IMG/VR virus record: IMGVR_UViG_3300046665_000548
Span: 62,001 to 126,000 of that record
DNA length: 64,000 nucleotides
Direction: 5' to 3' (one strand)
Origin: a virus
A model generated the notes under the pieces. The model was given only the letters and a program-made list of their open reading frames with translations, searched no databases and was not told where the DNA came from. The translations under genes were made by a program, and so were the position numbers. Shown here piece after piece: positions 1 to 64,000 of this stretch (the stretch's first letter is position 1; each line of letters opens with the position of its first letter).

Positions 1-2
1 GC

Positions 3-227
3 GAGTGGCCGAGCCTGCGCGTGATCGCCAGCGCGCTCAAAAGCAGCTTGGGAGAGATAATCACCGTCGCGAGCGAACGTCCCGTCGTGCAAGTCGATCA
101 GAGCACCGGAACAAAGCAAGGCGACTGGTTATTAAAGGCAGTGAACGATCCAGTCACCCATCGGGACTGGGCCGCTTATAGAGCCCAGGAACTTAAGAGA
201 CAGTCCCGAAAGTCGGCGGCGAATTAG
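3..227 (+). CDS. C-terminal end of a gene cut by the window edge, unknown function
   Basis: The frame is open back to base 3 with no stop, so this is the 3' end of a longer gene and the GTG at 21 need not be its start. The visible ~74 residues end in a basic, Gln/Lys/Arg-rich tail. No family is recognised. It converges on, and overlaps by about 35 bp, the gene on the other strand ending at 193. Confidence 0.5.
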   Translation, partial: EWPSLRVIASALKSSLGEIITVASERPVVQVDQSTGTKQGDWLLKAVNDPVTHRDWAAYRAQELKRQSRKSAAN

Positions 228-492
228 TTGACCAACCATGGTGCCACATAAAGGCGCAATAAGCCGCGACATCACGCGGATCGCCCTTGTTGATGTGGTG
301 GTGCAGATGATCGCGGCAAAGTTCCTCCCAATGGCCACTCGACCATTCGTCTGAATACTTGTACTTGATTTCTGCTGCTGCGAGCTTTTCTGCAAGCGCG
401 GCGGCGAACTTAAGCACAAGATCACCAGTGTTGGGATGGAGATCGACCAAAGATGCTTCAAGTTTCTTGGTCGCTTCTTCTCTAGTTGTCAT
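193..492 (-). CDS. Small conserved-looking hypothetical protein
   Basis: About 99 residues from the ATG at 492 (MTTREEATKK); an in-frame ATG seven codons upstream is less likely because the purine-rich GAGAGAAA stretch lies between the two. The N-terminal half is helical and charged; the C-terminal half is rich in His, Trp and Cys (CRDHLHHHIN, WHHGW), which could bind metal. The composition and length are typical of early phage genes. Function unknown. Confidence 0.6.
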   Translation of the reverse strand: MTTREEATKKLEASLVDLHPNTGDLVLKFAAALAEKLAAAEIKYKYSDEWSSGHWEELCRDHLHHHINKGDPRDVAAYCAFMWHHGWSTNSPPTFGTVS

Positions 493-563
493 AGTGTTTC
501 TCTCAGTAATCATCGATCAAACATATATCGACAACTGTGCTCGACAAATATATTTCTTTGAAA

Positions 564-800
564 ATGAGCATAACCCATTATGAACAACAGCAGCTTGTCT
601 ACTGCTGGCTGAGAGAAGCTAATCTAGCCGCCGAATTTCCGCTTGTATATGCGGGGCATGAACTCAATAGCGACGCTTTTCTTATCCGATTCTTCCTGTT
701 AAAGCCGGTGAATGGCCTCAGTCAGTACGGAACAATTCGCATTTCGTCTGATCAGGTGAAGAGAGATTTCGTTCGGTTCAGAATAGGGCAAATCGACTAA
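564..800 (+). CDS. Small hypothetical protein, possible distant member of the FKLRW family
   Basis: About 78 residues from the ATG at 564; a GTG at 537 would add nine residues. No clear Shine-Dalgarno sequence precedes either. The C-terminus (FVRFRIGQID) recalls the FKLRW(G) ending of a small-protein family repeated through this window, but the match is weak. It converges on the terminase gene, whose stop lies four bases away. Confidence 0.45.
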   Translation: MSITHYEQQQLVYCWLREANLAAEFPLVYAGHELNSDAFLIRFFLLKPVNGLSQYGTIRISSDQVKRDFVRFRIGQID

Positions 801-803
801 CCG

Positions 804-2390
804 TTATACGACAACGGGCATCGCATCATCGTCAAAGAGTTCCGTGTCATGGATGTGTTCTTTAAGGTCTCCGACATCGGCCCCCCAACCAACAACAACG
901 TCCAAAATACGAATGCAAAGAAGAGTAGCCATCACAAGATCGTCGCTTTCTCCGCCCTTTGCTTTGAAGCTACTGTCGCCTGCGGATACAAAGAATTTCA
1001 GTTCTTTGATCAACTGTTTGCTCTTGACCTCCAAGCGATAGCTCTCGACAAGGCTCTTGAAACGGGCACAAGCCGATAGCTTCTTCTTCATATCGGTTGT
1101 GAAGCCTTTACGAAAACGTCTAGTCTGGCCTTTACGCTTGCGTTCCGAGACGAACATTCCGGGAAATCGCTCTTCCCCTGTGTCCTCGATGATCTGAAGG
1201 ACAGCCTCACCGATAGTGTTATTTTCAACGGTCCAGAATATTTCAGGTTCGCCGTGTTGTCCGGGATCATCTCGTAACGTGCTATCCAGGAAGTGAAGAA
1301 TTTGCATGAGCACGCGTATCTGCCCGCGAGCCGTGGTTAGGTTGTGCTGCCATTCGGCAACTTGAATCATTTCCGGAAGCTGAAAGACTTGAATAGCTGC
1401 ATGATCGCCACCCGTCCCAAGTGATGGATCGAGAGCCAGGATGTAAGTCTTGTTGGGCGTCGGATTTTGGAACCAGCGTACCGTGTTGGTGTAAAATTCC
1501 GGCTGCTCCGCTTTCATAGCTGACAAAAAGATAGGATTGATGAGGGTTTCATCGTCGGTAACGAAGTCACAGCAAAATTCTTGACGGAAACGCGCTTCTC
1601 CCAAGCTTTCGCGGTATTCCTTGGCCCATTCCTCATCGCGTTCAGGATGCTTGTCCCATGTTACCGAGATGGGGAAGAAGCCATTTCGACCAGCCTTTTC
1701 TCCAGTCGGATTACCGTACTCATCAGTGCTATCTAGTGCACCCTTCCAAATCTGGGCGAACTGATCTTCGTCGGTTCGCGGCGTCGATGTGATGATGCAG
1801 GAACCACCGGTCGAAAGAACTGGTCGGATGGAGGTCCAGAATTCGTTGGCCTTGTTTGGTGGCACGAACGCGAACTCGTCGCAGTAGAGCAGAGTGATCG
1901 AGAGACCACGACCGGCGTCCGAGGACGTAGCGCGCGATACAATCTTAGAGCCGTTGTCGAATGCAATCGTACCCTTGTTGTATTCGATGACACCAGCGCG
2001 AACCTCATCAGGAAGGTTCTCGTACGCGTATCGGATACGGTCCATAATTTCGAGCGCCTGGACCAGCTTGTTAGCTGTGATCAGGATGGTCGAATCAGGA
2101 GTGAACATCGCCTTCCACAGAATATAGGCCGCCGCGCATGTAGTTTTTCCCATTTGCCGCGCTGTGAGCGCGATGGCGTTTTTGTTTCCATGAAATGCGT
2201 TAATGAGATCGACTTGAAAAGGATATGGAACAAAAGGCTGCGCACCCTTCATGGGATGTTGAATCTTGACAAATTTCCGCATGAAATAGAGCGGGTCCTC
2301 CATACAGAGGACGAGATCAAGAAGACCTTCTTGGGTATAACTTGTCTTGGAACGCGGACGTTTTACTACGTCGTCTAATGATTTAGCCAT
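804..2390 (-). CDS. terL: Terminase large subunit, T4 gp17-like DNA packaging motor
   Basis: 528 residues, a normal TerL length. The N-terminal ATPase shows a Walker A loop (TARQMGKT, about residues 76-84), a Walker B with catalytic carboxylate (LLYCDEFAFV, about 167-176) and the coupling motif ITSTPR. The C-terminal RNase H-like nuclease shows its first acidic strand (LALDPSLGTGGD), the VENNTIGE element and a final DDLVMA. In T4-type phages this protein docks on the portal, pumps DNA into the prohead and makes the headful cut. It follows a Usg-family gene by six bases on the same strand, so both probably come from one late message. The probable small subunit is encoded about 14 kb away. Confidence 0.95.
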   Translation of the reverse strand: MAKSLDDVVKRPRSKTSYTQEGLLDLVLCMEDPLYFMRKFVKIQHPMKGAQPFVPYPFQVDLINAFHGNKNAIALTARQMGKTTCAAAYILWKAMFTPDSTILITANKLVQALEIMDRIRYAYENLPDEVRAGVIEYNKGTIAFDNGSKIVSRATSSDAGRGLSITLLYCDEFAFVPPNKANEFWTSIRPVLSTGGSCIITSTPRTDEDQFAQIWKGALDSTDEYGNPTGEKAGRNGFFPISVTWDKHPERDEEWAKEYRESLGEARFRQEFCCDFVTDDETLINPIFLSAMKAEQPEFYTNTVRWFQNPTPNKTYILALDPSLGTGGDHAAIQVFQLPEMIQVAEWQHNLTTARGQIRVLMQILHFLDSTLRDDPGQHGEPEIFWTVENNTIGEAVLQIIEDTGEERFPGMFVSERKRKGQTRRFRKGFTTDMKKKLSACARFKSLVESYRLEVKSKQLIKELKFFVSAGDSSFKAKGGESDDLVMATLLCIRILDVVVGWGADVGDLKEHIHDTELFDDDAMPVVV

Positions 2391-2396
2391 GCTCTT

Positions 2397-2672
2397 TCAT
2401 TGCAAAGGAAAGATTTGAGTAACCTTTGCGAAGCGCGATGGATTGAACGGAGCGTTCGAATCGCTGAGTTTAACTTCCTTGATGATCGCGTCTATTTCGG
2501 TTCGCCAGTAGTTCAAGAACTTTTCAACTCGGGGGTACCGAGGGCTCAAGTCTAGGGTTTGCCAAATGAACTCTTGAACCAAGTTCCGGTGATCCGGAAT
2601 GTGGTAGAGAACGTTAACTGTCACCAGTGAATACCCCTTTAACCGAAGGGTAAACTCATCTTCATTACTCAT
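2397..2672 (-). CDS. Usg family protein
   Basis: About 91 residues from the ATG at 2672; the longer TTG frame to 2702 is less likely. The core KGYSLVTVNVLYHIPDH, followed by an (F)IWQ...D(L)SPR(Y)P pattern and a WRTEID segment, matches the Usg family, small alphaproteobacterial proteins first noted next to tryptophan genes and of unknown function. A late-type TAAATA core lies about 32 bases upstream and terL follows at once, so here it behaves as a late gene. Family assignment is fairly sure; its role in packaging is only suggested by position. Confidence 0.75.
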   Translation of the reverse strand: MSNEDEFTLRLKGYSLVTVNVLYHIPDHRNLVQEFIWQTLDLSPRYPRVEKFLNYWRTEIDAIIKEVKLSDSNAPFNPSRFAKVTQIFPLQ

Positions 2673-2703
2673 AATCTTGCAAATGCGTGTGTTGTTGAGC
2701 AAA

Positions 2704-2709
2704 TATTTA
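2704..2709 (-). promoter_or_regulatory. Late-type promoter core TAAATA
   Basis: TATTTA on the plus strand reads TAAATA toward the Usg-terL pair, about 31 bases before the Usg start. It matches the T4 late -10 element TATAAATA. Confidence 0.55.
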
Positions 2710-2725
2710 GTTCAAAACTTGATAG

Positions 2726-2754
2726 CTTGACAAAAACGCACCTTCGGGTAGATT
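2726..2754 (+). promoter_or_regulatory. Early-type promoter CTTGAC-N15-GGTAGATT
   Basis: CTTGAC at 2726-2731, a 15-base spacer and GGTAGATT at 2747-2754. It is one of eleven sites of this design and lies about 25 bases before the 2779-5072 gene run that ends in cysS. Confidence 0.75.
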
Positions 2755-2778
2755 GGCGCTAACGAATTTTTGGTGCAA

Positions 2779-3048
2779 ATGGCCGAGTATTTTCCACAGG
2801 GAAAGAAGCGTATGTTCCCCCACAAGGTGGTGGTTCCATGCGCCCGCGCGGCCAAAATGGACGCCTATTATGAACGGCAAGGCACTGATATTGCTGAGCT
2901 TATCGAATACGTTGACGGTGAGGAAATTGGCGGTCGGTACAGATACGGTCCGATTCGTCCTAAGCCGGACAAGTCGTCCAATTTCGAAGTGCAGTTCTTC
3001 TTCTCCAACGATAGGGCTGCTCTAGCCTTCAAAATTAGGTTTGGTTGA
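2779..3048 (+). CDS. FKLRW-family small protein
   Basis: About 89 residues from the ATG at 2779. The next ATG at 2812 has a better ribosome site (GGAAAGAAG) and is a real alternative. The C-terminus FFFSNDRAALAFKIRFG is the signature of a family repeated more than ten times here: an aromatic strand, a short acidic loop, a helix and F-K-x-R-(F/W)-G. First gene after an early-type promoter; its stop overlaps the next start. Function unknown. Confidence 0.65.
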   Translation: MAEYFPQGKKRMFPHKVVVPCARAAKMDAYYERQGTDIAELIEYVDGEEIGGRYRYGPIRPKPDKSSNFEVQFFFSNDRAALAFKIRFG

Positions 3049-3302
3049 TGGCCACGTGGAACGACAAAGGTTATAAAAATCCCAGCGAGTTTCCGTATTC
3101 CCATTACATTGAGGAAGAGGTCAGCCCGCGACAAATCATCGAGATGTCTAAGTGGTTGAATGCGGATGATGGATTGAAGGGAACTTTCTTCTTCGTCCGG
3201 GTGACGAATGCTCCCGAACATGCTTCGCGGATGAACCCTCCAGTCCAGTTCAATTTTACCGACGAGACGACCGCCATGCACTTTAAGCTCAAATACGGAT
3301 GA
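3048..3302 (+). CDS. FKLRW-family small protein
   Basis: 84 residues starting at the ATG in TTGATGG, which overlaps the preceding stop. It ends in FNFTDETTAMHFKLKYG, the same strand-acidic loop-FKLRWG ending as its neighbours. Part of the tightly overlapped 2779-5072 run under an early-type promoter. Function unknown. Confidence 0.75.
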   Translation: MATWNDKGYKNPSEFPYSHYIEEEVSPRQIIEMSKWLNADDGLKGTFFFVRVTNAPEHASRMNPPVQFNFTDETTAMHFKLKYG

Positions 3303-3454
3303 AAATGTTATTCGTACTCGTTCAAAGAGATGACTCGGGGGCGATCAGACGCACCTTTGGGCCTTACACGATTGCCGACGTAGAGTTGGCTCAGGCCACT
3401 CTGTTCAAAACCAAAGGAATACAGACGACTATTTGGGAACTAGAGCAGATATGA
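3299..3454 (+). CDS. 51-residue small protein in the cysS operon
   Basis: A short frame of 51 residues (MKMLFVLVQRDDSG...) whose ATG overlaps the previous stop and whose TGA overlaps the next ATG (ATGATG). This double coupling in a gapless operon supports translation. The sequence looks like a small alpha/beta fold: a hydrophobic strand, a turn and a helix (ADVELAQATLFKTK), ending in an acidic strand. No family is recognised. Confidence 0.65.
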   Translation: MKMLFVLVQRDDSGAIRRTFGPYTIADVELAQATLFKTKGIQTTIWELEQI

Positions 3455-3693
3455 TGGTGCACGTCATCACCATGCCTGTGAAAAAGTATTACAAAAATTG
3501 GGGGATAATAACGGATTGGTTTTGCATGATGAATGTGAAACTCGCCATGTCGGGCGACGATGGCGGTCTTGGTCCTAATGAATACGATATTGTTCGAGAC
3601 AATGAGAATCAGAACGCCAATGATGATCAGAACGCTAATTTTTTCTTCACCAATCCTCGGCTCGCGTGCCTCTTTAAGATGAGATTCGGATGA
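3451..3693 (+). CDS. FKLRW-family small protein
   Basis: About 80 residues from the ATG at 3451, overlapping the stop of the 51-residue gene; a TTG at 3433 would add six residues. It ends in FFFTNPRLACLFKMRFG, the family signature, preceded by an Asn/Asp/Gln-rich linker. Its stop overlaps the cysS start, so expression is coupled to the synthetase. Function unknown. Confidence 0.7.
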   Translation: MMVHVITMPVKKYYKNWGIITDWFCMMNVKLAMSGDDGGLGPNEYDIVRDNENQNANDDQNANFFFTNPRLACLFKMRFG

Positions 3694-5072
3694 AACTGCA
3701 TAACTCTCTATCAGGCCAAGTCGAACAGTTCATTCCACAGGACCCTAATCAGGTGACGATGTACGTCTGTGGTCCAACGGTTTATGACACCCCTCATGTC
3801 GGCAACGCGCGACCTTTGGTGGTCTTCGATCTCTTGTATCGCCTGCTCGGTGACGAGTTCGCGGCAATCAAGTATGCCCGAAACATTACGGACATTGACG
3901 ACAAGATCATGGATCGCGCCAAAGCGAACGGCGAAGACATTGGCGCGCTGACGCAACGCACGACCGCTGACTATCACGACATTGCGAAAATCTTGGGCTG
4001 CATTCCACCAACGCACGAGCCTCGGGCGACACACAATGTCGATGCCATGCAGGGCATGATTGGCAAGCTGATCCACACGGGCTATGCCTATGAGGCCGAA
4101 GGTCATGTGCTGTTCGACAGCGCCAAGCGCGGCAACGTGTACCCTCTCACGGGTCACGATCCAGACAATTTGCGCGAAGGTCATCGAATTGAGGTAGCTT
4201 CGTATAAGCGTAACGGAGCGGATTTCGTTCTGTGGAAGCCTTCGGAACCCGAGCAGCCAGGATGGGCCAGCCCGTGGGGACGAGGACGGCCGGGCTGGCA
4301 CATCGAATGCTCAGCTATGATCCAAGAGTTGTTGGGCGTCACGATTGACATCCACGGCGGCGGTAATGATTTGCGCTTTCCTCACCACGAAGCAGAGATC
4401 GCTCAATCTGAGTGCACGCATCAAGCTCCGCTCGCTCGCTATTGGGTGCACAACGGGATGTTGCTGCTCAACGGCAAGAAGATGGCCAAGAGTACCGGGA
4501 ATTTCTTTACGGTGCGTCAAATTCTCGATGGCACCGCCTTCGGTCAGAAATTTACCGGGCAGGAGGTCAGGCTTGCCCTTTTGCAGACCCACTATCGGCA
4601 TCCTCTCGATCTGACACTGGCCTCGCTCGACAATGCACGTAAGAGCTTGGACCGTTGGTTTGGTGCTCTCCTGTCGCATCGTGAGTGGTGGCATAGTCGC
4701 GCGTCGTATCCGGAACCAAATATGGTTATGGATTCTCTTCGTGACGACATGAACACGCCGGAAGCGATCATGCATCTTCACGAGATAGCAACGCGCATCA
4801 ACCGCGATCAGAACCACCCTGGGGCAGACGTGCGCGCTATGGTCCGCGCATGCTCCGCTATGGGATTGCTGCCGAACGTTACCCATCCGAAGGCAAATCT
4901 CCTGACGCCGGAAGCCAAAGCGTTGCTCAACAATCGGCTTGCGGCTCGGAAGTACGGCGACTATAGGCAGGCGGACAAAATTCGCGACGAGCTTCGTTCC
5001 AAAGCCTCTATTGAGGTGAAGGACACGAAAGCTGGTCAGCTTTGGTACTATTCTGGAGAATCAATCGCATGA
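3690..5072 (+). CDS. cysS: Cysteinyl-tRNA synthetase, apparently complete
   Basis: 460 residues, the usual length of bacterial CysRS. Class I signatures are intact: HIGH-type HVGNA near residue 36 and KMSKS-type KKMAKS near 265-270. The zinc site is present: Cys in YVCGPTVYD, Cys in WHIECSAM and His in FPHHEAEIAQSE. CysRS charges tRNA-Cys with cysteine using ATP. It starts at ATGA overlapping the stop of a small early gene. All key residues survive, so it is probably active. A phage copy could resist host inactivation or suit a phage tRNA-Cys, but no tRNA-Cys gene is in this window. Confidence 0.95.
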   Translation: MKLHNSLSGQVEQFIPQDPNQVTMYVCGPTVYDTPHVGNARPLVVFDLLYRLLGDEFAAIKYARNITDIDDKIMDRAKANGEDIGALTQRTTADYHDIAKILGCIPPTHEPRATHNVDAMQGMIGKLIHTGYAYEAEGHVLFDSAKRGNVYPLTGHDPDNLREGHRIEVASYKRNGADFVLWKPSEPEQPGWASPWGRGRPGWHIECSAMIQELLGVTIDIHGGGNDLRFPHHEAEIAQSECTHQAPLARYWVHNGMLLLNGKKMAKSTGNFFTVRQILDGTAFGQKFTGQEVRLALLQTHYRHPLDLTLASLDNARKSLDRWFGALLSHREWWHSRASYPEPNMVMDSLRDDMNTPEAIMHLHEIATRINRDQNHPGADVRAMVRACSAMGLLPNVTHPKANLLTPEAKALLNNRLAARKYGDYRQADKIRDELRSKASIEVKDTKAGQLWYYSGESIA

Positions 5073-5092
5073 CGGACCGAGGAGGACTGCGA

Positions 5093-5098
5093 TAAATA
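5093..5098 (+). promoter_or_regulatory. Late-type promoter core TAAATA, four bases before the start codon
   Basis: GATAAATAACGG directly precedes the ATG at 5103. With T4-like geometry the transcript would begin at or next to the start codon. Confidence 0.6.
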
Positions 5099-5102
5099 AC
5101 GG

Positions 5103-6647
5103 ATGACTTTGCCATCCGTACGCGACCTCCTCACCATCGTTGAGAACTCCCAGCTTGATGAAGCTGGTGCTGGACCGTCTCGAATCGTCAAGCACGTTCA
5201 AGACGGTACTCCATTTTTCATGATTTCTGCTATGCGTGCAGACTTGCCGCATAGCGCGAACATGCGCCGCACTCAACTCCTCAGTGAAGAACTGGCCCAG
5301 CACGGGTTGGTCTTCATTCGGACCACAGGTGAATACCAGGAAGACGGCCAAGAGACTCCATCGCAAGAGTTGTCATTCTTCGTCATGGCTCCTGAGCATG
5401 TAAAGCTCGCCCGTTTCGTCAAGATCGGCACGACGCTCATGACCATCTTCAAACAAGATTCGATCCTTGTCGGCAATGGCGAGAACGTCTTCCTGCAATT
5501 TGCGGACGGCTCTACGCATAGCCTCGGTACGGCAGCTACCTTTGCCCCGGCCGTGCTCGCTCATCTCGGTGGCTTCAGCAAGGTCAAGGGACGCAAGTTC
5601 TCATTCACTGAACCTGATGCGGCCCCCAACGCTGTTCGCTATGGCCAGTCGCGTCCTGAGAAGAAGTTGAAACCAGAAGTCGAGCCCGAACTGACGGAGG
5701 ACGCCCCACAGGGTGCCCCCTTTCGCCTCGACCCGCTCGTAAACCCTGAAAACTACAAGATCACAGACAGCCTTGCTGATGTAAAAAATTGGCGAGCTAA
5801 GTGCTTGTATAGTGCTACGTACAATGACGCGTCAAAGAACAAGAAGACGGGTGATTGGGATACGGTTGGCTACGTGATGATCTCCAAGACTGGAGACACT
5901 ATCATTCCAATTCCTCGCGCTGATGAGCATCACATGGGCTTCGACATGCTACATGATCTCAATGATCAGCTTCGGAAGAACGCTCCGCGCGCACGTCGCG
6001 GAAAGAGTGCACCGGTTGAAGAGGTCAAGTATATCAACATTCGAGACTACTTGCCGATTTGGACTGGAGGTAACAACTACATTTACAACAAGGTAGATGT
6101 TAAGGATTACCTCGTTGTTCTTAGCAAGTACCTCAGTTATGGCGGCCCGGATGGTTTCATGAAGGGCTCAAACGACATGAGAGGCATGGTTATGAGCCTC
6201 AGTGATTTTGTTAAAAACAAGGGTCCGCACGTGATCAAGCCCGGCGAACTTGCTCCTGTTGGAAAGTCAATCTACGCTGCGCTCCAGACCGCCGCGACCG
6301 CATTGAACGCCGCTCGCGGAAATCCGCAGCGCTCCGCGATTGGAAAAGCATTTCAAGCTTCTCTGTCTCTTCTCGACTTCTTCTACAAGACGTGCGGGCA
6401 AACCAATTTGGGATGGGACGAGATCAAAGCTACGATCAAGGCCGTGTCTGCGCTCAAGAAGACGGGCGACGTTCAAAAGCTCGAAGAGATCATGTTCGGA
6501 TTTGGCAGTTTGAAGAACAAGATGCACAACGAGCTTCGTGCAACTCTCGAACGTCAGACGAAGGGCGAGAGAAGCTGGCAAGACGATGATGCCAAAGCTA
6601 CATGGGGCGATGTTGCGATGGCGGTGGACCTGTTGGGGCGCTTCTAA
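5103..6647 (+). CDS. Late protein with a cleavable-type leader; N-terminal half DUF3293-like
   Basis: 514 residues. It opens with MTLPSVRDLLTIVE|N, matching the RDLxxxL/IxE leader shared by the 49-55 kb block, with a second L-D-E at residues 18-20. Residues ~30-160 (GTPFFMISAMRAD, R-x-x-L-L-x-E-E-L, TGEYQEDGQE, SFFVMAP) resemble the DUF3293 pattern; I hold this loosely. The C-terminal part (~220-514) is unassigned. A TAAATA core sits four bases before the ATG, so it is a late gene and a candidate packaged virion protein. Confidence 0.8.
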   Translation: MTLPSVRDLLTIVENSQLDEAGAGPSRIVKHVQDGTPFFMISAMRADLPHSANMRRTQLLSEELAQHGLVFIRTTGEYQEDGQETPSQELSFFVMAPEHVKLARFVKIGTTLMTIFKQDSILVGNGENVFLQFADGSTHSLGTAATFAPAVLAHLGGFSKVKGRKFSFTEPDAAPNAVRYGQSRPEKKLKPEVEPELTEDAPQGAPFRLDPLVNPENYKITDSLADVKNWRAKCLYSATYNDASKNKKTGDWDTVGYVMISKTGDTIIPIPRADEHHMGFDMLHDLNDQLRKNAPRARRGKSAPVEEVKYINIRDYLPIWTGGNNYIYNKVDVKDYLVVLSKYLSYGGPDGFMKGSNDMRGMVMSLSDFVKNKGPHVIKPGELAPVGKSIYAALQTAATALNAARGNPQRSAIGKAFQASLSLLDFFYKTCGQTNLGWDEIKATIKAVSALKKTGDVQKLEEIMFGFGSLKNKMHNELRATLERQTKGERSWQDDDAKATWGDVAMAVDLLGRF

Positions 6648-6886
6648 TGGCGGCGATGTTCAACGGCGGGATTCGTCGCATGTCGGGAACCTTCGAGATC
6701 AAACTCGATGGTTGCGGCACTGCATCACAATGGCGCAAGATAGAAAATTGGCTTGAGAACGATGACAATACCAATGTCTCGGGCGAATATGGCCACTCTT
6801 TCAGCGGCACTCTGGCCGAACCTCTGTTACGAGTTTGGTTCACTGACGAAAAGACGGCAATCTTTACCAAGCTGTCTTGGGGATAA
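6647..6886 (+). CDS. FKLRW-family small protein
   Basis: 79 residues; start chosen at the ATG that overlaps the preceding stop in TAATG. It ends in LRVWFTDEKTAIFTKLSWG, a variant of the family ending. It is probably co-translated with the upstream late gene. Function unknown. Confidence 0.7.
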   Translation: MAAMFNGGIRRMSGTFEIKLDGCGTASQWRKIENWLENDDNTNVSGEYGHSFSGTLAEPLLRVWFTDEKTAIFTKLSWG

Positions 6887-6891
6887 AAGGA

Positions 6892-6920
6892 CTTGACGAA
6901 GCTCTAATTTGTGGTAGATT
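6892..6920 (+). promoter_or_regulatory. Early-type promoter CTTGAC-N15-GGTAGATT
   Basis: CTTGAC at 6892-6897 and GGTAGATT at 6913-6920 with a 15-base spacer. A good Shine-Dalgarno (CAGGAG) and ATG follow within 25 bases. Confidence 0.8.
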
Positions 6921-6942
6921 GAGTCTATCACAGGAGCGATGC

Positions 6943-7326
6943 ATGGCCGACCGAGCTTACATTCTCTCGATCATTTCCGACCTGACCAAGGATGCTACCG
7001 GTTCGCGTATCCGTTTGGATTACCAGTCCATGACGGACTCGGAATTGCAAAGCACCTTCGATTTTTATTCCGATCTGCTCGAAGTCAATGAGCAGCGTGA
7101 AAGCGTTATGCGCCTCCGCGCGCAGAAGGATTGGGAACAGTCCTTGGAACGGCTTATGTCGATGGGCGCGACCTCAATGGCTCAGGCCATCGCGTGGGAC
7201 ATGGAAGCCGAGGGCGTCAACGACAATGACTACGGCTTCTACTGCTATCTCAAGGGTCTCTCGTACGATCTGGAGGCGCGCATTGTCAGCGAAGTCAGCG
7301 CGTCTGAGGAAAGGATCGCGGCATGA
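6943..7326 (+). CDS. Early hypothetical protein, helical
   Basis: 127 residues from the ATG at 6943, six bases after CAGGAG. The sequence is acidic and mostly helical, with short Met/Ala-rich helices, and has no membrane segment. First gene after an early-type promoter; ATGA overlap with the next gene. No family recognised. Confidence 0.75.
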   Translation: MADRAYILSIISDLTKDATGSRIRLDYQSMTDSELQSTFDFYSDLLEVNEQRESVMRLRAQKDWEQSLERLMSMGATSMAQAIAWDMEAEGVNDNDYGFYCYLKGLSYDLEARIVSEVSASEERIAA

Positions 7327-7622
7327 CCGATCTCACCGTGGCTAACACGATCCTTCAACAGCTTGGTGGCCCTCGCTTCACGGCGATGACCGGCGCAAAG
7401 AACTATGTGGGCGGAGAACGCAGCCTCTCGTTCCGTCTTCCGAAGGCCAATCGCGGCATCAACGGCGTCTACATCACGTCGGAGCCAAGCGACACGTACA
7501 AGATCGAATTCATTCGCGTGCAGAAGACGGAGCGCAAGGTCGTGGAGACCTGCGAGGACGTGTACTGTGATAGTCTCCAGGAAGTGTTCACCCGCGTCAC
7601 TGGCCTCTATACTCGCCTGTAA
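7323..7622 (+). CDS. Conserved phage hypothetical protein (NTILQQLGG type)
   Basis: 99 residues. The pattern NTILQQLGG...FTAMTGAKNYVGGE...LSFRLP and later SDTYKIEF recalls a small protein seen in many phages and some bacteria; its role is not known to me. It overlaps the upstream early gene by ATGA and so shares its promoter. Confidence 0.75.
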   Translation: MTDLTVANTILQQLGGPRFTAMTGAKNYVGGERSLSFRLPKANRGINGVYITSEPSDTYKIEFIRVQKTERKVVETCEDVYCDSLQEVFTRVTGLYTRL

Positions 7623-7631
7623 GGTACTCCC

Positions 7632-7727
7632 ATGAGCACTCTCAGGGGCGGATGGGGGTCTTGTTTCTACTTTGAACAAGAGCGGCACGCGCTTCTGTTT
7701 TACATGACGTTCGCGGGGAAAACCTAA
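7632..7727 (+). CDS. 31-residue remnant or minimal FKLRW-family protein
   Basis: A 31-codon frame, MSTLRGGWGSCFYFEQERHA followed by LLFYMTFAGK. The second half has the family pattern (aromatic strand, acidic loop, then LLF-x-M-x-F-G), but the rest of the domain is missing. It follows a conserved early gene by ten bases. It may be a relic of a full member or a micro-protein. Confidence 0.4.
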   Translation: MSTLRGGWGSCFYFEQERHALLFYMTFAGKT

Positions 7728-7800
7728 CGCTTTTGGTTCCTGAAAAAATCTTCATCGACGTGGGGTTGATCAGACAAGCGAGACATGTAGCTTCATAGTT

Positions 7801-7816
7801 GTCGAATCGATTCGAC
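7801..7816. promoter_or_regulatory. Perfect 16-bp palindrome, possible operator
   Basis: GTCGAATCGATTCGAC equals its own reverse complement. It lies 17 bases before the start of the Gln/Gly-rich gene and may bind a dimeric regulator. Confidence 0.4.
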
Positions 7817-7832
7817 TATCATGGAGCGAAAA

Positions 7833-8003
7833 ATGTCCAATCAGAATCAGGGCAACCAAGGGAACCAGCAGGGCACCCAGCAAGAGGGCGGCAACCAAAG
7901 TTCCAGTGGCGAGCAGAGCGGCGGATCGAACAACCAGAAAGGACAGCATGGCCAGCAAGGGCAGCAGTCCGACAAGGACCATCAGGGCAGCATGAAGGAA
8001 TAG
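7833..8003 (+). CDS. Small Gln/Gly/Asn/Ser-rich disordered protein
   Basis: 56 residues from the ATG at 7833, preceded by GGAGCG; an ATG at 7821 would add four residues. It is almost wholly Gln, Gly, Asn and Ser, with no hydrophobic core, so it should be intrinsically disordered. It is preceded by a 16-bp palindrome and followed by a strong terminator, so it is probably a single-gene unit. Function unknown. Confidence 0.6.
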   Translation: MSNQNQGNQGNQQGTQQEGGNQSSSGEQSGGSNNQKGQHGQQGQQSDKDHQGSMKE

Positions 8004-8138
8004 CGCCTAGCCTTTCTGAGCAACCCAGGTTGTTCAGACGTTCGTGTTTCACAAGAAGGAGGCCAAACCAATCTTTTTCTGTAAAATACTGATCGACATT
8101 GCCGCCTAAACAGCGGATTTATCGCTCACAACGAGCGA

Positions 8139-8164
8139 GGGCGTGGCAAAAGCCACGCCCTTTT
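8139..8164 (+). terminator. Strong intrinsic terminator
   Basis: A perfect 9-bp stem GGGCGTGGC/GCCACGCCC with an AAAA loop, followed by TTTT. It ends plus-strand transcription before the convergent gene at 8193. Confidence 0.9.
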
Positions 8165-8192
8165 CGTTTGTGTAATTCTGGAATGAATGGGC

Positions 8193-8828
8193 TTACGACG
8201 TTGGCGGGAGCTTCTTTTTGGTAACGAAATATCGATACGCATCGAAGCTCTGATTCTCGCCCCAGCCATTGTTGGCAGTCAGCCACTCTTGGATAGGCAT
8301 CGAAGGGTCATAGATGCTCGCGATGTTCTTCTCGTTGAGGAAGCCCACGGTGAAGCCCTTCTGCGCCGACTCCGCCATACGGTCGATCCAGAAACGGCGA
8401 CCATCGTAGGTCTGACACTTGTCCGAGATCACGGAATCAAACTTACCGAGCAATTCGTCGTAGAAGACCCGCGTGGTGATCGAAGGCATACCGGCACCCG
8501 CACGCCGCCACAGTACGACCTGAGTAGCGCAGTTTCCGAGCTTGGGTACGACAAGCGGAGTAGCCTCGACGTAATAAACAAGCGCACGGTCGCGCAAGTT
8601 CAGCACGAAGAACTCCAAATTGACGTTCAGAGCATATGCGAACAGAAAGTTCGCGTTTTCCTCGATCACATGATAGTCGGTCTCGGCCAATCGCTGATAT
8701 TCGCTGTGGTTCACAGCCGGATCATTGAGGCCGAAATCTTCTGGCTTCGTGTGCAGGACAGGCATCTCGAACAGCGGCTCCGTCATTGCGCTCTCCACGA
8801 GGTCGATATGATTTCTTAAGGACTTCAT
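8193..8828 (-). CDS. Leader-bearing GNAT-like protein behind an early-type promoter
   Basis: 211 residues. The N-terminus MKSLRNHIDLVE|S is close to the leader of the 49-55 kb proteins (L-V-E at 10-12). The body has an ALVYYVEA strand and a segment (TTRVFYDELLGKFDSVISD, then QTYDGRRFW) that recalls phage GNAT-like acetyltransferases; this is tentative. Unlike the other leader proteins, a CTTGAC...GGTAGGTT promoter lies 13 bases upstream, so it may be made early or throughout. Confidence 0.75.
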   Translation of the reverse strand: MKSLRNHIDLVESAMTEPLFEMPVLHTKPEDFGLNDPAVNHSEYQRLAETDYHVIEENANFLFAYALNVNLEFFVLNLRDRALVYYVEATPLVVPKLGNCATQVVLWRRAGAGMPSITTRVFYDELLGKFDSVISDKCQTYDGRRFWIDRMAESAQKGFTVGFLNEKNIASIYDPSMPIQEWLTANNGWGENQSFDAYRYFVTKKKLPPTS

Positions 8829-8840
8829 TCCAAGATTCTC

Positions 8841-8869
8841 AACCTACCACGTTTTGTTCTGCTGTCAAG
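8841..8869 (-). promoter_or_regulatory. Early-type promoter CTTGAC-N15-GGTAGGTT
   Basis: On the minus strand, CTTGAC is at 8869-8864 and GGTAGGTT at 8848-8841, 15 bases apart. The start codon at 8828 follows 13 bases later. Confidence 0.75.
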
Positions 8870-8879
8870 CGTTGGGCAA

Positions 8880-10160
8880 TTATTCTTGACCGATGTACGA
8901 GATTGCCTGCTGTTCAATGGCGATCATCATCTTCGAATCGTTGACTTGATCTCCGTCAGAATCCGCTGCCCACTGAACGACGATCTTCATGTTCTCGCCA
9001 CGCCCGCTCCAGCGAGCATTGCCAAAGCCGTGCTTTGCACCTACGCGCCATGGAAAGTTATAAGAACCGTTGCTGGGTCCAGCGATTTCCGACTCGAACG
9101 TATCTTCCTCGTCCAGAACTGATTCATGGAGCGTGCCAACTGCATTGTTCTGCTGGATAGCGTGAACGATCTTTTCGATGCTGGCCTTGTCTGCCAACAG
9201 ATGACGCAGGCCGAAATGCATCGGCGCAGGCCATTCTCCAAATTCACACCAACGGTAGCCTTGGCTTTCCCAGTTGAGATGCGGCTTGAATTCGTCTTCA
9301 ACGATCACAAGAAAATTGTAATAGCTAAAGCTGCGGTCTTTGAACACGAGCAGCGGCTGAATCTCTTGGATTTCTCCGTGGTACTGAGTTTCTTCGGAGA
9401 CCTCACGCTCAACAGCACGAATTGGGTCTTCCCCGCTATCGATCTTGCCTCCCCAGGTTCCCCACGTGTTAGGCTGTTCAACGTGATACTGAGGCGGAGC
9501 CTTAGAGTTGTCCGCACGATGAGCCAGCAGGATACGATTGGTAGTACGAGCCAAGATGATGCAGCCAGCGCCCTTCGCGCCATAGTATCCGGTGCGTGGA
9601 TCAGCATGTTGCGTGCTGCCAGACACGTCTGTTTCCATGAGATGGGCATATCTTCGCAGAAGCTCTTGGACGGCTTCTGGATTGCTCTTTGCTTTCTTCA
9701 ATTGATGAAGAAGCTGAGCACCCTCGCCACCGCGCACGAACACCTGCTTTCCAGCCTTGGTGTCGCGTACAGTGACGCTTCCCGTAAAGTCGGGTTCGAA
9801 AGTAAAGCGGTCATTTCCGCTAGTTCCGGCTAGCTCATCAAGCATCTCGCCTTCACGAGAACGATCCTGGCGCAGCTTAGTAGCGAGGGACTGGAAAAGA
9901 GCGCGAACCTCATCGACAGAGCATCCCAGGCGCGCGGAGACCTTCTGGAAGCCAGTGTCTGTGAGCTTTACGCCAGCAATGATTTCGTCATCGGTGATCT
10001 TTGCCTTAGATAGCATTCCATGCAGACGATCCAATGAAGACGGATCGCGCAGAGACGATGTACCCATAGGGGTTACGCCTGACGAATGCGCCGGAGGCGA
10101 CATCAATGAGGGATGAGCATTTAGTGGAGCTTTCTCACCAATGTACCTGCGCGTCATCAC
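8880..10160 (-). CDS. Nudix hydrolase with a long N-terminal extension
   Basis: 426 residues. The Nudix box GGKIDSGEDPIRAVEREV...EE lies at about 237-262, with GX5EX7REXXEE intact. Nudix enzymes cleave nucleoside diphosphates linked to another moiety. The domain is preceded by ~190 residues (helical LHGMLSKAKITDDE region, then an RFTFEPDFTGSV beta stretch) and followed by ~80 residues found in no standard Nudix enzyme. It overlaps by four bases a T4-superfamily structural gene under a late-type promoter, so it may be virion associated. Confidence 0.8.
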   Translation of the reverse strand: MMTRRYIGEKAPLNAHPSLMSPPAHSSGVTPMGTSSLRDPSSLDRLHGMLSKAKITDDEIIAGVKLTDTGFQKVSARLGCSVDEVRALFQSLATKLRQDRSREGEMLDELAGTSGNDRFTFEPDFTGSVTVRDTKAGKQVFVRGGEGAQLLHQLKKAKSNPEAVQELLRRYAHLMETDVSGSTQHADPRTGYYGAKGAGCIILARTTNRILLAHRADNSKAPPQYHVEQPNTWGTWGGKIDSGEDPIRAVEREVSEETQYHGEIQEIQPLLVFKDRSFSYYNFLVIVEDEFKPHLNWESQGYRWCEFGEWPAPMHFGLRHLLADKASIEKIVHAIQQNNAVGTLHESVLDEEDTFESEIAGPSNGSYNFPWRVGAKHGFGNARWSGRGENMKIVVQWAADSDGDQVNDSKMMIAIEQQAISYIGQE

Positions 10161-10939
10161 TTACCCTTGCGAACCGAATCCGTCTTGCGCTTCAAGACGT
10201 ATGTCTTGCCGCCCTTCTGGAATACCCGACCATGTTCCTTATTGTCATCATCCAGATTTCCCTGATCGCTGACTTTACCGGTGGTCTTAGCACGTGAAGA
10301 CTTTGGAGAGATTTGCGGAGCACCCTCGATGTGATCGTTGAACGCGCCGTTGTCGTCAGCGACTTCGCTCTTCGGATAATCGAGGAACTTGAATAGAGGA
10401 TTGGCGGGATCGCGGCGAGCTTCGGCGCGCTCCTTCTCGACCTTTCCGAGAACACCCAGAAAGCGAGAGTTGTATTCGTTGCCATAAAGCTGGCTGGCAT
10501 CGACCTGTTCTGCTTCCTCGTAGCCGTCCTTTGTAAGAAGCGATCCCGGCTCCAGGTTGCGACGCTTTGCTTCGTCGGCCATATCGGCTTCGGCGTTCAG
10601 CTTCTCAGTCTCATTCTCTATCGGATCATTGTCGCCACGGACGACGATGAATGATTTCGGACATCCCAGGGCGAGATGAAGTTCTTCCATCATCACGTAA
10701 GGAGATGCCGGGAAAGCGAGTTCGACATCCAGTATGTAAACCTCGACGTTCGACAGCGAGGGGAAATCTAGTGGAGCCTTCTGGAAGATCGTCTTCTTCG
10801 GCGCGGAAATGTCAAGCGGCTCATATTTCAGCAGAGCTTGCTCGATCTCATCTCTGACCTCATCCGTGACTTCCACGACGGTCTTGATTCGGTAGTTGTA
10901 GGTCCGCTCGACGGCGGCGAGATATTTACGGATATCCAT
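10157..10939 (-). CDS. T4-superfamily conserved virion structural protein
   Basis: 260 residues beginning MDIRKYLAAVE. The order RKYL, YNYRIKT, PKKTIFQKAPLDFP, VEVYILDVEL, SPYVMMEELHLALG, FIVVRGDNDP matches a protein I know from marine T4-like phages, usually annotated only as virion structural. The start resembles the capsid leader but has A-V-E in place of L-x-E. The C-terminal 60 residues are charged and basic. A TAAATA core lies 33 bases upstream. Confidence 0.7.
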   Translation of the reverse strand: MDIRKYLAAVERTYNYRIKTVVEVTDEVRDEIEQALLKYEPLDISAPKKTIFQKAPLDFPSLSNVEVYILDVELAFPASPYVMMEELHLALGCPKSFIVVRGDNDPIENETEKLNAEADMADEAKRRNLEPGSLLTKDGYEEAEQVDASQLYGNEYNSRFLGVLGKVEKERAEARRDPANPLFKFLDYPKSEVADDNGAFNDHIEGAPQISPKSSRAKTTGKVSDQGNLDDDNKEHGRVFQKGGKTYVLKRKTDSVRKGK

Positions 10940-10972
10940 GTGAGAAATACTGCCCTTGGTCAGTGTGCCTTG

Positions 10973-10978
10973 TATTTA
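10973..10978 (-). promoter_or_regulatory. Late-type promoter core TAAATA
   Basis: CATAAATACA on the minus strand, 33 bases before the structural gene at 10939. Confidence 0.55.
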
Positions 10979-11004
10979 TGATAGGTGGGAAATCGCTTGA
11001 ACCG

Positions 11005-11033
11005 CTTGACAATACTCGAAATCGTGGTAGTTT
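11005..11033 (+). promoter_or_regulatory. Early-type promoter CTTGAC-N15-GGTAGTTT
   Basis: CTTGAC at 11005-11010 and GGTAGTTT at 11026-11033. A partial second -35 (CGCTTGAA) lies just upstream. It drives the 11053-12753 cluster. Confidence 0.75.
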
Positions 11034-11052
11034 TTAACAAAAGGGATTTGAA

Positions 11053-11439
11053 ATGAAAAAACTCGTCGCGGTCTACTGGGGCATTACAACCATCGGGGCA
11101 ATGATGACCGTGGCAACCGGCCTCATGGTGGGATTTGGAATGGCCGCCGTCGCCGCTCCGCATGTTGGTCTAGCGCCCTATCAGCTTCAAACGATGTTGA
11201 TTGGGGCCGTGATCCTCATCCTTGCAGCTATCCCTTTCATGTTTACCCGAACGGCAAGATTGATTCTTGTCGCATCCGGCGTGTATTGCACCGGAGTCGC
11301 GGGATTGATAGCAACTGGCCTTGCTGGTTTTATTTCGCCGTTTGTCGGGGTATCGTCGGATATTCTCCAGACCATGGTCGTAGTCAGTGTAATCCTGACT
11401 ACGCCGTCGAGGCTTTTGAAACTGTACGAGGGAGAATAA
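11053..11439 (+). CDS. Integral membrane protein, four predicted helices
   Basis: 128 residues, nearly all hydrophobic, with four membrane segments at about 8-32, 44-62, 69-90 and 96-117. The short linkers fit a small inner-membrane bundle. The ribosome site AAAGGGA precedes the ATG. It stands first after an early-type promoter, as expected for a protein that alters the host envelope early. No family recognised. Confidence 0.75.
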   Translation: MKKLVAVYWGITTIGAMMTVATGLMVGFGMAAVAAPHVGLAPYQLQTMLIGAVILILAAIPFMFTRTARLILVASGVYCTGVAGLIATGLAGFISPFVGVSSDILQTMVVVSVILTTPSRLLKLYEGE

Positions 11440-11443
11440 AGAG

Positions 11444-11707
11444 ATGCGCCTGGGTTTCGTTGCACTATTTTGTTGTTTGGTATCCGGTCAAGTGCTGGCA
11501 GGAGAGAGCGATTGCGTCCAGTTGCGAGATTCCGATCAGCGGAACCTCTGTATGGCAAAGAATCGCCGCAGCGAGACCTACTGCACCGCCATCAACAACG
11601 AAGATCAGCGCCGCTACTGCCGCGCGGTGGTGAGCCATCGGGAAGCTGATTGCGTCGCAATTTCTGACCCCGAACTCCGAACCTATTGCCGGGGGACGAC
11701 TCGGTGA
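11444..11707 (+). CDS. Secreted Cys-rich repeat protein
   Basis: 87 residues with a clear signal peptide (MRLGFVALFCCLVSGQVLAG). The mature part holds three repeats of the type C-x(n)-D-x-x-x-R-x-x-C (SDQRNLC, NEDQRRYC, DPELRTYC), suggesting disulfides in the periplasm. It lies five bases after the membrane-protein gene and its stop overlaps the next GTG. Probably an envelope-active early product; target unknown. Confidence 0.75.
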   Translation: MRLGFVALFCCLVSGQVLAGESDCVQLRDSDQRNLCMAKNRRSETYCTAINNEDQRRYCRAVVSHREADCVAISDPELRTYCRGTTR

Positions 11708-12156
11708 CTGACGCCGATCTGCTGAAACAGTTCGAGGAAGAGTTACCGGAGTTGCATCGTTCGGGCTCTCTCAAGGAAGTGCGAGAGTGGGTCTTGGATC
11801 ATGCCGAGGCCCTGATTCTGCGCAACAGCAAACCCGACATGCCATCGGCTTTTCCGGCGCAGTTCTTCGCGATGGATTTTTCGCACCATCGATACGAAAA
11901 AAATATCTACGACCGTAAAGAGGACGACTATCGATCCGGTCTGGTGTGCCATTGCGTCATGAAGATAGTAGACTTCAATAATGGTTTTCGGATTCTCGAT
12001 GGAACTGGTCTTGTTGTTCAGAACGGCAAGACATCAGCAAATGGTCTTAAACTCCACTGCGATATTCATTTCTACGAAGAAGATTGGCCTACTCTATTTG
12101 TAATGGCCAAGATGACAAGTACGGATGGAAAGTTGGCGTTCTTCCTCGCCGCTTAG
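11704..12156 (+). CDS. Hypothetical protein
   Basis: 150 residues from the GTG at 11704, which overlaps the preceding stop (GTGA); an upstream TTG is less likely. The N-terminal third is acidic and helical, the rest beta-rich (LDGTGLVVQNGKT, CDIHFYEEDWPTLFVM). No signal peptide and no recognised family. Its place between secreted proteins may be only operon packing. Confidence 0.65.
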   Translation: MTDADLLKQFEEELPELHRSGSLKEVREWVLDHAEALILRNSKPDMPSAFPAQFFAMDFSHHRYEKNIYDRKEDDYRSGLVCHCVMKIVDFNNGFRILDGTGLVVQNGKTSANGLKLHCDIHFYEEDWPTLFVMAKMTSTDGKLAFFLAA

Positions 12157-12216
12157 ATATTGCTGAGAGCAATCGACAGCAGGTATAAAGTCCTCTATCT
12201 CTTTTTAAGGATTTCA

Positions 12217-12753
12217 ATGTCATCTTTCATTTCGACCGTTATGGTTGTTCTAGGTCTTTCACAGCCAGCGCCCGCCGTTGAGACACACAAGGGCGTCCGC
12301 GCCCCCGCCGTCCAGTTCAATAAGTATCCCAAGCGGGAAGATCATTATCCTGGTGGCTTCTCTTGGCCGGTTTGTGCTGGCAAGAAAGAGAAGATGTCAG
12401 AGTGTGTTACTGATGGCGATACGGTTCGCATCAAGTTTAAGGCGTATCGTCTTATCGACCTCGACACGCCAGAGACCAAGGCGTCGAACCGCTGCTCCAC
12501 TCCTGAAAAAGAAGCGGCAGCCAAAGCTCTCGGCGCGAAGGCCAAGCAAACCGTTGTGACGATGTTATCTACGGCGAAAGATATCGTTGTTACGGTATAC
12601 ATCGATCCGCTGACAAAGGACCCGGTGACCGACAAGTACGGTCGGACCCTCTCAAATATTTCAGCAGATGGTAAGGATGTGGCCTCTGTACTGATCAGCA
12701 GCGGTCTAGGCCATCACTATGATGGCGGAACAAAGACTAAGTGGTGCGACTGA
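12217..12753 (+). CDS. Secreted thermonuclease-like (SNase) protein
   Basis: 178 residues from the ATG at 12217 after AAGGA. Residues ~1-25 look like a signal peptide (STVMVVLGLSQPAPA). The OB-fold nuclease core follows: VTDGDTVRIKF, then RLIDLDTPET with catalytic Arg and Asp, an EKEAAAKALGAKAK helix and KYGR with the second catalytic Arg. SNase-type enzymes degrade DNA and RNA with Ca2+. Export suggests periplasmic action, for example on competing incoming DNA. A terminator follows. Confidence 0.8.
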   Translation: MSSFISTVMVVLGLSQPAPAVETHKGVRAPAVQFNKYPKREDHYPGGFSWPVCAGKKEKMSECVTDGDTVRIKFKAYRLIDLDTPETKASNRCSTPEKEAAAKALGAKAKQTVVTMLSTAKDIVVTVYIDPLTKDPVTDKYGRTLSNISADGKDVASVLISSGLGHHYDGGTKTKWCD

Positions 12754-12770
12754 TAGTATCGTCTAATGAA

Positions 12771-12796
12771 AGGCTCCCAGTGGGAGCCTTTTTTTA
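12771..12796 (+). terminator. Strong intrinsic terminator
   Basis: Stem AGGCTCCC/GGGAGCCT with a three-base loop, followed by seven T. It ends the 11053-12753 unit. Confidence 0.9.
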
Positions 12797-12818
12797 TCGG
12801 ACAAGTTCTACTGCCTGC

Positions 12819-12824
12819 TAAATA
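12819..12824 (+). promoter_or_regulatory. Late-type promoter core TAAATA
   Basis: GCTAAATACAGGAG, 24 bases before the ATG of the 914-residue lysin gene and directly after a terminator. Confidence 0.6.
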
Positions 12825-12848
12825 CAGGAGAATAATTGTAGGACTAAA

Positions 12849-15593
12849 ATGCCGAACTCTGCTGAACAACTACGCGAATGGCTGCGCCTCTTCGAAGATG
12901 ATACCGATTCGTCGTCGGATTCCTCTTCGGACTCCTCAACCTCAGATTCGTCTAGTGATACATCAACCGATTCGACTAAAACCGATACGAAGGCATCAGA
13001 GCCCGCATCGAGTCCGTCTGAGCCAGCATCAGCCCCTTCGGAACCAGCATCGACCTCCGCGAGCGCACCTAGTTCTGCGTCGTCTGGATCGGATTCGAAG
13101 CCTGCTACTCCGTCCGCAACGACGGACGTGGCCTCAGTAAGTCAGCCAGTTGCTTCCACCCCGTCTCCGGTGGCCGTTCCTACGTCAGCTTCAACGTCAG
13201 CTTCAACGTCGGCGGCTATGCCCGCTTCGACGCCTAGTTCGAGCCCGGCGACTGTTTCTACGTCACTGGCATCAGCGCCAACGCCAACTTCGACAACTGC
13301 ACCTACATCCGTTCCAATCAAATTCGACGCTAATAAGATCGGAGGAGAAGGTGGAGCCTCAGCACTTCTAGGTAAGATGGGATATCCGCCAGTCAACATC
13401 CTGGGCAACGGCCCGTCTCAGCTTGGTATTTCAAGTGCCTCGAAGGAACCTAATGCTAACCCCGCCAGCATTATCAATGCTATGGGTGGGCGAGATCGCG
13501 TAACACAAGGACTGTCGAACCTTTCGACAACGGAGCGCGGCCAAGTATCGAGCGCATTTGGCGGAGAGCAACAGCTTCAGGCTGCACTCGATGGCAAAAC
13601 TGAATTCACTCCGCCTGCTGCCGCTGCTGCGGCTAAGGCTGCTCCATCACAAAGCGCTCCTGCGATGCCAGCTTCATCGCCTGTTTCAGCGCCAGCTACC
13701 TCTGCGGCACCGTCTGCTACGCCTTCCGCGTCGAAACCTGCTGCCGCTGCTTCGACGGCCACGCCTTCGACGGCCACGCCTTCGGCTGCTGCGACGCCTT
13801 CGGCTGCTGCGACGCCTTCGGCTGCTGCGACGCCTTCGGCTGCTGCACCATCAACATCTTCATCTACAAATTCTGACGCTACCACCGCGAACGCCAGAAT
13901 GGCCGCATTGCTTGGCCAGAAGAATGTTAGTGACACCACGCCTGATCCGACTAAGGCTTCTGAGCCATCAAAGGCGGCCAGCGTACCCAGCACATCGACA
14001 CCCAGCACAACAAGTGGCGCGGCACCGTCTGCATTGGCAACAAGTCCAGCTAAGACTGCACCAGCCAACGCAACCGAGACCAAATTTGGTGACATCGGCG
14101 CGCTTTCCGGAAAATACGAGTCGGGTGGAAAAAGCGTTCATATGGTCAGCACTGGTAAAGACGATCCAGGAGGTGTTTCATACGGTCGCAATCAGCTTTC
14201 GACCAAAGACAGTATGCCTGCCTATCTACGCGCACCAGAATCCGCTGCGTATCGAGACCAACTAAAAGCGGCAGGTCCAGTCGGTAGCCCTGCCTTCAAT
14301 CAGGCATACAAGGATGTCGCCGCGCGTGATCCAGATGGTTTTCAAAAGTCACAAAATGACTTCTTGATGAGAACGCACTACGATCCAGTGAAGAGTGTTG
14401 CCGATAAGCAAGGTTTCGACACGAACAGTCGAGCCGTGCAACAGGCACTATTCAGCACTAGCGTTCAACATGGACGTGCTGCCGATATTGTGAGAAATGC
14501 CGGAGACATGACCGGCAAGACACCGCAACAGCAGATCAACGCACTTTATGACGCACGAACTGCGTACACACAAGGATTGCCTAATCTTCCAGATAATACA
14601 AAAGCTAGCGTAATAAATCGTTTCGGTAATGAGAGAAACGATGCTCTCGCAATCGCCAGCAGTCCGAACGACAAAAATCCCTTCGACAATAACACGGCAA
14701 CTGCGTCGAACGGAAGCGCCCCTGCGACGAGCGGAAGTAAACCTGCGACCGGGGGCACACAGGTAGCATCAAACTCTCCTGTGGCTCCGAGCAACCACAT
14801 GGACATCGCTCGGTCTATGGTCGGAAAGAACTCGGATCAGGCTCGACAAGATATTACATCTAGAGGCGGTAAGTTCAATAACGGCGTCTGGTGTGCAGAC
14901 TTTGCGAACGATGTTCTCAAGCAGAGTGGACAGCAAGGTAGCGGTAGTTCAATGGCGAAGAGCTTCTTGAACGTCGGTACGAAGGTGGACGCGTCAGAGG
15001 CTAAAAATGGCGACATCGTTGTATTCAATCGCGGCGCTCCGGGCTCCGCGTCGGGTCACGTTGGTTTTGTGGACAGGGTTAATCCAGATGGCAGTGTCAG
15101 AGTTCTGGGCGGAAATCAGGGCGGTCAAGTTAGTATCAAAAACTTTCCCGCAAGCCAAGTTGTCGGTTTCCGAAGAATTGACGGCGCGGGCACGGGAACT
15201 GGCAACGGCGGCACGGCAGTAGCGGCAAACTCTAACACGTCGAACGGAAATGCTTCCAGCAAACCTGCTACGAGCAATGCTGGTAGCTCTGGATCAGCCA
15301 GTAGCGCACCGACCAAAACAGCAAGTAACACAGCGCCGTCAGCGTCCAGCAACACTCGTTCGCAAGATACTCCTGCTTGGACTCCTAGGATTGCATCGTC
15401 ATCCGATGGCCCAGACCTGAAGCGTCCCAAGTCTGCCGATGACACGCCAACTACGGTCCAGGCCAGCACAGACACTCCTGGCGGTGTTGTTACGCCTAGC
15501 TACAGCGCGCCAACACCTAACGCATCACCGAACTTCTTGGCATCGCTTGAGCGTAGCAGGCGACGAGGAGGCAGTTCGAGAATGGCTGCCTAA
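12849..15593 (+). CDS. Large virion-associated lysin candidate: low-complexity arms, lysozyme-like and CHAP-type domains
   Basis: 914 residues. The start MPNSAEQLREWLRLFE|D ends in L-F-E like the capsid leaders. Residues ~20-160 and ~240-410 are Ser/Thr/Ala/Pro-rich linkers. Residues ~415-600 (ALSGKYESGG, SYGRNQLS, then a helical bundle) resemble the lysozyme-like domain found in VgrG3-type and phage lytic proteins. Residues ~640-780 (NGVWCADFANDVL, KNGDIVVFNRG, GHVGFVDRV) form a CHAP/NlpC-like amidase with Cys and His. A late-type promoter precedes it. It may be injected or act at the tail tip to open peptidoglycan. Confidence 0.75.
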   Translation: MPNSAEQLREWLRLFEDDTDSSSDSSSDSSTSDSSSDTSTDSTKTDTKASEPASSPSEPASAPSEPASTSASAPSSASSGSDSKPATPSATTDVASVSQPVASTPSPVAVPTSASTSASTSAAMPASTPSSSPATVSTSLASAPTPTSTTAPTSVPIKFDANKIGGEGGASALLGKMGYPPVNILGNGPSQLGISSASKEPNANPASIINAMGGRDRVTQGLSNLSTTERGQVSSAFGGEQQLQAALDGKTEFTPPAAAAAAKAAPSQSAPAMPASSPVSAPATSAAPSATPSASKPAAAASTATPSTATPSAAATPSAAATPSAAATPSAAAPSTSSSTNSDATTANARMAALLGQKNVSDTTPDPTKASEPSKAASVPSTSTPSTTSGAAPSALATSPAKTAPANATETKFGDIGALSGKYESGGKSVHMVSTGKDDPGGVSYGRNQLSTKDSMPAYLRAPESAAYRDQLKAAGPVGSPAFNQAYKDVAARDPDGFQKSQNDFLMRTHYDPVKSVADKQGFDTNSRAVQQALFSTSVQHGRAADIVRNAGDMTGKTPQQQINALYDARTAYTQGLPNLPDNTKASVINRFGNERNDALAIASSPNDKNPFDNNTATASNGSAPATSGSKPATGGTQVASNSPVAPSNHMDIARSMVGKNSDQARQDITSRGGKFNNGVWCADFANDVLKQSGQQGSGSSMAKSFLNVGTKVDASEAKNGDIVVFNRGAPGSASGHVGFVDRVNPDGSVRVLGGNQGGQVSIKNFPASQVVGFRRIDGAGTGTGNGGTAVAANSNTSNGNASSKPATSNAGSSGSASSAPTKTASNTAPSASSNTRSQDTPAWTPRIASSSDGPDLKRPKSADDTPTTVQASTDTPGGVVTPSYSAPTPNASPNFLASLERSRRRGGSSRMAA
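13778..13846 (+). repeat. 18-bp tandem repeat inside the lysin gene
   Basis: About 3.8 copies of GCCTTCGGCTGCTGCGAC in frame, encoding the Ala-Thr-Pro-Ser-Ala-Ala linker. It looks like slippage-prone coding DNA, not a regulatory array. Confidence 0.85.
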
Positions 15594-15596
15594 ACG

Positions 15597-15806
15597 CTAC
15601 CACCAAGGTTCAGTTGACGAGATACCCTCGTCAACAACTATGATGCGTTCAGCAGGAAGCAAATAGGGGTGGTTCTCTATGTATTTTGCACGGACGCGTT
15701 CCGAACAATCAGTATCGTAGAATTCACCAACCGCAGCACCGTACATTTCAGATGCGACAGAAACAAAGTTGTAGAATATTTTATAGGTTCTAACCGAAAC
15801 CTTCAT
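15597..15806 (-). CDS. Small hypothetical protein
   Basis: 69 residues from the ATG at 15806 (MKVSVRTYKI); an upstream in-frame start at 15857 would add an unlikely basic N-terminus. It is rich in Tyr, Val and Glu and has no membrane segment. It faces the end of the lysin gene. No family recognised; coding is likely but not certain. Confidence 0.45.
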   Translation of the reverse strand: MKVSVRTYKIFYNFVSVASEMYGAAVGEFYDTDCSERVRAKYIENHPYLLPAERIIVVDEGISSTEPWW

Positions 15807-15863
15807 AAGAAATACACCTAGCAATCTTCTCACATGGTACCCTAACCATAAAAACATCGACTA

Positions 15864-15869
15864 TAAATA
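15864..15869 (+). promoter_or_regulatory. Late-type promoter TATAAATA five bases before the start codon
   Basis: CTATAAATAAACGG precedes the ATG at 15875. The five-base gap would place +1 on the A of the start codon under T4 geometry. Confidence 0.65.
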
Positions 15870-15874
15870 AACGG

Positions 15875-16312
15875 ATGTCTTATCTTTTCCTGAAAGGGGC
15901 TTCGGGCGCGGTTCAACCCCACACGTCATTCCGCTTCCGCGTCGATCTTTACAACCTTCTCCATAAGCTTCACGACGTTGACGAAGTATTCAGTCAATGC
16001 GTGATGAGCGCCGAACTCAATTTTACAGAAGGTTTGCTTAAGGTGAAGGTTGCCTCTCCGGTCAACGGAGCGCTAGACGAATTCCTGGAGCTACTATTCA
16101 AAGATTCGGTTTGGGTGCTTCGAGTTGTTCTTCTCGATAACGACAATGATCCGACTGTCGGCTATCGCTTAACCGACCCTTTTTTGGTCTCGCACAGTCT
16201 CGGGGGATTAAGTTATGATAATCCCGAAAACGTGTATCATGAGTTCGGTTTCGGCTTCATGAGCAAGCACTACGAACGCCTTAGTCCTTCTTTGAAAGCG
16301 CTTGTGCCCTAA
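15875..16312 (+). CDS. Late virion protein, possibly tube-like
   Basis: 145 residues. A beta-rich pattern (FRFRVDLYNLLHKL, CVMSAELNFTEG, a long VWVLRVVLLDND strand, GGLSYDNPEN, HEFGFGF) recalls tail-tube or tube-terminator folds, but I see no decisive motif. It has its own TAAATA core five bases before the ATG and lies opposite the tail/terminase operon, overlapping the small-terminase candidate by 32 bp. Probably a structural component. Confidence 0.65.
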   Translation: MSYLFLKGASGAVQPHTSFRFRVDLYNLLHKLHDVDEVFSQCVMSAELNFTEGLLKVKVASPVNGALDEFLELLFKDSVWVLRVVLLDNDNDPTVGYRLTDPFLVSHSLGGLSYDNPENVYHEFGFGFMSKHYERLSPSLKALVP

Positions 16313-16805
16313 GCTGCTTGATCAACTCGTTCCGATCTTCGTGGACAATCGCCTGAGCATTGATGGCACCAGGAATCGATCCTTCAGGACCTGCAATGGC
16401 GCGATCAAGCTCAAGCTTCTTCTGGTTCAAAGCAAGCTGCATCGCTTTTAATTGCGCATCTCGCTTGGAGTCCTTCGCGTCCTTTGCCATACGAAGGAAC
16501 TGACCGGCAACTTCAAATGTGCGAGACTGGCGCGCTGGGTCAACGTTCCAACCCATGTCCACCATATCTTCATACATCTTGAGCGCACGATCCGAGATGT
16601 CGTCCATCGCGTCGCCGTGGTCTTTGCCCTCAATCAGACTGAGGCTCTTTTCCGCAATATCGAGCGTCTTGGCCATTTCAGGCGTATCCGCAGAATTTTC
16701 TACTTCATCTTCATAGATTGTTTTTTCACGCTTTAGTACGCCCTCTTCCTTGAGGATGTCGTCAAGATGAGGGAGCCCGAGAGCATCTTCTAATCCACGA
16801 GTCAC
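16281..16805 (-). CDS. Probable terminase small subunit, T4 gp16-like
   Basis: 174 residues from a GTG at 16805 with AGGAG upstream. The layout fits T4 gp16: an acidic N-terminus with GLPHLDDIL, a central helical pair (a DRALKMYEDMVDMG helix, then TFEVAGQFLRMAKDAKDS) and a charged C-terminal tail. TerS rings bind DNA and regulate TerL. It is the last gene of the g19-g4 operon and also has a TAAATA core 16 bases upstream. Assignment is by pattern, not by a unique motif. Confidence 0.6.
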   Translation of the reverse strand: MTRGLEDALGLPHLDDILKEEGVLKREKTIYEDEVENSADTPEMAKTLDIAEKSLSLIEGKDHGDAMDDISDRALKMYEDMVDMGWNVDPARQSRTFEVAGQFLRMAKDAKDSKRDAQLKAMQLALNQKKLELDRAIAGPEGSIPGAINAQAIVHEDRNELIKQLRAQALSKKD

Positions 16806-17273
16806 TTACTTTCTCCTATCGTATTTAAATAGCGAGCTTTCAGTGATTACTTGAAAATCGATGCCGCGCTGGGTGCAGTATATTACAGCAGCCTTCCACT
16901 TTGCAGCATTGATCGCTTGTACGTGTATGGTGATCGGTTTGACCTTCAGAGGCTTACCTGTTCTCTCGGAGACAGGCTGATAACCTGGGGTCTCCTTCAA
17001 AGGCTTGATCTCAAGCATCGTCTTTTTCTTGTTTCCGTTTTTGTCTTGATAGATGACAAGAAAATCCGGAATATAGAATGTCCATTTGCCTGTGAATGGA
17101 TTTTGATAGGGGATGCTGACAGACTCTGACGACCACGCAACCACGCTGGGATGCTTGTCGAACCTTTCCATGCACTTCAACTCCCAACGCGAGCGAAACG
17201 TAATAGGATGCTTCCCTACGTACTTGCCAGGATTGGTAGGAGTGAACTGTCCCTTGTAAGTATTCATGCTCAT
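16806..17273 (-). CDS. Head completion protein, T4 gp4-like
   Basis: 155 residues. KGQFTPTNPGKYVGK followed by ITFRSRWELKCMERFD, PYQNPFTGKWTFYIPDF and a KTMLEIKPLKE strand match T4 gp4 (also called gp50/65), which finishes filled heads before tail joining. The WE...PDF...EIKP order is that of a restriction-like nuclease core. It abuts the small-terminase candidate and overlaps the upstream gene by four bases in a late operon. Confidence 0.85.
   Translation of the reverse strand: MSMNTYKGQFTPTNPGKYVGKHPITFRSRWELKCMERFDKHPSVVAWSSESVSIPYQNPFTGKWTFYIPDFLVIYQDKNGNKKKTMLEIKPLKETPGYQPVSERTGKPLKVKPITIHVQAINAAKWKAAVIYCTQRGIDFQVITESSLFKYDRRK
16822..16827 (-). promoter_or_regulatory. Late-type promoter core TAAATA inside the gp4 gene end
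   Basis: ATTTAAATACG on the minus strand, 16 bases before the GTG of the small-terminase candidate, with AGGAG between them. Confidence 0.5.
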
Positions 17274-17860
17274 TCGGGGTCTCCTCCGATACGCCCAGAG
17301 TTGAAGCCGAGTTGGCTGGTAGATGGCCGTTGAGCATTCATGATGCCAAAGGCACGCTTAGATAAAGAAAAGCCTCTGCTATCGCGACTATCCCACGTAT
17401 TGGGTGCATCCGTGTCGTGGTCAAAACCGTTGATGAATACTTGCTCTCTTGCAGGTTGGGTGCCTTTGATGTAGTCGGCAGCAAGAATTGCCGCTACTAC
17501 CGAATTAGCAAAATCAGTATCGTCAGCGGAGATTGCCGCCCTAGCTACGTCTACCTTAGCTGGATCAAGGCTAGATTGTTTCGTATACGGTGCTGAAAGA
17601 TACTGGGACGATCCGTCTGCCGGGTTCTTAATCGCACTAGTCAGGTTGAGAGCAGATGCGAGCGCGACGTTGTTCACAGCGGCAAACGACAAATCAGCGC
17701 TAAGCGATACGGGCGCAGGAAGAACACTCGGCGTAGATATAACTGAACCGAAGTCGAAAGTGCCATGCGAGACCAACGATCCCGTCCCTACAGACGAGTC
17801 ATAGCGACGCATGTCAGGGATTGCCGGTTGATATCGTCCTGGAGAGTTACGGCGTGCCAT
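17270..17860 (-). CDS. Late operon hypothetical virion protein
   Basis: 196 residues. The N-terminus is rich in Arg, Pro and Tyr; the middle is Ala/Ser/Asp-rich and helical; the C-terminus is Gly/Ser/Arg-rich. No motif is recognised. It lies between a tube-like gene (14-bp overlap) and the gp4 gene (four-base overlap), so it is very probably structural or an assembly factor. Confidence 0.65.
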   Translation of the reverse strand: MARRNSPGRYQPAIPDMRRYDSSVGTGSLVSHGTFDFGSVISTPSVLPAPVSLSADLSFAAVNNVALASALNLTSAIKNPADGSSQYLSAPYTKQSSLDPAKVDVARAAISADDTDFANSVVAAILAADYIKGTQPAREQVFINGFDHDTDAPNTWDSRDSRGFSLSKRAFGIMNAQRPSTSQLGFNSGRIGGDPE

Positions 17861-18623
17861 CGTCGGGCTCGATCACGTCGCCATCAAACTGGCCACTGCC
17901 CTCAGCGAACGCTTCACCAACGGTTTCGTTGGATAAGATCGCCTGTGGCTTTCCGTTGTTGACGTAAATGATCGCCTCGTATGCTACTACCATTGTGAAT
18001 AGCCCAATCCCGCTGTCTTCGTACGAAAGATCGTCCGCATCAAAGCTAGTTATTTTAGGATTGATGATGTCGAATTGAATGAACTTGCCGCCGAAGACCT
18101 GATACACCGAAATAGTGTCAAAGAAGAATTGGACGTTCTCTTCCATTTCACTCTGAGATGCCCGACGTGGCGCGAAGCCGAAGCCGAAACCATCCTCAGT
18201 GGCTGTATCTCGATATTCGTCAGCCATAACATCCCAGCGGAAATCGTCGCGAGCTTTATCGTGACGAAAGTCTCCGAAATAGTGCTGCGCGTAGTCGTTC
18301 CACATCTGACCGGCTGTGTTGTCAACAGTGTCGTAGAACGTCACTTTCATCTGTTGCAATTTGTAGCCAGTGTATACTTGACGCTTCTTATTATACTGGT
18401 TGAGTTCCTGAACCTCAGGTGTCACACCTGGGCGATCAACCGCTTTAACGCGATAGCTAAGGTCACGCTGCCACGTACGCTGACTAGCTTGAGATGCGGC
18501 TGTATCGTTGCCGCGTCTAAAGTTGACATAGAAAAGATTCTTCGGCCTGGGAGCGGCAGGACCGTCCAGACCGAAGATTCTACTAGCTTGATGTGGTGTC
18601 CGAAGAAACCGCGTCAATGACAT
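17847..18623 (-). CDS. Second tail-tube-like protein
   Basis: 258 residues. KNLFYVNFRRG, SYRVKAVDRPG, then KRQVYTGYKLQQMKVTFYD and a final strand set with FTMVVAYEAIIYVNNG follow the gp19 tube fold, with extra loops. Next to the canonical tube gene, this could be a tube-initiating or terminating subunit (comparable in role to gp48/gp54 or gp3). The fold call is fairly sure; the exact role is inference. Confidence 0.65.
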   Translation of the reverse strand: MSLTRFLRTPHQASRIFGLDGPAAPRPKNLFYVNFRRGNDTAASQASQRTWQRDLSYRVKAVDRPGVTPEVQELNQYNKKRQVYTGYKLQQMKVTFYDTVDNTAGQMWNDYAQHYFGDFRHDKARDDFRWDVMADEYRDTATEDGFGFGFAPRRASQSEMEENVQFFFDTISVYQVFGGKFIQFDIINPKITSFDADDLSYEDSGIGLFTMVVAYEAIIYVNNGKPQAILSNETVGEAFAEGSGQFDGDVIEPDDGTP

Positions 18624-18627
18624 CAGA

Positions 18628-19209
18628 TTACATCATTGGTCCGGAGAGCAATTCCGGGTTCTCAGGCATCAGGCCACCAAGCTGCGTTGCGTTGTCGTAA
18701 CGAACAGACATTTGGATGGTCATTGGCTCAGCAGAACCGTAATCGAAACCGTCGTAGTTGATGCTTTCAAGGAAGCAGTTTTCCAGATACCACTGCTCAA
18801 GAACGCCATCGTTACCGCCGTCAAGCGTTTCGATGTACATTTCGAACTTGTAGTTCGAACCAGCGAGCGGAGAGGTCTGCTCGAAATGGTTCATCTGCTT
18901 CTGCTCTTGGTGACCGATCAGCTTAGCAACAGCGTTCGTAACGTCGTCACGAACTGAAAGCTCAACTGGCGACCACTCAGCCTTGCCTGCGTAGTAAGCG
19001 ATGCTGTTGTAGGAATCGACCTTAACAGCGCCCTGGCTACGGGACGGACGGCTGACGTGCATAACCTGTTGTGTGAGTTCAAGACCGCCTGCAATCGGAC
19101 CGAACTTGAAGACGCGTACGCGGAAGCGATGCTTTGGCTTTGGCTGAAGAATGCCACCGCGTCCAGCACCACCTCCCAAAGGTACGCCAAAATTCTGTAA
19201 TGTGCCCAA
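18628..19209 (-). CDS. Tail tube protein, gp19-like
   Basis: 193 residues from a TTG at 19209 with AAAGGAG eight bases upstream. The N-terminus GTLQNFGVPLGGG, then GGILQPKPKHRFRVRVF, VMHVSRPSR, VDSYNSIAYYAGKAEW and the closing YDGFDYGSAEP plus MTIQMSVRYD are diagnostic of the gp19 tube of T4-superfamily phages. It forms hexameric rings inside the sheath. First gene of the late operon 19209-16281. The first dozen codons are partly duplicated on the other strand at 19334. Confidence 0.9.
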   Translation of the reverse strand: MGTLQNFGVPLGGGAGRGGILQPKPKHRFRVRVFKFGPIAGGLELTQQVMHVSRPSRSQGAVKVDSYNSIAYYAGKAEWSPVELSVRDDVTNAVAKLIGHQEQKQMNHFEQTSPLAGSNYKFEMYIETLDGGNDGVLEQWYLENCFLESINYDGFDYGSAEPMTIQMSVRYDNATQLGGLMPENPELLSGPMM

Positions 19210-19284
19210 GGACTTAGCTCCTTTTGTTAATGTTATTGTTGAGCATAAATTTGAGCTTCTAGCTCGCGTTCAACTCCCTACAAG

Positions 19285-19290
19285 TATTTA
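19285..19290 (-). promoter_or_regulatory. Late-type promoter core TAAATA for the tube operon
   Basis: CTAAATACTTG on the minus strand, about 75 bases before the TTG of the tube gene. Confidence 0.5.
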
Positions 19291-19322
19291 GCGGAAGTTG
19301 ATCTATTCGGTTATTATACGAG

Positions 19323-19330
19323 TATAAATA
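19323..19330 (+). promoter_or_regulatory. Late promoter TATAAATA, exact T4 consensus
   Basis: AGTATAAATAGGC directly precedes an ATG at 19334, diverging from the tube-operon promoter 35 bases away. Confidence 0.6.
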
Positions 19331-19333
19331 GGC

Positions 19334-19393
19334 ATGAATACATTGCAAAACTTTGGAGTTACTTTTGGACTACTACGTATACTTGTTGCTTGA
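19334..19393 (+). pseudogene. Remnant of a tail-tube gene 5' end (19 codons)
   Basis: The frame reads MNTLQNFGVTFG and then unrelated residues to a TGA. The first twelve residues match the tube protein start (MGTLQNFGVPLG), and a late promoter sits three bases before the ATG. The GIY-YIG frame begins inside it. The simplest reading is a truncated second tube-gene copy into which, or beside which, the endonuclease gene landed. Confidence 0.5.
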
Positions 19394-20084
19394 TCCCAGG
19401 AATTATTGCATCCCATTTTATGTTGGTAAGGGAAGAGGGGATCGAGCAAAGGCTCATCTCCAAGAAAACAGGATGTCGGAGAATCCGCGCAAGGCGGCAA
19501 AAATTAGAAAAATCAGAGCGGCGGGATTGGAGCCACTTATCCAGTATTGGCAAACTGGGATGGAAGAAGACGCGGCTTATCAACTTGAAGAGCTACTGAT
19601 AGCCCGGTTCGGAAGAGCTAAAATCGACACTGATGGAATTCTTACAAACCTCCTTGCCGATGCTCGACCGCCAAGTGCATTGGGACGATCTCCATCAGAG
19701 GAAACCCGAAAAATTTTAAGTGAGCGACAACTCGGTGATCTAAATCATCGTTTTGGAAAGCGTTGGACCGAAGAACAAAACCAGTCTCGATCAGCTTGGA
19801 ACAAAGCAAACGGCATCAAACCTCCTGTACGCTCGGGACCGATGTCTGACGAACAGAAGGCAGCAATCGGCAACGGCAATCGTGGGAAGAAGCGTTCAGA
19901 AGAGGTTTGCGCAAAGCTTAGTCAACAGCGCAAGGGTCGTAGTCACAAACCGCCGACTGAAGAGACAAAGCGTAAAATCAGCGAGGCGCAAAAAGGCGTA
20001 CCTCGCCGCAAGATGACTCCTGAAGAAAAAATTGCTCATTCAGAACGCGTGAAGCTTGCTTGGGCGAGGCGTAAGGGTCTCTAA
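19365..20084 (+). CDS. GIY-YIG homing endonuclease with NUMOD3 motifs
   Basis: About 239 residues from the TTG at 19365, seven bases after TTGGAG; a TTG at 19353 adds four residues. The GIY-YIG core is YYVYLLLDPRNY...FYVGKGRGDRAKAH with the following Arg and Glu. The C-terminal half has repeated NUMOD3-type DNA-binding motifs (SEETRKILSE, RSEEVCAKLSQQRKG, TEETKRKISEAQKG). Such enzymes spread themselves by cutting alleles that lack them. Target unknown; the neighbouring tube gene is suspected. Confidence 0.85.
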   Translation: MDYYVYLLLDPRNYCIPFYVGKGRGDRAKAHLQENRMSENPRKAAKIRKIRAAGLEPLIQYWQTGMEEDAAYQLEELLIARFGRAKIDTDGILTNLLADARPPSALGRSPSEETRKILSERQLGDLNHRFGKRWTEEQNQSRSAWNKANGIKPPVRSGPMSDEQKAAIGNGNRGKKRSEEVCAKLSQQRKGRSHKPPTEETKRKISEAQKGVPRRKMTPEEKIAHSERVKLAWARRKGL

Positions 20085-20329
20085 TGGCTCAAATTCTCGA
20101 ATTACCATTCGAGGTGATCTATGACCCGTATCACTCCGGCCGACATTTCGCTTTGAAGGCGGAAATTGTTGAATGGTGCTACGCCAATCTCCAAGGACAT
20201 TACGAAGTTGAGTATGTCCGCGAAAACGTGAAGATGAAGAAGGGTCGTGTGCATTCATACACGATGAGCTTCTTCGGTGTATTTATGGATGAGAACGACG
20301 CCTTGCTGTTCAAGCTGCGCTGGCTATAA
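20084..20329 (+). CDS. FKLRW-family small protein
   Basis: 81 residues; TAATG overlap with the endonuclease stop. It ends in FFGVFMDENDALLFKLRWL, a textbook copy of the family ending. The stop codon lies inside the TATAAATA promoter of the next gene. Function unknown. Confidence 0.75.
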   Translation: MAQILELPFEVIYDPYHSGRHFALKAEIVEWCYANLQGHYEVEYVRENVKMKKGRVHSYTMSFFGVFMDENDALLFKLRWL

Positions 20330-20332
20330 ATA
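20325..20332 (+). promoter_or_regulatory. Late promoter TATAAATA four bases before the start codon
   Basis: GCTATAAATAGTCG precedes the ATG at 20337 and overlaps the upstream stop codon. Confidence 0.65.
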
Positions 20333-20336
20333 GTCG

Positions 20337-21209
20337 ATGCGATATCATGAATTACTTGGTTTAGACGAAAACGTTGTTTTGGATGAAATGCCAGTTGCTC
20401 ACTATCAGACAGTGGGCAACTTTGATAAGGCGTCCTCGTTCAAACATGAGGATGACAGAAAAATCCTGACGAACCCGAAAGCGATTGCAAAGCTTCATAA
20501 GAAATTTGCGAACAATCGTTTCGATTTCAATATGTTCTTCGTGAACGTTCCGGGTATGGGTAAACACCTGGAGACCGGTGTTGTGGATGCCGAATGGATT
20601 CAGCAGAACATGCCCAAAGTCTGGCCTGAAATTCAACAGAACCTCAGCAACAATTCAATCAATATCATTTTCACAAACAACAGCGCGACGCCTCGTTATC
20701 CTATGACGGCTTGGATCATCGCTCATAGATTTGGCCACGCAGTTGACCGATATAATAAGGGCAAGAAAACGTTCGATGATATTCGCAGAACATGCACGGA
20801 TTACGCTGAACAAATCCTCCAGATATACAACACAAAGCTTCCAGCGGAACAACGATATGGCTACGGATATAACCAACCGGCCAAAGGTGCTCCAACTCGC
20901 ACGAAAACCTTGCACAATCTGTGGAAACAAATCGGCGGCATGAAGTCTGCCAGAGATGGCACACTCCGAGACGAGTACGAGTTCTACCACGAAATGTGTG
21001 CGGAATATCTGATTACGGGCGAGATCAAACTCCGTCCAATTGAAGGCGGTCTGATCACAGGATATTCCTATGGCCGACCACAGACGAGGCACTGCGCCCC
21101 CGGCGACCAGCAGTATCTCAACAGCCTTATCAATGACCTTGGCGAGACGTTGACCAACGAATACGAGAACGTCGTATCGTCAATGGTTGGTAGCATTCTC
21201 GTGATGTAA
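20337..21209 (+). CDS. Late zincin-like protein with capsid-type leader, catalytic Glu replaced
   Basis: 290 residues. The first eleven residues MRYHELLGLDE|N end in L-D-E, as in the capsid leaders. Near residues 125-135, WIIAHRFGHAVDR has the two His of a zincin HExxH helix but Arg instead of the catalytic Glu; EFYHEMCAEYL about 95 residues later could supply the third ligand. So it has a metalloprotease-like fold whose activity is doubtful. A TATAAATA lies four bases before the ATG. Probably packaged in, or part of, the virion. Confidence 0.75.
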   Translation: MRYHELLGLDENVVLDEMPVAHYQTVGNFDKASSFKHEDDRKILTNPKAIAKLHKKFANNRFDFNMFFVNVPGMGKHLETGVVDAEWIQQNMPKVWPEIQQNLSNNSINIIFTNNSATPRYPMTAWIIAHRFGHAVDRYNKGKKTFDDIRRTCTDYAEQILQIYNTKLPAEQRYGYGYNQPAKGAPTRTKTLHNLWKQIGGMKSARDGTLRDEYEFYHEMCAEYLITGEIKLRPIEGGLITGYSYGRPQTRHCAPGDQQYLNSLINDLGETLTNEYENVVSSMVGSILVM

Positions 21210-21235
21210 AAAAAAGGCCGCCCTCAAGGCGGCCC
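21209..21235 (-). terminator. Intrinsic terminator for leftward transcription
   Basis: Stem GGCCGCC/GGCGGCC with a CTCAA loop; the adjacent A8 becomes a T8 tail on the minus strand. It ends transcripts from 22145-21330 and touches the stop codon of the plus-strand gene. Confidence 0.85.
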
Positions 21236-21329
21236 AAGTCAAGGGAGGAAACGCCCATCGCGCGTCGCGATGGAACGGCCATCTTTTATGTCGATTTCCC
21301 CGTGGTGTCAAATAAATTCGTAATTTGGT

Positions 21330-21593
21330 TCAGCCGTCGAAGACATTTTCCAGCCCGGCTAGAATCGACATCCACTTTTCCTTGGAATTGTAATCCGATC
21401 TAATCTTCGTGCCGCCCTCCATCGAGAATTCGATGTAGTAGTTGTTCGGGCCATAGCGCCAGGATCGAATACCCAACAGTCTTGACCGTCTGATCCTGAG
21501 ATGAATAAGACCTTTGAACCTGATGATGATCGCATCGAATTTCAATTCAACCGTTGCTTCATCGTTTGAAGTAGGTTCTGTAGCTGAGTCCAT
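21330..21593 (-). CDS. Small basic beta-rich hypothetical protein
   Basis: 87 residues. Acidic N-terminal 15 residues, then alternating strands with many Arg/Lys (IRFKGLIHLRIRRS, YGPNNYYIEFS), and a short helix at the end. No family recognised. It follows the structured non-coding stretch on the same strand and precedes a leftward terminator. Confidence 0.6.
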   Translation of the reverse strand: MDSATEPTSNDEATVELKFDAIIIRFKGLIHLRIRRSRLLGIRSWRYGPNNYYIEFSMEGGTKIRSDYNSKEKWMSILAGLENVFDG

Positions 21594-21599
21594 CTGTAT

Positions 21600-21895
21600 T
21601 CCTTATTCGAAAATGAAAAGTGTAGCGGGGCTGGTTTGATCAGAACCATCCGAAGTTTCACCCCCAGGGCTTAGGTTACCCACCCGCTACGACCTAACTA
21701 CCGTTGTGCCAAGGTAAAATCCTGGACACTTGCACGCGCCGCCATGCCACAGGCGGAATACCTTTACGCGACTCTAGCGCACGCCTCCCAGTCACCCACG
21801 TGCAAGTTATATGGGTTCAGGACCTGAGTCCTCTTACGGTGCCAGCCTAAGCTGACTTGCTCAATATAGCCAGCAACGTTGGTCACACCAATATA
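21600..21895 (-). ncRNA. Candidate structured non-coding RNA
   Basis: About 300 bases without a plausible gene but dense in perfect inverted repeats: GTAGCGGG/CCCGCTAC (21622, 21683), AAGGTA/TACCTT (21711, 21759), ACTTGCACG/CGTGCAAGT (21728, 21799) enclosing CCGCC/GGCGG, and small hairpins AGGAC-CTGA-GTCCT and CAGC-CTAA-GCTG. Both neighbours are on the minus strand and a leftward terminator follows, so minus is favoured. No match to tRNA, tmRNA or a known riboswitch is claimed. Confidence 0.55.
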
Positions 21896-21900
21896 TTAGA

Positions 21901-22137
21901 TCAATTGCTGAACGCGATTCTGAACATGGTGGCAATAGATGCCCCAGTTAGCTCGACCGTGTATCCAGGACCTGCTGCATAGTTGTCCAACAGTATACAT
22001 GGCCAGATCGCGTGGCTTCCCAACGCATTTTCTTTAAGCCATTCTGTTACTTCGTTTTGATCTATCTCTTCATTGGAAATTTTGAAGCGATAGACCGACT
22101 CTTCAGGGGTCAAATTTATGAATGCAATAACCTTCAT
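21901..22137 (-). CDS. Divergent FKLRW-type small protein
   Basis: 78 residues. A C-terminus reading ELTGASIATMFRIAFSN keeps the strand-loop-helix-F-x-x-x-F ending in diverged form; the N-terminus is a hydrophobic strand followed by charged helices. A TAAATA core lies seven bases before the ATG, and the candidate ncRNA follows. Function unknown. Confidence 0.65.
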   Translation of the reverse strand: MKVIAFINLTPEESVYRFKISNEEIDQNEVTEWLKENALGSHAIWPCILLDNYAAGPGYTVELTGASIATMFRIAFSN

Positions 22138-22144
22138 CGGCCGA

Positions 22145-22150
22145 TATTTA
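22145..22150 (-). promoter_or_regulatory. Late-type promoter core TAAATA seven bases before the start codon
   Basis: GACTAAATATCGGCCG on the minus strand leads into the ATG at 22137. It sits just after the sheath terminator. Confidence 0.6.
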
Positions 22151-22164
22151 GTCCCTCAGAAACG

Positions 22165-22192
22165 AAAAAGGCGGCCCGAAGGCCGCCTTTTT
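22165..22192. terminator. Bidirectional intrinsic terminator after the sheath gene
   Basis: Stem GGCGGCC/GGCCGCC with a CGAA tetraloop, flanked by A5 and T5. Confidence 0.9.
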
Positions 22193-22216
22193 GAACATGA
22201 TGTTCACGTTTTGTTC

Positions 22217-25153
22217 TTAGACGCTGCTCTGCTGATTACCCGAGCCACGAGCGGTCGGGAAAGTCATGGCGGCGGCCGAGGAGAGAACACGAACCGGCAC
22301 GTAGATGAATTCGATGGCCTTGATCGGCTTGATCAGGATATCGACCCACAGTTCGTTGCGGTCGCGGCGCTCAGGGGTGTTATTCGATTCGTCGCAGAGA
22401 ACCGCAAAGTCCTCAAGAGCGCGAAGAGTAATAAGACCGGTGAGGAAGCGTTCGGTAACCAACTTGGCCGAATCACGAGTCTGCTGATCGTTCTGTTCGA
22501 AGAGGAACGGCTTCATCAGAAGGTCGAGATTGAACTTCAGGTAGTTCGCGAGACGCGCGACGTTTACGCGGTTGAGTGCGCTATCAAGCGGGTGAAGCGT
22601 CTTCTGACCGTACACGACCAGACCACGGTTTGCGATGAACGCAATCGGGTTGATCTTGTTGAGGTACAGAACGTCGCGCTGGCCCTGGTTGAGGTGAACA
22701 GGCTTGTACTCGTTCTCGCTGGTGAGATAACCGACGCTGGTAGCGTTGGATACCATACCGCGCTGGAAACCAGCCGGAGCGAACCATGGGTAAGCCACCT
22801 GATCGTTGTACGCGTAGGTGCGCAGAGCGATTGTGGACGGCGGAACCATGATCTCGAAACCATCGAGGTTAGTCGAGAGACCCCAAGGGTAGTAAAGACC
22901 CGTGTAGGTCGGAGACGTAACACTCGCGAGACCTTCGTCACCCGGCGAGACGGCCAATTTGGCGTTGGTTGCCCAATCCTGAACCGCAGTGCCGTTCGGC
23001 TTAAGGCGAGCCGGAGTATCACCGATGATGAAGCTGACCTCCTTCTGATCCAGATTGAGGGTGCCCATCTCATCCATCAGTTCCGGATAACCAGGAGCAG
23101 CGATGAGATTGTAGTAGATGACCTCAGAGCGAACGTCTTCGTTTGCAGTGACGACAGCCTGCATTGCACGGACAATCATCTGACGTTGTGCCTTGCGGCC
23201 CATCCAAGGAGCGCCGTCGTAACGGTTTCCAGAGGCGGTTACCCAACGGCCGAGGGTGTCAACTGGCGGCATGAGGTAGTTGTCCTCACCGACAGAGTAC
23301 GATGTCTGGCCGTAGTTGGTCTCAGGATCAAAGTGACCTTCCTTGAAGTAGTTTGGCTGCCATTCCTTGACGTTGTAGGTCGAGAAGCGGGTGTTGAAGA
23401 GCAGCATGCCGTCTGGGTGTACCAGAGCCTGAGGAGCATCTGGATCAACGTAGTCGGACACGAGCATGTCAGACATCAACTCAGAGAATGCTGTGCTGTG
23501 ACCGAGCGCTTCACCGTTGTCGTCCATCGTTGGGCCAGCGTTTTCGCGGGCGTCAGCAAAGACGATACCGAACGGGGTAGTCTGGTCAGTCAGATCAACG
23601 CGCTTCCAACGAAGAGAGGTCTCGTCGTAACGGTACAGAGCCGGATAGTTTTCGAGATCAGACGTATCGATCCAGAGATCGTAGTCAACCAGCGCGGTAT
23701 CGTCGCTCTGGGTGATCGGTTCTGAACCGGAGAGAATGACGCCCTTCGGATCGGTCGAAGGATAGCGCTTGCGGTAACCCTGCCAAATCTGACCAGTGCC
23801 GACCATGACATCGACGTGGAAATCTGCATTGTACCAGAGAGTACCTTCTTCTGGGTCCTGCGACGGAGGAACAGCGGAAGCGACGTAGGTCAGGTCTGTC
23901 CACATCGTGCCATCCCAGCGACGAAGCACCTGGACGCCCGTGGATGGATCGAACGCGACGTAAACGTTACCAACGCTTGGAACACCAAGAGTGAAGGCGC
24001 GCAGGTCCTTGTTGGTGTCGCCGTCATTGAGAGTCGAGTCGTAAACGAAGAACGGAGCGGTGCGAACTGTCCACTGCTGAGTTGTAGCAGAGTAGACCTT
24101 CACATCCCACTTAGCGCCACGGTTCGGGCTGGTGCCCTTGATCCAAACGTCACCGGAGGCAGAACCAGCCGGGTACTGAGCGTCGGAGGTGCGAACAATG
24201 CGGTTGCCCTTGGTCGTTCCAGCGGTGATACCGAGGACCGTAAGCGGCGTTCCGGTTACGTTGGCGATTGCGATGTCACCACCGGCAGTGTTCGTGAGAA
24301 CAAGACGATTGTTGCTGATCGCAGCAGTGAGGCTTGGAACAGCAGCGGCGGTGATGTCCGTGACAACGTTCGCCAGAGTACCGGTGCCGGTCGAGAACGT
24401 GACCGTGTGCGGACCGTTGCCGGTGTTGATGCTGATCGAGTTGCCGACAGTAACGCTGGCAGGAGAGACGGAACCAGACACCACGGTTGGACGAGCGGCC
24501 TTCCAGCCCGTGCTACCCAGAGCGTACCAAGAACCTGCGATCTTTTCGTAGAACTTGTTGTCGTGAGTTGCGACCACAACTGCGTAGTCACCGTCAAGAC
24601 CGTAGCCGGGCTTCGGAACGTAGGCACTGTTGACGAGAACCGTATCGGTTTCGTATGCAACGCGAACACGCTTGTGGACCCATGCAGCGCCTGCAATCAG
24701 GTTACCATTCGACTTGAACAGACCCCATTCGGTTGTGCTGGTGTCGAGCCAGTAAGTGCCAGGAGCCGGAGGAGCAGTCGGTGCCAGATTTGCGTGTGCA
24801 AGCTGAGCAAGATCGATGTCAGCGCGCAGGATGTAGGCACGGTTCGCAATACCCAGATACGAGTAAGCGGCGTGAAGACCGTATTCGTTCAGTTCCGAAC
24901 CATGCAGCGGCGTGCCTTCCAGCGTCTGGAAGGTTGGGTTGCCGTAGTTCTGCACGAGATCGCGCTGGCTTGTGGCGAGGTAGAGCGGGTTAGCAACAGG
25001 CGAAGTCAGAGGGGCGTAATCCGTGCCTCCTGGCGTCAGCTTGTTGTTGGCAGTCGCGATCACGATCAGAGGGACAGTACCGGGTCCCGCACCACCGTAG
25101 AACGACTGGTCGAGAATTTGTACGTCTACGCCGGGCGAGACTAGAATTGTCAT
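22217..25153 (-). CDS. Tail sheath protein, gp18-like, unusually long
   Basis: 978 residues against about 659 in T4. The N-terminus (VSPGVDVQILDQSF, TVPLIVIATANN, AAYSYLGIANRAYILRA) and C-terminus (RFLTGLITLRALEDFAV, ELWVDILIKPIKAIEFIYVP) are the conserved contractile-sheath domains. The extra length lies in the middle (about residues 150-650): beta-rich Gly/Thr/Asn repeats and WYNADFHV-type modules, probably surface domains projecting from the sheath. AGGGAG precedes the ATG; the late-type promoter is 33 bases upstream. Long antisense frames here are shadows. Confidence 0.95.
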   Translation of the reverse strand: MTILVSPGVDVQILDQSFYGGAGPGTVPLIVIATANNKLTPGGTDYAPLTSPVANPLYLATSQRDLVQNYGNPTFQTLEGTPLHGSELNEYGLHAAYSYLGIANRAYILRADIDLAQLAHANLAPTAPPAPGTYWLDTSTTEWGLFKSNGNLIAGAAWVHKRVRVAYETDTVLVNSAYVPKPGYGLDGDYAVVVATHDNKFYEKIAGSWYALGSTGWKAARPTVVSGSVSPASVTVGNSISINTGNGPHTVTFSTGTGTLANVVTDITAAAVPSLTAAISNNRLVLTNTAGGDIAIANVTGTPLTVLGITAGTTKGNRIVRTSDAQYPAGSASGDVWIKGTSPNRGAKWDVKVYSATTQQWTVRTAPFFVYDSTLNDGDTNKDLRAFTLGVPSVGNVYVAFDPSTGVQVLRRWDGTMWTDLTYVASAVPPSQDPEEGTLWYNADFHVDVMVGTGQIWQGYRKRYPSTDPKGVILSGSEPITQSDDTALVDYDLWIDTSDLENYPALYRYDETSLRWKRVDLTDQTTPFGIVFADARENAGPTMDDNGEALGHSTAFSELMSDMLVSDYVDPDAPQALVHPDGMLLFNTRFSTYNVKEWQPNYFKEGHFDPETNYGQTSYSVGEDNYLMPPVDTLGRWVTASGNRYDGAPWMGRKAQRQMIVRAMQAVVTANEDVRSEVIYYNLIAAPGYPELMDEMGTLNLDQKEVSFIIGDTPARLKPNGTAVQDWATNAKLAVSPGDEGLASVTSPTYTGLYYPWGLSTNLDGFEIMVPPSTIALRTYAYNDQVAYPWFAPAGFQRGMVSNATSVGYLTSENEYKPVHLNQGQRDVLYLNKINPIAFIANRGLVVYGQKTLHPLDSALNRVNVARLANYLKFNLDLLMKPFLFEQNDQQTRDSAKLVTERFLTGLITLRALEDFAVLCDESNNTPERRDRNELWVDILIKPIKAIEFIYVPVRVLSSAAAMTFPTARGSGNQQSSV

Positions 25154-25186
25154 TTGGTATATACTCCCTTGAAGAGTTCTTTTGAT

Positions 25187-25192
25187 TATTTA
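25187..25192 (-). promoter_or_regulatory. Late-type promoter core TAAATA for the sheath gene
   Basis: GCATAAATAATC on the minus strand, 33 bases before the sheath ATG, divergent from an early-type promoter about 100 bases away. Confidence 0.6.
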
Positions 25193-25295
25193 TGCGAAGG
25201 CACAGACTTCATTGGCTTAAAAGCCACACTTTTCCGCGCGACCCATCTTGTGCTGGTATTTACTTGGAGGGAGCCAAGAAGGTGTTACAAGGCGA

Positions 25296-25324
25296 CTTGA
25301 CAAATGCTCAATTCAGTGTAGATT
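25296..25324 (+). promoter_or_regulatory. Early-type promoter CTTGAC-N15-TGTAGATT
   Basis: CTTGAC at 25296-25301 and TGTAGATT at 25317-25324, one mismatch from the GGTAGATT form. The start codon is 28 bases downstream. Confidence 0.7.
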
Positions 25325-25351
25325 GGTTGAAATTCTCAGGGAGATATCCGG

Positions 25352-26254
25352 ATGAGCTTTGTTGACCGTCTTCTCGTGCCCGGCGACCGAGTGGTCTGTA
25401 AGATGGACCGCGAATCTCGTAGCTGGGGCCACAAGGGTCCTCCGAATGGGACCCTCGGGACGTTCAAGGGGGCGACTCGTTTCCTTCGGGAGCGCTCTCG
25501 CTACGGCAATGACCGTTATTTTTACGAGCCCGGCATTTACGAGGCCAACGGCGTCGCCATGATCGATTGGGACGACGGTAGCTCGGACGTTAGCGGCTGG
25601 GCTCACGAGTTGGCGGACAAGGCGGAATACAAGCGCCGTCTCGATGCCTATCACGCGATCAAGGACAAGCCCTTCGGCTACGGCGAAAACGTCATCAAGG
25701 TCGGGGAACTGCCGGAAACCAAGTTCTACGAACTCGACATCGTTCGCATCCTGAACGGCTTTGAGGACATGACCGACAGGGGCTACGGAGCACGAATCGC
25801 CGCCGTAGAGTGGGGCTGGAAGAAGGAAGACGGCCTCAGCGTTTACCGAGTCGAATGGATCGATAAGAACGGCGAGTATGCTCGCGCCGGGCACACGTAT
25901 ATGAACGATAGTCAGTTGGAGCTAGTCGAGCGCGGCAACGTGTGGAAGGAATTCCACGGTGAGCCTCTGATCTTCAAGGATTTGAGGGAAGAGATCGCGT
26001 TTGCTCAAGGCATGGGGCGTTACAAGGAGGTTCGCAATCCAGCGAGCAATCTCTTCTCGTGGACCGGCCGGGAGGCAATCGAAGCGGTTCGTGACGGGAT
26101 CGCAGACGGCTTCTCGCTGGCTGGTGCATTCCTCGGCGTGCCGCCGCGCCCGAGCCTTCACAAGTTCGAAGATCGTGACCTGGGTGAACGTGTACGTCAG
26201 GCCACCATCGCAGGGTTCGAGGGGGTTGTTGACCCCGACGACCGGCTCACGTGA
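25352..26254 (+). CDS. Early hypothetical protein with two SH3-like beta modules
   Basis: 300 residues. Two similar beta-barrel-like stretches are visible: PGDRVVCKMDRES...GTLGTFKG...VAMIDWDDGSSD (~9-80) and LDIVRILNGFEDM...ARIAAVEWGWK...YRVEWIDKNG (~127-180), each of the type sensing a folded partner or nucleic acid. The C-terminus is helical. First after an early-type promoter. No family or function recognised. Confidence 0.75.
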   Translation: MSFVDRLLVPGDRVVCKMDRESRSWGHKGPPNGTLGTFKGATRFLRERSRYGNDRYFYEPGIYEANGVAMIDWDDGSSDVSGWAHELADKAEYKRRLDAYHAIKDKPFGYGENVIKVGELPETKFYELDIVRILNGFEDMTDRGYGARIAAVEWGWKKEDGLSVYRVEWIDKNGEYARAGHTYMNDSQLELVERGNVWKEFHGEPLIFKDLREEIAFAQGMGRYKEVRNPASNLFSWTGREAIEAVRDGIADGFSLAGAFLGVPPRPSLHKFEDRDLGERVRQATIAGFEGVVDPDDRLT

Positions 26255-26264
26255 GGGCAAAGCA

Positions 26265-26465
26265 ATGACGTATGTAGCTGCATTTCTGCTAGTCTACTCT
26301 TGGACCGACTGCGGCAGCGGCGTGAGTTGCTACCGCTTCGAGAACGTCGTCCCCGGTATCGCTTCGGACGACGATTGCAAGGCGCTTGGTAAAGCTCTCA
26401 CGGCCGATAAGACGGATCGGCCGAGGTTCAAGTGCACGTCTTATGCGATGGCCGGTCGTTCATAA
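26265..26465 (+). CDS. Small exported Cys-containing protein
   Basis: 66 residues from the ATG at 26265 with GAGGG upstream. A hydrophobic N-terminus (MTYVAAFLLVYSW) could be a signal or anchor. The rest has four Cys and the pattern DDDCKALGKAL...FKC, which recalls small periplasmic proteins in phages and bacteria. It follows the 300-residue early gene by ten bases and converges with the SLOG gene (25-bp overlap). Confidence 0.65.
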   Translation: MTYVAAFLLVYSWTDCGSGVSCYRFENVVPGIASDDDCKALGKALTADKTDRPRFKCTSYAMAGRS

Positions 26466-27013
26466 CCCATCAGGGTTCGGATAGCCTCTTTCCCATTGGC
26501 CAGAAGGTCTCTAGAGCCCACAGCGGCATAGACGCCTTCTGGTACGGGAGGTGTGTCGATAGGCGTCCAGAGCCCTTCCCAGGCGTACCAAGTGCTATCT
26601 GATTGATCGTAGACGTAGGCTTTGCAGGGTGCCGAGTCGAAGCGGTCAAGGAACATCTGTACGGCCCACGCGGTGCCACCCTGAACCATACCCTTCTTGA
26701 TCGTTGATACCGCGTAAAGGCTTTCCGAGTCCCGGACCTGATACCAGTTTCGACGCAGGAGATTTGTCGCAAAAGGGCTCTTAGGCGGGAACTGTCTTTT
26801 CATGGTCTTGTTCGCTCGCTCCAGATACGGATCGGCTTCCATCAATTGATCGAGCGTCAGGACGGCAACTTCCGAATATGGAGCTTTGGAACGAGCCCCC
26901 TCGAAGCTCCAATGCACGACCATATCGCCGCGCTTGCCTGCGACCATTCCCCACTGCATATCCGCGCCATCCGCTCCACCGGAAAGGCAAATTGGTTTTT
27001 CCCCCACGATCAT
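26441..27013 (-). CDS. SLOG-superfamily (Rossmann-like nucleotide-binding) protein
   Basis: 190 residues. ICLSGGADGADMQWG at the N-terminus, then VVHWSFEGARSKAP, TLDQLMEADPYLERANKTMKR, LLRRNWYQV and GGTAWAVQMFLDR form a pattern common in phages that I assign to the SLOG/DprA-LOG fold, which binds nucleotides or nucleotide signals. The ATG overlaps the dNMP kinase stop (ATGA). It may process or sense nucleotide-derived molecules; the substrate is unknown. Confidence 0.75.
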   Translation of the reverse strand: MIVGEKPICLSGGADGADMQWGMVAGKRGDMVVHWSFEGARSKAPYSEVAVLTLDQLMEADPYLERANKTMKRQFPPKSPFATNLLRRNWYQVRDSESLYAVSTIKKGMVQGGTAWAVQMFLDRFDSAPCKAYVYDQSDSTWYAWEGLWTPIDTPPVPEGVYAAVGSRDLLANGKEAIRTLMGYERPAIA

Positions 27014-27657
27014 TTCAGCAATCCTTCGGTTCTCGCAAACAGAGCGTCGAGGGTGCTATCGTTTTCAATCGTCGCATCGACCGGGAAACCGATCCAAGCC
27101 CATTCCGAAATATGGATGCCCGTCTTGACCATTTCGTCGTGAGCTTGAGGAGCATGCAGGAAGGTGTCGCTGTTCGCGGCGTCTGCCATGCTGTACCATT
27201 CCGGCTCAGGGCCGCGCTTCACTCGGAAGGTACGACCACCGAGCGACTTGATCATTTTCAATTCGTTCGGAAAACGAGCGTCGGTAAGGACGACCTTAGC
27301 CTGTCCTCCGTGCTCGGACTGGAGATTCCAGACGCGGCGTTCGACGTTAGAAATCCACAGATCGTTATTGAAATGCTTTCTCAGACACTCGGTGCCGACA
27401 TTCTGGAGAGCCCATCGCGGCGTGAAATGAGGAATGTCGAGCTTTGCTGCCCACCAGGGATCGATTTGATCACGCCATTCGCGGCTCTGAGGGTTCTTCC
27501 CATCGAGCAAGACGCGATCCCAACAGAAGATCGCCGCGCATGTGTCTTTGAGGGCGTCGGCAAATGCCATGTCAAAGAAACCGTGTTCTTCGACCAGATA
27601 CCGACCTACTGTGTCTTTACCACTTCCAATGAAGCCAACTAATGCAATGATGTCCAT
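27010..27657 (-). CDS. Deoxynucleoside monophosphate kinase, T4 gp1-like
   Basis: 215 residues. P-loop GFIGSGKDT at residues 8-16, an AFADALKDTCAAIF helix, the LQNVGTECLRK substrate segment, a VVLTDARFPNELKMIKSLGG strand-helix and a C-terminal TIENDSTLDALFARTEGLLK match the gp1 family. The T4 enzyme phosphorylates dGMP, dTMP and hydroxymethyl-dCMP, so this one supplies dNTP precursors. A hairpin AGAGAT/ATCTCT lies just upstream. It forms a pair with the SLOG gene. Confidence 0.85.
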   Translation of the reverse strand: MDIIALVGFIGSGKDTVGRYLVEEHGFFDMAFADALKDTCAAIFCWDRVLLDGKNPQSREWRDQIDPWWAAKLDIPHFTPRWALQNVGTECLRKHFNNDLWISNVERRVWNLQSEHGGQAKVVLTDARFPNELKMIKSLGGRTFRVKRGPEPEWYSMADAANSDTFLHAPQAHDEMVKTGIHISEWAWIGFPVDATIENDSTLDALFARTEGLLK

Positions 27658-27717
27658 AGTACCAAGAGATTTGATTATCTCTCGATACTACTCACCATGT
27701 CATGTAATTGTCGAAAT

Positions 27718-27942
27718 TTACCTGCGCAGGAATAGAAAGACAGCTATAGCGCCACCGATCAGAAGAATGTATGGGAATATGAAAATCAACGCCAGGACAG
27801 TGATAATAAGCAATGCGAACAACAATTTATTGATGATCAGCAAGCCATTAGACGCCGCCGCAGGCGAACCTGGAATAGATGCTATTAACAAGAATAGAAT
27901 CACAGGTATTGCCAGGATAAGACCTAAGACTGCGAGAAACAT
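27718..27942 (-). CDS. Small hydrophobic membrane protein
   Basis: 74 residues with three strongly hydrophobic segments (~2-24, 33-52, 54-72) and an Arg-Arg C-terminus. The ribosome site AAGGATAGAG precedes the ATG. It sits between the exonuclease and dNMP-kinase genes. It could affect membrane potential or lysis timing, but has no recognised family. Confidence 0.65.
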   Translation of the reverse strand: MFLAVLGLILAIPVILFLLIASIPGSPAAASNGLLIINKLLFALLIITVLALIFIFPYILLIGGAIAVFLFLRR

Positions 27943-27952
27943 TCTCTATCCT

Positions 27953-28489
27953 TCACCAAGGCGGCTTGATACCGCTCTGCTGCAACACTGCAATCAGAGC
28001 TTCGGCGTTACCGAGTGCGTCATTGACCGCCGTATGATCGTGGGGAGCCTTACGGAGGCGCTTCCATTTCTTATTTGCGTTGAGATCGCGGGACAGGCCG
28101 CAATACAGATCGCCAATTCGTCTAGCTGAATGACCGAACAAAGTCTTGCCGAGATGCTGGACCGTGTAGCTGTTGATCCACATACAATCAAACGCAGGAT
28201 TGTCCGACCATAGATTACGGCGGCCGGGCGCAATCTCTTCGAGCCATGCTTCAAGCTCCTGGAGGGCTTCCTTGGGCGACTTGCCACGCGAGATGCTTTC
28301 CTCGCGGGTAACGCCAATGGATTTCAGTGCCTCTGGAACGAAGTTGTCCGTTTGAGGCGCGATAGCTCGGCCGAAGCTCGGCAATGGTCCAGTTTCGACA
28401 ATCTTGACGACACCGATCTCGATCATAGAAAAGACGGGCGGGGCTGGCCCGTCCGCCTCTACATCGATCACAAAGTGATATTGCTTCAC
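27953..28489 (-). CDS. DnaQ-like 3'-5' exonuclease (DEDDh)
   Basis: 178 residues from a GTG overlapping the upstream stop (GTGA). Motif I VIDVEADG, motif II SDNPAFDCMW and motif III HDHTAVNDA with the catalytic His and Asp give a complete DEDDh site. The single domain, without a polymerase, resembles RNase T-like or oligoribonuclease-like enzymes. It lies in an early operon with a peptidyl-tRNA hydrolase, so RNA turnover is possible. Confidence 0.85.
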   Translation of the reverse strand: MKQYHFVIDVEADGPAPPVFSMIEIGVVKIVETGPLPSFGRAIAPQTDNFVPEALKSIGVTREESISRGKSPKEALQELEAWLEEIAPGRRNLWSDNPAFDCMWINSYTVQHLGKTLFGHSARRIGDLYCGLSRDLNANKKWKRLRKAPHDHTAVNDALGNAEALIAVLQQSGIKPPW

Positions 28490-28899
28490 GCCATCAAATC
28501 CAGATCGGCCATCAGGACGGAAAGCAGCAGGTCTTTACGCCCGAAGACATAACCACAGGTGTCCAGCGGGATCAGATGGAAGGAGTCGCCATCCTTGAGC
28601 GGATAGCTAGGGTCATGCGTGATGTCCGCGTGAAAACCCAAGCGTTGGGCCATTGCGACCTTCGTGCGCATCTGACGCTCGGTCACACCCAGGCAAATGC
28701 AGGTACCGAAACCCTTGCCGGTCTCGCCCTCCCATTCTTGCAGAAGCTTGCCCAGATCAGCACTTCCCTGACGAGCATGAAACACACACTGGTTCGCGGC
28801 ATGCGTACCCTGAGCCACCGCCTTGCCCGGATTCATCGAGCCTAGATCAGTTCGCATCAGGATGTACAAGTATACAGGGGCTTGTTTGATTTCGTCCAT
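28486..28899 (-). CDS. Peptidyl-tRNA hydrolase, PTH2-like
   Basis: 137 residues from the ATG at 28899; an upstream frame start would lie inside the promoter. ILMRTDLGSMNPGKAVAQGTH followed by AANQ is the PTH2 core (R-x-DL-x-M-x-x-GK-x-AAQ-x-xHA), and the late TCGYVFGRK matches the family end. PTH2 frees tRNA from stalled peptidyl-tRNA and is mainly archaeal and eukaryotic, but phages have relatives. The ATG is seven bases after the -10 box, so the message may be leaderless. Confidence 0.7.
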   Translation of the reverse strand: MDEIKQAPVYLYILMRTDLGSMNPGKAVAQGTHAANQCVFHARQGSADLGKLLQEWEGETGKGFGTCICLGVTERQMRTKVAMAQRLGFHADITHDPSYPLKDGDSFHLIPLDTCGYVFGRKDLLLSVLMADLDLMA

Positions 28900-28906
28900 A
28901 CAACCG

Positions 28907-28935
28907 CTTTTAGCCAAAATCGCCACTACGTCAAG
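28907..28935 (-). promoter_or_regulatory. Early-type promoter CTTGAC-N15-GCTAAAAG
   Basis: CTTGAC at 28935-28930 on the minus strand; the -10 is a weaker match. It drives the 28899-26441 run. Confidence 0.55.
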
Positions 28936-28941
28936 TGTTTT

Positions 28942-29190
28942 TTAGAACCAACGTAGCTTGAAAAGAGTCGCTTCGCGTACCGAATTGAAGATCAGGTCGT
29001 ATTGAATCTCGTCCCCAGTCTGGGGCTCTTTACGTTTCTGGTGGACGATTTTCAAGCTAGGTATGATGCTCTCGGCCATGAGCCAATCGATAACGTCATC
29101 ATTCAGCACGAAATTAGCCGTGTCGCCATACCACCAAATCGCATGGTCGTTAATCAGATGACGCGGCAACCTGATAGTAATCAAATCCAT
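28942..29190 (-). CDS. FKLRW-family small protein
   Basis: 82 residues from the ATG at 29190 (MDLITIRL), overlapping the upstream stop region; a longer Cys-rich N-terminus is unlikely. It ends in DLIFNSVREATLFKLRWF, an exact family ending. Last of three consecutive copies after a neck gene. Function unknown. Confidence 0.7.
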   Translation of the reverse strand: MDLITIRLPRHLINDHAIWWYGDTANFVLNDDVIDWLMAESIIPSLKIVHQKRKEPQTGDEIQYDLIFNSVREATLFKLRWF

Positions 29191-29423
29191 CGAAGTTTGA
29201 AATGTAGAAGATCGTTCGAGCATGCAAATACAACACAATATCCGGGAAACGACTCTGAAACGTTTATGAACAAAGACACTGGTTCAGTAAGGGTTTGATC
29301 ACACCAAGTTACTACATCGTCATCTAAACGGATATAATAAGCGTCTGGTTCGCCGTCATCGTACGCAACGGTCGCGATAACCAGATCAGTTTCGAATGGC
29401 AGACTAAGTTCGTTCATAGCCAT
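29181..29423 (-). CDS. FKLRW-family small protein
   Basis: 80 residues. The start overlaps the preceding stop; ATG at 29423 or, six bases on, 29417. It ends in CVVFACSNDLLHFKLRWI. Middle copy of three in a row, sharing with its neighbours a central helix (DDDVVTWCDQTL) before the last strand. Function unknown. Confidence 0.75.
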   Translation of the reverse strand: MAMNELSLPFETDLVIATVAYDDGEPDAYYIRLDDDVVTWCDQTLTEPVSLFINVSESFPGYCVVFACSNDLLHFKLRWI

Positions 29424-29719
29424 CGCATTTTAAAAGCGATAAAATCAGCAAAGGACGCGAAGGTCACTCGGATCAAATCTGTATTGAGAACTATCTCGAC
29501 AGTATCGAGGATTATCTCGTTCTCGTAAGCTATATGACGATGGCTCTCTGAAACGATGGGGCCTATATGATCGGTGCACCATTCGCGGACTTCAGCCGAT
29601 AAATGAGCGTGAACGCACCATTGGTAATTTTCCCATTCTTCGTAATCTTTGTCGATTAAAGCAGAGGAGAGTGGGATGTCCGCAACGTGTAATCTGATTC
29701 CCCCACTCTGCGAACCCAT
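29414..29719 (-). CDS. FKLRW-family small protein
   Basis: 101 residues, ending in VTFASFADFIAFKMRWL. First of three consecutive copies, starting six bases after the neck-gene stop, so it is probably on the same late transcript. The helix SAEVREWCTDHIG parallels DVIDWLMAE and DVVTWCDQ in the other copies, showing paralogy beyond the C-terminus. Confidence 0.75.
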   Translation of the reverse strand: MGSQSGGIRLHVADIPLSSALIDKDYEEWENYQWCVHAHLSAEVREWCTDHIGPIVSESHRHIAYENEIILDTVEIVLNTDLIRVTFASFADFIAFKMRWL

Positions 29720-29724
29720 GACCT

Positions 29725-30492
29725 TTATCCGATCACGAAGCCGTAGCCTTCGCCCTGATCAATCAACATTTTAAGTTCTTCATCCAAGCGTTGAATTTCA
29801 GCAAGAGCTTCGTTTTTGATCGCGTCGCCATTGAAAGTGACACCACCTTGAGGACCCGCGAGGTTTGCAAACTTGGTACGTGCCTCGCCTTGAATTAACT
29901 TGCACTGAGATATGGAATAATCACGAATCCAAGGCTTAGCGTATACGTCGCTCATAATAATTTCTTCTGGGCGAGCCAAATAGCAATGGACGCAGATTTC
30001 TTCAGGAGCGTGAAACTGACGATGGAGCGTAAGCTTCTTGCTTACGCCGTCCCACGAATACATAACGTCACGCCCAAACATACGACCAGCGAGTTCTTGG
30101 AACTGCATAGCAAAGTCATACATCGCGAGACTACCAGCGCCGCCTCCACCGAGACCACCTGGATTCTGGACCATATACATGTTGTTGGTCATTGCGAGCG
30201 AGAACGGATCGATGCTTGCGCCGCCTGCCGAGCCGCCAATCGTGCGGCGATACAAGTACATAACTTGCTGAACTTCATTCGGAAGCGTGTATGTGGCCAC
30301 ATCCGGCTGCACCGTTAGAAATACAAACGACTCTTCCAGCGCAGTGCCAGAACGCTGACGGTAGCGATCTAGTGCGACCGTAATAGCATAGTCGTAATGC
30401 TCTGGATCGAGTTCGTTATCAACGATGCCTCCACCAAGCCTGAGTTTGATTTCGGAGATGAGCTTGTCGCGCGCAGTGATTTGGTTGGCCAT
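29725..30492 (-). CDS. T4-superfamily neck/connector structural protein
   Basis: 255 residues. KLRLGGGIVDNELDPEHYDYAI, then RYRQRSGTALEE, VATYTLPNEVQQVMYLYRRT, a PW(I)RDYS segment and an AGPQGGVTFNGDAIKNEA stretch match a connector protein known from T4-like cyanophages, usually called gp13 or simply structural. It probably forms part of the head-tail neck. TAAATA ends five bases before the ATG, so the mRNA may be leaderless. Exact gp number uncertain. Confidence 0.65.
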   Translation of the reverse strand: MANQITARDKLISEIKLRLGGGIVDNELDPEHYDYAITVALDRYRQRSGTALEESFVFLTVQPDVATYTLPNEVQQVMYLYRRTIGGSAGGASIDPFSLAMTNNMYMVQNPGGLGGGGAGSLAMYDFAMQFQELAGRMFGRDVMYSWDGVSKKLTLHRQFHAPEEICVHCYLARPEEIIMSDVYAKPWIRDYSISQCKLIQGEARTKFANLAGPQGGVTFNGDAIKNEALAEIQRLDEELKMLIDQGEGYGFVIG

Positions 30493-30497
30493 GAGAT

Positions 30498-30503
30498 TAT
30501 TTA
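30498..30503 (-). promoter_or_regulatory. Late-type promoter core TAAATA five bases before the start codon
   Basis: GCTAAATAATCTC on the minus strand leads straight into the ATG at 30492. Confidence 0.65.
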
Positions 30504-30604
30504 GCGGTTGACATGGCGTGAAGGAAACCTTAGCGGAGATCGACCAATTTTGGTCCTTATTTTATTTTCATTGAGGTTATTATGAAGTTACCGCCGTCAA
30601 AGCC

Positions 30605-31063
30605 GTGCAAGAACGCGCCAAGCTGAACCGGGACGTAAAAGAATCGGTGATCACTTCGCTGGGGTTCTCTGATCTGTTTGAGATAGAGGGTATCCAAGTT
30701 GAGAATATAGACTTTAGTGCCATTTACCTAAAGTCCATCGAAGAGCGTATGCTGGCCGAGGTGGAGGTGCAGAAGCTGCGTCAGCATGCAGAGCGCGAAA
30801 AAGTGCAAGCAGACATCACGGTCACTAAGGCCAACGCAGAAGCCGATGCCCGTCTCGCAAATGCGAAGGCTGAATCAGAAGCGATTCGCCTTCGCGGCGA
30901 TGCACAAGCGCAGGCAATCAAGGCGCGCGCTGGTGCTCTTGCAGATAACCCGCTGCTGATCCAGCTTACGCTGGCAGAGAAGTGGAACGGCCAGGGACCG
31001 ACCAGCGTTATTCCTGGCACGACGGTGCCGATGATTGGCGTGGGAACTAACCTCGGTAAATGA
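30605..31063 (+). CDS. Truncated SPFH/prohibitin-like protein (C-terminal half)
   Basis: 152 residues from a GTG at 30605. SVITSLGFSDLFEIEGIQVENIDFS, a long Lys/Glu/Ala helix (EVQKLRQHAEREKVQADITV, then ANAEADARLANAKAESEA) and a final NPLLIQLTLAEKWNG are the C-terminal half of band-7/prohibitin proteins. Family-like residues continue in frame upstream to about 30575 (YYEVTAVKAV) with no start codon, then a stop. So the N-terminal membrane anchor and most of the SPFH domain are missing: a 5'-truncated gene or relic, possibly still making a coiled-coil protein. Confidence 0.65.
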   Translation: MQERAKLNRDVKESVITSLGFSDLFEIEGIQVENIDFSAIYLKSIEERMLAEVEVQKLRQHAEREKVQADITVTKANAEADARLANAKAESEAIRLRGDAQAQAIKARAGALADNPLLIQLTLAEKWNGQGPTSVIPGTTVPMIGVGTNLGK

Positions 31064-31066
31064 CCC

Positions 31067-31074
31067 TATAAATA
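31067..31074 (+). promoter_or_regulatory. TATAAATA late-promoter match before the histidine kinase
   Basis: CCTATAAATATCTC lies directly after the SPFH stop, but a terminator-like hairpin follows 20 bases later, so its use for the kinase gene is uncertain. Confidence 0.4.
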
Positions 31075-31090
31075 TCTCTACGAATGAACC

Positions 31091-31118
31091 AAAAAATGGC
31101 TGGGAGACCAGCCATTTT
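31091..31118. terminator. Intrinsic terminator
   Basis: Stem TGGCTGG/CCAGCCA with a GAGA loop, flanked by A6 and T4. Confidence 0.8.
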
Positions 31119-31196
31119 CATTCGTCCTCTCTTGTTTGAACGCATCGAACAGCTTACACAATTCAGTGCTAATTTGTCCCAACTAGGTCAAAAACA

Positions 31197-32885
31197 ATGT
31201 TCCGGCTGTGGAAACGCTTCGAAGGAGAACCAAGGTCCGTTACATGGCATCTTATCGTCTTTGCAATGGCGCTCTATTTTCCCGTCGTGGGGCTCTCGGC
31301 GGTACTGGCTTATCGCTACGTCGAGAATGAACAGGCTGATGTCAAATACGGGGCGCTTTCGGCCGCCAGAAGTTTCGAGGGGACAGTAACCACGCAAGTA
31401 CAAGGCTTGCGCGCCGCAGCACTTGCACTGGCTAGTGCTCGTGAACTCAAAGTTGGTGAGCTTGACGAATTTTACACTCGCGCTAAGGAAGCCGTAGACA
31501 ACGGGTCATGGGTCGTATTGCGTGATCGAACCGGTAAACAGGTTTTAAACACGAGATTATCTCGCGACACCCCTTTACCGCAGCGACACACAGACGAAAA
31601 GGGATTGGCTCAAGTCCTAGCTGGGCGAGAATATCTGTCCGACGTGTTCAAAGGGCCTCACGCCGGGCAAGACGTTGTTTATTACAGCGTACCAGTATGG
31701 GCTAACGGGCAAGTCTTGTACGAGCTTTCTGTTGCGATTACGGCTTCTACATTCAATGATCTGGCCTCCAAGGAAGCTCCGCGCTGGCAGATCGCTCTAG
31801 TCGGCCGTGACCTCAATATTATCATGCGCAATCCTCGCCTTGATGTTGTGGGGAAACCTATCTCGGATTCCTCAAAGAGGGAGTTGGAGATCAATCCCAA
31901 ACCAGGGGTGGATTACCTCTACGCGAATAAAGTGATATCCGTCTCTGGTCAAACCTTGATTGGCGGGTTCAGACGCATGCCGAATGGCTGGACGATCTTT
32001 GTCGCGGTGGGAGAGGATGTCTACCTTCAGCCGGTCTGGAGAGCTATTTGGGCCGGTGCGCTGCTTACTCTTATTTTCATCGTTGTCCCGCCGCTTCTCG
32101 CCGGTCTCATCGGGTTACGGATCACCAGCGCAATCGACCGCCTCGTGTGGAAAGCCGAGCATCTGGCGCGCGGCGAAGTCGTGGAACCACCGGTCACGAA
32201 GGTAAAAGAAGTAAACATGGCGGCTATCGCCATGCACCTCGCAGCTAAGCAGATCAAGGCGGAAAACGCCCATCAGCGTCTATTGGTTCAGGAATTGAAC
32301 CACCGCGTCAAAAACACGCTGGCGTCGATCCAAGCCATTGCCCGCCGCACGTTCAACGGCGTGGACAGGGAGAACTATGGGCGGTTTGAGGGGCGTATCC
32401 TCGCCCTATCAGCTACGCACAATCTTTTGACTGATCAGCAATGGACCGGTGCAGACATACGCGACATCGTGAAAAGCGAGCTTTCGCCTTACAAGAATGT
32501 TTATACCGATGGCGATAAGGTCATCCTTCACGCTAGAGCGGCAGTTAGTCTTGCGACTGTTTTCCACGAGCTTGTTACAAATGCCTCTAAGTTCGGCGCT
32601 CTGTCTGTGCCGGACGGCAAAGTCGAGTTAACGTGGCGTGCCTTCAAGGGGAACTCTGGTAGTACGTCCATCGAACTAGATTGGGTAGAAACTAATGGAC
32701 CACGCGTAAATGGGACTCGAAAAAAGGGCTTCGGCACCACGCTTATCCAGACCAGTATCCAACACGAACTCCAGGGTACAGTTGAAATCTACTACGAGCC
32801 TCACGGATTGAGATGTCATATCTCTATTCTCATGTTTGAAGAGAAACCGATGATGAACCCAACCGTCGAGGAAGTTGCTGCGTAA
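31197..32885 (+). CDS. HWE-family sensor histidine kinase
   Basis: 562 residues. Membrane helix at ~18-40, a periplasmic Cache-like sensor (~42-275, with WVVLRDRTGKQVLNT and a YYSVPVW strand), second helix ~282-303 and a HAMP-like linker. The kinase has the His box ELNHRVKNTLASIQAIARRT (His near 369), the HELVTNASKFGAL N-box and a DWVETNGP segment carrying the W-x-E of HWE kinases. These kinases are common in rhizobia and feed response regulators. All key residues are present. No response regulator was found nearby; it could act on a host pathway. Confidence 0.9.
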   Translation: MFRLWKRFEGEPRSVTWHLIVFAMALYFPVVGLSAVLAYRYVENEQADVKYGALSAARSFEGTVTTQVQGLRAAALALASARELKVGELDEFYTRAKEAVDNGSWVVLRDRTGKQVLNTRLSRDTPLPQRHTDEKGLAQVLAGREYLSDVFKGPHAGQDVVYYSVPVWANGQVLYELSVAITASTFNDLASKEAPRWQIALVGRDLNIIMRNPRLDVVGKPISDSSKRELEINPKPGVDYLYANKVISVSGQTLIGGFRRMPNGWTIFVAVGEDVYLQPVWRAIWAGALLTLIFIVVPPLLAGLIGLRITSAIDRLVWKAEHLARGEVVEPPVTKVKEVNMAAIAMHLAAKQIKAENAHQRLLVQELNHRVKNTLASIQAIARRTFNGVDRENYGRFEGRILALSATHNLLTDQQWTGADIRDIVKSELSPYKNVYTDGDKVILHARAAVSLATVFHELVTNASKFGALSVPDGKVELTWRAFKGNSGSTSIELDWVETNGPRVNGTRKKGFGTTLIQTSIQHELQGTVEIYYEPHGLRCHISILMFEEKPMMNPTVEEVAA

Positions 32886-32889
32886 TCTC

Positions 32890-32895
32890 TAAATA
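32890..32895 (+). promoter_or_regulatory. Late-type promoter core TAAATA five bases before the start codon
   Basis: TCTAAATAGGTGT precedes the ATG at 32901. Confidence 0.65.
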
Positions 32896-32900
32896 GGTGT

Positions 32901-33983
32901 ATGCCAAGGCTTACACTGTGGAATTCCGGTCGCCGCTCGAACGACTACAACTTCATCGATAAAAGTATTTCGGAGTTCTTCGGAATTTCTGGAACTGCTA
33001 TCTATGTGCACAAGTACATTGGACCGTACGATACCCGAGAACCTAATGAGGATGGCACGCCGTTGACGCCAATCTCTCTAGGCGAAACCTCGATCCAGGA
33101 TGTTCTGTTCTTAGAAAACCGTGACCGCAAGTACGGCAAAGAGGTGTACGAGCTACGCGGTTGTTACAACGTCCAGGATCAAGACTTTGACCTTCGTCAG
33201 TTCGGTGTGTTTCTGACCGGAGATACTATCTTCATCGAATTCCATCTGAATGACATGCTCAATCTTATGGGCCGACGATTGATCGCTGGCGATGTGATAG
33301 AGCTACCGCATCAGCGCGACGACTCGGCCCTGAATGACGCACCTGCCATCAACAAATTCTACGTCGTCCAGGACTCCAGCCGTGCGACTGACGGCTACTC
33401 TCCAACATGGTGGTCACACATCTGGCGCGTAAAGTGCGGCCCGATGACAGACGCTCAGCAGTACAGCGACATTCTCGACAGTGCGCCGAAAGACCCATTT
33501 GGGCGCGACAAGGATGGCAAACTCAAGGATATTCTATCGACCATCGATACCGAGCTTGATATCACTGATCAGATCAACGATGAGGCCATTGCGAACGTTA
33601 GACGCCGTAACTTCGAAACCCGTCAGTTCTACGTCGTTCCTGGCGACGAAACGACCCGTCAAAACCCGTGGATTTTTGCAGGCGACGGTGTTCCTCCGAA
33701 CGGTGCCGCACTAGTCGGTTCTGGTCGAACTTGGCCCGCCAGTCCGGCCGATCAGTCCTACTATCTTCGCACCGACTACGACCCTCATGCGCTCTTCCGT
33801 TTCAGCGGTGGCGTGTGGCGTCAGCAGGAACTCGATTATCGTGGCGAGAACTGGAGCGCGATGGCTCGCGTCTTGAAGACGTTTATCAACAACGATAGCG
33901 AGACCCACATGAAGGACGGCACAGTCTTCAAGGAGAAGCAGCCGCTCTATAAGGCGGTCAAGCTGCGCCCGGACAAGCTCTAA
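32901..33983 (+). CDS. Neck protein, gp14-like
   Basis: 360 residues. IDKSISEFFGISGTAIYVHKY, VLFLENRDRKYGKEVYELRGC, LMGRRLIAGDVIELPHQ, then NKFYVVQDSSRAT and WSHIWRVKCGPMTDAQQYSDI follow the gp14 plan of T4-superfamily necks. gp14 seals the filled head and docks the tail. The C-terminal ~130 residues (from DEAIANVRRRNFE) are extra. Its own TAAATA lies five bases before the ATG. It converges on the hydroxylase-like gene. Confidence 0.7.
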   Translation: MPRLTLWNSGRRSNDYNFIDKSISEFFGISGTAIYVHKYIGPYDTREPNEDGTPLTPISLGETSIQDVLFLENRDRKYGKEVYELRGCYNVQDQDFDLRQFGVFLTGDTIFIEFHLNDMLNLMGRRLIAGDVIELPHQRDDSALNDAPAINKFYVVQDSSRATDGYSPTWWSHIWRVKCGPMTDAQQYSDILDSAPKDPFGRDKDGKLKDILSTIDTELDITDQINDEAIANVRRRNFETRQFYVVPGDETTRQNPWIFAGDGVPPNGAALVGSGRTWPASPADQSYYLRTDYDPHALFRFSGGVWRQQELDYRGENWSAMARVLKTFINNDSETHMKDGTVFKEKQPLYKAVKLRPDKL

Positions 33984-34040
33984 CCCTTACTACAGGTGAG
34001 GATATCGACGGCATAGTTAAGGTTAGTCGTAAAAGGCTAA

Positions 34041-34526
34041 TTATGCCTTCGATTTGAAGGCTTCAAACGTGCCGAACACGTGATCCCAAAGCGTCGAGGT
34101 GACACCAAAATTCACCTCCAGACCACGATGATGCATGAGATGCCTCATCTTTGCCGGGTACATCCAACCCTCTACTGGAATTCGCCAGTGGTGAATTCCA
34201 TGATGCATGCAGATGTAGCAAAAATATCCTGCTGTTATCCCGACAACGAGAGATGATGGAAGCACAAGCGTTAGAACCAGGAATATCGCTAGGCTATGGA
34301 AGCTCGAATAGCCCGTCTTGCCAGATGGCTTCGCATGATGTTCCTGGTGCGATTTTCTCGCGAAAGGCACGTTGTGGAAGACCACACGATGGATAAGATA
34401 TTCAAGCGGTGACCAAAGCAGGAAGCCAACCAAGACAACTATTGGATTGATACTCGTGACAAAACAAAGCACTACCATCAAGAATGGCATGCTCACAAAA
34501 TCCAAATAGTATTCTAATTTGTTCAC
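34041..34526 (-). CDS. Fatty acid hydroxylase / sterol desaturase-like membrane protein
   Basis: 161 residues from a GTG at 34526. Hydrophobic helices alternate with the diiron His clusters of the family: YLIHRVVFH, KSHQEHH, MHHGIHHW and RHLMHH. The family oxidises lipids such as fatty acids, sterols or carotenoids at the membrane. All His boxes seem present, so activity is plausible. TAAATA ends four bases before the GTG, marking it as late-type, unlike the early operon just upstream. The lipid substrate is unknown. Confidence 0.85.
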   Translation of the reverse strand: MNKLEYYLDFVSMPFLMVVLCFVTSINPIVVLVGFLLWSPLEYLIHRVVFHNVPFARKSHQEHHAKPSGKTGYSSFHSLAIFLVLTLVLPSSLVVGITAGYFCYICMHHGIHHWRIPVEGWMYPAKMRHLMHHRGLEVNFGVTSTLWDHVFGTFEAFKSKA

Positions 34527-34529
34527 CCA

Positions 34530-34916
34530 TTATTTAGGGCGGGACTCGATTAATACGCCGATTTTCCCGGCGACTCGTTTGCCTTGCCATCGCGAATCAT
34601 CTGAGCCTTCACCGGCAGAGAGAAATACAAACGACTCATCTGTTAATTCTAGTTTTTCTCGAAGCTCGATAAGCCGAGGGAGAATTTGTTCGTACACGCA
34701 AGGGCTAAAACTGAACCCCTTATATGCGAAAAGCCCGCGATCATCGGAGCAACCTCTGACGATGTTTTCGAATTCCGGATCGTTTTCCCCAGTCAGCCAT
34801 CCCATGTCCTGGAACCACTCTGTATGAGAGCGCTGATCGTTATACGGGGCTATTTCAATTCTACCTTTTATTATCGCGAACATTCGACGCGGACGATTGA
34901 AACAAATCGAGGTCAC
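34530..34916 (-). CDS. Early operon hypothetical protein
   Basis: 128 residues from a GTG overlapping the upstream stop (GTGA) with AGGAGAAGG in place; an internal ATG at 34883 (MFAIIKGRIEI) is the alternative. The FAIIKGRIEIAP...HTEWFQDMGW segment is related to the HTEWLQDQELP segment of the gene at 37784, suggesting a shared domain. The C-terminal half has a helix with acidic residues. Function unknown. Confidence 0.65.
   Translation of the reverse strand: MTSICFNRPRRMFAIIKGRIEIAPYNDQRSHTEWFQDMGWLTGENDPEFENIVRGCSDDRGLFAYKGFSFSPCVYEQILPRLIELREKLELTDESFVFLSAGEGSDDSRWQGKRVAGKIGVLIESRPK
34531..34536 (-). promoter_or_regulatory. Late-type promoter core TAAATA four bases before a GTG start
   Basis: GCCCTAAATAATGG on the minus strand precedes the GTG at 34526; it lies within the 3' end of the upstream gene. 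Confidence 0.55.
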
Positions 34917-35221
34917 GGACCCTTCTCCTGAAAACTTTCGATCAGGCTGGCAATATTTCGAGCGCCTGTCGGATTTTGACTATGAATATAAAAACCCATC
35001 GCCTTTAGCGACAGGCTGTGATCGAGACAAAAATCAATTAACCAATGAGCAAAAATCATTGCGGTGTCATCACCGCCGAGATCGTGATCGAACGAAATGT
35101 AGTACGGAATTCCGCGCTCTTCAACCGTTTTGCACGCCTCGCTAGAAGTGCGAACGACCACCCAAGGACTCCCATCCTGGGGTGGCTCGCGTTCGTCATC
35201 TATGAAGAGCCTGTATGTCAT
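34913..35221 (-). CDS. cREC-type receiver-like protein, predicted cyclic-phosphate processing
   Basis: 102 residues. MTYRLFIDDEREPP at the N-terminus, a VVVRTSSEACKTVEERG strand-helix and ISFDHDLGGDD form the acidic pocket of the cyclic-phosphate-processing receiver (cREC) family, which lacks standard phosphotransfer. The family was predicted in silico to act on cyclic phosphates or nucleotides. It sits between two unknown early genes, one base from the upstream stop. Confidence 0.75.
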   Translation of the reverse strand: MTYRLFIDDEREPPQDGSPWVVVRTSSEACKTVEERGIPYYISFDHDLGGDDTAMIFAHWLIDFCLDHSLSLKAMGFYIHSQNPTGARNIASLIESFQEKGP

Positions 35222-35821
35222 TCATGCCTGCTCGTCTTGAACCTGCCAAAGCTTGGCTTGAACGTCGGAATGACTAAGGGCACTGGTGAACAGAAGTTCT
35301 TCTTCCCAAGTTTCCTTATTTGGATGATCATCATCGACGTGGTAGATGCGGTATGCGCGCACGGTAAGGTCTTTTTCACCTTCAAGGTGTTCAACCTCAT
35401 ATCGATAAGAGAGGTCCCACGGAGCAATCTTGCGCCAGTCTCGTGCCGTTTCCATGAGACGAACACCGCCTCCTTGGCCAGAAGGTGTTTGTTGGCGTCG
35501 AAGGAGTTTGGCGTACATTCCTTCTTCGAAAGAAGTATCAGTGCCTTCCTTCTTGTAGCGCTTAATCCGCTCTCGGTAATCAGCGATTTGCTCTTTACGC
35601 AAATCTTCTCCACTCAGTTTATTGGCGGCTACGAAGGCGGCAGCAAAGTCGTCCGCTTCATATCGAGGAAGCGGCCATGCGTAATTGAGGGCGGCCTTCA
35701 GCCAAAATACCGCACCAGAGGTTCCATTGATGGGATAACCGTCATGATGCTTGTAGACGTGGTACTGCTCGCGTTTGCGACCGTCGCGGCCAATAAAAGT
35801 GTACATCGCCCGTGTGCTCAT
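35222..35821 (-). CDS. Conserved phage/proteobacterial protein (MSTRA...HVYKHHDGYP type)
   Basis: 199 residues from the ATG at 35821 with AGGAG upstream. MSTRAMYTFIGRDG, YHVYKHHDGYPINGT, AWPLPRYEADDFAAAFVAANK, GGGVRLM and WDLSYRYEVEHL recall a family I know from many phages and bacteria with no assigned function. First gene of an early operon (35821-34530). The highly conserved HHDGYP and RYEADDFAAAF blocks suggest an enzyme. Confidence 0.8.
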   Translation of the reverse strand: MSTRAMYTFIGRDGRKREQYHVYKHHDGYPINGTSGAVFWLKAALNYAWPLPRYEADDFAAAFVAANKLSGEDLRKEQIADYRERIKRYKKEGTDTSFEEGMYAKLLRRQQTPSGQGGGVRLMETARDWRKIAPWDLSYRYEVEHLEGEKDLTVRAYRIYHVDDDHPNKETWEEELLFTSALSHSDVQAKLWQVQDEQA

Positions 35822-35849
35822 TGCCGCCGATCTCCTACCTGAAAAGGCA

Positions 35850-35878
35850 AGTTTAACTGATTTGAGCAATCCGTCAAG
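35850..35878 (-). promoter_or_regulatory. Early-type promoter CTTGAC-N15-GTTAAACT
   Basis: CTTGAC at 35878-35873 on the minus strand with the -10-like GTTAAACT at 35857-35850, 29 bases before the ATG at 35821. Confidence 0.6.
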
Positions 35879-35945
35879 CAACACAAAGATTTTGACCTTT
35901 GGTCGCCCCATTAGTTATTCTCCAAACATGATCTCAGAGGCACCA

Positions 35946-36311
35946 ATGCGAGAAAAGATTACCAATGCTCTTTCTACTCTCCTGAAACCTATTGTGCATT
36001 TCAGCGAGAACCGAGGGTATATTACGCCTGCTCTTATTGCCACTTGCGACTATTCGGAAGAGTGGGAAGATGATGAAGGGGATCATCAGGAAACTATTAC
36101 GTTTTATCTGATGGAATACCCGTCCGGACGGCGCGACTGGAGAGTTTACGAGTACGGCCAGTGCGCGGACGAAGGCACCCATACGGCGTACCTCAGGGAT
36201 ATTCTCGTCTGGACCTACGGCGGCCCGCTACCCCGCAACGCCAAGAAGATTGGCGCAACCATCCTGGAAGTCATCAACATCGAACCGGCCGAACAGCCGC
36301 CAGCAGCCTAA
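35946..36311 (+). CDS. Hypothetical acidic protein
   Basis: 121 residues from the ATG at 35946, six bases after CAGAGG; an ATG at 35928 is an alternative. The middle is very acidic (EEWEDDEGDHQE). A possible early-type promoter (TTTGAC at 35891 with TAGTTATT 15 bases on) lies upstream, nearly back to back with the minus-strand one. No family recognised. Confidence 0.7.
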   Translation: MREKITNALSTLLKPIVHFSENRGYITPALIATCDYSEEWEDDEGDHQETITFYLMEYPSGRRDWRVYEYGQCADEGTHTAYLRDILVWTYGGPLPRNAKKIGATILEVINIEPAEQPPAA

Positions 36312-36436
36312 TCAGGCTTCAAAAGCGCCATTGCGGCCTTGATGTTGTATTCCACACCCGGCTTGTAGCCCTGATCGTTCGCGCTCAGGGCGGCCCTTAG
36401 GAAATCCCTGATTTTTTGCCTGCTCTCTTTGCTCAT
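36308..36436 (-). CDS. 42-residue small protein ending the RNA-ligase operon
   Basis: A 42-codon frame (MSKESRQKIRDFLRAALSAN..., ending MALLKPD) whose ATG overlaps the upstream stop (ATGA) and has CAGGAA before it. It looks like two short helices. Position and coupling support translation. Function unknown. Confidence 0.6.
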   Translation of the reverse strand: MSKESRQKIRDFLRAALSANDQGYKPGVEYNIKAAMALLKPD

Positions 36437-36921
36437 GACTGGTTCCTGAGAGTTAGCCGATGAAGCTCGTTAGCCCGCTCAATAGCGGCTCTGAGAGTAT
36501 CGGAAAGGGTCGAATACACAGGCGTGTTGAACCGAGACGCCAGCGCGTCCAGATATCCGCATTTTGGTGCGTTTGTCGGGTGACCAAGGATCACGCGGCC
36601 TGACTGAATCTTGAGGCCGAATTCAACGTTGGTCGTAAACGCGGGCATACTGACGAGATCGCGGGGTATCCAAAACACCACCACAGTTGACTGATCGATG
36701 GCTTCCCACTCCCAGTTGACCTGTGCGTCATAATTATTGTGGGCGGTCCAGTCATCCGCCTCCGGGACGAACACCTGACCGTCAAACGGCTCTAGGATCG
36801 CTAGCGCCTCCAGTATTGTCAGTGCTTCCTGTCTCCACGACTCGGTTTGCGGGTCGCGCGGCGTGGGACCGGCAAGAAAAATGGATTTCTGGAGCGGCTG
36901 TAGTGCGTATACGACTTGCAT
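36433..36921 (-). CDS. Nucleoside 2-deoxyribosyltransferase-like protein
   Basis: About 162 residues from the ATG at 36921 (TAATG overlap); a longer start at 36939 is possible. SIFLAGPTPRDP, SWRQEALTIL, VFVPEADDW, WEWEAIDQSTVVVFWIPRDL, a FTTNVEFG segment and GRVILGHP form the NDT-like fold found in many phages and hosts, which handles nucleosides or NAD-derived nucleotides. It belongs to the early operon that begins with an RNA ligase. The exact substrate is unknown. Confidence 0.8.
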   Translation of the reverse strand: MQVVYALQPLQKSIFLAGPTPRDPQTESWRQEALTILEALAILEPFDGQVFVPEADDWTAHNNYDAQVNWEWEAIDQSTVVVFWIPRDLVSMPAFTTNVEFGLKIQSGRVILGHPTNAPKCGYLDALASRFNTPVYSTLSDTLRAAIERANELHRLTLRNQS

Positions 36922-37205
36922 TAATATTTCCCATCCCAACGTCTTGGTTCGGCTTTTGGAGTTGGAGGTTTTTCGTAAACCAGCACGTGACCATCCTTAC
37001 CAGCGGACTCCACGCAGTCATCGCAAATATTCACGACTAGCCACGTATCGATGCCGTCAGACAGCGGGTCCATAATTCTGCTGCCATAGTGGCCGTGCGT
37101 GTTGAATGCCAGCCCGCCATAGGGCTGGTTATCCACATGAACGTTGTCCAGATGCTTCTTACAGACGATGCAGGGGAGCGCCCCGCCCGGCTTCCATTCG
37201 GTCAT
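36921..37205 (-). CDS. Small zinc-ribbon-like protein
   Basis: 94 residues with two CxxC pairs (CIVCKKHL near the N-terminus, CDDC near 62-65) around a central QPYGGLAFNTHGHYGSRIMDP block, suggesting one zinc site. The pattern recalls a common phage protein of unknown role. Operon-coupled to the NDT-like gene by TAATG. Confidence 0.75.
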   Translation of the reverse strand: MTEWKPGGALPCIVCKKHLDNVHVDNQPYGGLAFNTHGHYGSRIMDPLSDGIDTWLVVNICDDCVESAGKDGHVLVYEKPPTPKAEPRRWDGKY

Positions 37206-37208
37206 GAT

Positions 37209-37433
37209 TCACCACTCGAAATACACGTCGCCCTTGAGGCAGATATCCGGAACCTTGACATTCTTGAAGCCGCGCTTCTCCAACTCTTCACCGATTGTAC
37301 GGCAGAACCAGTCTTCGACGTAGACACGGATATACGAGGCGCTTGGACCGGCGTCGCGGTCTTTCACGGCAGCCTCGATCCTCGCGTCAAGGTCATCAGT
37401 TTGGCCCTGGCGGGCCATGTCAGCGGTAAACAT
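37209..37433 (-). CDS. Small hypothetical protein
   Basis: 74 residues. The N-terminus overlaps the previous gene by 14 bases. A helical charged half (DLDARIEAAVKDRDAG) is followed by VYVEDWFCRTIGEELEKRG and a short acidic strand. No family recognised. Part of the 38806-36308 early operon. Confidence 0.65.
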   Translation of the reverse strand: MFTADMARQGQTDDLDARIEAAVKDRDAGPSASYIRVYVEDWFCRTIGEELEKRGFKNVKVPDICLKGDVYFEW

Positions 37434-37581
37434 CTTCGTCGTTCCTAGCGGCCCAAGCTTTTTTCAACTCTTCGAGATCGAATCGGCGGTATCGGCGCGG
37501 CACATTTGCTTTATCAAGCATGGCGTGAGCTTCAAGCAAATAGGCTTCGGTATCAAACAGGGCGCGTGCCAGTAAATCCAT
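37420..37581 (-). CDS. 53-residue helical protein
   Basis: A short gene from the ATG at 37581, in TAATG with the upstream stop and GAGGTGG as ribosome site. The sequence (MDLLARALFDTEAYLLEAHA...) is two amphipathic helices with a basic middle (VPRRYRRFD). Coupling on both sides supports expression. Function unknown. Confidence 0.65.
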   Translation of the reverse strand: MDLLARALFDTEAYLLEAHAMLDKANVPRRYRRFDLEELKKAWAARNDEDVYR

Positions 37582-37784
37582 TACGTCCACCTCAACTGGA
37601 ATGCCAGCGCAAGCTTGTCATCGGAAATCCCGATCCGCACGCCCTTTACTAACCAAAGGTGCGGAAGCTCTTGGTCTTGTAACCATTCCGTATGATCCCG
37701 ACGATGTTGCCACATCGGAACGTAGAAAACATGCTTCCATTTTTTCGCTTTCGGCGCAGCTATGTATGCGAAAGTTTTTCTCAC
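37581..37784 (-). CDS. FKLRW-family small protein
   Basis: 67 residues from a GTG overlapping the RNA-ligase stop (GTGA). It ends in GISDDKLALAFQLRWT, the family ending, and its HTEWLQDQELP segment links it to the gene at 34916. Second gene of the RNA-ligase operon. Function unknown. Confidence 0.7.
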   Translation of the reverse strand: MRKTFAYIAAPKAKKWKHVFYVPMWQHRRDHTEWLQDQELPHLWLVKGVRIGISDDKLALAFQLRWT

Positions 37785-38806
37785 GCCACTCGCAGCTTAT
37801 TAGGCACTACCGCCTGACCCATCATCCAATGCTTGGCCGTCATCACGTGGCCCTTACGAACCCACTTGGCCGCCTTGTGGCGAAACTCGCTATAGGAGAA
37901 CGAATCAGCCACGCGAAGCACGTAGCCCTCATCCTTCTCCCAGGACAGCGCCTTCTCGATCTCATGCAACCGCTTCTCGTCGTAAATCCCGTCATACAAG
38001 ACACCGACCGGCGTGATCCCGAGTAACTTGAACCAGTCCAACGTATCGTCCCAGGAGAGACAGACATTGGCCTCGTTCCAGATCGAAAAACCAAGCAGGT
38101 AGCTTGGCAAATCTTCGTACGCGATAGAATGCTGCGCGAACAGGTTTTCCCCGCACACGCGCCAGCCTTCCGGAATATCGTGAGCGATACCGGACCAAAA
38201 GTTCTTAACCCAATCCCGTGACACATGATGCCGAGAATCCAGCGAACGAGCGTGGATGTAGTCGGTGTACATGGTCGTCTGTTCGCCATCCATCTTGGCG
38301 GTGACGATCACGCGCTGACCTTCGAAGGCGTGCATGCCCTCGATACGGCGATCATCGTCATTCATGCCGGGCGACCACGCAATGTGATTGGTGCGCGGAT
38401 ATTTGACGTACTGCGAGAACTCATGCAGGTGACCGGCGATGATCTTCTGAACCGATTCGTCATAGAACAGTTCGCCGCGAAGGCGGGTGCCATTCGGCAA
38501 GATCGGGTTGCCCCACTTGTCGATCTGCTGATCCGCATAGAGATGCGGCGGGACCACCTTCTTGGTGATCTTGGCTGCCAGCCGAACATCCTCAACTGCA
38601 ATATCCGTGCGCTCACAGGCGAGATGATGCTCTTCGCAAACACTCACGCCATTATCGAGATAATAGCCGCCGTCCACAAAGAGCCGTCGCTCGATGATGT
38701 GATGGGCATCCTTGGCTGGGGCATCGCAGAATACGCACTTATGGCCGTCGCGGGCGAAAACGCCGTTGCGAAAGTCGTCCCGCGTAAGGAGACGAGGGGT
38801 AGACAT
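37781..38806 (-). CDS. HNH-domain and RNA ligase fusion protein
   Basis: 341 residues from the ATG at 38806 after GAGGAGG. Residues ~10-65 are an HNH module: CVFC, a DAHHIIER core and CEEHH. Then a nucleotidyltransferase ligase: motif I KMDGE with Lys171, a WSGIAHDIPEGWRVCGENLF region (motif III type), EGYVLRV (motif IV) and KAAKWVRKG (motif V). RNA ligases of this kind reseal cut RNA, for example tRNA cleaved by host anticodon nucleases. It heads an early operon. The HNH part may be nuclease or only a zinc-binding RNA grip. Confidence 0.85.
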   Translation of the reverse strand: MSTPRLLTRDDFRNGVFARDGHKCVFCDAPAKDAHHIIERRLFVDGGYYLDNGVSVCEEHHLACERTDIAVEDVRLAAKITKKVVPPHLYADQQIDKWGNPILPNGTRLRGELFYDESVQKIIAGHLHEFSQYVKYPRTNHIAWSPGMNDDDRRIEGMHAFEGQRVIVTAKMDGEQTTMYTDYIHARSLDSRHHVSRDWVKNFWSGIAHDIPEGWRVCGENLFAQHSIAYEDLPSYLLGFSIWNEANVCLSWDDTLDWFKLLGITPVGVLYDGIYDEKRLHEIEKALSWEKDEGYVLRVADSFSYSEFRHKAAKWVRKGHVMTAKHWMMGQAVVPNKLRVA

Positions 38807-38837
38807 GGCTCGCCTCCTCAAAAATCGTTGGAATACC

Positions 38838-38866
38838 GTTTTACCAAAAAATAGCTTTTCGTCAAG
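38838..38866 (-). promoter_or_regulatory. Early-type promoter CTTGAC-N15-GGTAAAAC
   Basis: CTTGAC at 38866-38861 and GGTAAAAC at 38845-38838 on the minus strand, 32 bases before the RNA-ligase ATG and just after the Nudix stop. Confidence 0.75.
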
Positions 38867-38872
38867 TCTATT

Positions 38873-39415
38873 TTAGATACCGCCACCCGTCGTCAAAAGA
38901 CGGAGCGATTTGATGGCTCGAACGACTTCGGGCTTCTTTGTTAGCCTATCCAGCCCCGAAACTAGCGGAGCGGTCAATTCCTGGCTCCCACCGTGGTAAG
39001 AAAACGTCCGATGGCGCACATGACGCCAGAATTCCTCGGGAACGTCAGTGTCCGGGATTATCTTGGACCATCGCCAATCCTCTACCTCGCTACCAACACC
39101 GATTTTTCTGTTGTCTATCCGCTCGTTCTTCGAACGCCCATAACTATCCCGTAGCTCACGGAGGAATACAGCGTAAGTGTAATAGGTGAAGCCGTTTCCT
39201 TCCTCGAAGGTGTCGATCAGGTGCGCATCAAATCCAGATAGATCGATACCAGATTCTTCCTCAACCTCACGCAGCATGCAGGCCAGCGGGTCTTCTCCCG
39301 CTTCGGCCATCCCTCCGAAAGTCCCCCAAGTCAGCGGTTCGCTCTCGCCCATGCCGCGTAGGCAGGTCAAGACATGGCCATTCTGAAAGATAAGTGCACC
39401 GGCTCCAAAGCTCAT
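38873..39415 (-). CDS. Nudix hydrolase
   Basis: 180 residues. The Nudix box GGMAEAGEDPLACMLREVEEES (split here only by notation: GX5EX7REXXEE intact) follows LTWGTF near residue 30. The layout resembles the Nudix part of the 8880-10160 protein. Nudix enzymes hydrolyse NTPs, NAD, ADP-ribose or RNA caps; the substrate cannot be told. It is divergent from the endolysin gene. A weak GGTAAGAT lies just upstream. Confidence 0.8.
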   Translation of the reverse strand: MSFGAGALIFQNGHVLTCLRGMGESEPLTWGTFGGMAEAGEDPLACMLREVEEESGIDLSGFDAHLIDTFEEGNGFTYYTYAVFLRELRDSYGRSKNERIDNRKIGVGSEVEDWRWSKIIPDTDVPEEFWRHVRHRTFSYHGGSQELTAPLVSGLDRLTKKPEVVRAIKSLRLLTTGGGI

Positions 39416-39451
39416 AAAATGATCTTACCAAAGAAAAGGAAAAGTTCCAGC

Positions 39452-39457
39452 TAAATA
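39452..39457 (+). promoter_or_regulatory. Late-type promoter core TAAATA for the endolysin
   Basis: GCTAAATATTCGC, 28 bases before the ATG at 39486. Confidence 0.6.
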
Positions 39458-39485
39458 TTCGCACAACAACCAACCGAGGACTTAT

Positions 39486-40097
39486 ATGTCCATCAATAGA
39501 GATACCTTCTTCCAAACCATCCGAGGCAGTCTTTTCGGCGGGCATTTCACGCAAGATCAAGTAAATGGCCTCGATACGCTTACCGACGTGTGGGAAGCTA
39601 GCGGGTATACTGACAAGCGTTGGTTTGCTTACATGCTAGCTACGGCGTTTCATGAGACCGCCCAAACGATGCAGCCGATCCACGAACGCGGCGGCAACGC
39701 ATATTTCACCAAAATGTACGACATTCGCGGAAACCGTCCCTCTCTAGCTCGGCAGATGGGCAACATCAGCCCAGGCGATGGTGCCAAGTATTGCGGTCGC
39801 GGTTACGTGCAGTTGACATGGCGCGTCAATTATCACCGCATGGGTGAATTGCTTGGTCTCGATCTTGAGAACAATCCAGATTTGGCCATGCAGCCAGATG
39901 TCGCAGCTAAGGTGATGTTCGAGGGCATGACCAAGGGCGAAAGCCGAAAAGGCGACTTTACTGGCGTCTCTCTGGAAAAATATTTCAACAGCACCACCGA
40001 AGATTGGGTGAACGCTCGACGCATCATCAACGGGACCGATTGTGCCCAGGCCATTGCCGCCTATGCAAAGAAATTCAACGCAGCACTCTCTGCTTGA
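39486..40097 (+). CDS. Endolysin, glycoside hydrolase family 19-like
   Basis: 203 residues. [19 protein letters not shown] with a catalytic-type Glu, then [37 protein letters not shown] and a [12 protein letters not shown] end follow the GH19 chitinase/lysozyme plan used by many phage endolysins. It cleaves peptidoglycan glycan at lysis. No signal peptide, so a holin or other exporter is needed; none is obvious next to it. Late-type promoter and a terminator frame it as a single unit. Confidence 0.85.
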
Positions 40098-40120
40098 TCA
40101 CTACTAATATAGACCATAGA

Positions 40121-40150
40121 AAAAGGCCGGGCGCGAATGCCCGGCCTTTC
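40121..40150. terminator. Bidirectional intrinsic terminator
   Basis: Stem GGCCGGGC/GCCCGGCC with a GCGAAT loop, flanked by A5 and T3, between two convergent genes. Confidence 0.9.
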
Positions 40151-40164
40151 TCGTTGCATGACGA

Positions 40165-40539
40165 TTATTGCATACAGCGGTCGATTGTTCGATTGCTCTG
40201 ATTGACCAAGCAAAGCTGATTGCCGTTCTGGACGTATTGAACGTCTTTCACGCCTAGATCGGCAGGGAAGCTCTGTAGTTGAGTTGACGATGGTACGGTT
40301 GATCCTGCTGACAGGCTGTTGCTCGAAGCAGTAGTCGTTGCTGATGCTGAACTGCTGGACCCCTTGTTCTGAGAAGCCCACCACGACTTGATCTTGCTTT
40401 CCTGCTCTGAGGAAAGACTGACCTTCTGAGCGCCGCCCGCACTGAGGCTTCCGCTGCTTGTCGGTTGCTCGGCGGCTGAAGCCATCACCGCTGCACCCAT
40501 AGTCATCACTGTGGCCAAGAGAACTGTACGAAACTTCAT
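40165..40539 (-). CDS. Secreted Ser-rich protein
   Basis: 124 residues from the ATG at 40539 (MKFRTVLLATVMTMGAAVMA, a clear signal peptide). The mature part is rich in Ser/Ala/Thr, with a KVSLSSEQESKIKSWW helix and a C-terminal FPADLGVKDVQYVQNGNQ segment plus two Cys. It recalls rhizobial periplasmic proteins of the DUF1236 type; I am not certain. A possible late-type core lies ~200 bases upstream. It may act at the envelope during lysis. Confidence 0.7.
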   Translation of the reverse strand: MKFRTVLLATVMTMGAAVMASAAEQPTSSGSLSAGGAQKVSLSSEQESKIKSWWASQNKGSSSSASATTTASSNSLSAGSTVPSSTQLQSFPADLGVKDVQYVQNGNQLCLVNQSNRTIDRCMQ

Positions 40540-40739
40540 GTTTCTGATCCTCGTCATTCGCGCTTGAGGCGGCGGGATGCCACCTCGCAACGCGATAATG
40601 AAGATGCTCTCAAACCGTTCCGGGTACCAGAGGAATTTTGATAGGACTTCAGCTACTAATAAAAGAAGGGCATCCCTTTTTCAGAGACGCCCTTCAAAAC
40701 GCGGGGTAAGAATGCAACCAAGGTCAGGAGACCCAACAA

Positions 40740-40745
40740 TATTTA
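40740..40745 (-). promoter_or_regulatory. Possible late-type core TAAATA
   Basis: GAGTAAATATTG on the minus strand, about 200 bases before the secreted protein. A GAAGGGC/GCCCTTC hairpin (40664-40695) lies between, so assignment is weak. Confidence 0.3.
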
Positions 40746-40770
40746 CTCAACCCAATATCGAAGGTCGGTT

Positions 40771-41196
40771 TTAACCGGTCCAAACAACCTGCAATTCAGG
40801 AGGATTGCCAGCGAACGCATTTTTCACATATTCGTTCTCGATGATCTGAGTGGTCATACCACGAAGGTCTTTTCCGGCCGGGGAGTTCTGCGAAAAATAC
40901 GGGTACAACTTGATCTCATTCAATGTGAGAATAAGTCTCTCGCCGCCCAAACCAACCTTGCGTCGAATGTCGTGATGCGTAGCAAGATAAGCGTCCCAGA
41001 TGAACAGACCCTTTGGACCTAGAAGTCCTCTCGCCTCTTTAGAAACAAACTGCGAAACTACGCGATTGAATTCAGAACGACCTGGGTTCTTGAAAATTCG
41101 AAGATTTCCAAGTCCAGGGATTTCATCGTGTACGTAAAGAGATTCGGAGAGCGCATCGTCCAGCGCTGGGAAAAACAGGATGTCTGAAACTTTCAT
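40771..41196 (-). CDS. Late protein sharing a WDAYxATH domain with leader proteins
   Basis: 141 residues from the ATG at 41196. After MKVSDILFFPALDDALSE|S, the segment LRIFKNPGRSEF...GLFIWDAYLATHHDIRRKVG parallels the protein at 51670 (VYINPTPQQ...NLYVWDAYQATHDSVANELG) and, less closely, 50670. So the three share a domain. TAAATA lies seven bases before the ATG. It is a candidate virion or packaged protein; the domain function is unknown. Confidence 0.7.
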   Translation of the reverse strand: MKVSDILFFPALDDALSESLYVHDEIPGLGNLRIFKNPGRSEFNRVVSQFVSKEARGLLGPKGLFIWDAYLATHHDIRRKVGLGGERLILTLNEIKLYPYFSQNSPAGKDLRGMTTQIIENEYVKNAFAGNPPELQVVWTG

Positions 41197-41203
41197 GATC
41201 AAC

Positions 41204-41209
41204 TATTTA
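41204..41209 (-). promoter_or_regulatory. Late-type promoter core TAAATA seven bases before the start codon
   Basis: CACTAAATAGTTGATC on the minus strand leads to the ATG at 41196. Confidence 0.6.
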
Positions 41210-41221
41210 GTGAGACTTCCT

Positions 41222-41395
41222 ATGAAGGCAGCCGTCAAAGAACTCGCCAAACAACTCGACCCAGAATGCTGGCAAGATTATCGCGATCAACCGAAGAATA
41301 TTCAAATCATACTGGATGCACGTCGATCTCAATCATTGACCGCAGCGCGTAAGCAGCTAACAAAGGATCAGAACCGCGATTACTCGCGATCCTGA
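41222..41395 (+). CDS. Small basic protein
   Basis: 57 residues from the ATG at 41222 (MKAAVKELAKQLD...). Lys/Arg/Gln-rich and helical. The gene is nearly back to back with the late-type promoter on the other strand and converges on a 52-residue gene with a 16-bp overlap. Function unknown; coding is moderately supported. Confidence 0.45.
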   Translation: MKAAVKELAKQLDPECWQDYRDQPKNIQIILDARRSQSLTAARKQLTKDQNRDYSRS

Positions 41396-41538
41396 TCAGT
41401 CAACTTCTCACGCAGTCTCTCGATCTCATCAGCCGCCATGGTTAGTGCCAGTTTGAGGTATGGACCTCGATCAGTGGCAAAACTGCGAAGAATTTGGGGG
41501 AGATTTTCATCACGCCACCAGTCAGGCGACGGGAGCAT
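41380..41538 (-). CDS. 52-residue helical protein
   Basis: A short frame (MLPSPDWWRDENLPQILRSF..., ending EKLTDQDRE) whose ATG overlaps the upstream stop (ATGA). The C-terminal half is a regular amphipathic, possibly coiled helix (ADEIERLREKLTDQ). Function unknown. Confidence 0.6.
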   Translation of the reverse strand: MLPSPDWWRDENLPQILRSFATDRGPYLKLALTMAADEIERLREKLTDQDRE

Positions 41539-42236
41539 CAAACTTCCATCTTGAAGATTTGCTCTACCAGTTCAGTGGTCATGTCGTCGCGCATACGATC
41601 AGCAAGATCGGAATCGCGTTGATCCAGCACGGGATCGCGCATCAACTGAAGGACGGTATGCTTCTTGTCCACATTGATGAGCTTCGCCTCTTCACTGGTC
41701 AAACGAGATAGAGCCGCCAGCTTGAACTTTTCACGCATGTCGTCAGCATCCGCGAATAGACCGAGCGAGGCATCTTCACAGCCAAGGGTCACGCGAACCA
41801 GACGCAACGTCTTTGAGTCAACTTCGCTTGTATCCCAAGAGAATACATCATCAATAACAATGCGCTTCCAAAGCTCCTGCATCTCTGATGTGATCTTCGG
41901 CATAAGCGCAGTGATCGTGCTCGATACCCGTAGGGTGGTTCCGTAGGAAAAATCCACAAAATTCCAGACCTTGCCCTCGTTGGTGTTCACCTTGACCACG
42001 AAAACGTAGCCGCTTTGTGCATCCAGACGCTGCTTTGTGGCCTTCAGCTTTTCCTTCTTCTTCGGCTTTTGCTTACGAGACTTCGACGGGTAGCTATCGT
42101 CACAAGCTTCAGTCTGTCCATAGTCAGAAATGGTCTTAGCCATCTTAATTGACTTGCTGGAGTAATGGCGTTTGCGCTTCAAACTACTTCCAGCGGCAGA
42201 AACGCTTTTCATATTAGAGTAACCCTTAGTAGCCAT
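41538..42236 (-). CDS. Hypothetical protein with a basic linker
   Basis: 232 residues from the ATG at 42236 with GAGG upstream. The N-terminal 80 residues are basic and low in order (SLKRKRHYSS, KQKPKKKEKLKATKQR); the rest is a folded alpha/beta region (GYVFVVKVNTNEGKVWNFVDF) ending in a helical tail (DQRDSDLADRMRDD). It may bind nucleic acid through its basic part. No family recognised. Confidence 0.7.
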   Translation of the reverse strand: MATKGYSNMKSVSAAGSSLKRKRHYSSKSIKMAKTISDYGQTEACDDSYPSKSRKQKPKKKEKLKATKQRLDAQSGYVFVVKVNTNEGKVWNFVDFSYGTTLRVSSTITALMPKITSEMQELWKRIVIDDVFSWDTSEVDSKTLRLVRVTLGCEDASLGLFADADDMREKFKLAALSRLTSEEAKLINVDKKHTVLQLMRDPVLDQRDSDLADRMRDDMTTELVEQIFKMEV

Positions 42237-42291
42237 AGCAAAAACCTCAAAGTATGAAATCATAAAACACGACGCCAAGGTAAAGCGTCAA

Positions 42292-42297
42292 TAAATA
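42292..42297 (+). promoter_or_regulatory. Late-type promoter core TAAATA four bases before the start codon
   Basis: CAATAAATACGAG precedes the ATG at 42302. Confidence 0.6.
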
Positions 42298-42301
42298 CGA
42301 G

Positions 42302-43666
42302 ATGATCGAAAAACTAGACCATTGGTACGACGCGCAGATGCGTCGCTTCCTTGCCCAAATTGTCAGAGCCTTCTCTGGATTTCAATATACAACGGGCTGG
42401 AAGGACGGGCAGGCACCTCAGGCCATGCAGGTTCCGTGTCGTTTGGCGTCAACGGACCGAATGGTCGCGAATATGATCAAAAATGGTTCCGAGAACACCC
42501 TGAATACGGTCCCGATGATCGTCATCTATCAGACTGGTATTGCCGGTCGCCGCCAGGATGTGCAGAACCTTAACCACGTCGATTCCCGTGTTGTTCAAGA
42601 ACGCGCCATCGATCCGGTCAGCGGGAAGTACACACCCCTGAAGGGTCACGGCTACACCGTGCAGAGAATGATGCCACGTCCGTTCGAAATGACGGTCAAC
42701 GTTGATATCTGGACTTCAACCACAGATCAAAAGCATCAGCTATTCGAGCAGATCGCAACCATCTTCTATCCGGACATCTACATCCAGAATTCCGACAATG
42801 CTCTCGACTGGACCGCGATGACCACAATGGAATGGGTTGACTGCCAATGGTCGTCCAGAGCTATTCCGGTCGGCACTAACGACGAAATCGACGTGTTGAC
42901 GATCAGTTTCCGTCTTCCAATCTGGATTTCTCCTCCCGCCAAGGTCATGCAGATGAAGCTCATCGAGCAGGTCATCTCGAACATCCATGACGGTCGCCAC
43001 ACCGACGAGATCAGCGCAGACAATCATCTGTTCCGGCACATCACGACGCCGGGCAATCACTCGGTTCGTGTAGAAAACGGCAAAATACTTCTTCTCGGTC
43101 CAGAGGGGTCTGAGCATGGAGCAGACGGCAACACCTATACGTGGAAAAAGCTCATCGATCTGTACGGCGTTCTACGGCCGACACTGAGCACCATTCACCT
43201 TCTTACTAGTACCGATTTGGACGACCGCACGCGCGATGTCATCGGCACGATCCAGTACGACAACAACAATCCAAACGAAATCTTCTTCCAGATCGATCCG
43301 GACACTTTACCGCAGAATACGATGGACCCAATTAATGCGGTCATCGATCCGCGCGAGCATTGGGCCGGTAAGGGTCTTCCAGCCGCAACAGAAGGTCAGC
43401 GTTATCTTCTTCTGCACAGCATAATGCCAGACTCCATCGCCTGGGGCTCTCTCGAAGCAAACGAGAACAGCATCATTGAGTATCAGAACGGAGAGTGGAT
43501 CGTTGCTTTCGACGGCAAACCAGAAACCAACCCAACGCCACAACGCGTGCTGAACCTCGGTAGCTCACGCCAACTAAAGTTCGCTACCAGCGTTGAAGAC
43601 CAGTGGGAATGGTCGCTCGCCATCGACGGAACCTACTACCCCGGCACTTGGCGTCTCGACCTCTGA
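42302..43666 (+). CDS. Tail sheath stabiliser, gp15-like, extended
   Basis: 454 residues against 272 in T4 gp15. The first ~245 residues follow gp15: Y-D-A-Q-M-R-R start, VPCRLASTDRMVANM, VPMIVIYQTGI, RPFEMTVNVDIWT, HQLFEQIATIFYP, a VLTISFRLPIWISPP end. gp15 caps the finished tail and binds the neck. The C-terminal ~200 residues (LRPTLSTIHLLTS, WEWSLAIDGTYYPG) are additional. TAAATA lies four bases before the ATG. The last 93 bp overlap the convergent multi-HTH gene. Confidence 0.8.
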   Translation: MIEKLDHWYDAQMRRFLAQIVRAFSGFQYTTGWKDGQAPQAMQVPCRLASTDRMVANMIKNGSENTLNTVPMIVIYQTGIAGRRQDVQNLNHVDSRVVQERAIDPVSGKYTPLKGHGYTVQRMMPRPFEMTVNVDIWTSTTDQKHQLFEQIATIFYPDIYIQNSDNALDWTAMTTMEWVDCQWSSRAIPVGTNDEIDVLTISFRLPIWISPPAKVMQMKLIEQVISNIHDGRHTDEISADNHLFRHITTPGNHSVRVENGKILLLGPEGSEHGADGNTYTWKKLIDLYGVLRPTLSTIHLLTSTDLDDRTRDVIGTIQYDNNNPNEIFFQIDPDTLPQNTMDPINAVIDPREHWAGKGLPAATEGQRYLLLHSIMPDSIAWGSLEANENSIIEYQNGEWIVAFDGKPETNPTPQRVLNLGSSRQLKFATSVEDQWEWSLAIDGTYYPGTWRLDL

Positions 43667-45472
43667 TGCAAATCTCGCAACAGATCGTTCAATAGTCTTG
43701 ACGTTGCGATTGCACAAATTCGCGATTTTACGGAACGAATAACCCAGTTCCGTTCGAATGCGATACCACATGTGACGGCGCGCACCCTGATTGGGATCGT
43801 GCCGCCCACCCTCGCGTAACAAGTCTTCAACAGTCAGGCCGTATTCATCGACAATCTCGTTCATGATCCGATGTCCGCCCGGCATCAGTCGATCCATTTC
43901 GGCGGCCCTCTTGGGATCAACAATCGCAATGTGCAGGCCGCTCTCTTTGTCCCTACACAGATCAGGACGCAGCCGCTGAGGCTCAATGCCCATCACGCGG
44001 CTCACAGTGGCCACCATCGGTTCGCTTACGTAGCCGCGCCTTGCCCACTGGAAAATCGCGCTGTCGTGCTTCACGCCCAACATAGCGGCAAGCCGCTGTC
44101 TGTTTCCAGCACGCGCAATGATCTCATCAAGCGCCGCTTTTGCGACAGAGATATCCTCGGGTTCCCAATGCAGAAACGGGCGAGGCTTCGATGACGAACC
44201 TCGACGCCGGAATTTGATGCGATCAGGAACGGCACCAGGAATATCCTTGTACGTCATACCACGGAGCATCGCCCCCATCGCCTGATTATCGATACCAAGC
44301 TCTTTCTCAAGAGTGCGCATCGTGACTTGACCAGTGGCATACATGCGCCGAGCCCAAATAACCTGCTCGTCAGTTAACAGTCTGAATTTACCCTTCGCAG
44401 AAACAGCTTCCGGCACAAAACCGTAGTGGTTTCCGGACAAGCATTGCTGAATATACCCTTTCGACAGTCCGTGAGCTTCCGCAAGTTGCTGCTGCGTGAC
44501 GTTGCCGTTCTGATAGACGAGCCGCATGAACAGCACTACCTCGGGCTCAAGACTTCTCTCAACTCCGGCAACGATGCGCTCGACCGGATTAGGAATTTTC
44601 GCAAACGGACCATGGCCAAGCAGCGCCTTACGGATCATCTGAGGATGCGAGTTATACTTGTCGGCCATCTCAAACAGAGTGACTTTACCCAGATTCACCC
44701 GGTAGAAATGACGCATTTCCTGGACTTCTCGTACTCGGAAATACGCAGCATTAGAGAGAACTTCCTCTGCCTCAAAACCTTTATATCGGTCGTACGGCTT
44801 TTCTCCCTTGAGCATTTTCTGTATCGTGCGGCGCTTAGTCTTAAGCTCAGCCGCAAGATGATCGAGAGCAATTCTTCCCTTGGCGGCTTCGTAACGCTGA
44901 CGCAAAGCCAAAACTGTATCTTTGTCAAACCTCACAGGAGGTGCGATCTCATCCGCAGTCAAAGCGCCAGGAATATTGCTGAACGAACCATTACCGAGCA
45001 ACAGGCTTTCAAAGTTGCGACCGGTCATGCCGTGCTTTCTTCCGAGCACAGCTAAGTGTCCGCCATACTTACGATAGCGATTACGGATAGCTCTGACCTG
45101 CTTGTCAGAAATGTCCGCAGCACGAAGACGGGGCAAAGCCTCCGCTACCTGCTTGTAAGTCTTCCCCGTCAGCAGATCGCGAACAGCACCCCGCGTAATA
45201 CCGAGTTCGGATTCAAGTTGTTCAGTAGTCTTCTCGCCCTTTTTGAAAGCTAGTCGCGAAGCGATAACCGTTTCGTCACTAAACGATGTGGATGGTAGAA
45301 CCGATACCGGATCAGGAACATGCGCATATGACTTGCCAAGCAGCAGACTATTGACTGAGGATCGAACCATGGAGAGTTCAGCCATAAGTTGCTGAACAGA
45401 CTTTTCTCCATTTTTCACGGCCTGACGCGCCGCCGATACCACCTCGTCGCTGAGTTTGCGCTTGCCCATCAT
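43574..45472 (-). CDS. Multi-HTH protein: seven helix-turn-helix repeats plus YdaS-like and DnaA-C-like ends
   Basis: 632 residues from the ATG at 45472 (TAATG overlap); the frame upstream to 45772 is non-coding-like. Seven ~55-75-residue repeats follow the plan x-D-x-x-V-x-x-x-R-x-x-(Y/F)...L-x-x-E-x-G-(I/L)...L-x-G-x-x-Y/F-x-x-(I/V)P, each a likely HTH of the kind seen beside homing endonucleases. Next comes a YdaS/Cro-like segment (AGNRQRLAAMLGVKHDSAIF) and last a region (MNEIVDEYGLTVEDLL, then FRKIANLCNRNVKTIERSV) like DnaA domain IV. It should bind DNA over a long or repeated site, perhaps an origin or operator array. Confidence 0.75.
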   Translation of the reverse strand: MMGKRKLSDEVVSAARQAVKNGEKSVQQLMAELSMVRSSVNSLLLGKSYAHVPDPVSVLPSTSFSDETVIASRLAFKKGEKTTEQLESELGITRGAVRDLLTGKTYKQVAEALPRLRAADISDKQVRAIRNRYRKYGGHLAVLGRKHGMTGRNFESLLLGNGSFSNIPGALTADEIAPPVRFDKDTVLALRQRYEAAKGRIALDHLAAELKTKRRTIQKMLKGEKPYDRYKGFEAEEVLSNAAYFRVREVQEMRHFYRVNLGKVTLFEMADKYNSHPQMIRKALLGHGPFAKIPNPVERIVAGVERSLEPEVVLFMRLVYQNGNVTQQQLAEAHGLSKGYIQQCLSGNHYGFVPEAVSAKGKFRLLTDEQVIWARRMYATGQVTMRTLEKELGIDNQAMGAMLRGMTYKDIPGAVPDRIKFRRRGSSSKPRPFLHWEPEDISVAKAALDEIIARAGNRQRLAAMLGVKHDSAIFQWARRGYVSEPMVATVSRVMGIEPQRLRPDLCRDKESGLHIAIVDPKRAAEMDRLMPGGHRIMNEIVDEYGLTVEDLLREGGRHDPNQGARRHMWYRIRTELGYSFRKIANLCNRNVKTIERSVARFASEVETPSAGVVGSVDGERPFPLVFNAGSEL

Positions 45473-46053
45473 TATTCCCAGTTTAGATTGAACGTACTGT
45501 TGTCGAACGCAGTAGTAGCTTGCATCAATCGCGCACGAGTCGCGTCGGCTTCTTCTTTCGAGACGATCTCGAAGTAATGCTTCGCCGCCTTCTGCTTGTA
45601 ATGGTTTTCGATCTTGCCTCCGGGCTGCATCATGCGGTCGTAAGCGTAATTGCGAACAATTTCTCGAACCTCTTCGCGCGCGACAATGATGTCCCATTTC
45701 TTGATGAGAAACGGACCACGCCCGGCAGTAATGGCTTTCGAGACCAAATGAGGAAGCGGCTGAAGCGTCCATTCAGTTCTGGGAGTTGCCTCCCAAACAT
45801 CGTCGCCCTCCCAGTCTTCAAGTACCGATCCATCGTGATTGCCGTCGCGAAAGCTGAAGGTGAATTCTTTGTCGCCAAGCGTGATAATGCCGTGCGCACG
45901 TGCATTAATCGCGTCGATGCGATCATGTTCCAAGATCATGATACAATCGTGCTTTCCCCACTGGCCCGTAGCTTCAGCAAGCATCATCAGCACATCTTCG
46001 CGCTGATCTTCGGGAACATCTCGCTCAAAACGTTCTTGTGCAGTCGTTGTCAT
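45472..46053 (-). CDS. Hypothetical protein upstream of the multi-HTH gene
   Basis: 193 residues. Acidic N-terminus, beta-rich centre (DAINARAHGIITLGDKEFTF, SVLEDWEGDDVWEAT) and a helical C-terminus with basic patches (ENHYKQKAAKHYFEIV). The stop overlaps the multi-HTH start. No family recognised. Confidence 0.7.
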   Translation of the reverse strand: MTTTAQERFERDVPEDQREDVLMMLAEATGQWGKHDCIMILEHDRIDAINARAHGIITLGDKEFTFSFRDGNHDGSVLEDWEGDDVWEATPRTEWTLQPLPHLVSKAITAGRGPFLIKKWDIIVAREEVREIVRNYAYDRMMQPGGKIENHYKQKAAKHYFEIVSKEEADATRARLMQATTAFDNSTFNLNWE

Positions 46054-46062
46054 GTGTTCCCC

Positions 46063-46323
46063 TCAGCGTCTACGTTGCGGCTCTTCGCCATCAATTCTAG
46101 TCGTGACGTGCATACTCGATGAGATATGCAGTATTTCCCTGTCCTCGCCGTGCCGTCCCTGATCCCATTTCATAGAGATCGTATCCGACCATGGGTCTTT
46201 CCAACCCGGACGAAAGCTCATGCTGACGTTATCAACGTTGAACGTCTTGCATACCGCAGCAATGGCGCGGCAAAACTCGACGTGATGATCTGGAATTGAA
46301 ATTTTTGGTACTGTTTCGGTCAT
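46063..46323 (-). CDS. Small hypothetical protein
   Basis: 86 residues from the ATG at 46323. A helix with HHVEFCRAIAAVCKTF is followed by beta strands (VSMSFRPGWKD, TISMKWD, ILHISSSMHV) and an Arg-rich tail. Nine bases separate it from the next gene, so it likely heads the 46323-43574 operon. Function unknown. Confidence 0.65.
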   Translation of the reverse strand: MTETVPKISIPDHHVEFCRAIAAVCKTFNVDNVSMSFRPGWKDPWSDTISMKWDQGRHGEDREILHISSSMHVTTRIDGEEPQRRR

Positions 46324-46414
46324 GGTTTAACGGTATATCGACAGTCCTGAGCCGTAAACCAAAAAATATTCGCTTTCTTTGCATTTTTCAGTTGTAACGG
46401 TTTGGGGAACTGTG

Positions 46415-46422
46415 TATAAATA
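46415..46422 (+). promoter_or_regulatory. TATAAATA promoter before the tRNA cluster
   Basis: GTGTATAAATACG, 19 bases before the first tRNA. It suggests late-type transcription of the tRNA genes. Confidence 0.55.
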
Positions 46423-46441
46423 CGTTCTCTTGATTGGTTAC

Positions 46442-46516
46442 GCGAATGTAATTCAGTGGTAGAATGCCTCGTTGCCAACGAGGTCGCCGTGGGTTCGAGC
46501 CCCACCGTTCGCTCCA
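46442..46516 (+). tRNA. tRNA-Gly(GCC)
   Basis: Full cloverleaf: acceptor GCGAATG/CGTTCGC, anticodon stem CCTCG/CGAGG with loop TTGCCAA (anticodon GCC), T stem GTGGG/CCCAC with loop TTCGAGC, and encoded CCA. Confidence 0.95.
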
Positions 46517-46533
46517 GTCAGAAAGTTGTTTGT

Positions 46534-46610
46534 CGCGGGGTGGAGCAGCCCGGTAGCTCGTTAGGCTCATAACCTAAAGGTCGGTGGTTCAAATCCATCT
46601 CCCGCAACCA
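46534..46610 (+). tRNA. tRNA-Met(CAT), initiator type
   Basis: CAT anticodon in loop CTCATAA and an unpaired C1-A72 at the acceptor end, the mark of bacterial initiators. The anticodon stem TTAGG/CCTAA has two of the three usual consecutive G:C pairs. CCA encoded. Confidence 0.9.
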
Positions 46611-46655
46611 AACATTGAAAGAAATTGCCGACCTCAAAGGGTTGGCCAAGAGTGA

Positions 46656-46732
46656 CGCGGGATGGAGCAGTCAGGTAGCTCGTCGGGTTCATATCCCGGA
46701 GGTCGGTGGATCGAAGCCATCTCCCGCAACCA
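46656..46732 (+). tRNA. Second initiator-type tRNA-Met(CAT)
   Basis: C1-A72 mismatch and full GGG/CCC pairs in the anticodon stem (TCGGG/CCCGG), loop TTCATAT. The T loop is ATCGAAG, with A in place of the near-universal T54. CCA encoded. It differs from the first copy, so it is not a recent duplicate. Confidence 0.85.
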
Positions 46733-46766
46733 TTAAACGGTCTCCTTGTCCCGATAGACAGGAAAT

Positions 46767-46842
46767 GGGGCCTTAGCTCAGTTGAGAGAGCGATTCGCTG
46801 GCAGTGAATAGGTCGTCAGTTTGATCCTGACAGGCTCCACCA
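46767..46842 (+). tRNA. tRNA-Ala(GGC)
   Basis: Acceptor GGGGCCT/AGGCTCC gives the G3:U70 identity pair of tRNA-Ala. Anticodon loop CTGGCAG in stem ATTCG/TGAAT. The T loop TTTGATC has T where C56 is normal. CCA encoded. Confidence 0.85.
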
Positions 46843-46850
46843 CATAGTTC

Positions 46851-46925
46851 GGGCTAGTAGTTCAGCGGGAGAACGTTGCCTTTGCAAGGCAAATGTCGGG
46901 GGTTCAATTCCCTCCTGGTCCACCA
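46851..46925 (+). tRNA. tRNA-Ala(TGC)
   Basis: Acceptor GGGCTAG/CTGGTCC also has G3:U70. Anticodon stem TTGCC/GGCAA with loop TTTGCAA. T arm GGGGG-TTCAATT-CCCTC. CCA encoded. Confidence 0.92.
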
Positions 46926-46931
46926 CACTGC

Positions 46932-46965
46932 GCCTGTTTGACCTTCGGGAAGACAGGCTTTTATT
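46932..46965 (+). terminator. Intrinsic terminator after the five-tRNA run
   Basis: GCCTGTTT/AGACAGGC stem with a TTCGG-containing loop, then TTTTATT. Confidence 0.65.
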
Positions 46966-47118
46966 ACGGATGAGACCGGTTTACACCTACGGGGCCAAAC
47001 CGGGCCAATCTCACCGTAAGGCCCCTGGGGCTTAGTCCAGGCGCGGCCGGAGCGAAATCCGGTAGAGGGCTGCACGGGACGCCGGATAGTCTGCGGAGGG
47101 GTGGGAACCCCTTCCAAT
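46966..47118 (+). other. Structured non-coding stretch between tRNAs
   Basis: About 150 bases without a gene but rich in inverted repeats: TGAGA/TCTCA enclosing CGGTTT/AAACCG, CCTGG/CCAGG, and GGAGGGG/CCCCTTCC. It could be an RNA gene, a decayed tRNA or a processing signal. I cannot fold it into a standard tRNA. Confidence 0.35.
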
Positions 47119-47194
47119 GCGAACGTAGCTCAGTTGGTAGAGCGTCTGATTTCCAATCAGAATGTCGTGAGTTCGAATCTCATCGTTCGCTCCA
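47119..47194 (+). tRNA. tRNA-Gly(TCC)
   Basis: Acceptor GCGAACG/CGTTCGC, anticodon stem TCTGA/TCAGA with loop TTTCCAA, T loop TTCGAAT, CCA encoded and a T6 run directly after. Its last 15 bases overlap the end of the HNH gene on the other strand. Confidence 0.95.
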
Positions 47195-47734
47195 TTTTTT
47201 CTTCCATATCTCAATGTAATTCCTAACCTTCTCTTCAACGAGAGGGCGGAATTTGCTGTGCCAATACTGATGGTGCGTAGGGCACATAGGTATTAGGTTC
47301 GCTGGATCATTGTTCTGATGATTTTCATCAAGATGATGCACGGAAACGATATTTCTCTCATCACACACTACGCATTGTTTTTCGTGATGCCCGAAGCAGA
47401 TAGTGGTGTATTTTGTGATCTCGATATTTCTTCTGGATGCCCAGTCGAGTCCTGATCCTCTGTGATTTGAGCAACTGCGGCTACAAAAATACTTTTCCTT
47501 TAGAGGATACTGTTTTTCTCTTTCCCTTATCGAAAAATCCTTCGCGCAAGCATGGCACGCTACTGTGTAGGTTTTCATATCCCCAAGCTGTTTGCTGATG
47601 TATCGCCGTTGGGCATCCGCAAGTGCTTGAGTATCGTTCCTCTTTGGATTATGAGAACACCAACGAGAATGATTGGCTTTCTGACTGGTCGAGGAATATT
47701 CGAAGGTTTCGTCGCAATGAGCACATTTCCACAT
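47180..47734 (-). CDS. HNH endonuclease with zinc-finger N-terminus
   Basis: 184 residues. An N-terminal C2H2-like finger (CAHCDETF...H-x-x-x-C), a second Cys-rich segment (ACHACAKDF, FCSRSCSNH) and a C-terminal HNH core (QCVVCDERN, VSVHHLDENHQNNDPANLIP, CPTHHQYWHS). Probably a free-standing homing endonuclease beside the tRNA cluster, a common site. TAAATA lies four bases before the ATG. Confidence 0.85.
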   Translation of the reverse strand: MWKCAHCDETFEYSSTSQKANHSRWCSHNPKRNDTQALADAQRRYISKQLGDMKTYTVACHACAKDFSIREREKQYPLKEKYFCSRSCSNHRGSGLDWASRRNIEITKYTTICFGHHEKQCVVCDERNIVSVHHLDENHQNNDPANLIPMCPTHHQYWHSKFRPLVEEKVRNYIEIWKKKWSER

Positions 47735-47738
47735 ACCT

Positions 47739-47744
47739 TATTTA
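47739..47744 (-). promoter_or_regulatory. Late-type promoter core TAAATA four bases before the start codon
   Basis: ACATAAATAAGGT on the minus strand leads into the HNH ATG at 47734. Confidence 0.6.
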
Positions 47745-47836
47745 TGTGGAGTGCTAAGCTATCGCTTAATCAGATGCGATATCGATGTATTCCTAGCTAG
47801 GGGGTGTGTACTTGGCGCGAATATACGGCTTATCAT

Positions 47837-48061
47837 ATGCGTACTGATCTCACCGAAAAAGAGCACAAGTTGCTTCACCTGCTTTGGAATAATGGCCTTA
47901 AGGGTTCTATGTGTTGGATTCGTCGGGATGAAGATGAGGACACGAATTCCAGTTTAACATCTCTCATTGAGCGTGGATTAGTGGCGCGAAAAGATAACGG
48001 CTGGTTCATCTATATTACTGAAGACGGCGAGTTTTTGATTCGCTTCTACGGGAAACCCTGA
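47837..48061 (+). CDS. MRTDLT tandem family, copy 1 of 6: mini winged-helix-like protein
   Basis: 74 residues from the ATG at 47837; GTG starts upstream (47804) add a poor N-terminus. Plan: MRTDLTEKEHKLLHLLWNNG, an acidic linker (DEDEDTNSS), LTSLIERGLVAR and a wing-like NGWFIYITEDGEFLIRFYG. This fits a single winged helix with a recognition-type helix before a beta hairpin. First of six consecutive paralogues; the stop overlaps the next ATG. Function unknown. Confidence 0.75.
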   Translation: MRTDLTEKEHKLLHLLWNNGLKGSMCWIRRDEDEDTNSSLTSLIERGLVARKDNGWFIYITEDGEFLIRFYGKP

Positions 48062-48273
48062 TGCGCACTGATCTAACCGAGATGGAGCACAAAATGCTCT
48101 ACGACATCTCAAATGACACAGGGTATTGTTGGATTAATCGGTATGAGCATCCGAAAGCCAATGCTTCAATGGCATCTCTTATCGAACGTGGCTTAGTGAG
48201 AAAAGAAAAAAGCTTTTTCGTCAAGATCACTGAGGACGGCGCGCTTTTGGCACGTCTCTATGGGAAGCCCTAA
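48061..48273 (+). CDS. MRTDLT tandem family, copy 2 of 6
   Basis: 70 residues. MRTDLTEMEHKMLYDISNDT start, MASLIERGLVRKEKSFFVKI centre and LLARLYGKP end line up with the other copies. TGATGCGCAC overlap with copy 1 and TAATG with copy 3. Basic residues cluster at the wing (RKEK). Confidence 0.8.
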   Translation: MRTDLTEMEHKMLYDISNDTGYCWINRYEHPKANASMASLIERGLVRKEKSFFVKITEDGALLARLYGKP

Positions 48274-48518
48274 TGCGCACTGATCTGAACAACAACGAGC
48301 TTTGGTTGCTTGAATTTATTAATGACTGCGCGAGTGGCCGCTGTCACCCTCCTCGCGCTTACACGATTCGTGAGGTAGTGATTCTTCAAAAAGCACCTCT
48401 TTTAAGGTTGCTCGCGGATGGCATGGTAATAAAACGACCAGGAGAGAATCCCGCTATCGTGGACATTTACCCCACTGACGATGGCTTATTCATGCTTAGG
48501 CTTCATGGGGTGATCTGA
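48273..48518 (+). CDS. MRTDLT tandem family, copy 3 of 6 (most diverged)
   Basis: 81 residues. MRTDLNNNELWLLEFINDCA keeps the start, but the middle is longer and different (GRCHPPRAYTIREVVILQKA) before LLRLLADGMVIKRPGENPAI and a DIYPTDDGLFMLRLHG ending. Same overlap spacing as the rest. It may have a changed target or partner. Confidence 0.75.
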   Translation: MRTDLNNNELWLLEFINDCASGRCHPPRAYTIREVVILQKAPLLRLLADGMVIKRPGENPAIVDIYPTDDGLFMLRLHGVI

Positions 48519-48739
48519 TGCGAACTGATCTCACCGATGATGAGCACTGGTATCTTATCTACGTCGATTTTCATTCTGATCAAGGAAGAAAGTTTATCGG
48601 GTGGGTTTCTTCTTTCCACAAATCCGTAGACGCTTTGGTTGAGCGCGGCCTGATCGAGAAAACGGAAGACAAAAACAGTGTTTGGATTAAATCCACTCCA
48701 GATGGCGTACTCTTGGCCCGACTCTACGGAGAGCCGTAA
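48518..48739 (+). CDS. MRTDLT tandem family, copy 4 of 6
   Basis: 73 residues. MRTDLTDDEHWYLIYVDFHS, then VSSFHKSVDALVERGLIEKT and a wing ending WIKSTPDGVLLARLYGEP. The acidic linker seen in other copies is replaced by GRKFIGW. Overlaps both neighbours. Confidence 0.8.
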   Translation: MRTDLTDDEHWYLIYVDFHSDQGRKFIGWVSSFHKSVDALVERGLIEKTEDKNSVWIKSTPDGVLLARLYGEP

Positions 48740-48951
48740 TGCGCACTGATCTCACCCACCCGGAGCACATGCTACTCCAGGAAATATCGGATCATAGTGG
48801 TTTTGCTTGGCTTTCTCCGGATGATGACAAGGAAACGAATTCTTGCATAGCATCTCTCATTGATCGTGGATTGGTGAGGATACAAAATGTCTGGTTCATC
48901 TATATTACTGATGATGGCGAGCTTTTGCTTCGTATGTACGGAGAGCCCTGA
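48739..48951 (+). CDS. MRTDLT tandem family, copy 5 of 6
   Basis: 70 residues. MRTDLTHPEHMLLQEISDHS, FAWLSPDDDKETNSC, IASLIDRGLVRIQ and WFIYITDDGELLLRMYGEP. Closest to copy 6 (shared FAWLS and ETNSC/VTNSC segments), so these two probably duplicated last. Confidence 0.8.
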   Translation: MRTDLTHPEHMLLQEISDHSGFAWLSPDDDKETNSCIASLIDRGLVRIQNVWFIYITDDGELLLRMYGEP

Positions 48952-49169
48952 TGCGCACTGATCTCACCGAAATGGAGCACAAGTTGCTTCACCACATATC
49001 GCGAGTCGATAAGCAAGGTTTCGCTTGGCTTTCTCGTGACGAAGATGAGGTCACGAATTCTTGTCTGTCATCTCTCGTTGATCGTGGATTAGTGACGAGA
49101 GAAAATGGCTGGTTCATCTCCATTACCGAGGACGGCAAGCTTTTGATTCGTATGTACGGGAAGCCGTAG
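48951..49169 (+). CDS. MRTDLT tandem family, copy 6 of 6
   Basis: 72 residues. MRTDLTEMEHKLLHHISRVD, GFAWLSRDEDEVTNSC, LSSLVDRGLVTRENGW and ISITEDGKLLIRMYGKP. Its stop lies just before the TAAATA of the leader-protein block, so the array ends where late-type transcription begins. Confidence 0.8.
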   Translation: MRTDLTEMEHKLLHHISRVDKQGFAWLSRDEDEVTNSCLSSLVDRGLVTRENGWFISITEDGKLLIRMYGKP

Positions 49170-49173
49170 CGTC

Positions 49174-49179
49174 TAAATA
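49174..49179 (+). promoter_or_regulatory. Late-type promoter core TAAATA five bases before the leader block
   Basis: TCTAAATACTCGC precedes the ATG at 49185 and probably drives the seven-gene run to 52407. Confidence 0.65.
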
Positions 49180-49184
49180 CTCGC

Positions 49185-49877
49185 ATGAACATGCGCGACA
49201 TCATCACTCTCATTGAAACTCAAGAGCTAGACGAGATTGAACTCGGTGGCCAGTTGGACAGTTCGTTTGTTGATGATCTCGACAAGAAAGATTTGAGCAG
49301 CGATCAGCTTGATCTTTTCGAACCAACCACGACGGGTCAGCCGCGTCTTCCCGCCAATATGAAGTTGATCGGCCGTACGGGTGCGTATTACGTGGCGCAA
49401 CGCACCGGGCCGCTTCCTGGGCAATCTCAATCCAAAGACGAACATCTATACGTGTTCATCAAAGACAATAAAGCTGCGGGCTATATCTGCCTGTATCCGT
49501 GGAGCGGCGATCACGTCAATTATCCGCATCAAGTGAGCTACCAGCCTGATCTGCACGGCAAGGGTCTTCGCACGGCGGCTGTAATGGTTATGCCGGATTT
49601 TCGCGGACAGAACCTTGGCCCGACTATGTACAAATGGGTTTTGGAGAACGTTTGCGACTACATCATTGCCGATGCCACTCACACCCAGGGCGGCGCTGCA
49701 CTCTGGAAGAGAATGCGGGCGATGAAAAATGTGTTTGCGGTAGAGATTTGGAATGCTGACAAATACGAGACGCAACCACGTTGGCACAGGCATGTGTATG
49801 ATCGTGACCACTACATTCCGTGGATCACATTAAGAGGGCGCGAACATAACATTCGGACCGGGGAGGACGACGAATGA
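49185..49877 (+). CDS. Leader protein 1: GNAT-like acetyltransferase, predicted capsid-packaged
   Basis: 230 residues. Leader MNMRDIITLIE|T (L-I-E at 9-11), a spacer, then a GNAT-like core: an HLYVFIKDNKAAGYICLYPW strand pair, VMVMPDFRGQNLGPTMYKWV (R-G-x-x-L-G acetyl-CoA-type loop) and a GGAALWKRM segment. It would acetylate an amine on a protein or small molecule in the host. Late-type promoter five bases before the ATG and ATGA overlap with the next gene. Confidence 0.75.
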   Translation: MNMRDIITLIETQELDEIELGGQLDSSFVDDLDKKDLSSDQLDLFEPTTTGQPRLPANMKLIGRTGAYYVAQRTGPLPGQSQSKDEHLYVFIKDNKAAGYICLYPWSGDHVNYPHQVSYQPDLHGKGLRTAAVMVMPDFRGQNLGPTMYKWVLENVCDYIIADATHTQGGAALWKRMRAMKNVFAVEIWNADKYETQPRWHRHVYDRDHYIPWITLRGREHNIRTGEDDE

Positions 49878-50365
49878 ATATGCGCGATCTTATGACGCTC
49901 GTTGAGGCGCGCGGAGGAACGAAGCTTTATCACGGTTCAAAGAAATCGTTTCCTGTTGGGTTTGTTCTTGAGCCTCAGAAAGATGGCTATGTTCACGCCA
50001 ACAGTGGCGATGAGTTTGATGCGCAAATCAAGATCACGGAGCAGTTGCTCGAAAAATTTCGACCATCAGATCAATTATCCAGATACGAGTCTGTTTTCGT
50101 AACAACAACCCCCGCTACTATTGAGTATGCTGGCGGCAGTACAAACCACGTTTATGTGGTCGAGCCACTTGGACCAATCTTTTTCGGCAATCTCTACTGG
50201 TACAGTCAGATCGAGAATGCAGCATTTGATATCGATGACTATGATCCAGATGAATTGCGTTCTTGGGCGCAAAACTACTGGGCTGCTAAACCATCTGGTC
50301 AATCAGAAACGTATGAGTATCGAACCAATAAGGCGCGGATCGTCAAAGAGGTAAAATGGCGATGA
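49874..50365 (+). CDS. Leader protein 2: Arr-like ADP-ribosyltransferase candidate
   Basis: 163 residues. Leader MNMRDLMTLVE|A. Then TKLYHGSKKSFPVGFVLEPQ, which matches the first strand and loop of Arr (rifampin ADP-ribosyltransferase) with its His-Gly-(S/T) site, followed by YVHANSG, ESVFVTTTPATIEYAGG and VYVVEPLGP. This suggests an ART fold that moves ADP-ribose from NAD to a target. Overlaps both neighbours by four bases. Catalysis is unproven. Confidence 0.75.
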   Translation: MNMRDLMTLVEARGGTKLYHGSKKSFPVGFVLEPQKDGYVHANSGDEFDAQIKITEQLLEKFRPSDQLSRYESVFVTTTPATIEYAGGSTNHVYVVEPLGPIFFGNLYWYSQIENAAFDIDDYDPDELRSWAQNYWAAKPSGQSETYEYRTNKARIVKEVKWR

Positions 50366-50673
50366 ACATGCGCGACCTGATCTCTATCTGTGAAGCTGAA
50401 GACCTCAAAGCGTTGATGGCCAGCATTCGCGAACGTAACAATGCGGCTGAGGTTATGCTGCGGGATGCACTGTCTAACTCCTCACGACTGGCGCTTGTTC
50501 ACCCCGAGGGCAAGAAGATTTTGGTCAGCAAGTCTCTCGACCCCGACTACAAGTGGCGTCTCACTTACTTTGACGACGCTGGTCCATCGGGCCACGTCGA
50601 ATATCGTGATATCACGCGCGAGATGTCCAACGAAATTGCGATGGCTCTCAAGAACGGGTACGTGCGATCATGA
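50362..50673 (+). CDS. Leader protein 3: unknown body
   Basis: 103 residues from the ATG at 50362 (ATGA overlap), chosen because the product then begins MNMRDLISICE|A like its neighbours; an ATG two codons upstream is in frame. The body has a charged helix (LMASIRERNNAAEVMLRDAL), a strand pair (RLALVHPEGKKILVSKSLD) and a polar C-terminus. No family recognised. Confidence 0.7.
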   Translation: MNMRDLISICEAEDLKALMASIRERNNAAEVMLRDALSNSSRLALVHPEGKKILVSKSLDPDYKWRLTYFDDAGPSGHVEYRDITREMSNEIAMALKNGYVRS

Positions 50674-51038
50674 AGATGCGCGATCTTATCGACCTTACCG
50701 AGAGTGCAATTACAGCGACATCCATGGATGGACGCAAAGTTATTATTCTAAAGAACCCTTCTCCGGTTGTTCTGCTTGATAGGTTGAGGCGAACCAGGTC
50801 GTTGCGTGGAATTGTAGTTGGCCAAGATTTGTTTTGGGCCAACAGTTACTCTTTGATTCATGTTCAAATAGGCAAAGCCGTTGGTGCTGCTGATGGTTAC
50901 GGGGATGCCCGGCTCGACCTTAAATACAAAGACGGCGGCGCGAAGCTTTTCATTCTACCGCATAATAAATCGTTCGATGAAATTTCTGCACTGCCTCAGG
51001 TACAGAGATTACAGAACTACATTGCGGAGAAGACTTGA
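50670..51038 (+). CDS. Leader protein 4: WDAY-like domain
   Basis: 122 residues. Leader MKMRDLIDLTE|S. The body (KVIILKNPSPVVLL, then QDLFWANSYSLIHVQIGKAVG) has the same order of elements as 51670 and 40771, with WDAYxATH altered to WANSYSLIH. The end is a short helix. ATGA/TGATG overlaps on both sides. Domain function unknown. Confidence 0.7.
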   Translation: MKMRDLIDLTESAITATSMDGRKVIILKNPSPVVLLDRLRRTRSLRGIVVGQDLFWANSYSLIHVQIGKAVGAADGYGDARLDLKYKDGGAKLFILPHNKSFDEISALPQVQRLQNYIAEKT

Positions 51039-51670
51039 TGAATATGCGCGATCTCATGAAGCTTTGTGAGGCTCGGTATAGCCCACCCAAGCCACTCGAT
51101 GGCGGCCCGAAGATCGATGATAACAATCAGTACGGTTCATCGGCTCGTCGCCCAATGTTGCTCAGTCTTCCCGCTAGCCAACCGCAAAGTGCCTACCTTT
51201 TTCACGGTGCTCCTCTCGATCATCTCGTGTCTATTTTGCGAGACAATTGTATCAGCACCGGCATCAATTGGCGCGGTGAAGGCGAGCGCGTAGCATGCAC
51301 CCGCAATTGGAAGATAGCGCTAGGCTTTGGAAACCAAGGCGACTTTGATATGTTTCCGGCATTCCTGGTGCTGGACTGGGCTAAGCTAGCAAAGAAGTAT
51401 CACATCGTGTCTTACGAAGACTGTGACATGCATGGAGAGGCATGGAAAACTAGCGAACAGGAAGAAGCTGTCTGCGGAGAGATCACGCCTCTCAGTTCTT
51501 ATTTGATTTCGATCAATGTTGCGCCGGAAGTTCTTCTGGCTGCAATGCAGGATCGCGAATATGCTGATTGGGTTGTTGGCGAAAAGAGTTTCTTCTCGTC
51601 TCCTAGATATTGGTTCGCGGCTCTTCAGAGATTGTCTCAATCTCCAAAACTGAACGCTTGGAGACCCTGA
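51038..51670 (+). CDS. Leader protein 5: ADP-ribosyltransferase-like
   Basis: 210 residues from the ATG in TTGATGAATATG. Leader MNMRDLMKLCE|A. After a 45-residue linker, SAYLFHGAPLDHLVSILRDN, ERVACTRNWKIALGFGN and an acidic QEEAVCGEITPLSSYLISI segment give the order His-Gly, Ser/Thr-Arg, (E/Q)-x-x...E of ART folds. Probably an NAD-using toxin-type enzyme. Fold call moderately sure; active-site residues need alignment. Confidence 0.7.
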   Translation: MNMRDLMKLCEARYSPPKPLDGGPKIDDNNQYGSSARRPMLLSLPASQPQSAYLFHGAPLDHLVSILRDNCISTGINWRGEGERVACTRNWKIALGFGNQGDFDMFPAFLVLDWAKLAKKYHIVSYEDCDMHGEAWKTSEQEEAVCGEITPLSSYLISINVAPEVLLAAMQDREYADWVVGEKSFFSSPRYWFAALQRLSQSPKLNAWRP

Positions 51671-52407
51671 TGGATATGCGCGATCTCATGATCCTATTCG
51701 AGGGCAAAGCAGTAAAGGTTGAGATCGATGATCAACTGCCATTCCGGGTATACATCAATCCAACTCCGCAGCAGATGATGTCTGGTCGTCAGCGCGGTTT
51801 GATCGACACTGAAGGCAACCTGTATGTTTGGGACGCTTATCAGGCGACTCACGACAGTGTTGCGAACGAATTGGGTATCACCTGGGAAAGCGCATTGCTT
51901 CTTGAACCGGACAAGATTGAGATCGTTGGCGGCGACAAAAATCTTGAAAACTGGGTTCATATCAATCGAGCATACGGTGGCAAAATGCCTTTTGTTGAAA
52001 ACTCGCAGCAATATCCGGCCGAGACGTTCATGCATGAAGCCGAAGCCAGCTTGGCCCCCATGTCCGGAAACGTCTCCGCAATCCTAATACCTCAAGACGG
52101 CGATACCGTTGAGATTAATCACATCAGCGCGATGCCGATGCGCTCGGGTTGGGGCACAAAAGCAATGAATATTATCGTTTCGTTGGCAGACCGATGCGGC
52201 GTGACCCTAACGCTTGAGGTCGATAATGACTCGGACGATTGGGGCCATGACGACGAAGACGAGAGCCAACCCACTGACGATACAGCATCAATTCCGTCCA
52301 ACGATGATTTGATGGGTTGGTATGGCGGCTATGGATTTTCTGTTGCTGACGGTCTTTCCTCGCGCATTCAGATGGTAAGAAAGCCGAATACGGCTTTACC
52401 AATTTAA
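51670..52407 (+). CDS. Leader protein 6: WDAYxATH domain fused to a GNAT-like domain
   Basis: 245 residues. Leader MDMRDLMILFE|G. Residues ~20-90 carry the shared domain (FRVYINPTPQQMM, NLYVWDAYQATHDSVANELG). From ~120, NVSAILIPQDGDTVEINHIS, SGWGTKAMNIIVSLADRCGV and a final WYGGYGFSV look like a GNAT fold with an acidic insert (DSDDWGHDDEDE). A two-module effector candidate; last gene of the first leader run. Confidence 0.7.
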   Translation: MDMRDLMILFEGKAVKVEIDDQLPFRVYINPTPQQMMSGRQRGLIDTEGNLYVWDAYQATHDSVANELGITWESALLLEPDKIEIVGGDKNLENWVHINRAYGGKMPFVENSQQYPAETFMHEAEASLAPMSGNVSAILIPQDGDTVEINHISAMPMRSGWGTKAMNIIVSLADRCGVTLTLEVDNDSDDWGHDDEDESQPTDDTASIPSNDDLMGWYGGYGFSVADGLSSRIQMVRKPNTALPI

Positions 52408-52458
52408 CTTCCCGGTGTAGTGCTTACCGCTTCTCTCAACCCGAGGAGGCTCTACTAC

Positions 52459-53385
52459 ATGAAGTCTAGCAGTTTAGCGTTGATAGACCACACGGCGGTG
52501 ACTGCATTGCAGAATCTGCCAAAGACCCGGAAGATTACTCGGCAAGTCGCCGGGTTCGATGTCGAGGACGTAGTACCGTATACGTCTGATGATATCACAC
52601 AGGGTTTCAAACAAGACGCCGACGCTTTGCGGGCTTCGCTGTCCAGTGCGGGCATCACGCCTCTGGCGGTTATTCCCACGGTCTGGTGGGATCGGATTGT
52701 TACCCGATCCAAGCTGGTCGATTTCGAGCCGTCTGGGAAAGGAACGGTCGGCGTCCATCTCTCCGAATATGCGACGGCAATCAAACGCGGATGGTATAAG
52801 ACGATCTCGTTTTTCGCCACATGGTTTACGTTGGCGTTCGCCGTATCCGCTATTCTCTATCACACCGCTCCGATCAACATGTATGGCGTCGTGTTGCTAC
52901 CTTTGATCCCGACCGTGCTCGCGACTGCGGCGCTGGCCAATTGGTGGGAATCGGCGTGGGCATGGATCGTATCCAGTGTCTACACGATGACGCGCGGCGG
53001 CAACAAACGGCTTCTTGTCGAAATATTGAGAAAGAGCAAGGACGGCTACAGCGCACGGCATGTTGGCGTGACTCTTCCTCGGCCTCCTTCTAACGTCATG
53101 GACATCTTGCTCAAAGCTGATCGTGCACAGATGAGAATGCGCGTGGCGGCAGTTCCGGAAGCGGTTCAGTTGGCACAGAGCCCGCGTCAGCTTATCGCAA
53201 ACGAGGTCAGAGACCAGTGGTCGCAGGAAGCTCTGGAGCGTCGCGAAGCGGCTCGCGTGCGTGCGCTTGATCCGATCATCTACGTCATGAAGGGTTCGGC
53301 GGTGGCCGTGATCGCTCAGTTCGGTGACTTTCCCATCGAGCAGCGCATCGTGGAAGAGGTTGTTCAGAGCCGTCCTGTCGCCTAA
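52459..53385 (+). CDS. Membrane protein between the two leader runs
   Basis: 308 residues from the ATG at 52459 after GAGGAGG. No leader. Cytoplasmic-type N-terminus (~1-115), two membrane helices (~118-137 and ~142-162), then a long soluble C-terminus with helices and Arg/Glu-rich stretches (EALERREAARVRAL). No TAAATA precedes it; a terminator follows. No family recognised. Its place amid packaged-effector genes may be chance. Confidence 0.75.
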   Translation: MKSSSLALIDHTAVTALQNLPKTRKITRQVAGFDVEDVVPYTSDDITQGFKQDADALRASLSSAGITPLAVIPTVWWDRIVTRSKLVDFEPSGKGTVGVHLSEYATAIKRGWYKTISFFATWFTLAFAVSAILYHTAPINMYGVVLLPLIPTVLATAALANWWESAWAWIVSSVYTMTRGGNKRLLVEILRKSKDGYSARHVGVTLPRPPSNVMDILLKADRAQMRMRVAAVPEAVQLAQSPRQLIANEVRDQWSQEALERREAARVRALDPIIYVMKGSAVAVIAQFGDFPIEQRIVEEVVQSRPVA

Positions 53386-53406
53386 CTACCGAACGATACG
53401 AACACG

Positions 53407-53440
53407 AAAGGGCTGGCCGAAAGGCTGGCCCTTTTTCTTT
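53407..53440 (+). terminator. Intrinsic terminator
   Basis: Stem AAAGGGC/GCCCTTT with an inner GGCC-GAAA-GGC loop, followed by a T-rich tail. Confidence 0.8.
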
Positions 53441-53449
53441 TGGCAGTCA

Positions 53450-53455
53450 TAAATA
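53450..53455 (+). promoter_or_regulatory. Late-type promoter core TAAATA six bases before the second leader run
   Basis: GTCATAAATACTCACC precedes the ATG at 53462. Confidence 0.65.
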
Positions 53456-53461
53456 CTCACC

Positions 53462-53923
53462 ATGAATATGCGCCATTTCATTTCGCTTTGCGAAAGCCAC
53501 TTGTCAGATGCTTTTGAGGGGATCGACAAGCCAACATTAGTTCTCCCGGCCGGGACCGTTCTTTTTCACGGCACGGATCGCCCGGCCAGTGAGTGGGACC
53601 CGCGTGTTGACCCGATTTGGGGACCGGCATGGTTTGGAGCCGACTTTGAGGTGGCTAACAGTTACGCCAAATTTCAGCGCAGTGGCGAGAATGGCGAGCC
53701 GTACATCATTCAGTATAGCACCAACCGTAGCCTCAAGCTTCTAGAGGCTTCTGCGCCAGAAATTGCGGCGGTGATGGATGAATTGTACGACACCTACATG
53801 ACGGATGAAATCGCGGGTGCCATGCACGATCTTGGCTTCGAAGGCTGGCACATCAAAGATACCGAGGTCATGATCGCGGACGGCAACGCGCTTGATTTCG
53901 TCAAGATATTGAAGGTGCAATAA
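53462..53923 (+). CDS. Leader protein 7: ADP-ribosyltransferase-like
   Basis: 153 residues. Leader MNMRHFISLCE|S. LVLPAGTVLFHGTDRPASEW, PAWFGADFEVANSYAKF and PYIIQYSTNRSLKLL follow the ART order: a His-Gly-Thr strand, a W/Y-F-(A/G) strand before an A-x-x-Y helix, then a beta segment. Possibly NAD-dependent. The stop overlaps the next ATG. Confidence 0.75.
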   Translation: MNMRHFISLCESHLSDAFEGIDKPTLVLPAGTVLFHGTDRPASEWDPRVDPIWGPAWFGADFEVANSYAKFQRSGENGEPYIIQYSTNRSLKLLEASAPEIAAVMDELYDTYMTDEIAGAMHDLGFEGWHIKDTEVMIADGNALDFVKILKVQ

Positions 53924-54525
53924 TGGATATGCGCTCTCTCATTAGTCTTTGTGAAGACTACTCCGGACCTCCTTTCAAACCACGCAGCAAGTCACCAAAG
54001 TCATTCACGGTTCAGGACAACCTTGTGATTGTCCAGGACAGTGACAAAACCATTTGGGCCTACAACGGAACGCCACGTTCGAACTGGCATCCTGAGGCAA
54101 ATGGCAAAAAGATCGGCGGCGTGCTGCTCCAAGACCATGCTTCCCACGGTGAGGATGCGTGGTCAGTTTATAAGTCGGGCGTCGATAAGCCTTATCAGCG
54201 CAAGGGAGTTGCAAGAGCGCTCTACACGCAAGCCGAACAGAATGCTGCCGCTAAGGGCAAGTCGTTCGTACCATCGGGCTCCGTGTCGGATGATGCATTC
54301 CATTTCTGGAGCAATTTTAGGCCAGAGCGTATTGCAAAGGATGGGCGCAACTGGGCTCAGCATTACGTTGGCAAGCAGGTTCACTTTCAGGATCGCGACT
54401 GGGTAATTACTAGCGCAGCAAGAAGCGACGGAAGATACTTTATGGCGAAACTAGTGAACGGAGACAACACTACGGGTATCCCTCGCCAGATCGTCATCGA
54501 CCAGCTTGGGGATTTCTACAAATGA
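53923..54525 (+). CDS. Leader protein 8: GNAT-like acetyltransferase
   Basis: 200 residues. Leader MDMRSLISLCE|D. Then KKIGGVLLQDHAS, WSVYKSGVDKPYQRKGVARALY (the Q-R-K-G-V-A acetyl-CoA loop), a TQAEQNAAAKG helix and SDDAFHFWSNF form a clear GNAT core. The C-terminal ~50 residues (VHFQDRDWVITSAARSDG) are a small beta domain with HFQDR-type strands, perhaps for substrate binding. Confidence 0.8.
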   Translation: MDMRSLISLCEDYSGPPFKPRSKSPKSFTVQDNLVIVQDSDKTIWAYNGTPRSNWHPEANGKKIGGVLLQDHASHGEDAWSVYKSGVDKPYQRKGVARALYTQAEQNAAAKGKSFVPSGSVSDDAFHFWSNFRPERIAKDGRNWAQHYVGKQVHFQDRDWVITSAARSDGRYFMAKLVNGDNTTGIPRQIVIDQLGDFYK

Positions 54526-55046
54526 ATATGCGCTACTTGATGAATCTCTGCGAATCTCAAGACCCAGAGATCGAAAAACTTTTAAAGATGGACCCTTTCA
54601 GCAAGGGCAGTGCGTACACTCCGCACTCTCGCGAGAAGCAACTTAAGGCGAAAGAGGCAAGTGCTGCTACGAGAGAATTGAAGGCGATCATCAAGGACGC
54701 AAAACAGTCCGGCGTAGTCATTGAACTTTATCCGTCTGTCCAGACGTACAGCAGCGACATTCCTATGAAATGGATTGAGAACAACTCAGTCAAAGGTACC
54801 GCCGCCAAGTATATGCAGATGATCTGCGATCTCGCAGATCGATACGGACTAGAATTGAACCTGCGCGCGCAGTTGGGAGAGCCGAAACTAGTCGAATACT
54901 ACAAACGCTTCGGCTTCGTTATTTCGCCAGATCAAGAAGCGGCAGTCAAACTTGGTCTATACGGACGAGATGACATCCCAGGAAACAAACTAATCGGAAC
55001 GTCGCCATTTATGTGGCGTCTTCCAAGAACGGAGCAGACCTTATGA
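54522..55046 (+). CDS. Leader protein 9: GNAT-like body
   Basis: 174 residues. Leader MNMRYLMNLCE|S. A Lys-rich linker leads to VVIELYPSVQTYSSDIPMKW, KGTAAKYMQMICDLADRYGL and EPKLVEYYKRFGF, the last like the closing strand-helix of GNAT proteins. The acetyl-CoA loop is less clear than in its neighbour, so activity is uncertain. Confidence 0.7.
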   Translation: MNMRYLMNLCESQDPEIEKLLKMDPFSKGSAYTPHSREKQLKAKEASAATRELKAIIKDAKQSGVVIELYPSVQTYSSDIPMKWIENNSVKGTAAKYMQMICDLADRYGLELNLRAQLGEPKLVEYYKRFGFVISPDQEAAVKLGLYGRDDIPGNKLIGTSPFMWRLPRTEQTL

Positions 55047-55636
55047 ACATGCGAGACCTGATGAGGCTGTGTGAAGATGCAGCAACGCCATTCCAACCAG
55101 AAGCGCCCGCACCTCAAGACGCCGCGCCAGAACAAACTCCGTTCGAGAAGTGGTTTGCTGGTTCAAAGATTGTCGATGCTTCCGGCAATCCTCTCAAAGT
55201 CTATCATGGAACGTCGAAGGATCAGAATTTTCGGGCGTTCAAGATGAACAAGAACGGTATTTGGTTCACAGCCGATCCCGCCGAAGCGTCTCAATATTCG
55301 GTAGAAAACGACAGCATGGGTCACAAGTACGACAATGGCAAGTTCAATCCCGTGCACACGGCGTCCCGTGTTATTCCCTGCTATGTGCGCGCACTCAAGG
55401 TGATGTACTACGACGTATGGCCGGATCAAATTCGTCTGGCTGATAATTACAAGCGCGCTCAAGGTATCGTGTTCGATCAACTTAGATCGCAGGGTTACGA
55501 TGCCGTAGTTACTGGTGGACTCGTAGTCGCCATTGGAAGCCCGAATCAGATCAAGTCGGCAATCGGAAATCAAAAATTCGATCCATCGAAGAAGAACATC
55601 GATGAGGATGACGACGATCCCAGCACCAAATCCTAA
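55043..55636 (+). CDS. Leader protein 10: ART-PolyVal-type ADP-ribosyltransferase-like
   Basis: 197 residues from the ATG overlapping the upstream stop. Leader MNMRDLMRLCE|D, then a Pro/Ala linker. The body PFEKWFAGSKIVDASGNPLK, VYHGTSKDQNF, GIWFTADPAEASQY, GYDAVV and QIKSAIGNQKFD is typical of the ART-like domains found in phage polyvalent and MuF-type proteins. The C-terminal tail is acidic. Last gene of the leader block. Confidence 0.85.
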   Translation: MNMRDLMRLCEDAATPFQPEAPAPQDAAPEQTPFEKWFAGSKIVDASGNPLKVYHGTSKDQNFRAFKMNKNGIWFTADPAEASQYSVENDSMGHKYDNGKFNPVHTASRVIPCYVRALKVMYYDVWPDQIRLADNYKRAQGIVFDQLRSQGYDAVVTGGLVVAIGSPNQIKSAIGNQKFDPSKKNIDEDDDDPSTKS

Positions 55637-55643
55637 AAAATCG

Positions 55644-55672
55644 CTTGACTGATAGCCATTTTCTGGCATGTT
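55644..55672 (+). promoter_or_regulatory. Early-type promoter CTTGAC-N15-GGCATGTT
   Basis: CTTGAC at 55644-55649 and GGCATGTT at 55665-55672. It restarts early-type transcription right after the late leader block. Confidence 0.65.
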
Positions 55673-55699
55673 CGTATCCCTAAGATAGGGAACCATGCA

Positions 55700-55906
55700 T
55701 TGGCGGAAATAGAGCAAATAACCACGCGCGAACAGCGTTTGGCCGACCTTGCCACCGTCGCGAGCTTTCTCGTGTGGTGCGAGGAAGACGGGAACCCCAT
55801 GTACGGGGCGCGCACTGCGCTAGAAACTCTTGCGGCTTTTTCTCGAATCACCGGCATAAGCGTGGCTGATCTGGCAAAAGTCGCCCATGCGGGTGAGAAA
55901 AGCTGA
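55700..55906 (+). CDS. Small early hypothetical protein
   Basis: 68 residues from a TTG at 55700; the nearby ATG at 55695 is out of frame. Helical throughout (REQRLADLATVASFLVWCEE, ARTALETLAAFSRI). First gene after an early-type promoter; its stop overlaps the next ATG. Confidence 0.6.
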   Translation: MAEIEQITTREQRLADLATVASFLVWCEEDGNPMYGARTALETLAAFSRITGISVADLAKVAHAGEKS

Positions 55907-56562
55907 TGTTCCCATTAGCCGAAAACGACATTGTGACGCTTATGGATGTCGAGCTTGACTGGTGCCGCGAGCATCAGGATGTGCCAGAAGCGGCATGGGT
56001 GCTCAGTCTTCATGAAGCGACCAAACGCTCTGGCGAAACGCCCCAACTTCATCAGGAATTGATGAACGCGGCCATCGCGTTGCGGAAAATTCATCCGCGT
56101 CCGCTCGCCATCATCGACAAATTTTTCGCCTGGGTAATGATTAACCCTGACGCGCAAGTCGAAGCCATTCCCGCGTTCCTCGAAAATGGCATGGTCAACA
56201 TAATGTTGGCCTGCGACATGGAACATGTTCGCTCTCTTCAACCTAAAGCGTTGGTGATCGAGAAAGAATTTTCCTGCAAAATCAACATGTTTAGGTTCGA
56301 TTTTGATCGGGTGATACCCGACGAGGAAATCGAAAATCTCCAGTCCGAGAACATCAAGACCAAGACTGTCCAGGAGATTTTTGCGTTCATCGGTCCCGCG
56401 CCAACGGGCGACGAGACCATTCTCGGCGTCATGACGAATGTTGGCGGCATGCCGCTCGCTCACGCGGACACCGAAGAGATCAAGAAATTCTGGAGTGCCG
56501 CGAGCATGATCAAGCAGTCAGGCCAGAAGGTCGAATTGCGCCGCTTCCTGCGGAGCAAGTAA
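55906..56562 (+). CDS. Early hypothetical protein
   Basis: 218 residues. Mostly helical (DVELDWCREHQDVPEAAWVL, IAIDKFFAWVMINPDAQ-like segments) with one beta core (PKALVIEKEFSCKINMFRFD) and a C-terminal basic tail. No motif recognised. Second gene of the 55700-57821 operon. Confidence 0.7.
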   Translation: MFPLAENDIVTLMDVELDWCREHQDVPEAAWVLSLHEATKRSGETPQLHQELMNAAIALRKIHPRPLAIIDKFFAWVMINPDAQVEAIPAFLENGMVNIMLACDMEHVRSLQPKALVIEKEFSCKINMFRFDFDRVIPDEEIENLQSENIKTKTVQEIFAFIGPAPTGDETILGVMTNVGGMPLAHADTEEIKKFWSAASMIKQSGQKVELRRFLRSK

Positions 56563-56883
56563 ATGACTGAGCGCGCCGAATCTTACGTTGCGATTATCGT
56601 TAGCGCCGTCGTTTCGTTGATCGTATCGCTGGGAATGCTCGGTTACACTGTATACGGAACCATGCAGGAGCATCACCGTATTGAACTCCAACTTGCTGAA
56701 CGAGAGGGGCGCAATCTAGCCGCCTATCTTGTCTTTTGCACGCAGGCCAGCGAATGGGCAGAGAAATTTCAACACGTCACTGACACGAACATTCCTACAG
56801 TCTCGAAGAGTTGTCGCGAGGCTGAGACAAAAGTCTATGGTCGTGCCGTGACGTTCTTAACGAAAAGAGGCGAAAGTCTATGA
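56563..56883 (+). CDS. Small single-pass membrane protein
   Basis: 106 residues with one N-terminal membrane helix (YVAIIVSAVVSLIVSLGMLG, then YTVYG) and a periplasmic or cytoplasmic helical domain with two Cys. Starts right after the preceding stop and overlaps the next gene by four bases. Function unknown. Confidence 0.7.
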   Translation: MTERAESYVAIIVSAVVSLIVSLGMLGYTVYGTMQEHHRIELQLAEREGRNLAAYLVFCTQASEWAEKFQHVTDTNIPTVSKSCREAETKVYGRAVTFLTKRGESL

Positions 56884-57821
56884 CGGGTAAAATGGAAATG
56901 CATAGCGTCGGTGAAGGCGATTCCAGCCAGATCGGCAAGGGACCAGCAAAGCCGGTCGATCCCTCGCACGCCTCCACCAAAGCTCTCGTTCGCCATCTGC
57001 GGCGCTACGCGAAAGACTGGTGGCTTAAGGCACCGGATGACGAGAGGAATGACAAGTCGCGTTCGTTTGCACCCATGATCATCGCGGTTTGCGCGAATGG
57101 TGATCTTGTTCCTGTCGTAGCCGCAATGGCGTTCGATGAGGACGAGAAGGAACATTTCGCCTTACACATGCGCAAGATGTTCCAGGAGTGGAATGTCGTT
57201 CGCTATGCATTCATGAGCGAAGCCTGGGTGGCAACGTATGAAGGCCCTGATCCACGCGTCGATGGCGGGTTGCCTGAACACTTGAAACCGGCTAACCGGC
57301 ATGACCGCAAAGAGGTCATAACGATTTGCGCGGCGAGCAAGAACGAGGAGTCCGATTTCTACGCTCTGGAAATGATTCGAGATTGGAATACCGGACTGGT
57401 GGTTGACCTTGTTCCGCTCGATACTGGTATGCGGGGCGTGCCGAAGGGCAGGGGCCTCAAGATGTCCGGCCGGTTCATGGAGCTTCTGGAGCCCCCTCCG
57501 TATGTGGGCAACCCAGCCTTGGACCCGGAAAACGTGTCACAGTTCGCCATGCTTTCGGTGATCCTGGAAGCCCCGGAATTCATGCGTGATCGCTACGAAA
57601 AGTTTGGTCAAGATTTCGAGCAGGTCAAAGCAACTGGCTTGGAAATCAAGCAGCGACTTCAAACTGCCGTTGATAATCTCGAAAATGCGCCAGAGCCGGA
57701 ATGGAAAAGTCGCATCGCAGAACTGACCCCGGTCTACCAAGAAGCGATGGAATACGCGAAGAAGATGTTGACCGACATTAACGAGCGAAAGGCTCGCGAA
57801 AATCCGGGTCACCTAAACTAA
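56880..57821 (+). CDS. Early hypothetical protein
   Basis: 313 residues. The centre (FAPMIIAVCANGDLVPVVAA, VRYAFMSEAWVATYEGPDPR, KEVITICAASK) forms an alpha/beta layer in which phage-type proteins of unknown role are seen; the C-terminus is a long helical region (DRYEKFGQDFEQVKATGLEI) that may be a coiled coil. Last gene of the operon. Confidence 0.7.
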   Translation: MTGKMEMHSVGEGDSSQIGKGPAKPVDPSHASTKALVRHLRRYAKDWWLKAPDDERNDKSRSFAPMIIAVCANGDLVPVVAAMAFDEDEKEHFALHMRKMFQEWNVVRYAFMSEAWVATYEGPDPRVDGGLPEHLKPANRHDRKEVITICAASKNEESDFYALEMIRDWNTGLVVDLVPLDTGMRGVPKGRGLKMSGRFMELLEPPPYVGNPALDPENVSQFAMLSVILEAPEFMRDRYEKFGQDFEQVKATGLEIKQRLQTAVDNLENAPEPEWKSRIAELTPVYQEAMEYAKKMLTDINERKARENPGHLN

Positions 57822-58325
57822 CACGCAGCCGACAAGGTGATATCGTGGTGCCGTACCGCCGTTCATGGCGGTATGGGCCACAGTCGTGTCTACCATCCAC
57901 GTGTAGGAGTTCGCTGGCATGTGCAGGAACTCTTTGACATCGGGGAAAAGCATCATAGCCTGCGGGTTCGTGATCAACGGGATATGCAGCCGTGGTCCGA
58001 AGTCCTTGTGGATAGAGTAGCATCCCCTCGGCGGCACCATCATGATTCTGAAGCGACCAATCTTGTAAGGTGAATTCAGAAAGACCTCGTGCAAATATGA
58101 CCCGACATGATCGGGATGAAATTCAGTAAATTGACTTTCAGTATATCCAATTGCAAGTCGCCCCGTGCTGAACGTGTAGCGATCTTCGGCTGAAATGTCT
58201 GGCGGATTTACCAACCCGATCTGGTTTACTCCGTCCTTGAACCCTACGCTTTCCACAAGCTTCAGGCATTCGGCCGCGAGACGAATGGTGTTAACTCGAT
58301 AGTCTAGTCTCTCGTAAAGCTTCAT
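57813..58325 (-). CDS. Aspartyl/asparaginyl beta-hydroxylase-like 2-oxoglutarate dioxygenase
   Basis: 170 residues from the ATG at 58325 (TAATG overlap with the SDR stop). RIMMVPPRGCYSIHKDFGPR with His-x-Asp, then LHIPLIT, a TWMVDTTVAHTAMNGG segment with the second His, and PRYHLVGCVLV with the 2-oxoglutarate Arg. The Fe(II) triad looks intact. The family hydroxylates protein Asp/Asn or small molecules. Paired with an SDR. Confidence 0.75.
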   Translation of the reverse strand: MKLYERLDYRVNTIRLAAECLKLVESVGFKDGVNQIGLVNPPDISAEDRYTFSTGRLAIGYTESQFTEFHPDHVGSYLHEVFLNSPYKIGRFRIMMVPPRGCYSIHKDFGPRLHIPLITNPQAMMLFPDVKEFLHMPANSYTWMVDTTVAHTAMNGGTAPRYHLVGCVLV

Positions 58326-58861
58326 TATCTTGCTCTCAAGTTCAGCACCGAAATCAAAACCTCGGCTGGCTGAGCCAGAGCCCATGATACGGTTTCCGCG
58401 ACCTTTACCGGCGACAGCGCTAGCCTATCACCGATTTGTTCAGCAGACATCGGTGTGTTAACGAGTCCTGGTTTGATATTGATGATGCGACCGGCAAATA
58501 GTGGGGAAAGTTGAGCACAAGCTTTATCGAGTGCCGTTTTGTGGACAGCGTATTCGCTGGGTCGCTGATAGGGGAATTCCGGGGAAAGGCTGCTGATACA
58601 GACAATGGTCTTGTTTGCCAAGCCAGTCCAGCGATAGTAAAAATGATACAAGATGTCTACTTGAGCCATTCCGTAGTAGGCGTTGTTGATCAGTACATCA
58701 AAGTCCTTGGCCATTTTTCCAAGCTCAAAAGCCGATCCTTCTTTTCTAAGATCGAAACCGGTAGCTCGTGAGAAATTCACCACCTCGTGGCCTTCGGCAC
58801 TAATCACATCCGTTATAGCTTTTCCTATTCCAGAAGTGCCGCCCGTAATCGCTATTTTCAT
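58325..58861 (-). CDS. Short-chain dehydrogenase/reductase (SDR)
   Basis: 178 residues, short for an SDR (usually ~250). NAD(P)-binding TGGTSGIGKAI at the N-terminus, NNAYYG, catalytic Ser in CISSLSPEF and YAVHK with Tyr and Lys, then INIKPGLVNTPM. The C-terminal substrate lid is shortened. TAAATA ends five bases before the ATG. With the dioxygenase it may modify a sugar, nucleobase or cofactor; the substrate is unknown. Confidence 0.85.
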   Translation of the reverse strand: MKIAITGGTSGIGKAITDVISAEGHEVVNFSRATGFDLRKEGSAFELGKMAKDFDVLINNAYYGMAQVDILYHFYYRWTGLANKTIVCISSLSPEFPYQRPSEYAVHKTALDKACAQLSPLFAGRIINIKPGLVNTPMSAEQIGDRLALSPVKVAETVSWALAQPAEVLISVLNLRAR

Positions 58862-58866
58862 ACCCC

Positions 58867-58872
58867 TATTTA
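58867..58872 (-). promoter_or_regulatory. Late-type promoter core TAAATA five bases before the start codon
   Basis: TAGTAAATAGGGGT on the minus strand precedes the SDR ATG at 58861. Confidence 0.65.
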
Positions 58873-58896
58873 CTAGCCCATAGAGGGCGAACTATA

Positions 58897-59181
58897 ATGA
58901 TCCCATTGTCGCGATCCGACTTCTTTGGGGGCAAAATGTTCATAGACGGCAATTACGTATTTGGTCTTCTCAAACAGAACCTTTCCGTCAATCAGCCAGT
59001 GGTGATGGGACGTACAACTGATCCGCATCTCGACGGGAAAACCGGGAAGATCATGGGTAAGTCATCGGAGGGGCTGTGTGACTTCTACATCATCGAGCTT
59101 GACGAGCCTTACCCGGACAATCCGAGACAAGGACATCGAGCCATCACGCTGACCGAAGCGTGCATCTGTCCAATTGTCTGA
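58897..59181 (+). CDS. Small hypothetical protein
   Basis: 94 residues from the ATG at 58897; the internal ATG at 58939 (MFIDGN) is an alternative. Beta-rich with PVVMGRTTDP, GKTGKIMGKSSEG and a CDFYIIELDEPYPD strand, resembling a small SH3-like barrel. Heads the plus-strand run to folD. Function unknown. Confidence 0.6.
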   Translation: MIPLSRSDFFGGKMFIDGNYVFGLLKQNLSVNQPVVMGRTTDPHLDGKTGKIMGKSSEGLCDFYIIELDEPYPDNPRQGHRAITLTEACICPIV

Positions 59182-59193
59182 ACGGAGAATATT

Positions 59194-59727
59194 GTGCGAG
59201 ATAACCGACGATATCTGCATCACGCCTTCACCATCTATTCGGTAGATGGCGAGACGCTCGATAAAATATCGATTGAGACTATTCGGGACTGGCTTCGGAC
59301 AAACGCACGTGGGTTTCGCTTAATTTGGGCTCCTCCTGGTTCTCGCCATTGGCTAAGTCCAAGTAAGGCCAAAATATTCTTGGCGCGCGACAACGAAGCG
59401 GTTGCTTTCAAGCTTCGTTGGAGTGACGACCTGGAGCCGCGAGACATATTTCCAGGTTGGCAAACTTATAGTGGGGCCAACGCGAAAATGCGTTTCGACG
59501 TTTCACCAAACGTCGCAAAATACTACTTGGACGAATACTCATGCTTCGAATACAAATCTTCCTTAACGAAGACCTCATCGCAGAAGCTGACGCCACAAAC
59601 GTCAGCTACTATCGCTCACATGGCTACGACGTTACAGCTACAACCCATGCATCAAAAGACGGCTCTCATGACAGGCATGAGTTTGACCTCAAGCATCGAA
59701 ATGGTGACCAAACCGTTTGGAAGCTGA
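59194..59727 (+). CDS. FKLRW-containing protein with an overlapping 3' extension
   Basis: 177 residues from a GTG at 59194 with CGGAGAA upstream. Residues 1-76 form a normal family member ending in FLARDNEAVAFKLRWS, but the frame runs on. Residues ~77-116 look ordinary; the last ~62 (Thr/Ser/Gln-rich) are read through the next gene in another frame, a 187-bp overlap. A lost stop codon is the likely cause. Confidence 0.55.
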   Translation: MRDNRRYLHHAFTIYSVDGETLDKISIETIRDWLRTNARGFRLIWAPPGSRHWLSPSKAKIFLARDNEAVAFKLRWSDDLEPRDIFPGWQTYSGANAKMRFDVSPNVAKYYLDEYSCFEYKSSLTKTSSQKLTPQTSATIAHMATTLQLQPMHQKTALMTGMSLTSSIEMVTKPFGS

Positions 59728-59780
59728 TAGAAGAGATTTCACGAGAGATCGCTGTACGGGAGAAGAAAGACAATGGCTGA
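59541..59780 (+). CDS. Small hypothetical protein
   Basis: 79 residues from the ATG at 59541. Beta strand RIQIFLNEDLIAEADA, then YYRSHGYDVTATTH, a HEFDLKHRNGDQTVWKL strand and a charged helix. Its amino-acid make-up looks more natural than the overlapping 3' end of the previous frame, so this is taken as the real gene in the overlap. Confidence 0.7.
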   Translation: MLRIQIFLNEDLIAEADATNVSYYRSHGYDVTATTHASKDGSHDRHEFDLKHRNGDQTVWKLIEEISREIAVREKKDNG

Positions 59781-59955
59781 GTGCGGACATTGCGGTAAAC
59801 ACGTCAAGGGTATTCGCGACCATATCGAAATGAAGCACGGCGACCATTTCTACGAAATGGGGCCAGACAATCGTTACTACAGTTACAAATTTCTACGGGA
59901 CACTGCGCCCGGATTAGTGATTGTCAAACCACATTGGGATTCCACTTACAAATGA
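59773..59955 (+). CDS. C2H2-type zinc-finger protein
   Basis: 60 residues. CGHCGKHVKGIRDHIEMKHG is a C-x2-C-x8-H-x4-5-H finger; the rest is short and Tyr-rich. Both ends overlap neighbours (the stop overlaps the folD ATG). It may bind nucleic acid or a protein. Confidence 0.75.
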   Translation: MAECGHCGKHVKGIRDHIEMKHGDHFYEMGPDNRYYSYKFLRDTAPGLVIVKPHWDSTYK

Positions 59956-60788
59956 TCATTGACGGCAAAGCTCTGGCAGCGAGTATCAGAGCGAAAATTG
60001 CAGATGAGGTGTCTTCTCTAAATTTAGTTCCAGGTCTTGCAGTTGTTATCGTAGGAGATGATGCGGCCTCGAACATTTACGTTCGCAACAAAGCTAAATT
60101 TGCTGAACAAGTTGGAATTGATTCATCTATTCATTATCTTCAACACGAAAGCAGTGTTGAGCATGTGCTGGAAACGATCTGGCGACTTAATGCCGATCCG
60201 ACCGTGCATGGCATCCTAGTGCAGCTTCCTTTGCGTGGAATGGATGCGCAGAAGGTGATAGAAGCGATTGACCCAAAGAAGGATGTCGATGGTTTTCATC
60301 CGGTCAACGTTGGTCAGATGATGATCGGTCTTCCCGGTTTGCGCCCATGCACGCCCGTTGGCTGCATCAAACTCATCAAGACAGTTCAGGAAGATTTGAC
60401 CGGAATGAATGCTCTCGTGATCGGAGCATCAAACATCGTCGGAAAACCGATGGCGCAATTGCTGCTGGCCGAGAACTGCACTGTCACGCAAGCACACATT
60501 CACACCAAGAACCTTCCGGCCATTGCTCGTCGGGCCGACATCATTGTCGTGGCCGCTGGCGTCCCAGGTCTGGTGAAGCCGGATTGGGTACAGCCCGGCG
60601 CTATCGTGATCGACGTGGGGATCAACCGTGTTGTTGACCCGATGACATTCGCGACCAAGATCGTCGGTGACGTAGACCCGGCCGTCCAAAATGTCGCCAG
60701 AGCGATGACGCCTGTTCCGGGCGGGGTTGGTCCAATGACCATCGCCTGTCTTCTGGAGAATACCGTCAAGGCTGCAAAAAACGCTTGA
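59952..60788 (+). CDS. folD: Methylenetetrahydrofolate dehydrogenase/cyclohydrolase
   Basis: 278 residues from the ATG at 59952 (ATGA overlap). Catalytic Lys in YVRNKAKFAEQVGI, VDGFHPVNVGQM, PCTPVGCIKLI, Rossmann-type GASNIVGKPMAQLLL and a closing PVPGGVGPMTIACLLENT are all present. FolD interconverts methylene-, methenyl- and formyl-tetrahydrofolate using NADP, feeding purine, dTMP and formyl-Met synthesis. Length and motifs are complete, so it should be active. Formyl donors would also serve the initiator tRNAs. Confidence 0.95.
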   Translation: MIIDGKALAASIRAKIADEVSSLNLVPGLAVVIVGDDAASNIYVRNKAKFAEQVGIDSSIHYLQHESSVEHVLETIWRLNADPTVHGILVQLPLRGMDAQKVIEAIDPKKDVDGFHPVNVGQMMIGLPGLRPCTPVGCIKLIKTVQEDLTGMNALVIGASNIVGKPMAQLLLAENCTVTQAHIHTKNLPAIARRADIIVVAAGVPGLVKPDWVQPGAIVIDVGINRVVDPMTFATKIVGDVDPAVQNVARAMTPVPGGVGPMTIACLLENTVKAAKNA

Positions 60789-60812
60789 CGAACGTCAAAA
60801 TCTTGGTATTCT
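60784..60812 (+). promoter_or_regulatory. Early-type promoter CTTGAC-N15-GGTATTCT
   Basis: CTTGAC at 60784-60789, overlapping the folD stop, and GGTATTCT at 60805-60812. A GAGGAG-ATG follows. Confidence 0.75.
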
Positions 60813-60839
60813 TGATGTAATGCAGAGCGAGGAGTTAGC

Positions 60840-61046
60840 ATGAGCATCTTGAATTGCAACATCTCAATGAACGACAAGGTGATTCGGATTTCGAATCTTA
60901 ACGCCGCCTATTCCACTATTTCCAGGCACCGGACCATGGACACGGGTCCAGTTCTGGCCTCCCTGCAAAACGAGATCGACGCTCTGAATAAGTCCGTCGA
61001 AGGCGATGTCGCCATGTACCGGTCGAACGGTAACCGCTGGCCGTAA
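60840..61046 (+). CDS. Small early hypothetical protein
   Basis: 68 residues, with GAGGAG seven bases before the ATG. Short strands, then a helix (PVLASLQNEIDALNKSVEGD). No family recognised. First after an early-type promoter. Confidence 0.7.
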   Translation: MSILNCNISMNDKVIRISNLNAAYSTISRHRTMDTGPVLASLQNEIDALNKSVEGDVAMYRSNGNRWP

Positions 61047-61093
61047 GCGAGCGGTTCGACACTTGCGATCCCGGATCAATTTTGGAGTTTAAC

Positions 61094-61405
61094 ATGGCAC
61101 GCAACGTCAGCGGTTCACTGCTTCCCTCGAACTCGCCCGAAATTCTCAAGCCGGTCGAGACTCCCTTTGGGGTCTTGCAGGTGCGAGTTCTCGAACAACT
61201 CGACGCTCATGGCTTGTTCCTCAAGCATGAGCGCGGAGAAACCATTCTGGCAGAGCACGGCAACGGGTTTTCGTGCTTCGAGCTTGGCGAGCGTATGGTC
61301 AAGGGCGATGAAAAGCGCGTTCGTGATCAGGCCAAGTACATTCTCGACTGCGGCGGCATGGCCCGCAATATCGAGCATATCGTCAGCTATATGAAGATCG
61401 ACTGA
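61094..61405 (+). CDS. Early hypothetical protein
   Basis: 103 residues from the ATG at 61094 after TGGAG. Mixed alpha/beta (EILKPVETPFGVLQVRVLEQ, RGETILAEHGNGFSCFELGE, a DQAKYILDCGGMARN helix). No motif or family recognised. Five bases before the next gene. Confidence 0.7.
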   Translation: MARNVSGSLLPSNSPEILKPVETPFGVLQVRVLEQLDAHGLFLKHERGETILAEHGNGFSCFELGERMVKGDEKRVRDQAKYILDCGGMARNIEHIVSYMKID

Positions 61406-61409
61406 ACCT

Positions 61410-61757
61410 ATGGCGAATTCATTAAATCGAAATTGCGAAGAATGGGGCTTCAAGCCAAAGCCGGACGGCTCCCACCCTGTTCGCGGCGACAAAGTTCGCA
61501 TGTTCAACTGGTATAACGACAAATTCGAAGACACCCAGGTCGCTAAAAGCGGCCAGTACCCGAGCATGTGGCTAAAGAAGGGTGAAAAGCGATTCGGTTG
61601 CGAAGTCTACTATACCTCCATGAGTAAGCCTTGGAACGCCAAAGAAAAGCGTTTTGAGGCCGAGGAAGTTCCCATCGAGCGAACGACTTCTGCGCTTGTC
61701 GAAGAACAGTTTCAATGGGACGCCGAGAATAATCGCTGGAACGTCTACCTCGTCTAG
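61410..61757 (+). CDS. Early hypothetical protein
   Basis: 115 residues. Trp/Tyr-rich beta structure (VRMFNWYNDKFEDTQV, FGCEVYYTSMSKPWNAKEKR, FQWDAENNRWNVYLV) suggesting a compact beta domain. Ends the unit before a new early-type promoter. Function unknown. Confidence 0.7.
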   Translation: MANSLNRNCEEWGFKPKPDGSHPVRGDKVRMFNWYNDKFEDTQVAKSGQYPSMWLKKGEKRFGCEVYYTSMSKPWNAKEKRFEAEEVPIERTTSALVEEQFQWDAENNRWNVYLV

Positions 61758-61769
61758 TTGGTAAAAACG

Positions 61770-61798
61770 CTTGACGTAAGTCCAATCTGTGGTACCTT
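61770..61798 (+). promoter_or_regulatory. Early-type promoter CTTGAC-N15-GGTACCTT
   Basis: CTTGAC at 61770-61775 and GGTACCTT at 61791-61798. It leads the run of small genes from 61823 to the window end. Confidence 0.8.
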
Positions 61799-61822
61799 AG
61801 GATATCAACGGAGAACGATTCG

Positions 61823-62062
61823 ATGCCTGCTCGCGAAATGGTCATTTGGGCGAACCGCACCGGCACCACGCTGCTCCCCGACAACGACCAGTGGACGAAC
61901 CGCTTCGAGGTCCATTCGGAAACCTCCTCGCGCGTCTACATCATCGCGCAGAACAAGGCGAACAAGACCTGGGGCTGCTCCTGCATGGGCTGGAAGCGTC
62001 ACCGCAACTGCAAGCACCTGGGCGCTGTTCAGCCCGCGCTCGCCAAGATCACGGCGCACTGA
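61823..62062 (+). CDS. SWIM-type zinc-finger protein
   Basis: 79 residues. TWGCSCMGWKRHRNCKHL is a C-x-C-x(n)-C-x-H SWIM motif, a zinc fold for binding DNA or protein. The N-terminal strands (RFEVHSETSSRVYIIAQ) may be part of the same domain. First after an early-type promoter. Target unknown. Confidence 0.8.
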   Translation: MPAREMVIWANRTGTTLLPDNDQWTNRFEVHSETSSRVYIIAQNKANKTWGCSCMGWKRHRNCKHLGAVQPALAKITAH

Positions 62063-62232
62063 TGACCTCCAACGAGAGAGAATTACTGCTACAGATCGGC
62101 CGTTGCATGTCTATGCTTATGGCCGAGGCTTCAAGGGGTCATCCGCACCGAACCCTGTTTGAAGATGTTCGAAACGAGCTAATCGGATCGATGGCGAAGG
62201 TGCGTGAAGAATCACCTAAAGAGGTAGGCTGA
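62062..62232 (+). CDS. 56-residue helical early protein
   Basis: Starts at the ATG in TGATG overlapping the SWIM stop. MTSNERELLLQIGRCMSMLM, a HPHRTLFEDVRNELIGSM helix and an acidic tail. Met-rich. No family recognised. Confidence 0.65.
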   Translation: MTSNERELLLQIGRCMSMLMAEASRGHPHRTLFEDVRNELIGSMAKVREESPKEVG

Positions 62233-62233
62233 A

Positions 62234-62602
62234 ATGGGTCGCGCTCGTCTCACCCCGGAAGAACGTGATGCCAAGCGCCGCGAGCGTGCTAAGTTCTCGT
62301 TCTCGGACGCCGCCTACACCCATTACAATCCGAAGACCGAAGGCTATGGTTCCTACGAAGAGTGGGTGCACACGGCCGAACAGCTTCTGAACGACAAGGG
62401 CATTGCTCGCCCGCAGCGCGCCGATACGCAGTTGCAGCGCGATCTCGCGACGCTGTACTTGGACGCGCTGCCGGAGACTGGCGCGATGCTCAAGACGGCA
62501 TTCCGCAACACCCTCAAGATCGTCCATCCGGACGTTGGCGGTTCGAACGAAGCGACGGTCGAGGCCATCAAGGCTTTCGAGCGCCTGTCGAAGCACTATT
62601 GA
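62234..62602 (+). CDS. J-domain (DnaJ-like) protein
   Basis: 122 residues. A basic N-terminus (TPEERDAKRRERAKFSF) and a helical region precede a C-terminal J-domain: LKTAFRNTLKIVHPDVGGS with the HPD loop, then EATVEAIKAFERLSKHY. J-domains stimulate Hsp70 ATPase; the phage may recruit host DnaK. Here the domain is at the end, unlike host DnaJ. Confidence 0.85.
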   Translation: MGRARLTPEERDAKRRERAKFSFSDAAYTHYNPKTEGYGSYEEWVHTAEQLLNDKGIARPQRADTQLQRDLATLYLDALPETGAMLKTAFRNTLKIVHPDVGGSNEATVEAIKAFERLSKHY

Positions 62603-62613
62603 AGGATATCCAG

Positions 62614-62784
62614 ATGGTCTCCGCGTCGAGCAAGAAGGAAATGAAGCAGTCGTTCACCAACGTCGCGAAATTTCTGTCCGGTGTACTGGTTGGCGTTGCG
62701 ATGCTGAAGTTTGGTTTTGGCGAGCGAGACGCAATCGCGGCGGCGGCGGGCATCCCGCTGATCGTCGGCTTCTTTGTGGATTGA
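62614..62784 (+). CDS. Small membrane protein
   Basis: 56 residues from the ATG at 62614 after AAGGA. Polar, Lys-rich start, then two short hydrophobic segments (FLSGVLVGVAMLKFG and AIAAAAGIPLIVGFFVD). Function unknown. Confidence 0.7.
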   Translation: MVSASSKKEMKQSFTNVAKFLSGVLVGVAMLKFGFGERDAIAAAAGIPLIVGFFVD

Positions 62785-62788
62785 GGAC

Positions 62789-63016
62789 ATGGGAATCACT
62801 CGCGACAAGTTTCTGCTGAGGCACGTCACGTTCGGAAAGCGTGACGAACACGGCAACTATACTGTCAACTACAAGGGGCAGCGCATCGGTGATGTTGTCG
62901 AAGACGGCGGCTACTGGTATGGTTGCCCAACGGGTCAGTCCAAGATCGAAGCGTCTTCGCGCCACAATGCCAGCGAGGCCCTGCTCGACGCCTGGATCGC
63001 GGAGCACGGGGAATAA
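62789..63016 (+). CDS. Small hypothetical protein
   Basis: 75 residues from the ATG at 62789. FLLRHVTFGKRDEHGNYTVN, YKGQRIGDVVEDGGYWYGC and an ASEALLDAWIAEHG helix. The strand-helix arrangement recalls double-stranded-RNA-binding-like folds, but the likeness is weak. TAATG overlap with the next gene. Confidence 0.65.
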   Translation: MGITRDKFLLRHVTFGKRDEHGNYTVNYKGQRIGDVVEDGGYWYGCPTGQSKIEASSRHNASEALLDAWIAEHGE

Positions 63017-63231
63017 TGGCAAACACTGACGTAACATCTTCATTGAGCCGTTGCCGGTTCAGAGTCATGCTCTGGATTGATCTTCTCCCGGAAGAAGCAA
63101 AGGCAGAAGCGTCGATGGCAATGGATGCACTGATGCATACTGCTATTCGTGAAATCGAGCAGGCGTACCGGGATGGTATGACTCACCGATCCGATGCGGT
63201 GCAGTCTCAAAAGATGAAGAACGGAAAATAG
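63016..63231 (+). CDS. Small hypothetical protein
   Basis: 71 residues; TAATG overlap supports the start. One strand pair and a long helix (EASMAMDALMHTAIREIEQA) with a polar tail. No family recognised. Confidence 0.65.
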   Translation: MANTDVTSSLSRCRFRVMLWIDLLPEEAKAEASMAMDALMHTAIREIEQAYRDGMTHRSDAVQSQKMKNGK

Positions 63232-63235
63232 GAGG

Positions 63236-63595
63236 ATGGACCCGTTTTTCTTCTTGACCAGCGATAATCCTCGCGTTCTTACCGAGGACGAGGTTCGGGA
63301 CCTGTTTCTCAAACGTGTGGCGGCTATCTCCAACTACTGGGCTACGAACAAAATCGACGGCGAGCAGGGCTCGGTCAAGGGTCGCTGCGAAGGCGTAGCA
63401 TTCTCCATACTTGCGCTGCTCGATGGCTCCAATGTCGGAATGCCCGGCATGAAGGTTATTCCGAACCCGCACGCCGAGGATGAAGAATATCTTCGGGGCG
63501 ATGGTAAGAATTGGTTTCCGGATGACGTGGATATCGCCGGAGGTCTTCACGAGCATATCCACAAATATTTCAACAACACTCCAGGGGATAAGTGA
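63236..63595 (+). CDS. Early hypothetical protein
   Basis: 119 residues. GGAGG touches the ATG directly, an unusually close ribosome site. Helical (TEDEVRDLFLKRVAAISNYW, CEGVAFSILALLDGS) with an acidic C-terminal half containing HEHIHKYF. The next gene starts at its stop. The pattern looks conserved-phage-like but no family is named. Confidence 0.7.
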   Translation: MDPFFFLTSDNPRVLTEDEVRDLFLKRVAAISNYWATNKIDGEQGSVKGRCEGVAFSILALLDGSNVGMPGMKVIPNPHAEDEEYLRGDGKNWFPDDVDIAGGLHEHIHKYFNNTPGDK

Positions 63596-64000
63596 TGGGC
63601 GAGTATGCACGCAAGCTTCGAGCACGGACGCTCGGCAACACACAAGCCCCAACGGCGGCAGCCGATGCGCCGAAGCAAATGACCAACAGCGAATTTCTCC
63701 ATCAGCGCCAGATGTTCTGCGTGATCGATGGTATTCCATACGTGGCCGCGCCAAACGATTCGCGCTACCATCGGGAATGGATGAACGAACTTGTCGATGG
63801 CGGCCACATTGATGATCGAACCTACAATCAGTCGCCGCGTGGTTTCTACCTTGCGCCAGACATGGTTTGGTATCGCGGGCCGATGCAGCCCGTTGGTATG
63901 CGTGACATTACCGAAAAAATTGCGGTCCTCACGCTGATGATGGCGTTGCCGCAAGAGACCATGGTTTATTCGGGCGCGCGGTCGGGGCACGACGACGTGC
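63595..64000 (+). CDS. Hypothetical protein, cut by the window edge
   Basis: An ATG overlapping the preceding stop (TGATG) opens a frame that stays open for the last 135 codons. The visible part has a basic start (MGEYARKLRARTLGNTQ), FCVIDGIPYVAAPNDSRYHR, GGHIDDRTYN and MRDITEKIAVLTLMMAL, then continues off the window. No family recognised. Confidence 0.7.
   Translation, partial: MGEYARKLRARTLGNTQAPTAAADAPKQMTNSEFLHQRQMFCVIDGIPYVAAPNDSRYHREWMNELVDGGHIDDRTYNQSPRGFYLAPDMVWYRGPMQPVGMRDITEKIAVLTLMMALPQETMVYSGARSGHDDV

Follow-up and report, generated by a model that had tools for sequence, protein, structure and literature searches.

A shared N-terminal leader on mostly unrelated proteins of a T4-type phage: a predicted, expanded form of T4 capsid targeting

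Why should ten proteins with mostly unrelated bodies, encoded almost side by side in one virus genome, begin with nearly the same 11 residues? The genes lie at 49185–55636 of a window of 64,000 nucleotides (the whole stretch of DNA analysed), which is part of a 607,744-base record of a T4-type phage; positions in the full record carry the prefix G000. The best reading is that the genes belong to an expanded, lineage-specific form of T4 capsid targeting. They form two operons, of six and four genes, split by one leaderless gene and a terminator.

49174..49179, +: TAAATA late-type promoter element, 5 bp upstream of the first leader gene (G000:111174)
49185..49877, +: MNMRDIITLIE leader with a GNAT acetyltransferase-like body, 230 aa (passes the PF00583 cut-off, E=2.7e-5)
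49874..50365, +: MNMRDLMTLVE leader with an ADP-ribosyltransferase (ART)-like body, 163 aa (motif level only; Arr-ms E=0.064, below cut-off)
50362..50673, +: MNMRDLISICE leader with a small body of unknown type, 103 aa
50670..51038, +: MKMRDLIDLTE leader with a small domain, 122 aa (domain also in the G000:144176 gene, with a weaker match in the 51670 gene)
51038..51670, +: MNMRDLMKLCE leader with an unknown body that has an ART-like FHG motif, 210 aa
51670..52407, +: MDMRDLMILFE leader with a two-part body, 245 aa
52459..53385, +: membrane-protein-like gene, leaderless, with its own Shine-Dalgarno sequence
53406..53435, +: strong intrinsic terminator, closing operon 1
53450..53455, +: TAAATA late-type promoter element of operon 2 (G000:115450)
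53462..53923, +: MNMRHFISLCE leader with a weakly ART-like body, 153 aa (ART-PolyVal E=0.17)
53923..54525, +: MDMRSLISLCE leader with a GNAT acetyltransferase-like body, 200 aa (passes the PF00583 cut-off, E=3.8e-6)
54522..55046, +: MNMRYLMNLCE leader with a GNAT-like body, 174 aa (homologous to Atu_ph07 gp63, E=1e-6, leaders removed)
55043..55636, +: MNMRDLMRLCE leader with an ART-PolyVal-family ADP-ribosyltransferase, 197 aa (PF18760, E=5.7e-14)

The leader set is a direct observation. All ten open reading frames (ORFs) are on the + strand, and the ORFs, positions and 11-mers of the original prediction were recovered as it had quoted them. Its description of the genes as near-consecutive is also correct, with a single leaderless membrane-protein gene and the terminator interrupting the block. 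As had been claimed, every 11-mer terminates in [LI]-x-E; the residue that follows the Glu is, in gene order, T, A, A, S, A, G, S, D, S and D. The motif was found in no further ORF of the window, and a pattern-free scan for shared N-termini on unlike bodies returned the leader set as the top family there. At the DNA level, 9 copies of the core ATGRAYATGMG are present where 0.30 would be expected, and none of 100 shuffles reached 9. What is being conserved? Paired codons specify the same residue in 326/495 cases (66%) within the leader but in only 40/495 (8%) over the following 11 codons, such that conservation ends sharply behind the Glu. With the two Met columns left out, 125 of the 236 same-residue pairs in the leader differ in synonymous codon. 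This variation means that selection acts on the peptide, and it excludes a recent DNA duplication. The bodies had been said to differ completely; most are indeed unrelated, with small paralogous sets as exceptions. The 51670 gene has a domain in common with the G000:144176 gene, followed by a GNAT-like C-terminal part homologous to the G000:522998 gene (E=1.5e-13 to L030).

The original prediction understated the extent of the leader. A wider version of the pattern has 20 matches in the full record, compared to 1 for the reversed pattern, and the MK-version has none in the record. Two matches were set aside: G000:15188, a conserved protein that looks ATP-grasp-like by eye and whose Phosso homolog lacks such a leader, and G000:343804, an ORF of 38 codons. 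The 18 accepted leader genes, all with leaders that finish in L-x-E or I-x-E, comprise the ten in the window and eight outside it, at approximately G000:144176, 238971, 250285, 254103 (− strand), 258208 (− strand), 344181, 522618 and 522998. The outside bodies include a DUF7178 protein, sequences that look ParB-like and kinase-like by eye, and another GNAT-like protein.

If the leader is a propeptide, the same genome should hold a protease that recognizes it. The search of the remaining genome for a gp21-like protease that accompanied the original prediction has a clear outcome: a gp21-type prohead protease (E=1.3e-27) is encoded in the same record. It sits in a head module with portal gp20 (E=2e-96), a gp22-like core protein, called by position and coiled-coil appearance, and the major capsid protein (MCP) gp23 (Pfam Gp23, E=1e-94). 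The predicted end of the MCP propeptide is RLNE/AATAGAT (slash, cut position). The junction Glu can be seen to align in Phosso (LME), Atu_ph07 (LME), CBB (LRE) and PA5oct (LVE), and L-x-E is present at the junction in 63 of 64 further MCPs, namely those of the clade with a locatable junction. The gp21 homolog itself starts with MLNSASMFLTE/R; T4 gp21 cuts nine N-terminal residues off itself (PMC9958956). As far as can be predicted from the sequences, nothing ties the leader to the protease more closely than the MCP junction. Since the tag matches the cutting site of the phage’s own capsid protease, the leader proteins are inferred, as the most likely outcome, to be packed into the head and injected with the DNA.

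How does this compare with T4? The internal proteins of T-even phages are described as diverse injected defence proteins that have only their capsid-targeting sequence in common (PMC3012670); T4 Ip1–3 block distinct GmrSD enzymes (PMC12373910). Fusing the targeting sequence to GFP sends GFP to the T4 core (PMC9958956). As with T4 IPI, IPII, IPIII and Alt, the genes described here place a short N-terminal leader with an [LI]-x-E end on unrelated bodies, an ART is among those bodies, and a gp21-family protease and a gp23-family capsid occur in one genome. Unlike T4, the leader reads MNMRDLIxLxE rather than MKTYQEFIAE, with no direct homology between the two; ten of the genes lie in two coupled operons; there are acetyltransferase-like bodies; and TAAATA is found 4–6 bp before the ATG. 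The proposal that the system is far larger than that of T4 holds for the leader signal, with 18 genes here versus 3 MKTxxEF-type matches in T4, a pattern that does not count Alt and others. At the level of sequence, the set has the features of the T4 internal-protein system, of which it is a variant; what is new is its leader, the number of copies, the layout in operons and the kinds of enzyme predicted.

A similar arrangement is present in a relative. Judged by MCP, the nearest cultured relative is Sinorhizobium phage Phosso (80%); Agrobacterium phage Atu_ph07 (69%) comes next, ahead of the Rak2-like phages. Atu_ph07 (490 kb) visibly has a leader version of its own, M[KR]WxQLxE. The pattern M[KR][WLYF]x[DQEN][LIV]xE matches 21 Atu_ph07 genes, where a permuted control gives 1, and the family was also found without a pattern. 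Eleven of these genes are contiguous (gp53–gp63) and ten lie elsewhere. When eight of the block proteins are aligned, 5 of the 17 invariant columns fall within the first eight residues, and overall identity to the first protein is as low as 17%. The two phages are alike in having a tandem leader block, an L-x-E end, the same capsid and protease types, and some homologous bodies; they differ in leader version and in that the Atu_ph07 bodies come mostly from one YRGM family. One Atu_ph07 protein, gp53 (778 aa), is multi-domain and has internal junctions, NLTE/LFDT and NLNE/LFDT. With leaders stripped, the body of the G000:254103 gene is homologous to that of an Atu_ph07 leader gene (E=1e-7), and in this pair, as in the 54522/gp63 pair, each body carries the leader of its own phage.

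There is some evidence from virions, all of it from related phages. According to the accessible part of one report (PMC6102473), mass spectrometry detected 29 of the 46 proteins of Atu_ph07 CDS 31–76 in virions, only two of which were predicted to be structural. The gp53–gp63 block is inside this region, but on those partial figures all 29 detections could fall in the other 35 genes, and that part of the report holds no description of capsid targeting for the leader genes. A profile of the G000:254103 family also finds PA5oct gp135 (E=3e-16), which is annotated as a virion protein by ESI-MS/MS and has the N-terminus MHLFELFDQIE/K. Among the PA5oct proteins detected by mass spectrometry, leaders of a generic hydrophobic-x-E shape show no enrichment (4/78 vs 13/132, p=0.93), and a universal signal is therefore not claimed. 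The leader signal is lineage-specific, and an L-x-E ending by itself has no predictive value. A pattern-free scan found no large leader family in Phosso or PA5oct, and IMG/VR relatives of the phage have 0–5 leader matches each. Hence, the expansion of the leader is patchy.

Could the leader instead send proteins, uncleaved, elsewhere in the infected cell, such as to the membrane, a replication compartment or a phage complex? The leader does resemble an amphipathic helix, and a membrane-protein-like gene lies within the block. This explanation is nonetheless unlikely. It does not account for the [LI]-x-E end of every accepted leader, like that of the phage’s own MCP junction, for the same ending on the quite different leaders of Atu_ph07, or for a homolog, PA5oct gp135, that is a virion protein.

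What do the bodies do? They had been described as ART-like, GNAT-like or unknown, and profiles support part of this: only three window bodies reach the Pfam cut-off, two as GNAT and one as ART-PolyVal, while support for the remaining seven of the ten is weak. No enzyme similarity was found for the 50362 and 50670 bodies. AlphaFold models of the 49874 and 51038 proteins (pLDDT 34 and 40) were too poor for a fold search, and no relatives of either were found among viral contigs. Searching PDB sequences with the candidates of weak ART similarity, and with the family that makes up the Atu_ph07 block, gave no meaningful match. The 55043 body has one relative on a viral contig (L010), without a leader, within a 3085-aa ORF of a contig that is otherwise unlike. 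Two other kinds of phage protein were compared and do not fit. First, polyvalent proteins, proposed in the accessible text of one paper to be phage conflict proteins (PMC5512222), resemble the cargo in that the 55043 body belongs to PF18760 (ART-PolyVal); however, they combine many domains in one chain, whereas the proteins here are mostly single domains, each tagged with a leader (at most one recognised effector domain per protein; total lengths 103–245 aa). Second, in phiKZ and SPN3US, many head proteins are processed by the prohead protease and then ejected, with propeptides mostly of >100 residues (PMC5694885). In contrast, the leader here has 11 residues, and the T4-type gp23 capsid belongs to a different lineage.

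It is also conceivable that the leader proteins are packaged but serve as structural or core proteins in head assembly rather than as injected effectors. T4 core proteins gp22, gp67 and gp68 are likewise cleaved by gp21 (PMC9958956), and the two small bodies without enzyme similarity would suit such a role. A purely structural function is unlikely, however. Unlike core genes, nearly all bodies have no match in Phosso, Atu_ph07 or PA5oct; several have ART or GNAT profiles; and a variable accessory content is what is seen for T-even internal proteins.

The organization of the genes bears on when the proteins are made. Within each operon, neighboring genes share 1 or 4 bases. TAAATA elements are seen 4–6 bp upstream of eight leader transcription-unit starts, and the remaining pair (522618/522998) is downstream of another TAAATA site at 522066. 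TAAATA also directly precedes the genes for a head-tail adaptor, a virion structural protein and a tail sheath stabilizer in the window, a gp55-like late sigma factor is encoded in the record, and ATAAATA is a proposed late promoter in phage CBB (PMC5259590). Together, these observations make the leader genes look late rather than early, an inference from promoter motif and sigma factor without transcript data. The original prediction would have been refuted by a leader confined to cytoplasmic early proteins, but the promoters of the leader genes are late-type. It is very improbable that the shared start is only a translation-initiation or operon-spreading cassette, with promoter, start and first codons copied and no protein-level role: many leader genes do overlap the preceding gene or directly follow TAAATA, and first codons recur, but operon-internal genes without a promoter still have the full leader, the synonymous codons vary as described above, conservation stops at the Glu, and the same promoter-start arrangement occurs without a leader at ~100 other sites.

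It is thus highly probable that the leader is a T4-type capsid-targeting propeptide and that the proteins are packaged, cut by the gp21-type protease and injected with the DNA, all three steps being inferred. At the level of sequence, nearly all testable predictions came out as expected, and the earlier interpretation is supported to that extent. Specifically, the leader proteins would be made late in infection, and the leader helix would direct co-assembly into the prohead core. The gp21-type protease would cut after the Glu of [LI]-x-E while maturing the capsid protein, and the freed bodies would remain in the head and enter the host along with the DNA. The ten-gene block and the eight further genes would constitute one cargo set, predicted from the ART and GNAT profiles to be rich in modifiers of host proteins by ADP-ribosylation and acetylation; enzyme activity and host targets are likewise inferred from those profiles.

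What are the implications for giant phages? To our knowledge, the role of most of their genes is not known. First, reading a packaging address off the sequence allows dozens of genes of unknown role to be predicted as injected effectors. Second, the leaders would offer new short tags, possibly orthogonal, by which proteins could be loaded into phage heads. Third, giant T4-type phages may each have their own packaging address, with cargo genes that move between phages and take on a leader that fits the core and protease of the new phage; this remains a tentative proposal that could well prove wrong. If it is true, the full injected arsenal, of at least 18 proteins, would be readable from sequence, and Atu_ph07 would package a multi-domain protein whose internal cleavage sites would release several effectors. 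More broadly, the data suggest that some megaphages have enlarged the internal-protein strategy of T4 into arsenals of enzymes that modify host proteins.

The domain of the protein encoded at G000:254103 (minus strand of the whole record), a leader gene outside the window, is also found in KVP40-like Vibrio phages, where it is preceded by VNLTE/AFD (a slash marks the putative prohead protease site) and its gene lies close to annotated prohead protease inhibitor genes. Two copies, preceded by NLTE/LFDT and NLNE/LFDT, occur in Atu_ph07 gp53, together with a YRGM domain and a zeta-toxin-like kinase domain (E=1.5e-14). Judged by this sequence architecture, gp53 looks like a cargo polyprotein.

L100:3515-4435, Vibrio phage nt-1, VPFG_00035, G000:254103 domain
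L224:9485-11821, Atu_ph07 gp53, 778 aa, leader MKWNDLNE/

A different N-terminus, MKKIVRLTESDLVRLVKRVINE, unlike the leader, is common to three tandem proteins in other viral contigs, L103 and L168; these are possibly a further shared-leader family.

Immediately upstream of the leader block are six or seven tandem, end-to-start coupled paralogs of 70-81 aa, weakly winged-helix-like, and ~2 kb upstream is a tRNA cluster.

46442-47194, six tRNA genes
47840-49169, paralogs with N-terminus MRTDL

The late-type promoter element TAAATA is often found close to start codons. As a pattern count, TAAATA-N{2,8}-ATG occurs 108 times in the whole record versus 13 for the reversed control, with mostly N4-N6 spacers. 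Examples in the window are:

32890
42292
49174, before the first gene of leader operon 1
53450, before the first gene of leader operon 2

Counts in T4, Phosso, Atu_ph07, CBB and PA5oct revealed no such enrichment. TAAATA-N{4,6}-ATG is enriched in two near relatives (40 versus 13 and 46 versus 9). Because the putative late promoters lie so near the ATG, these patterns suggest that leaderless late mRNAs may be a trait of the clade.
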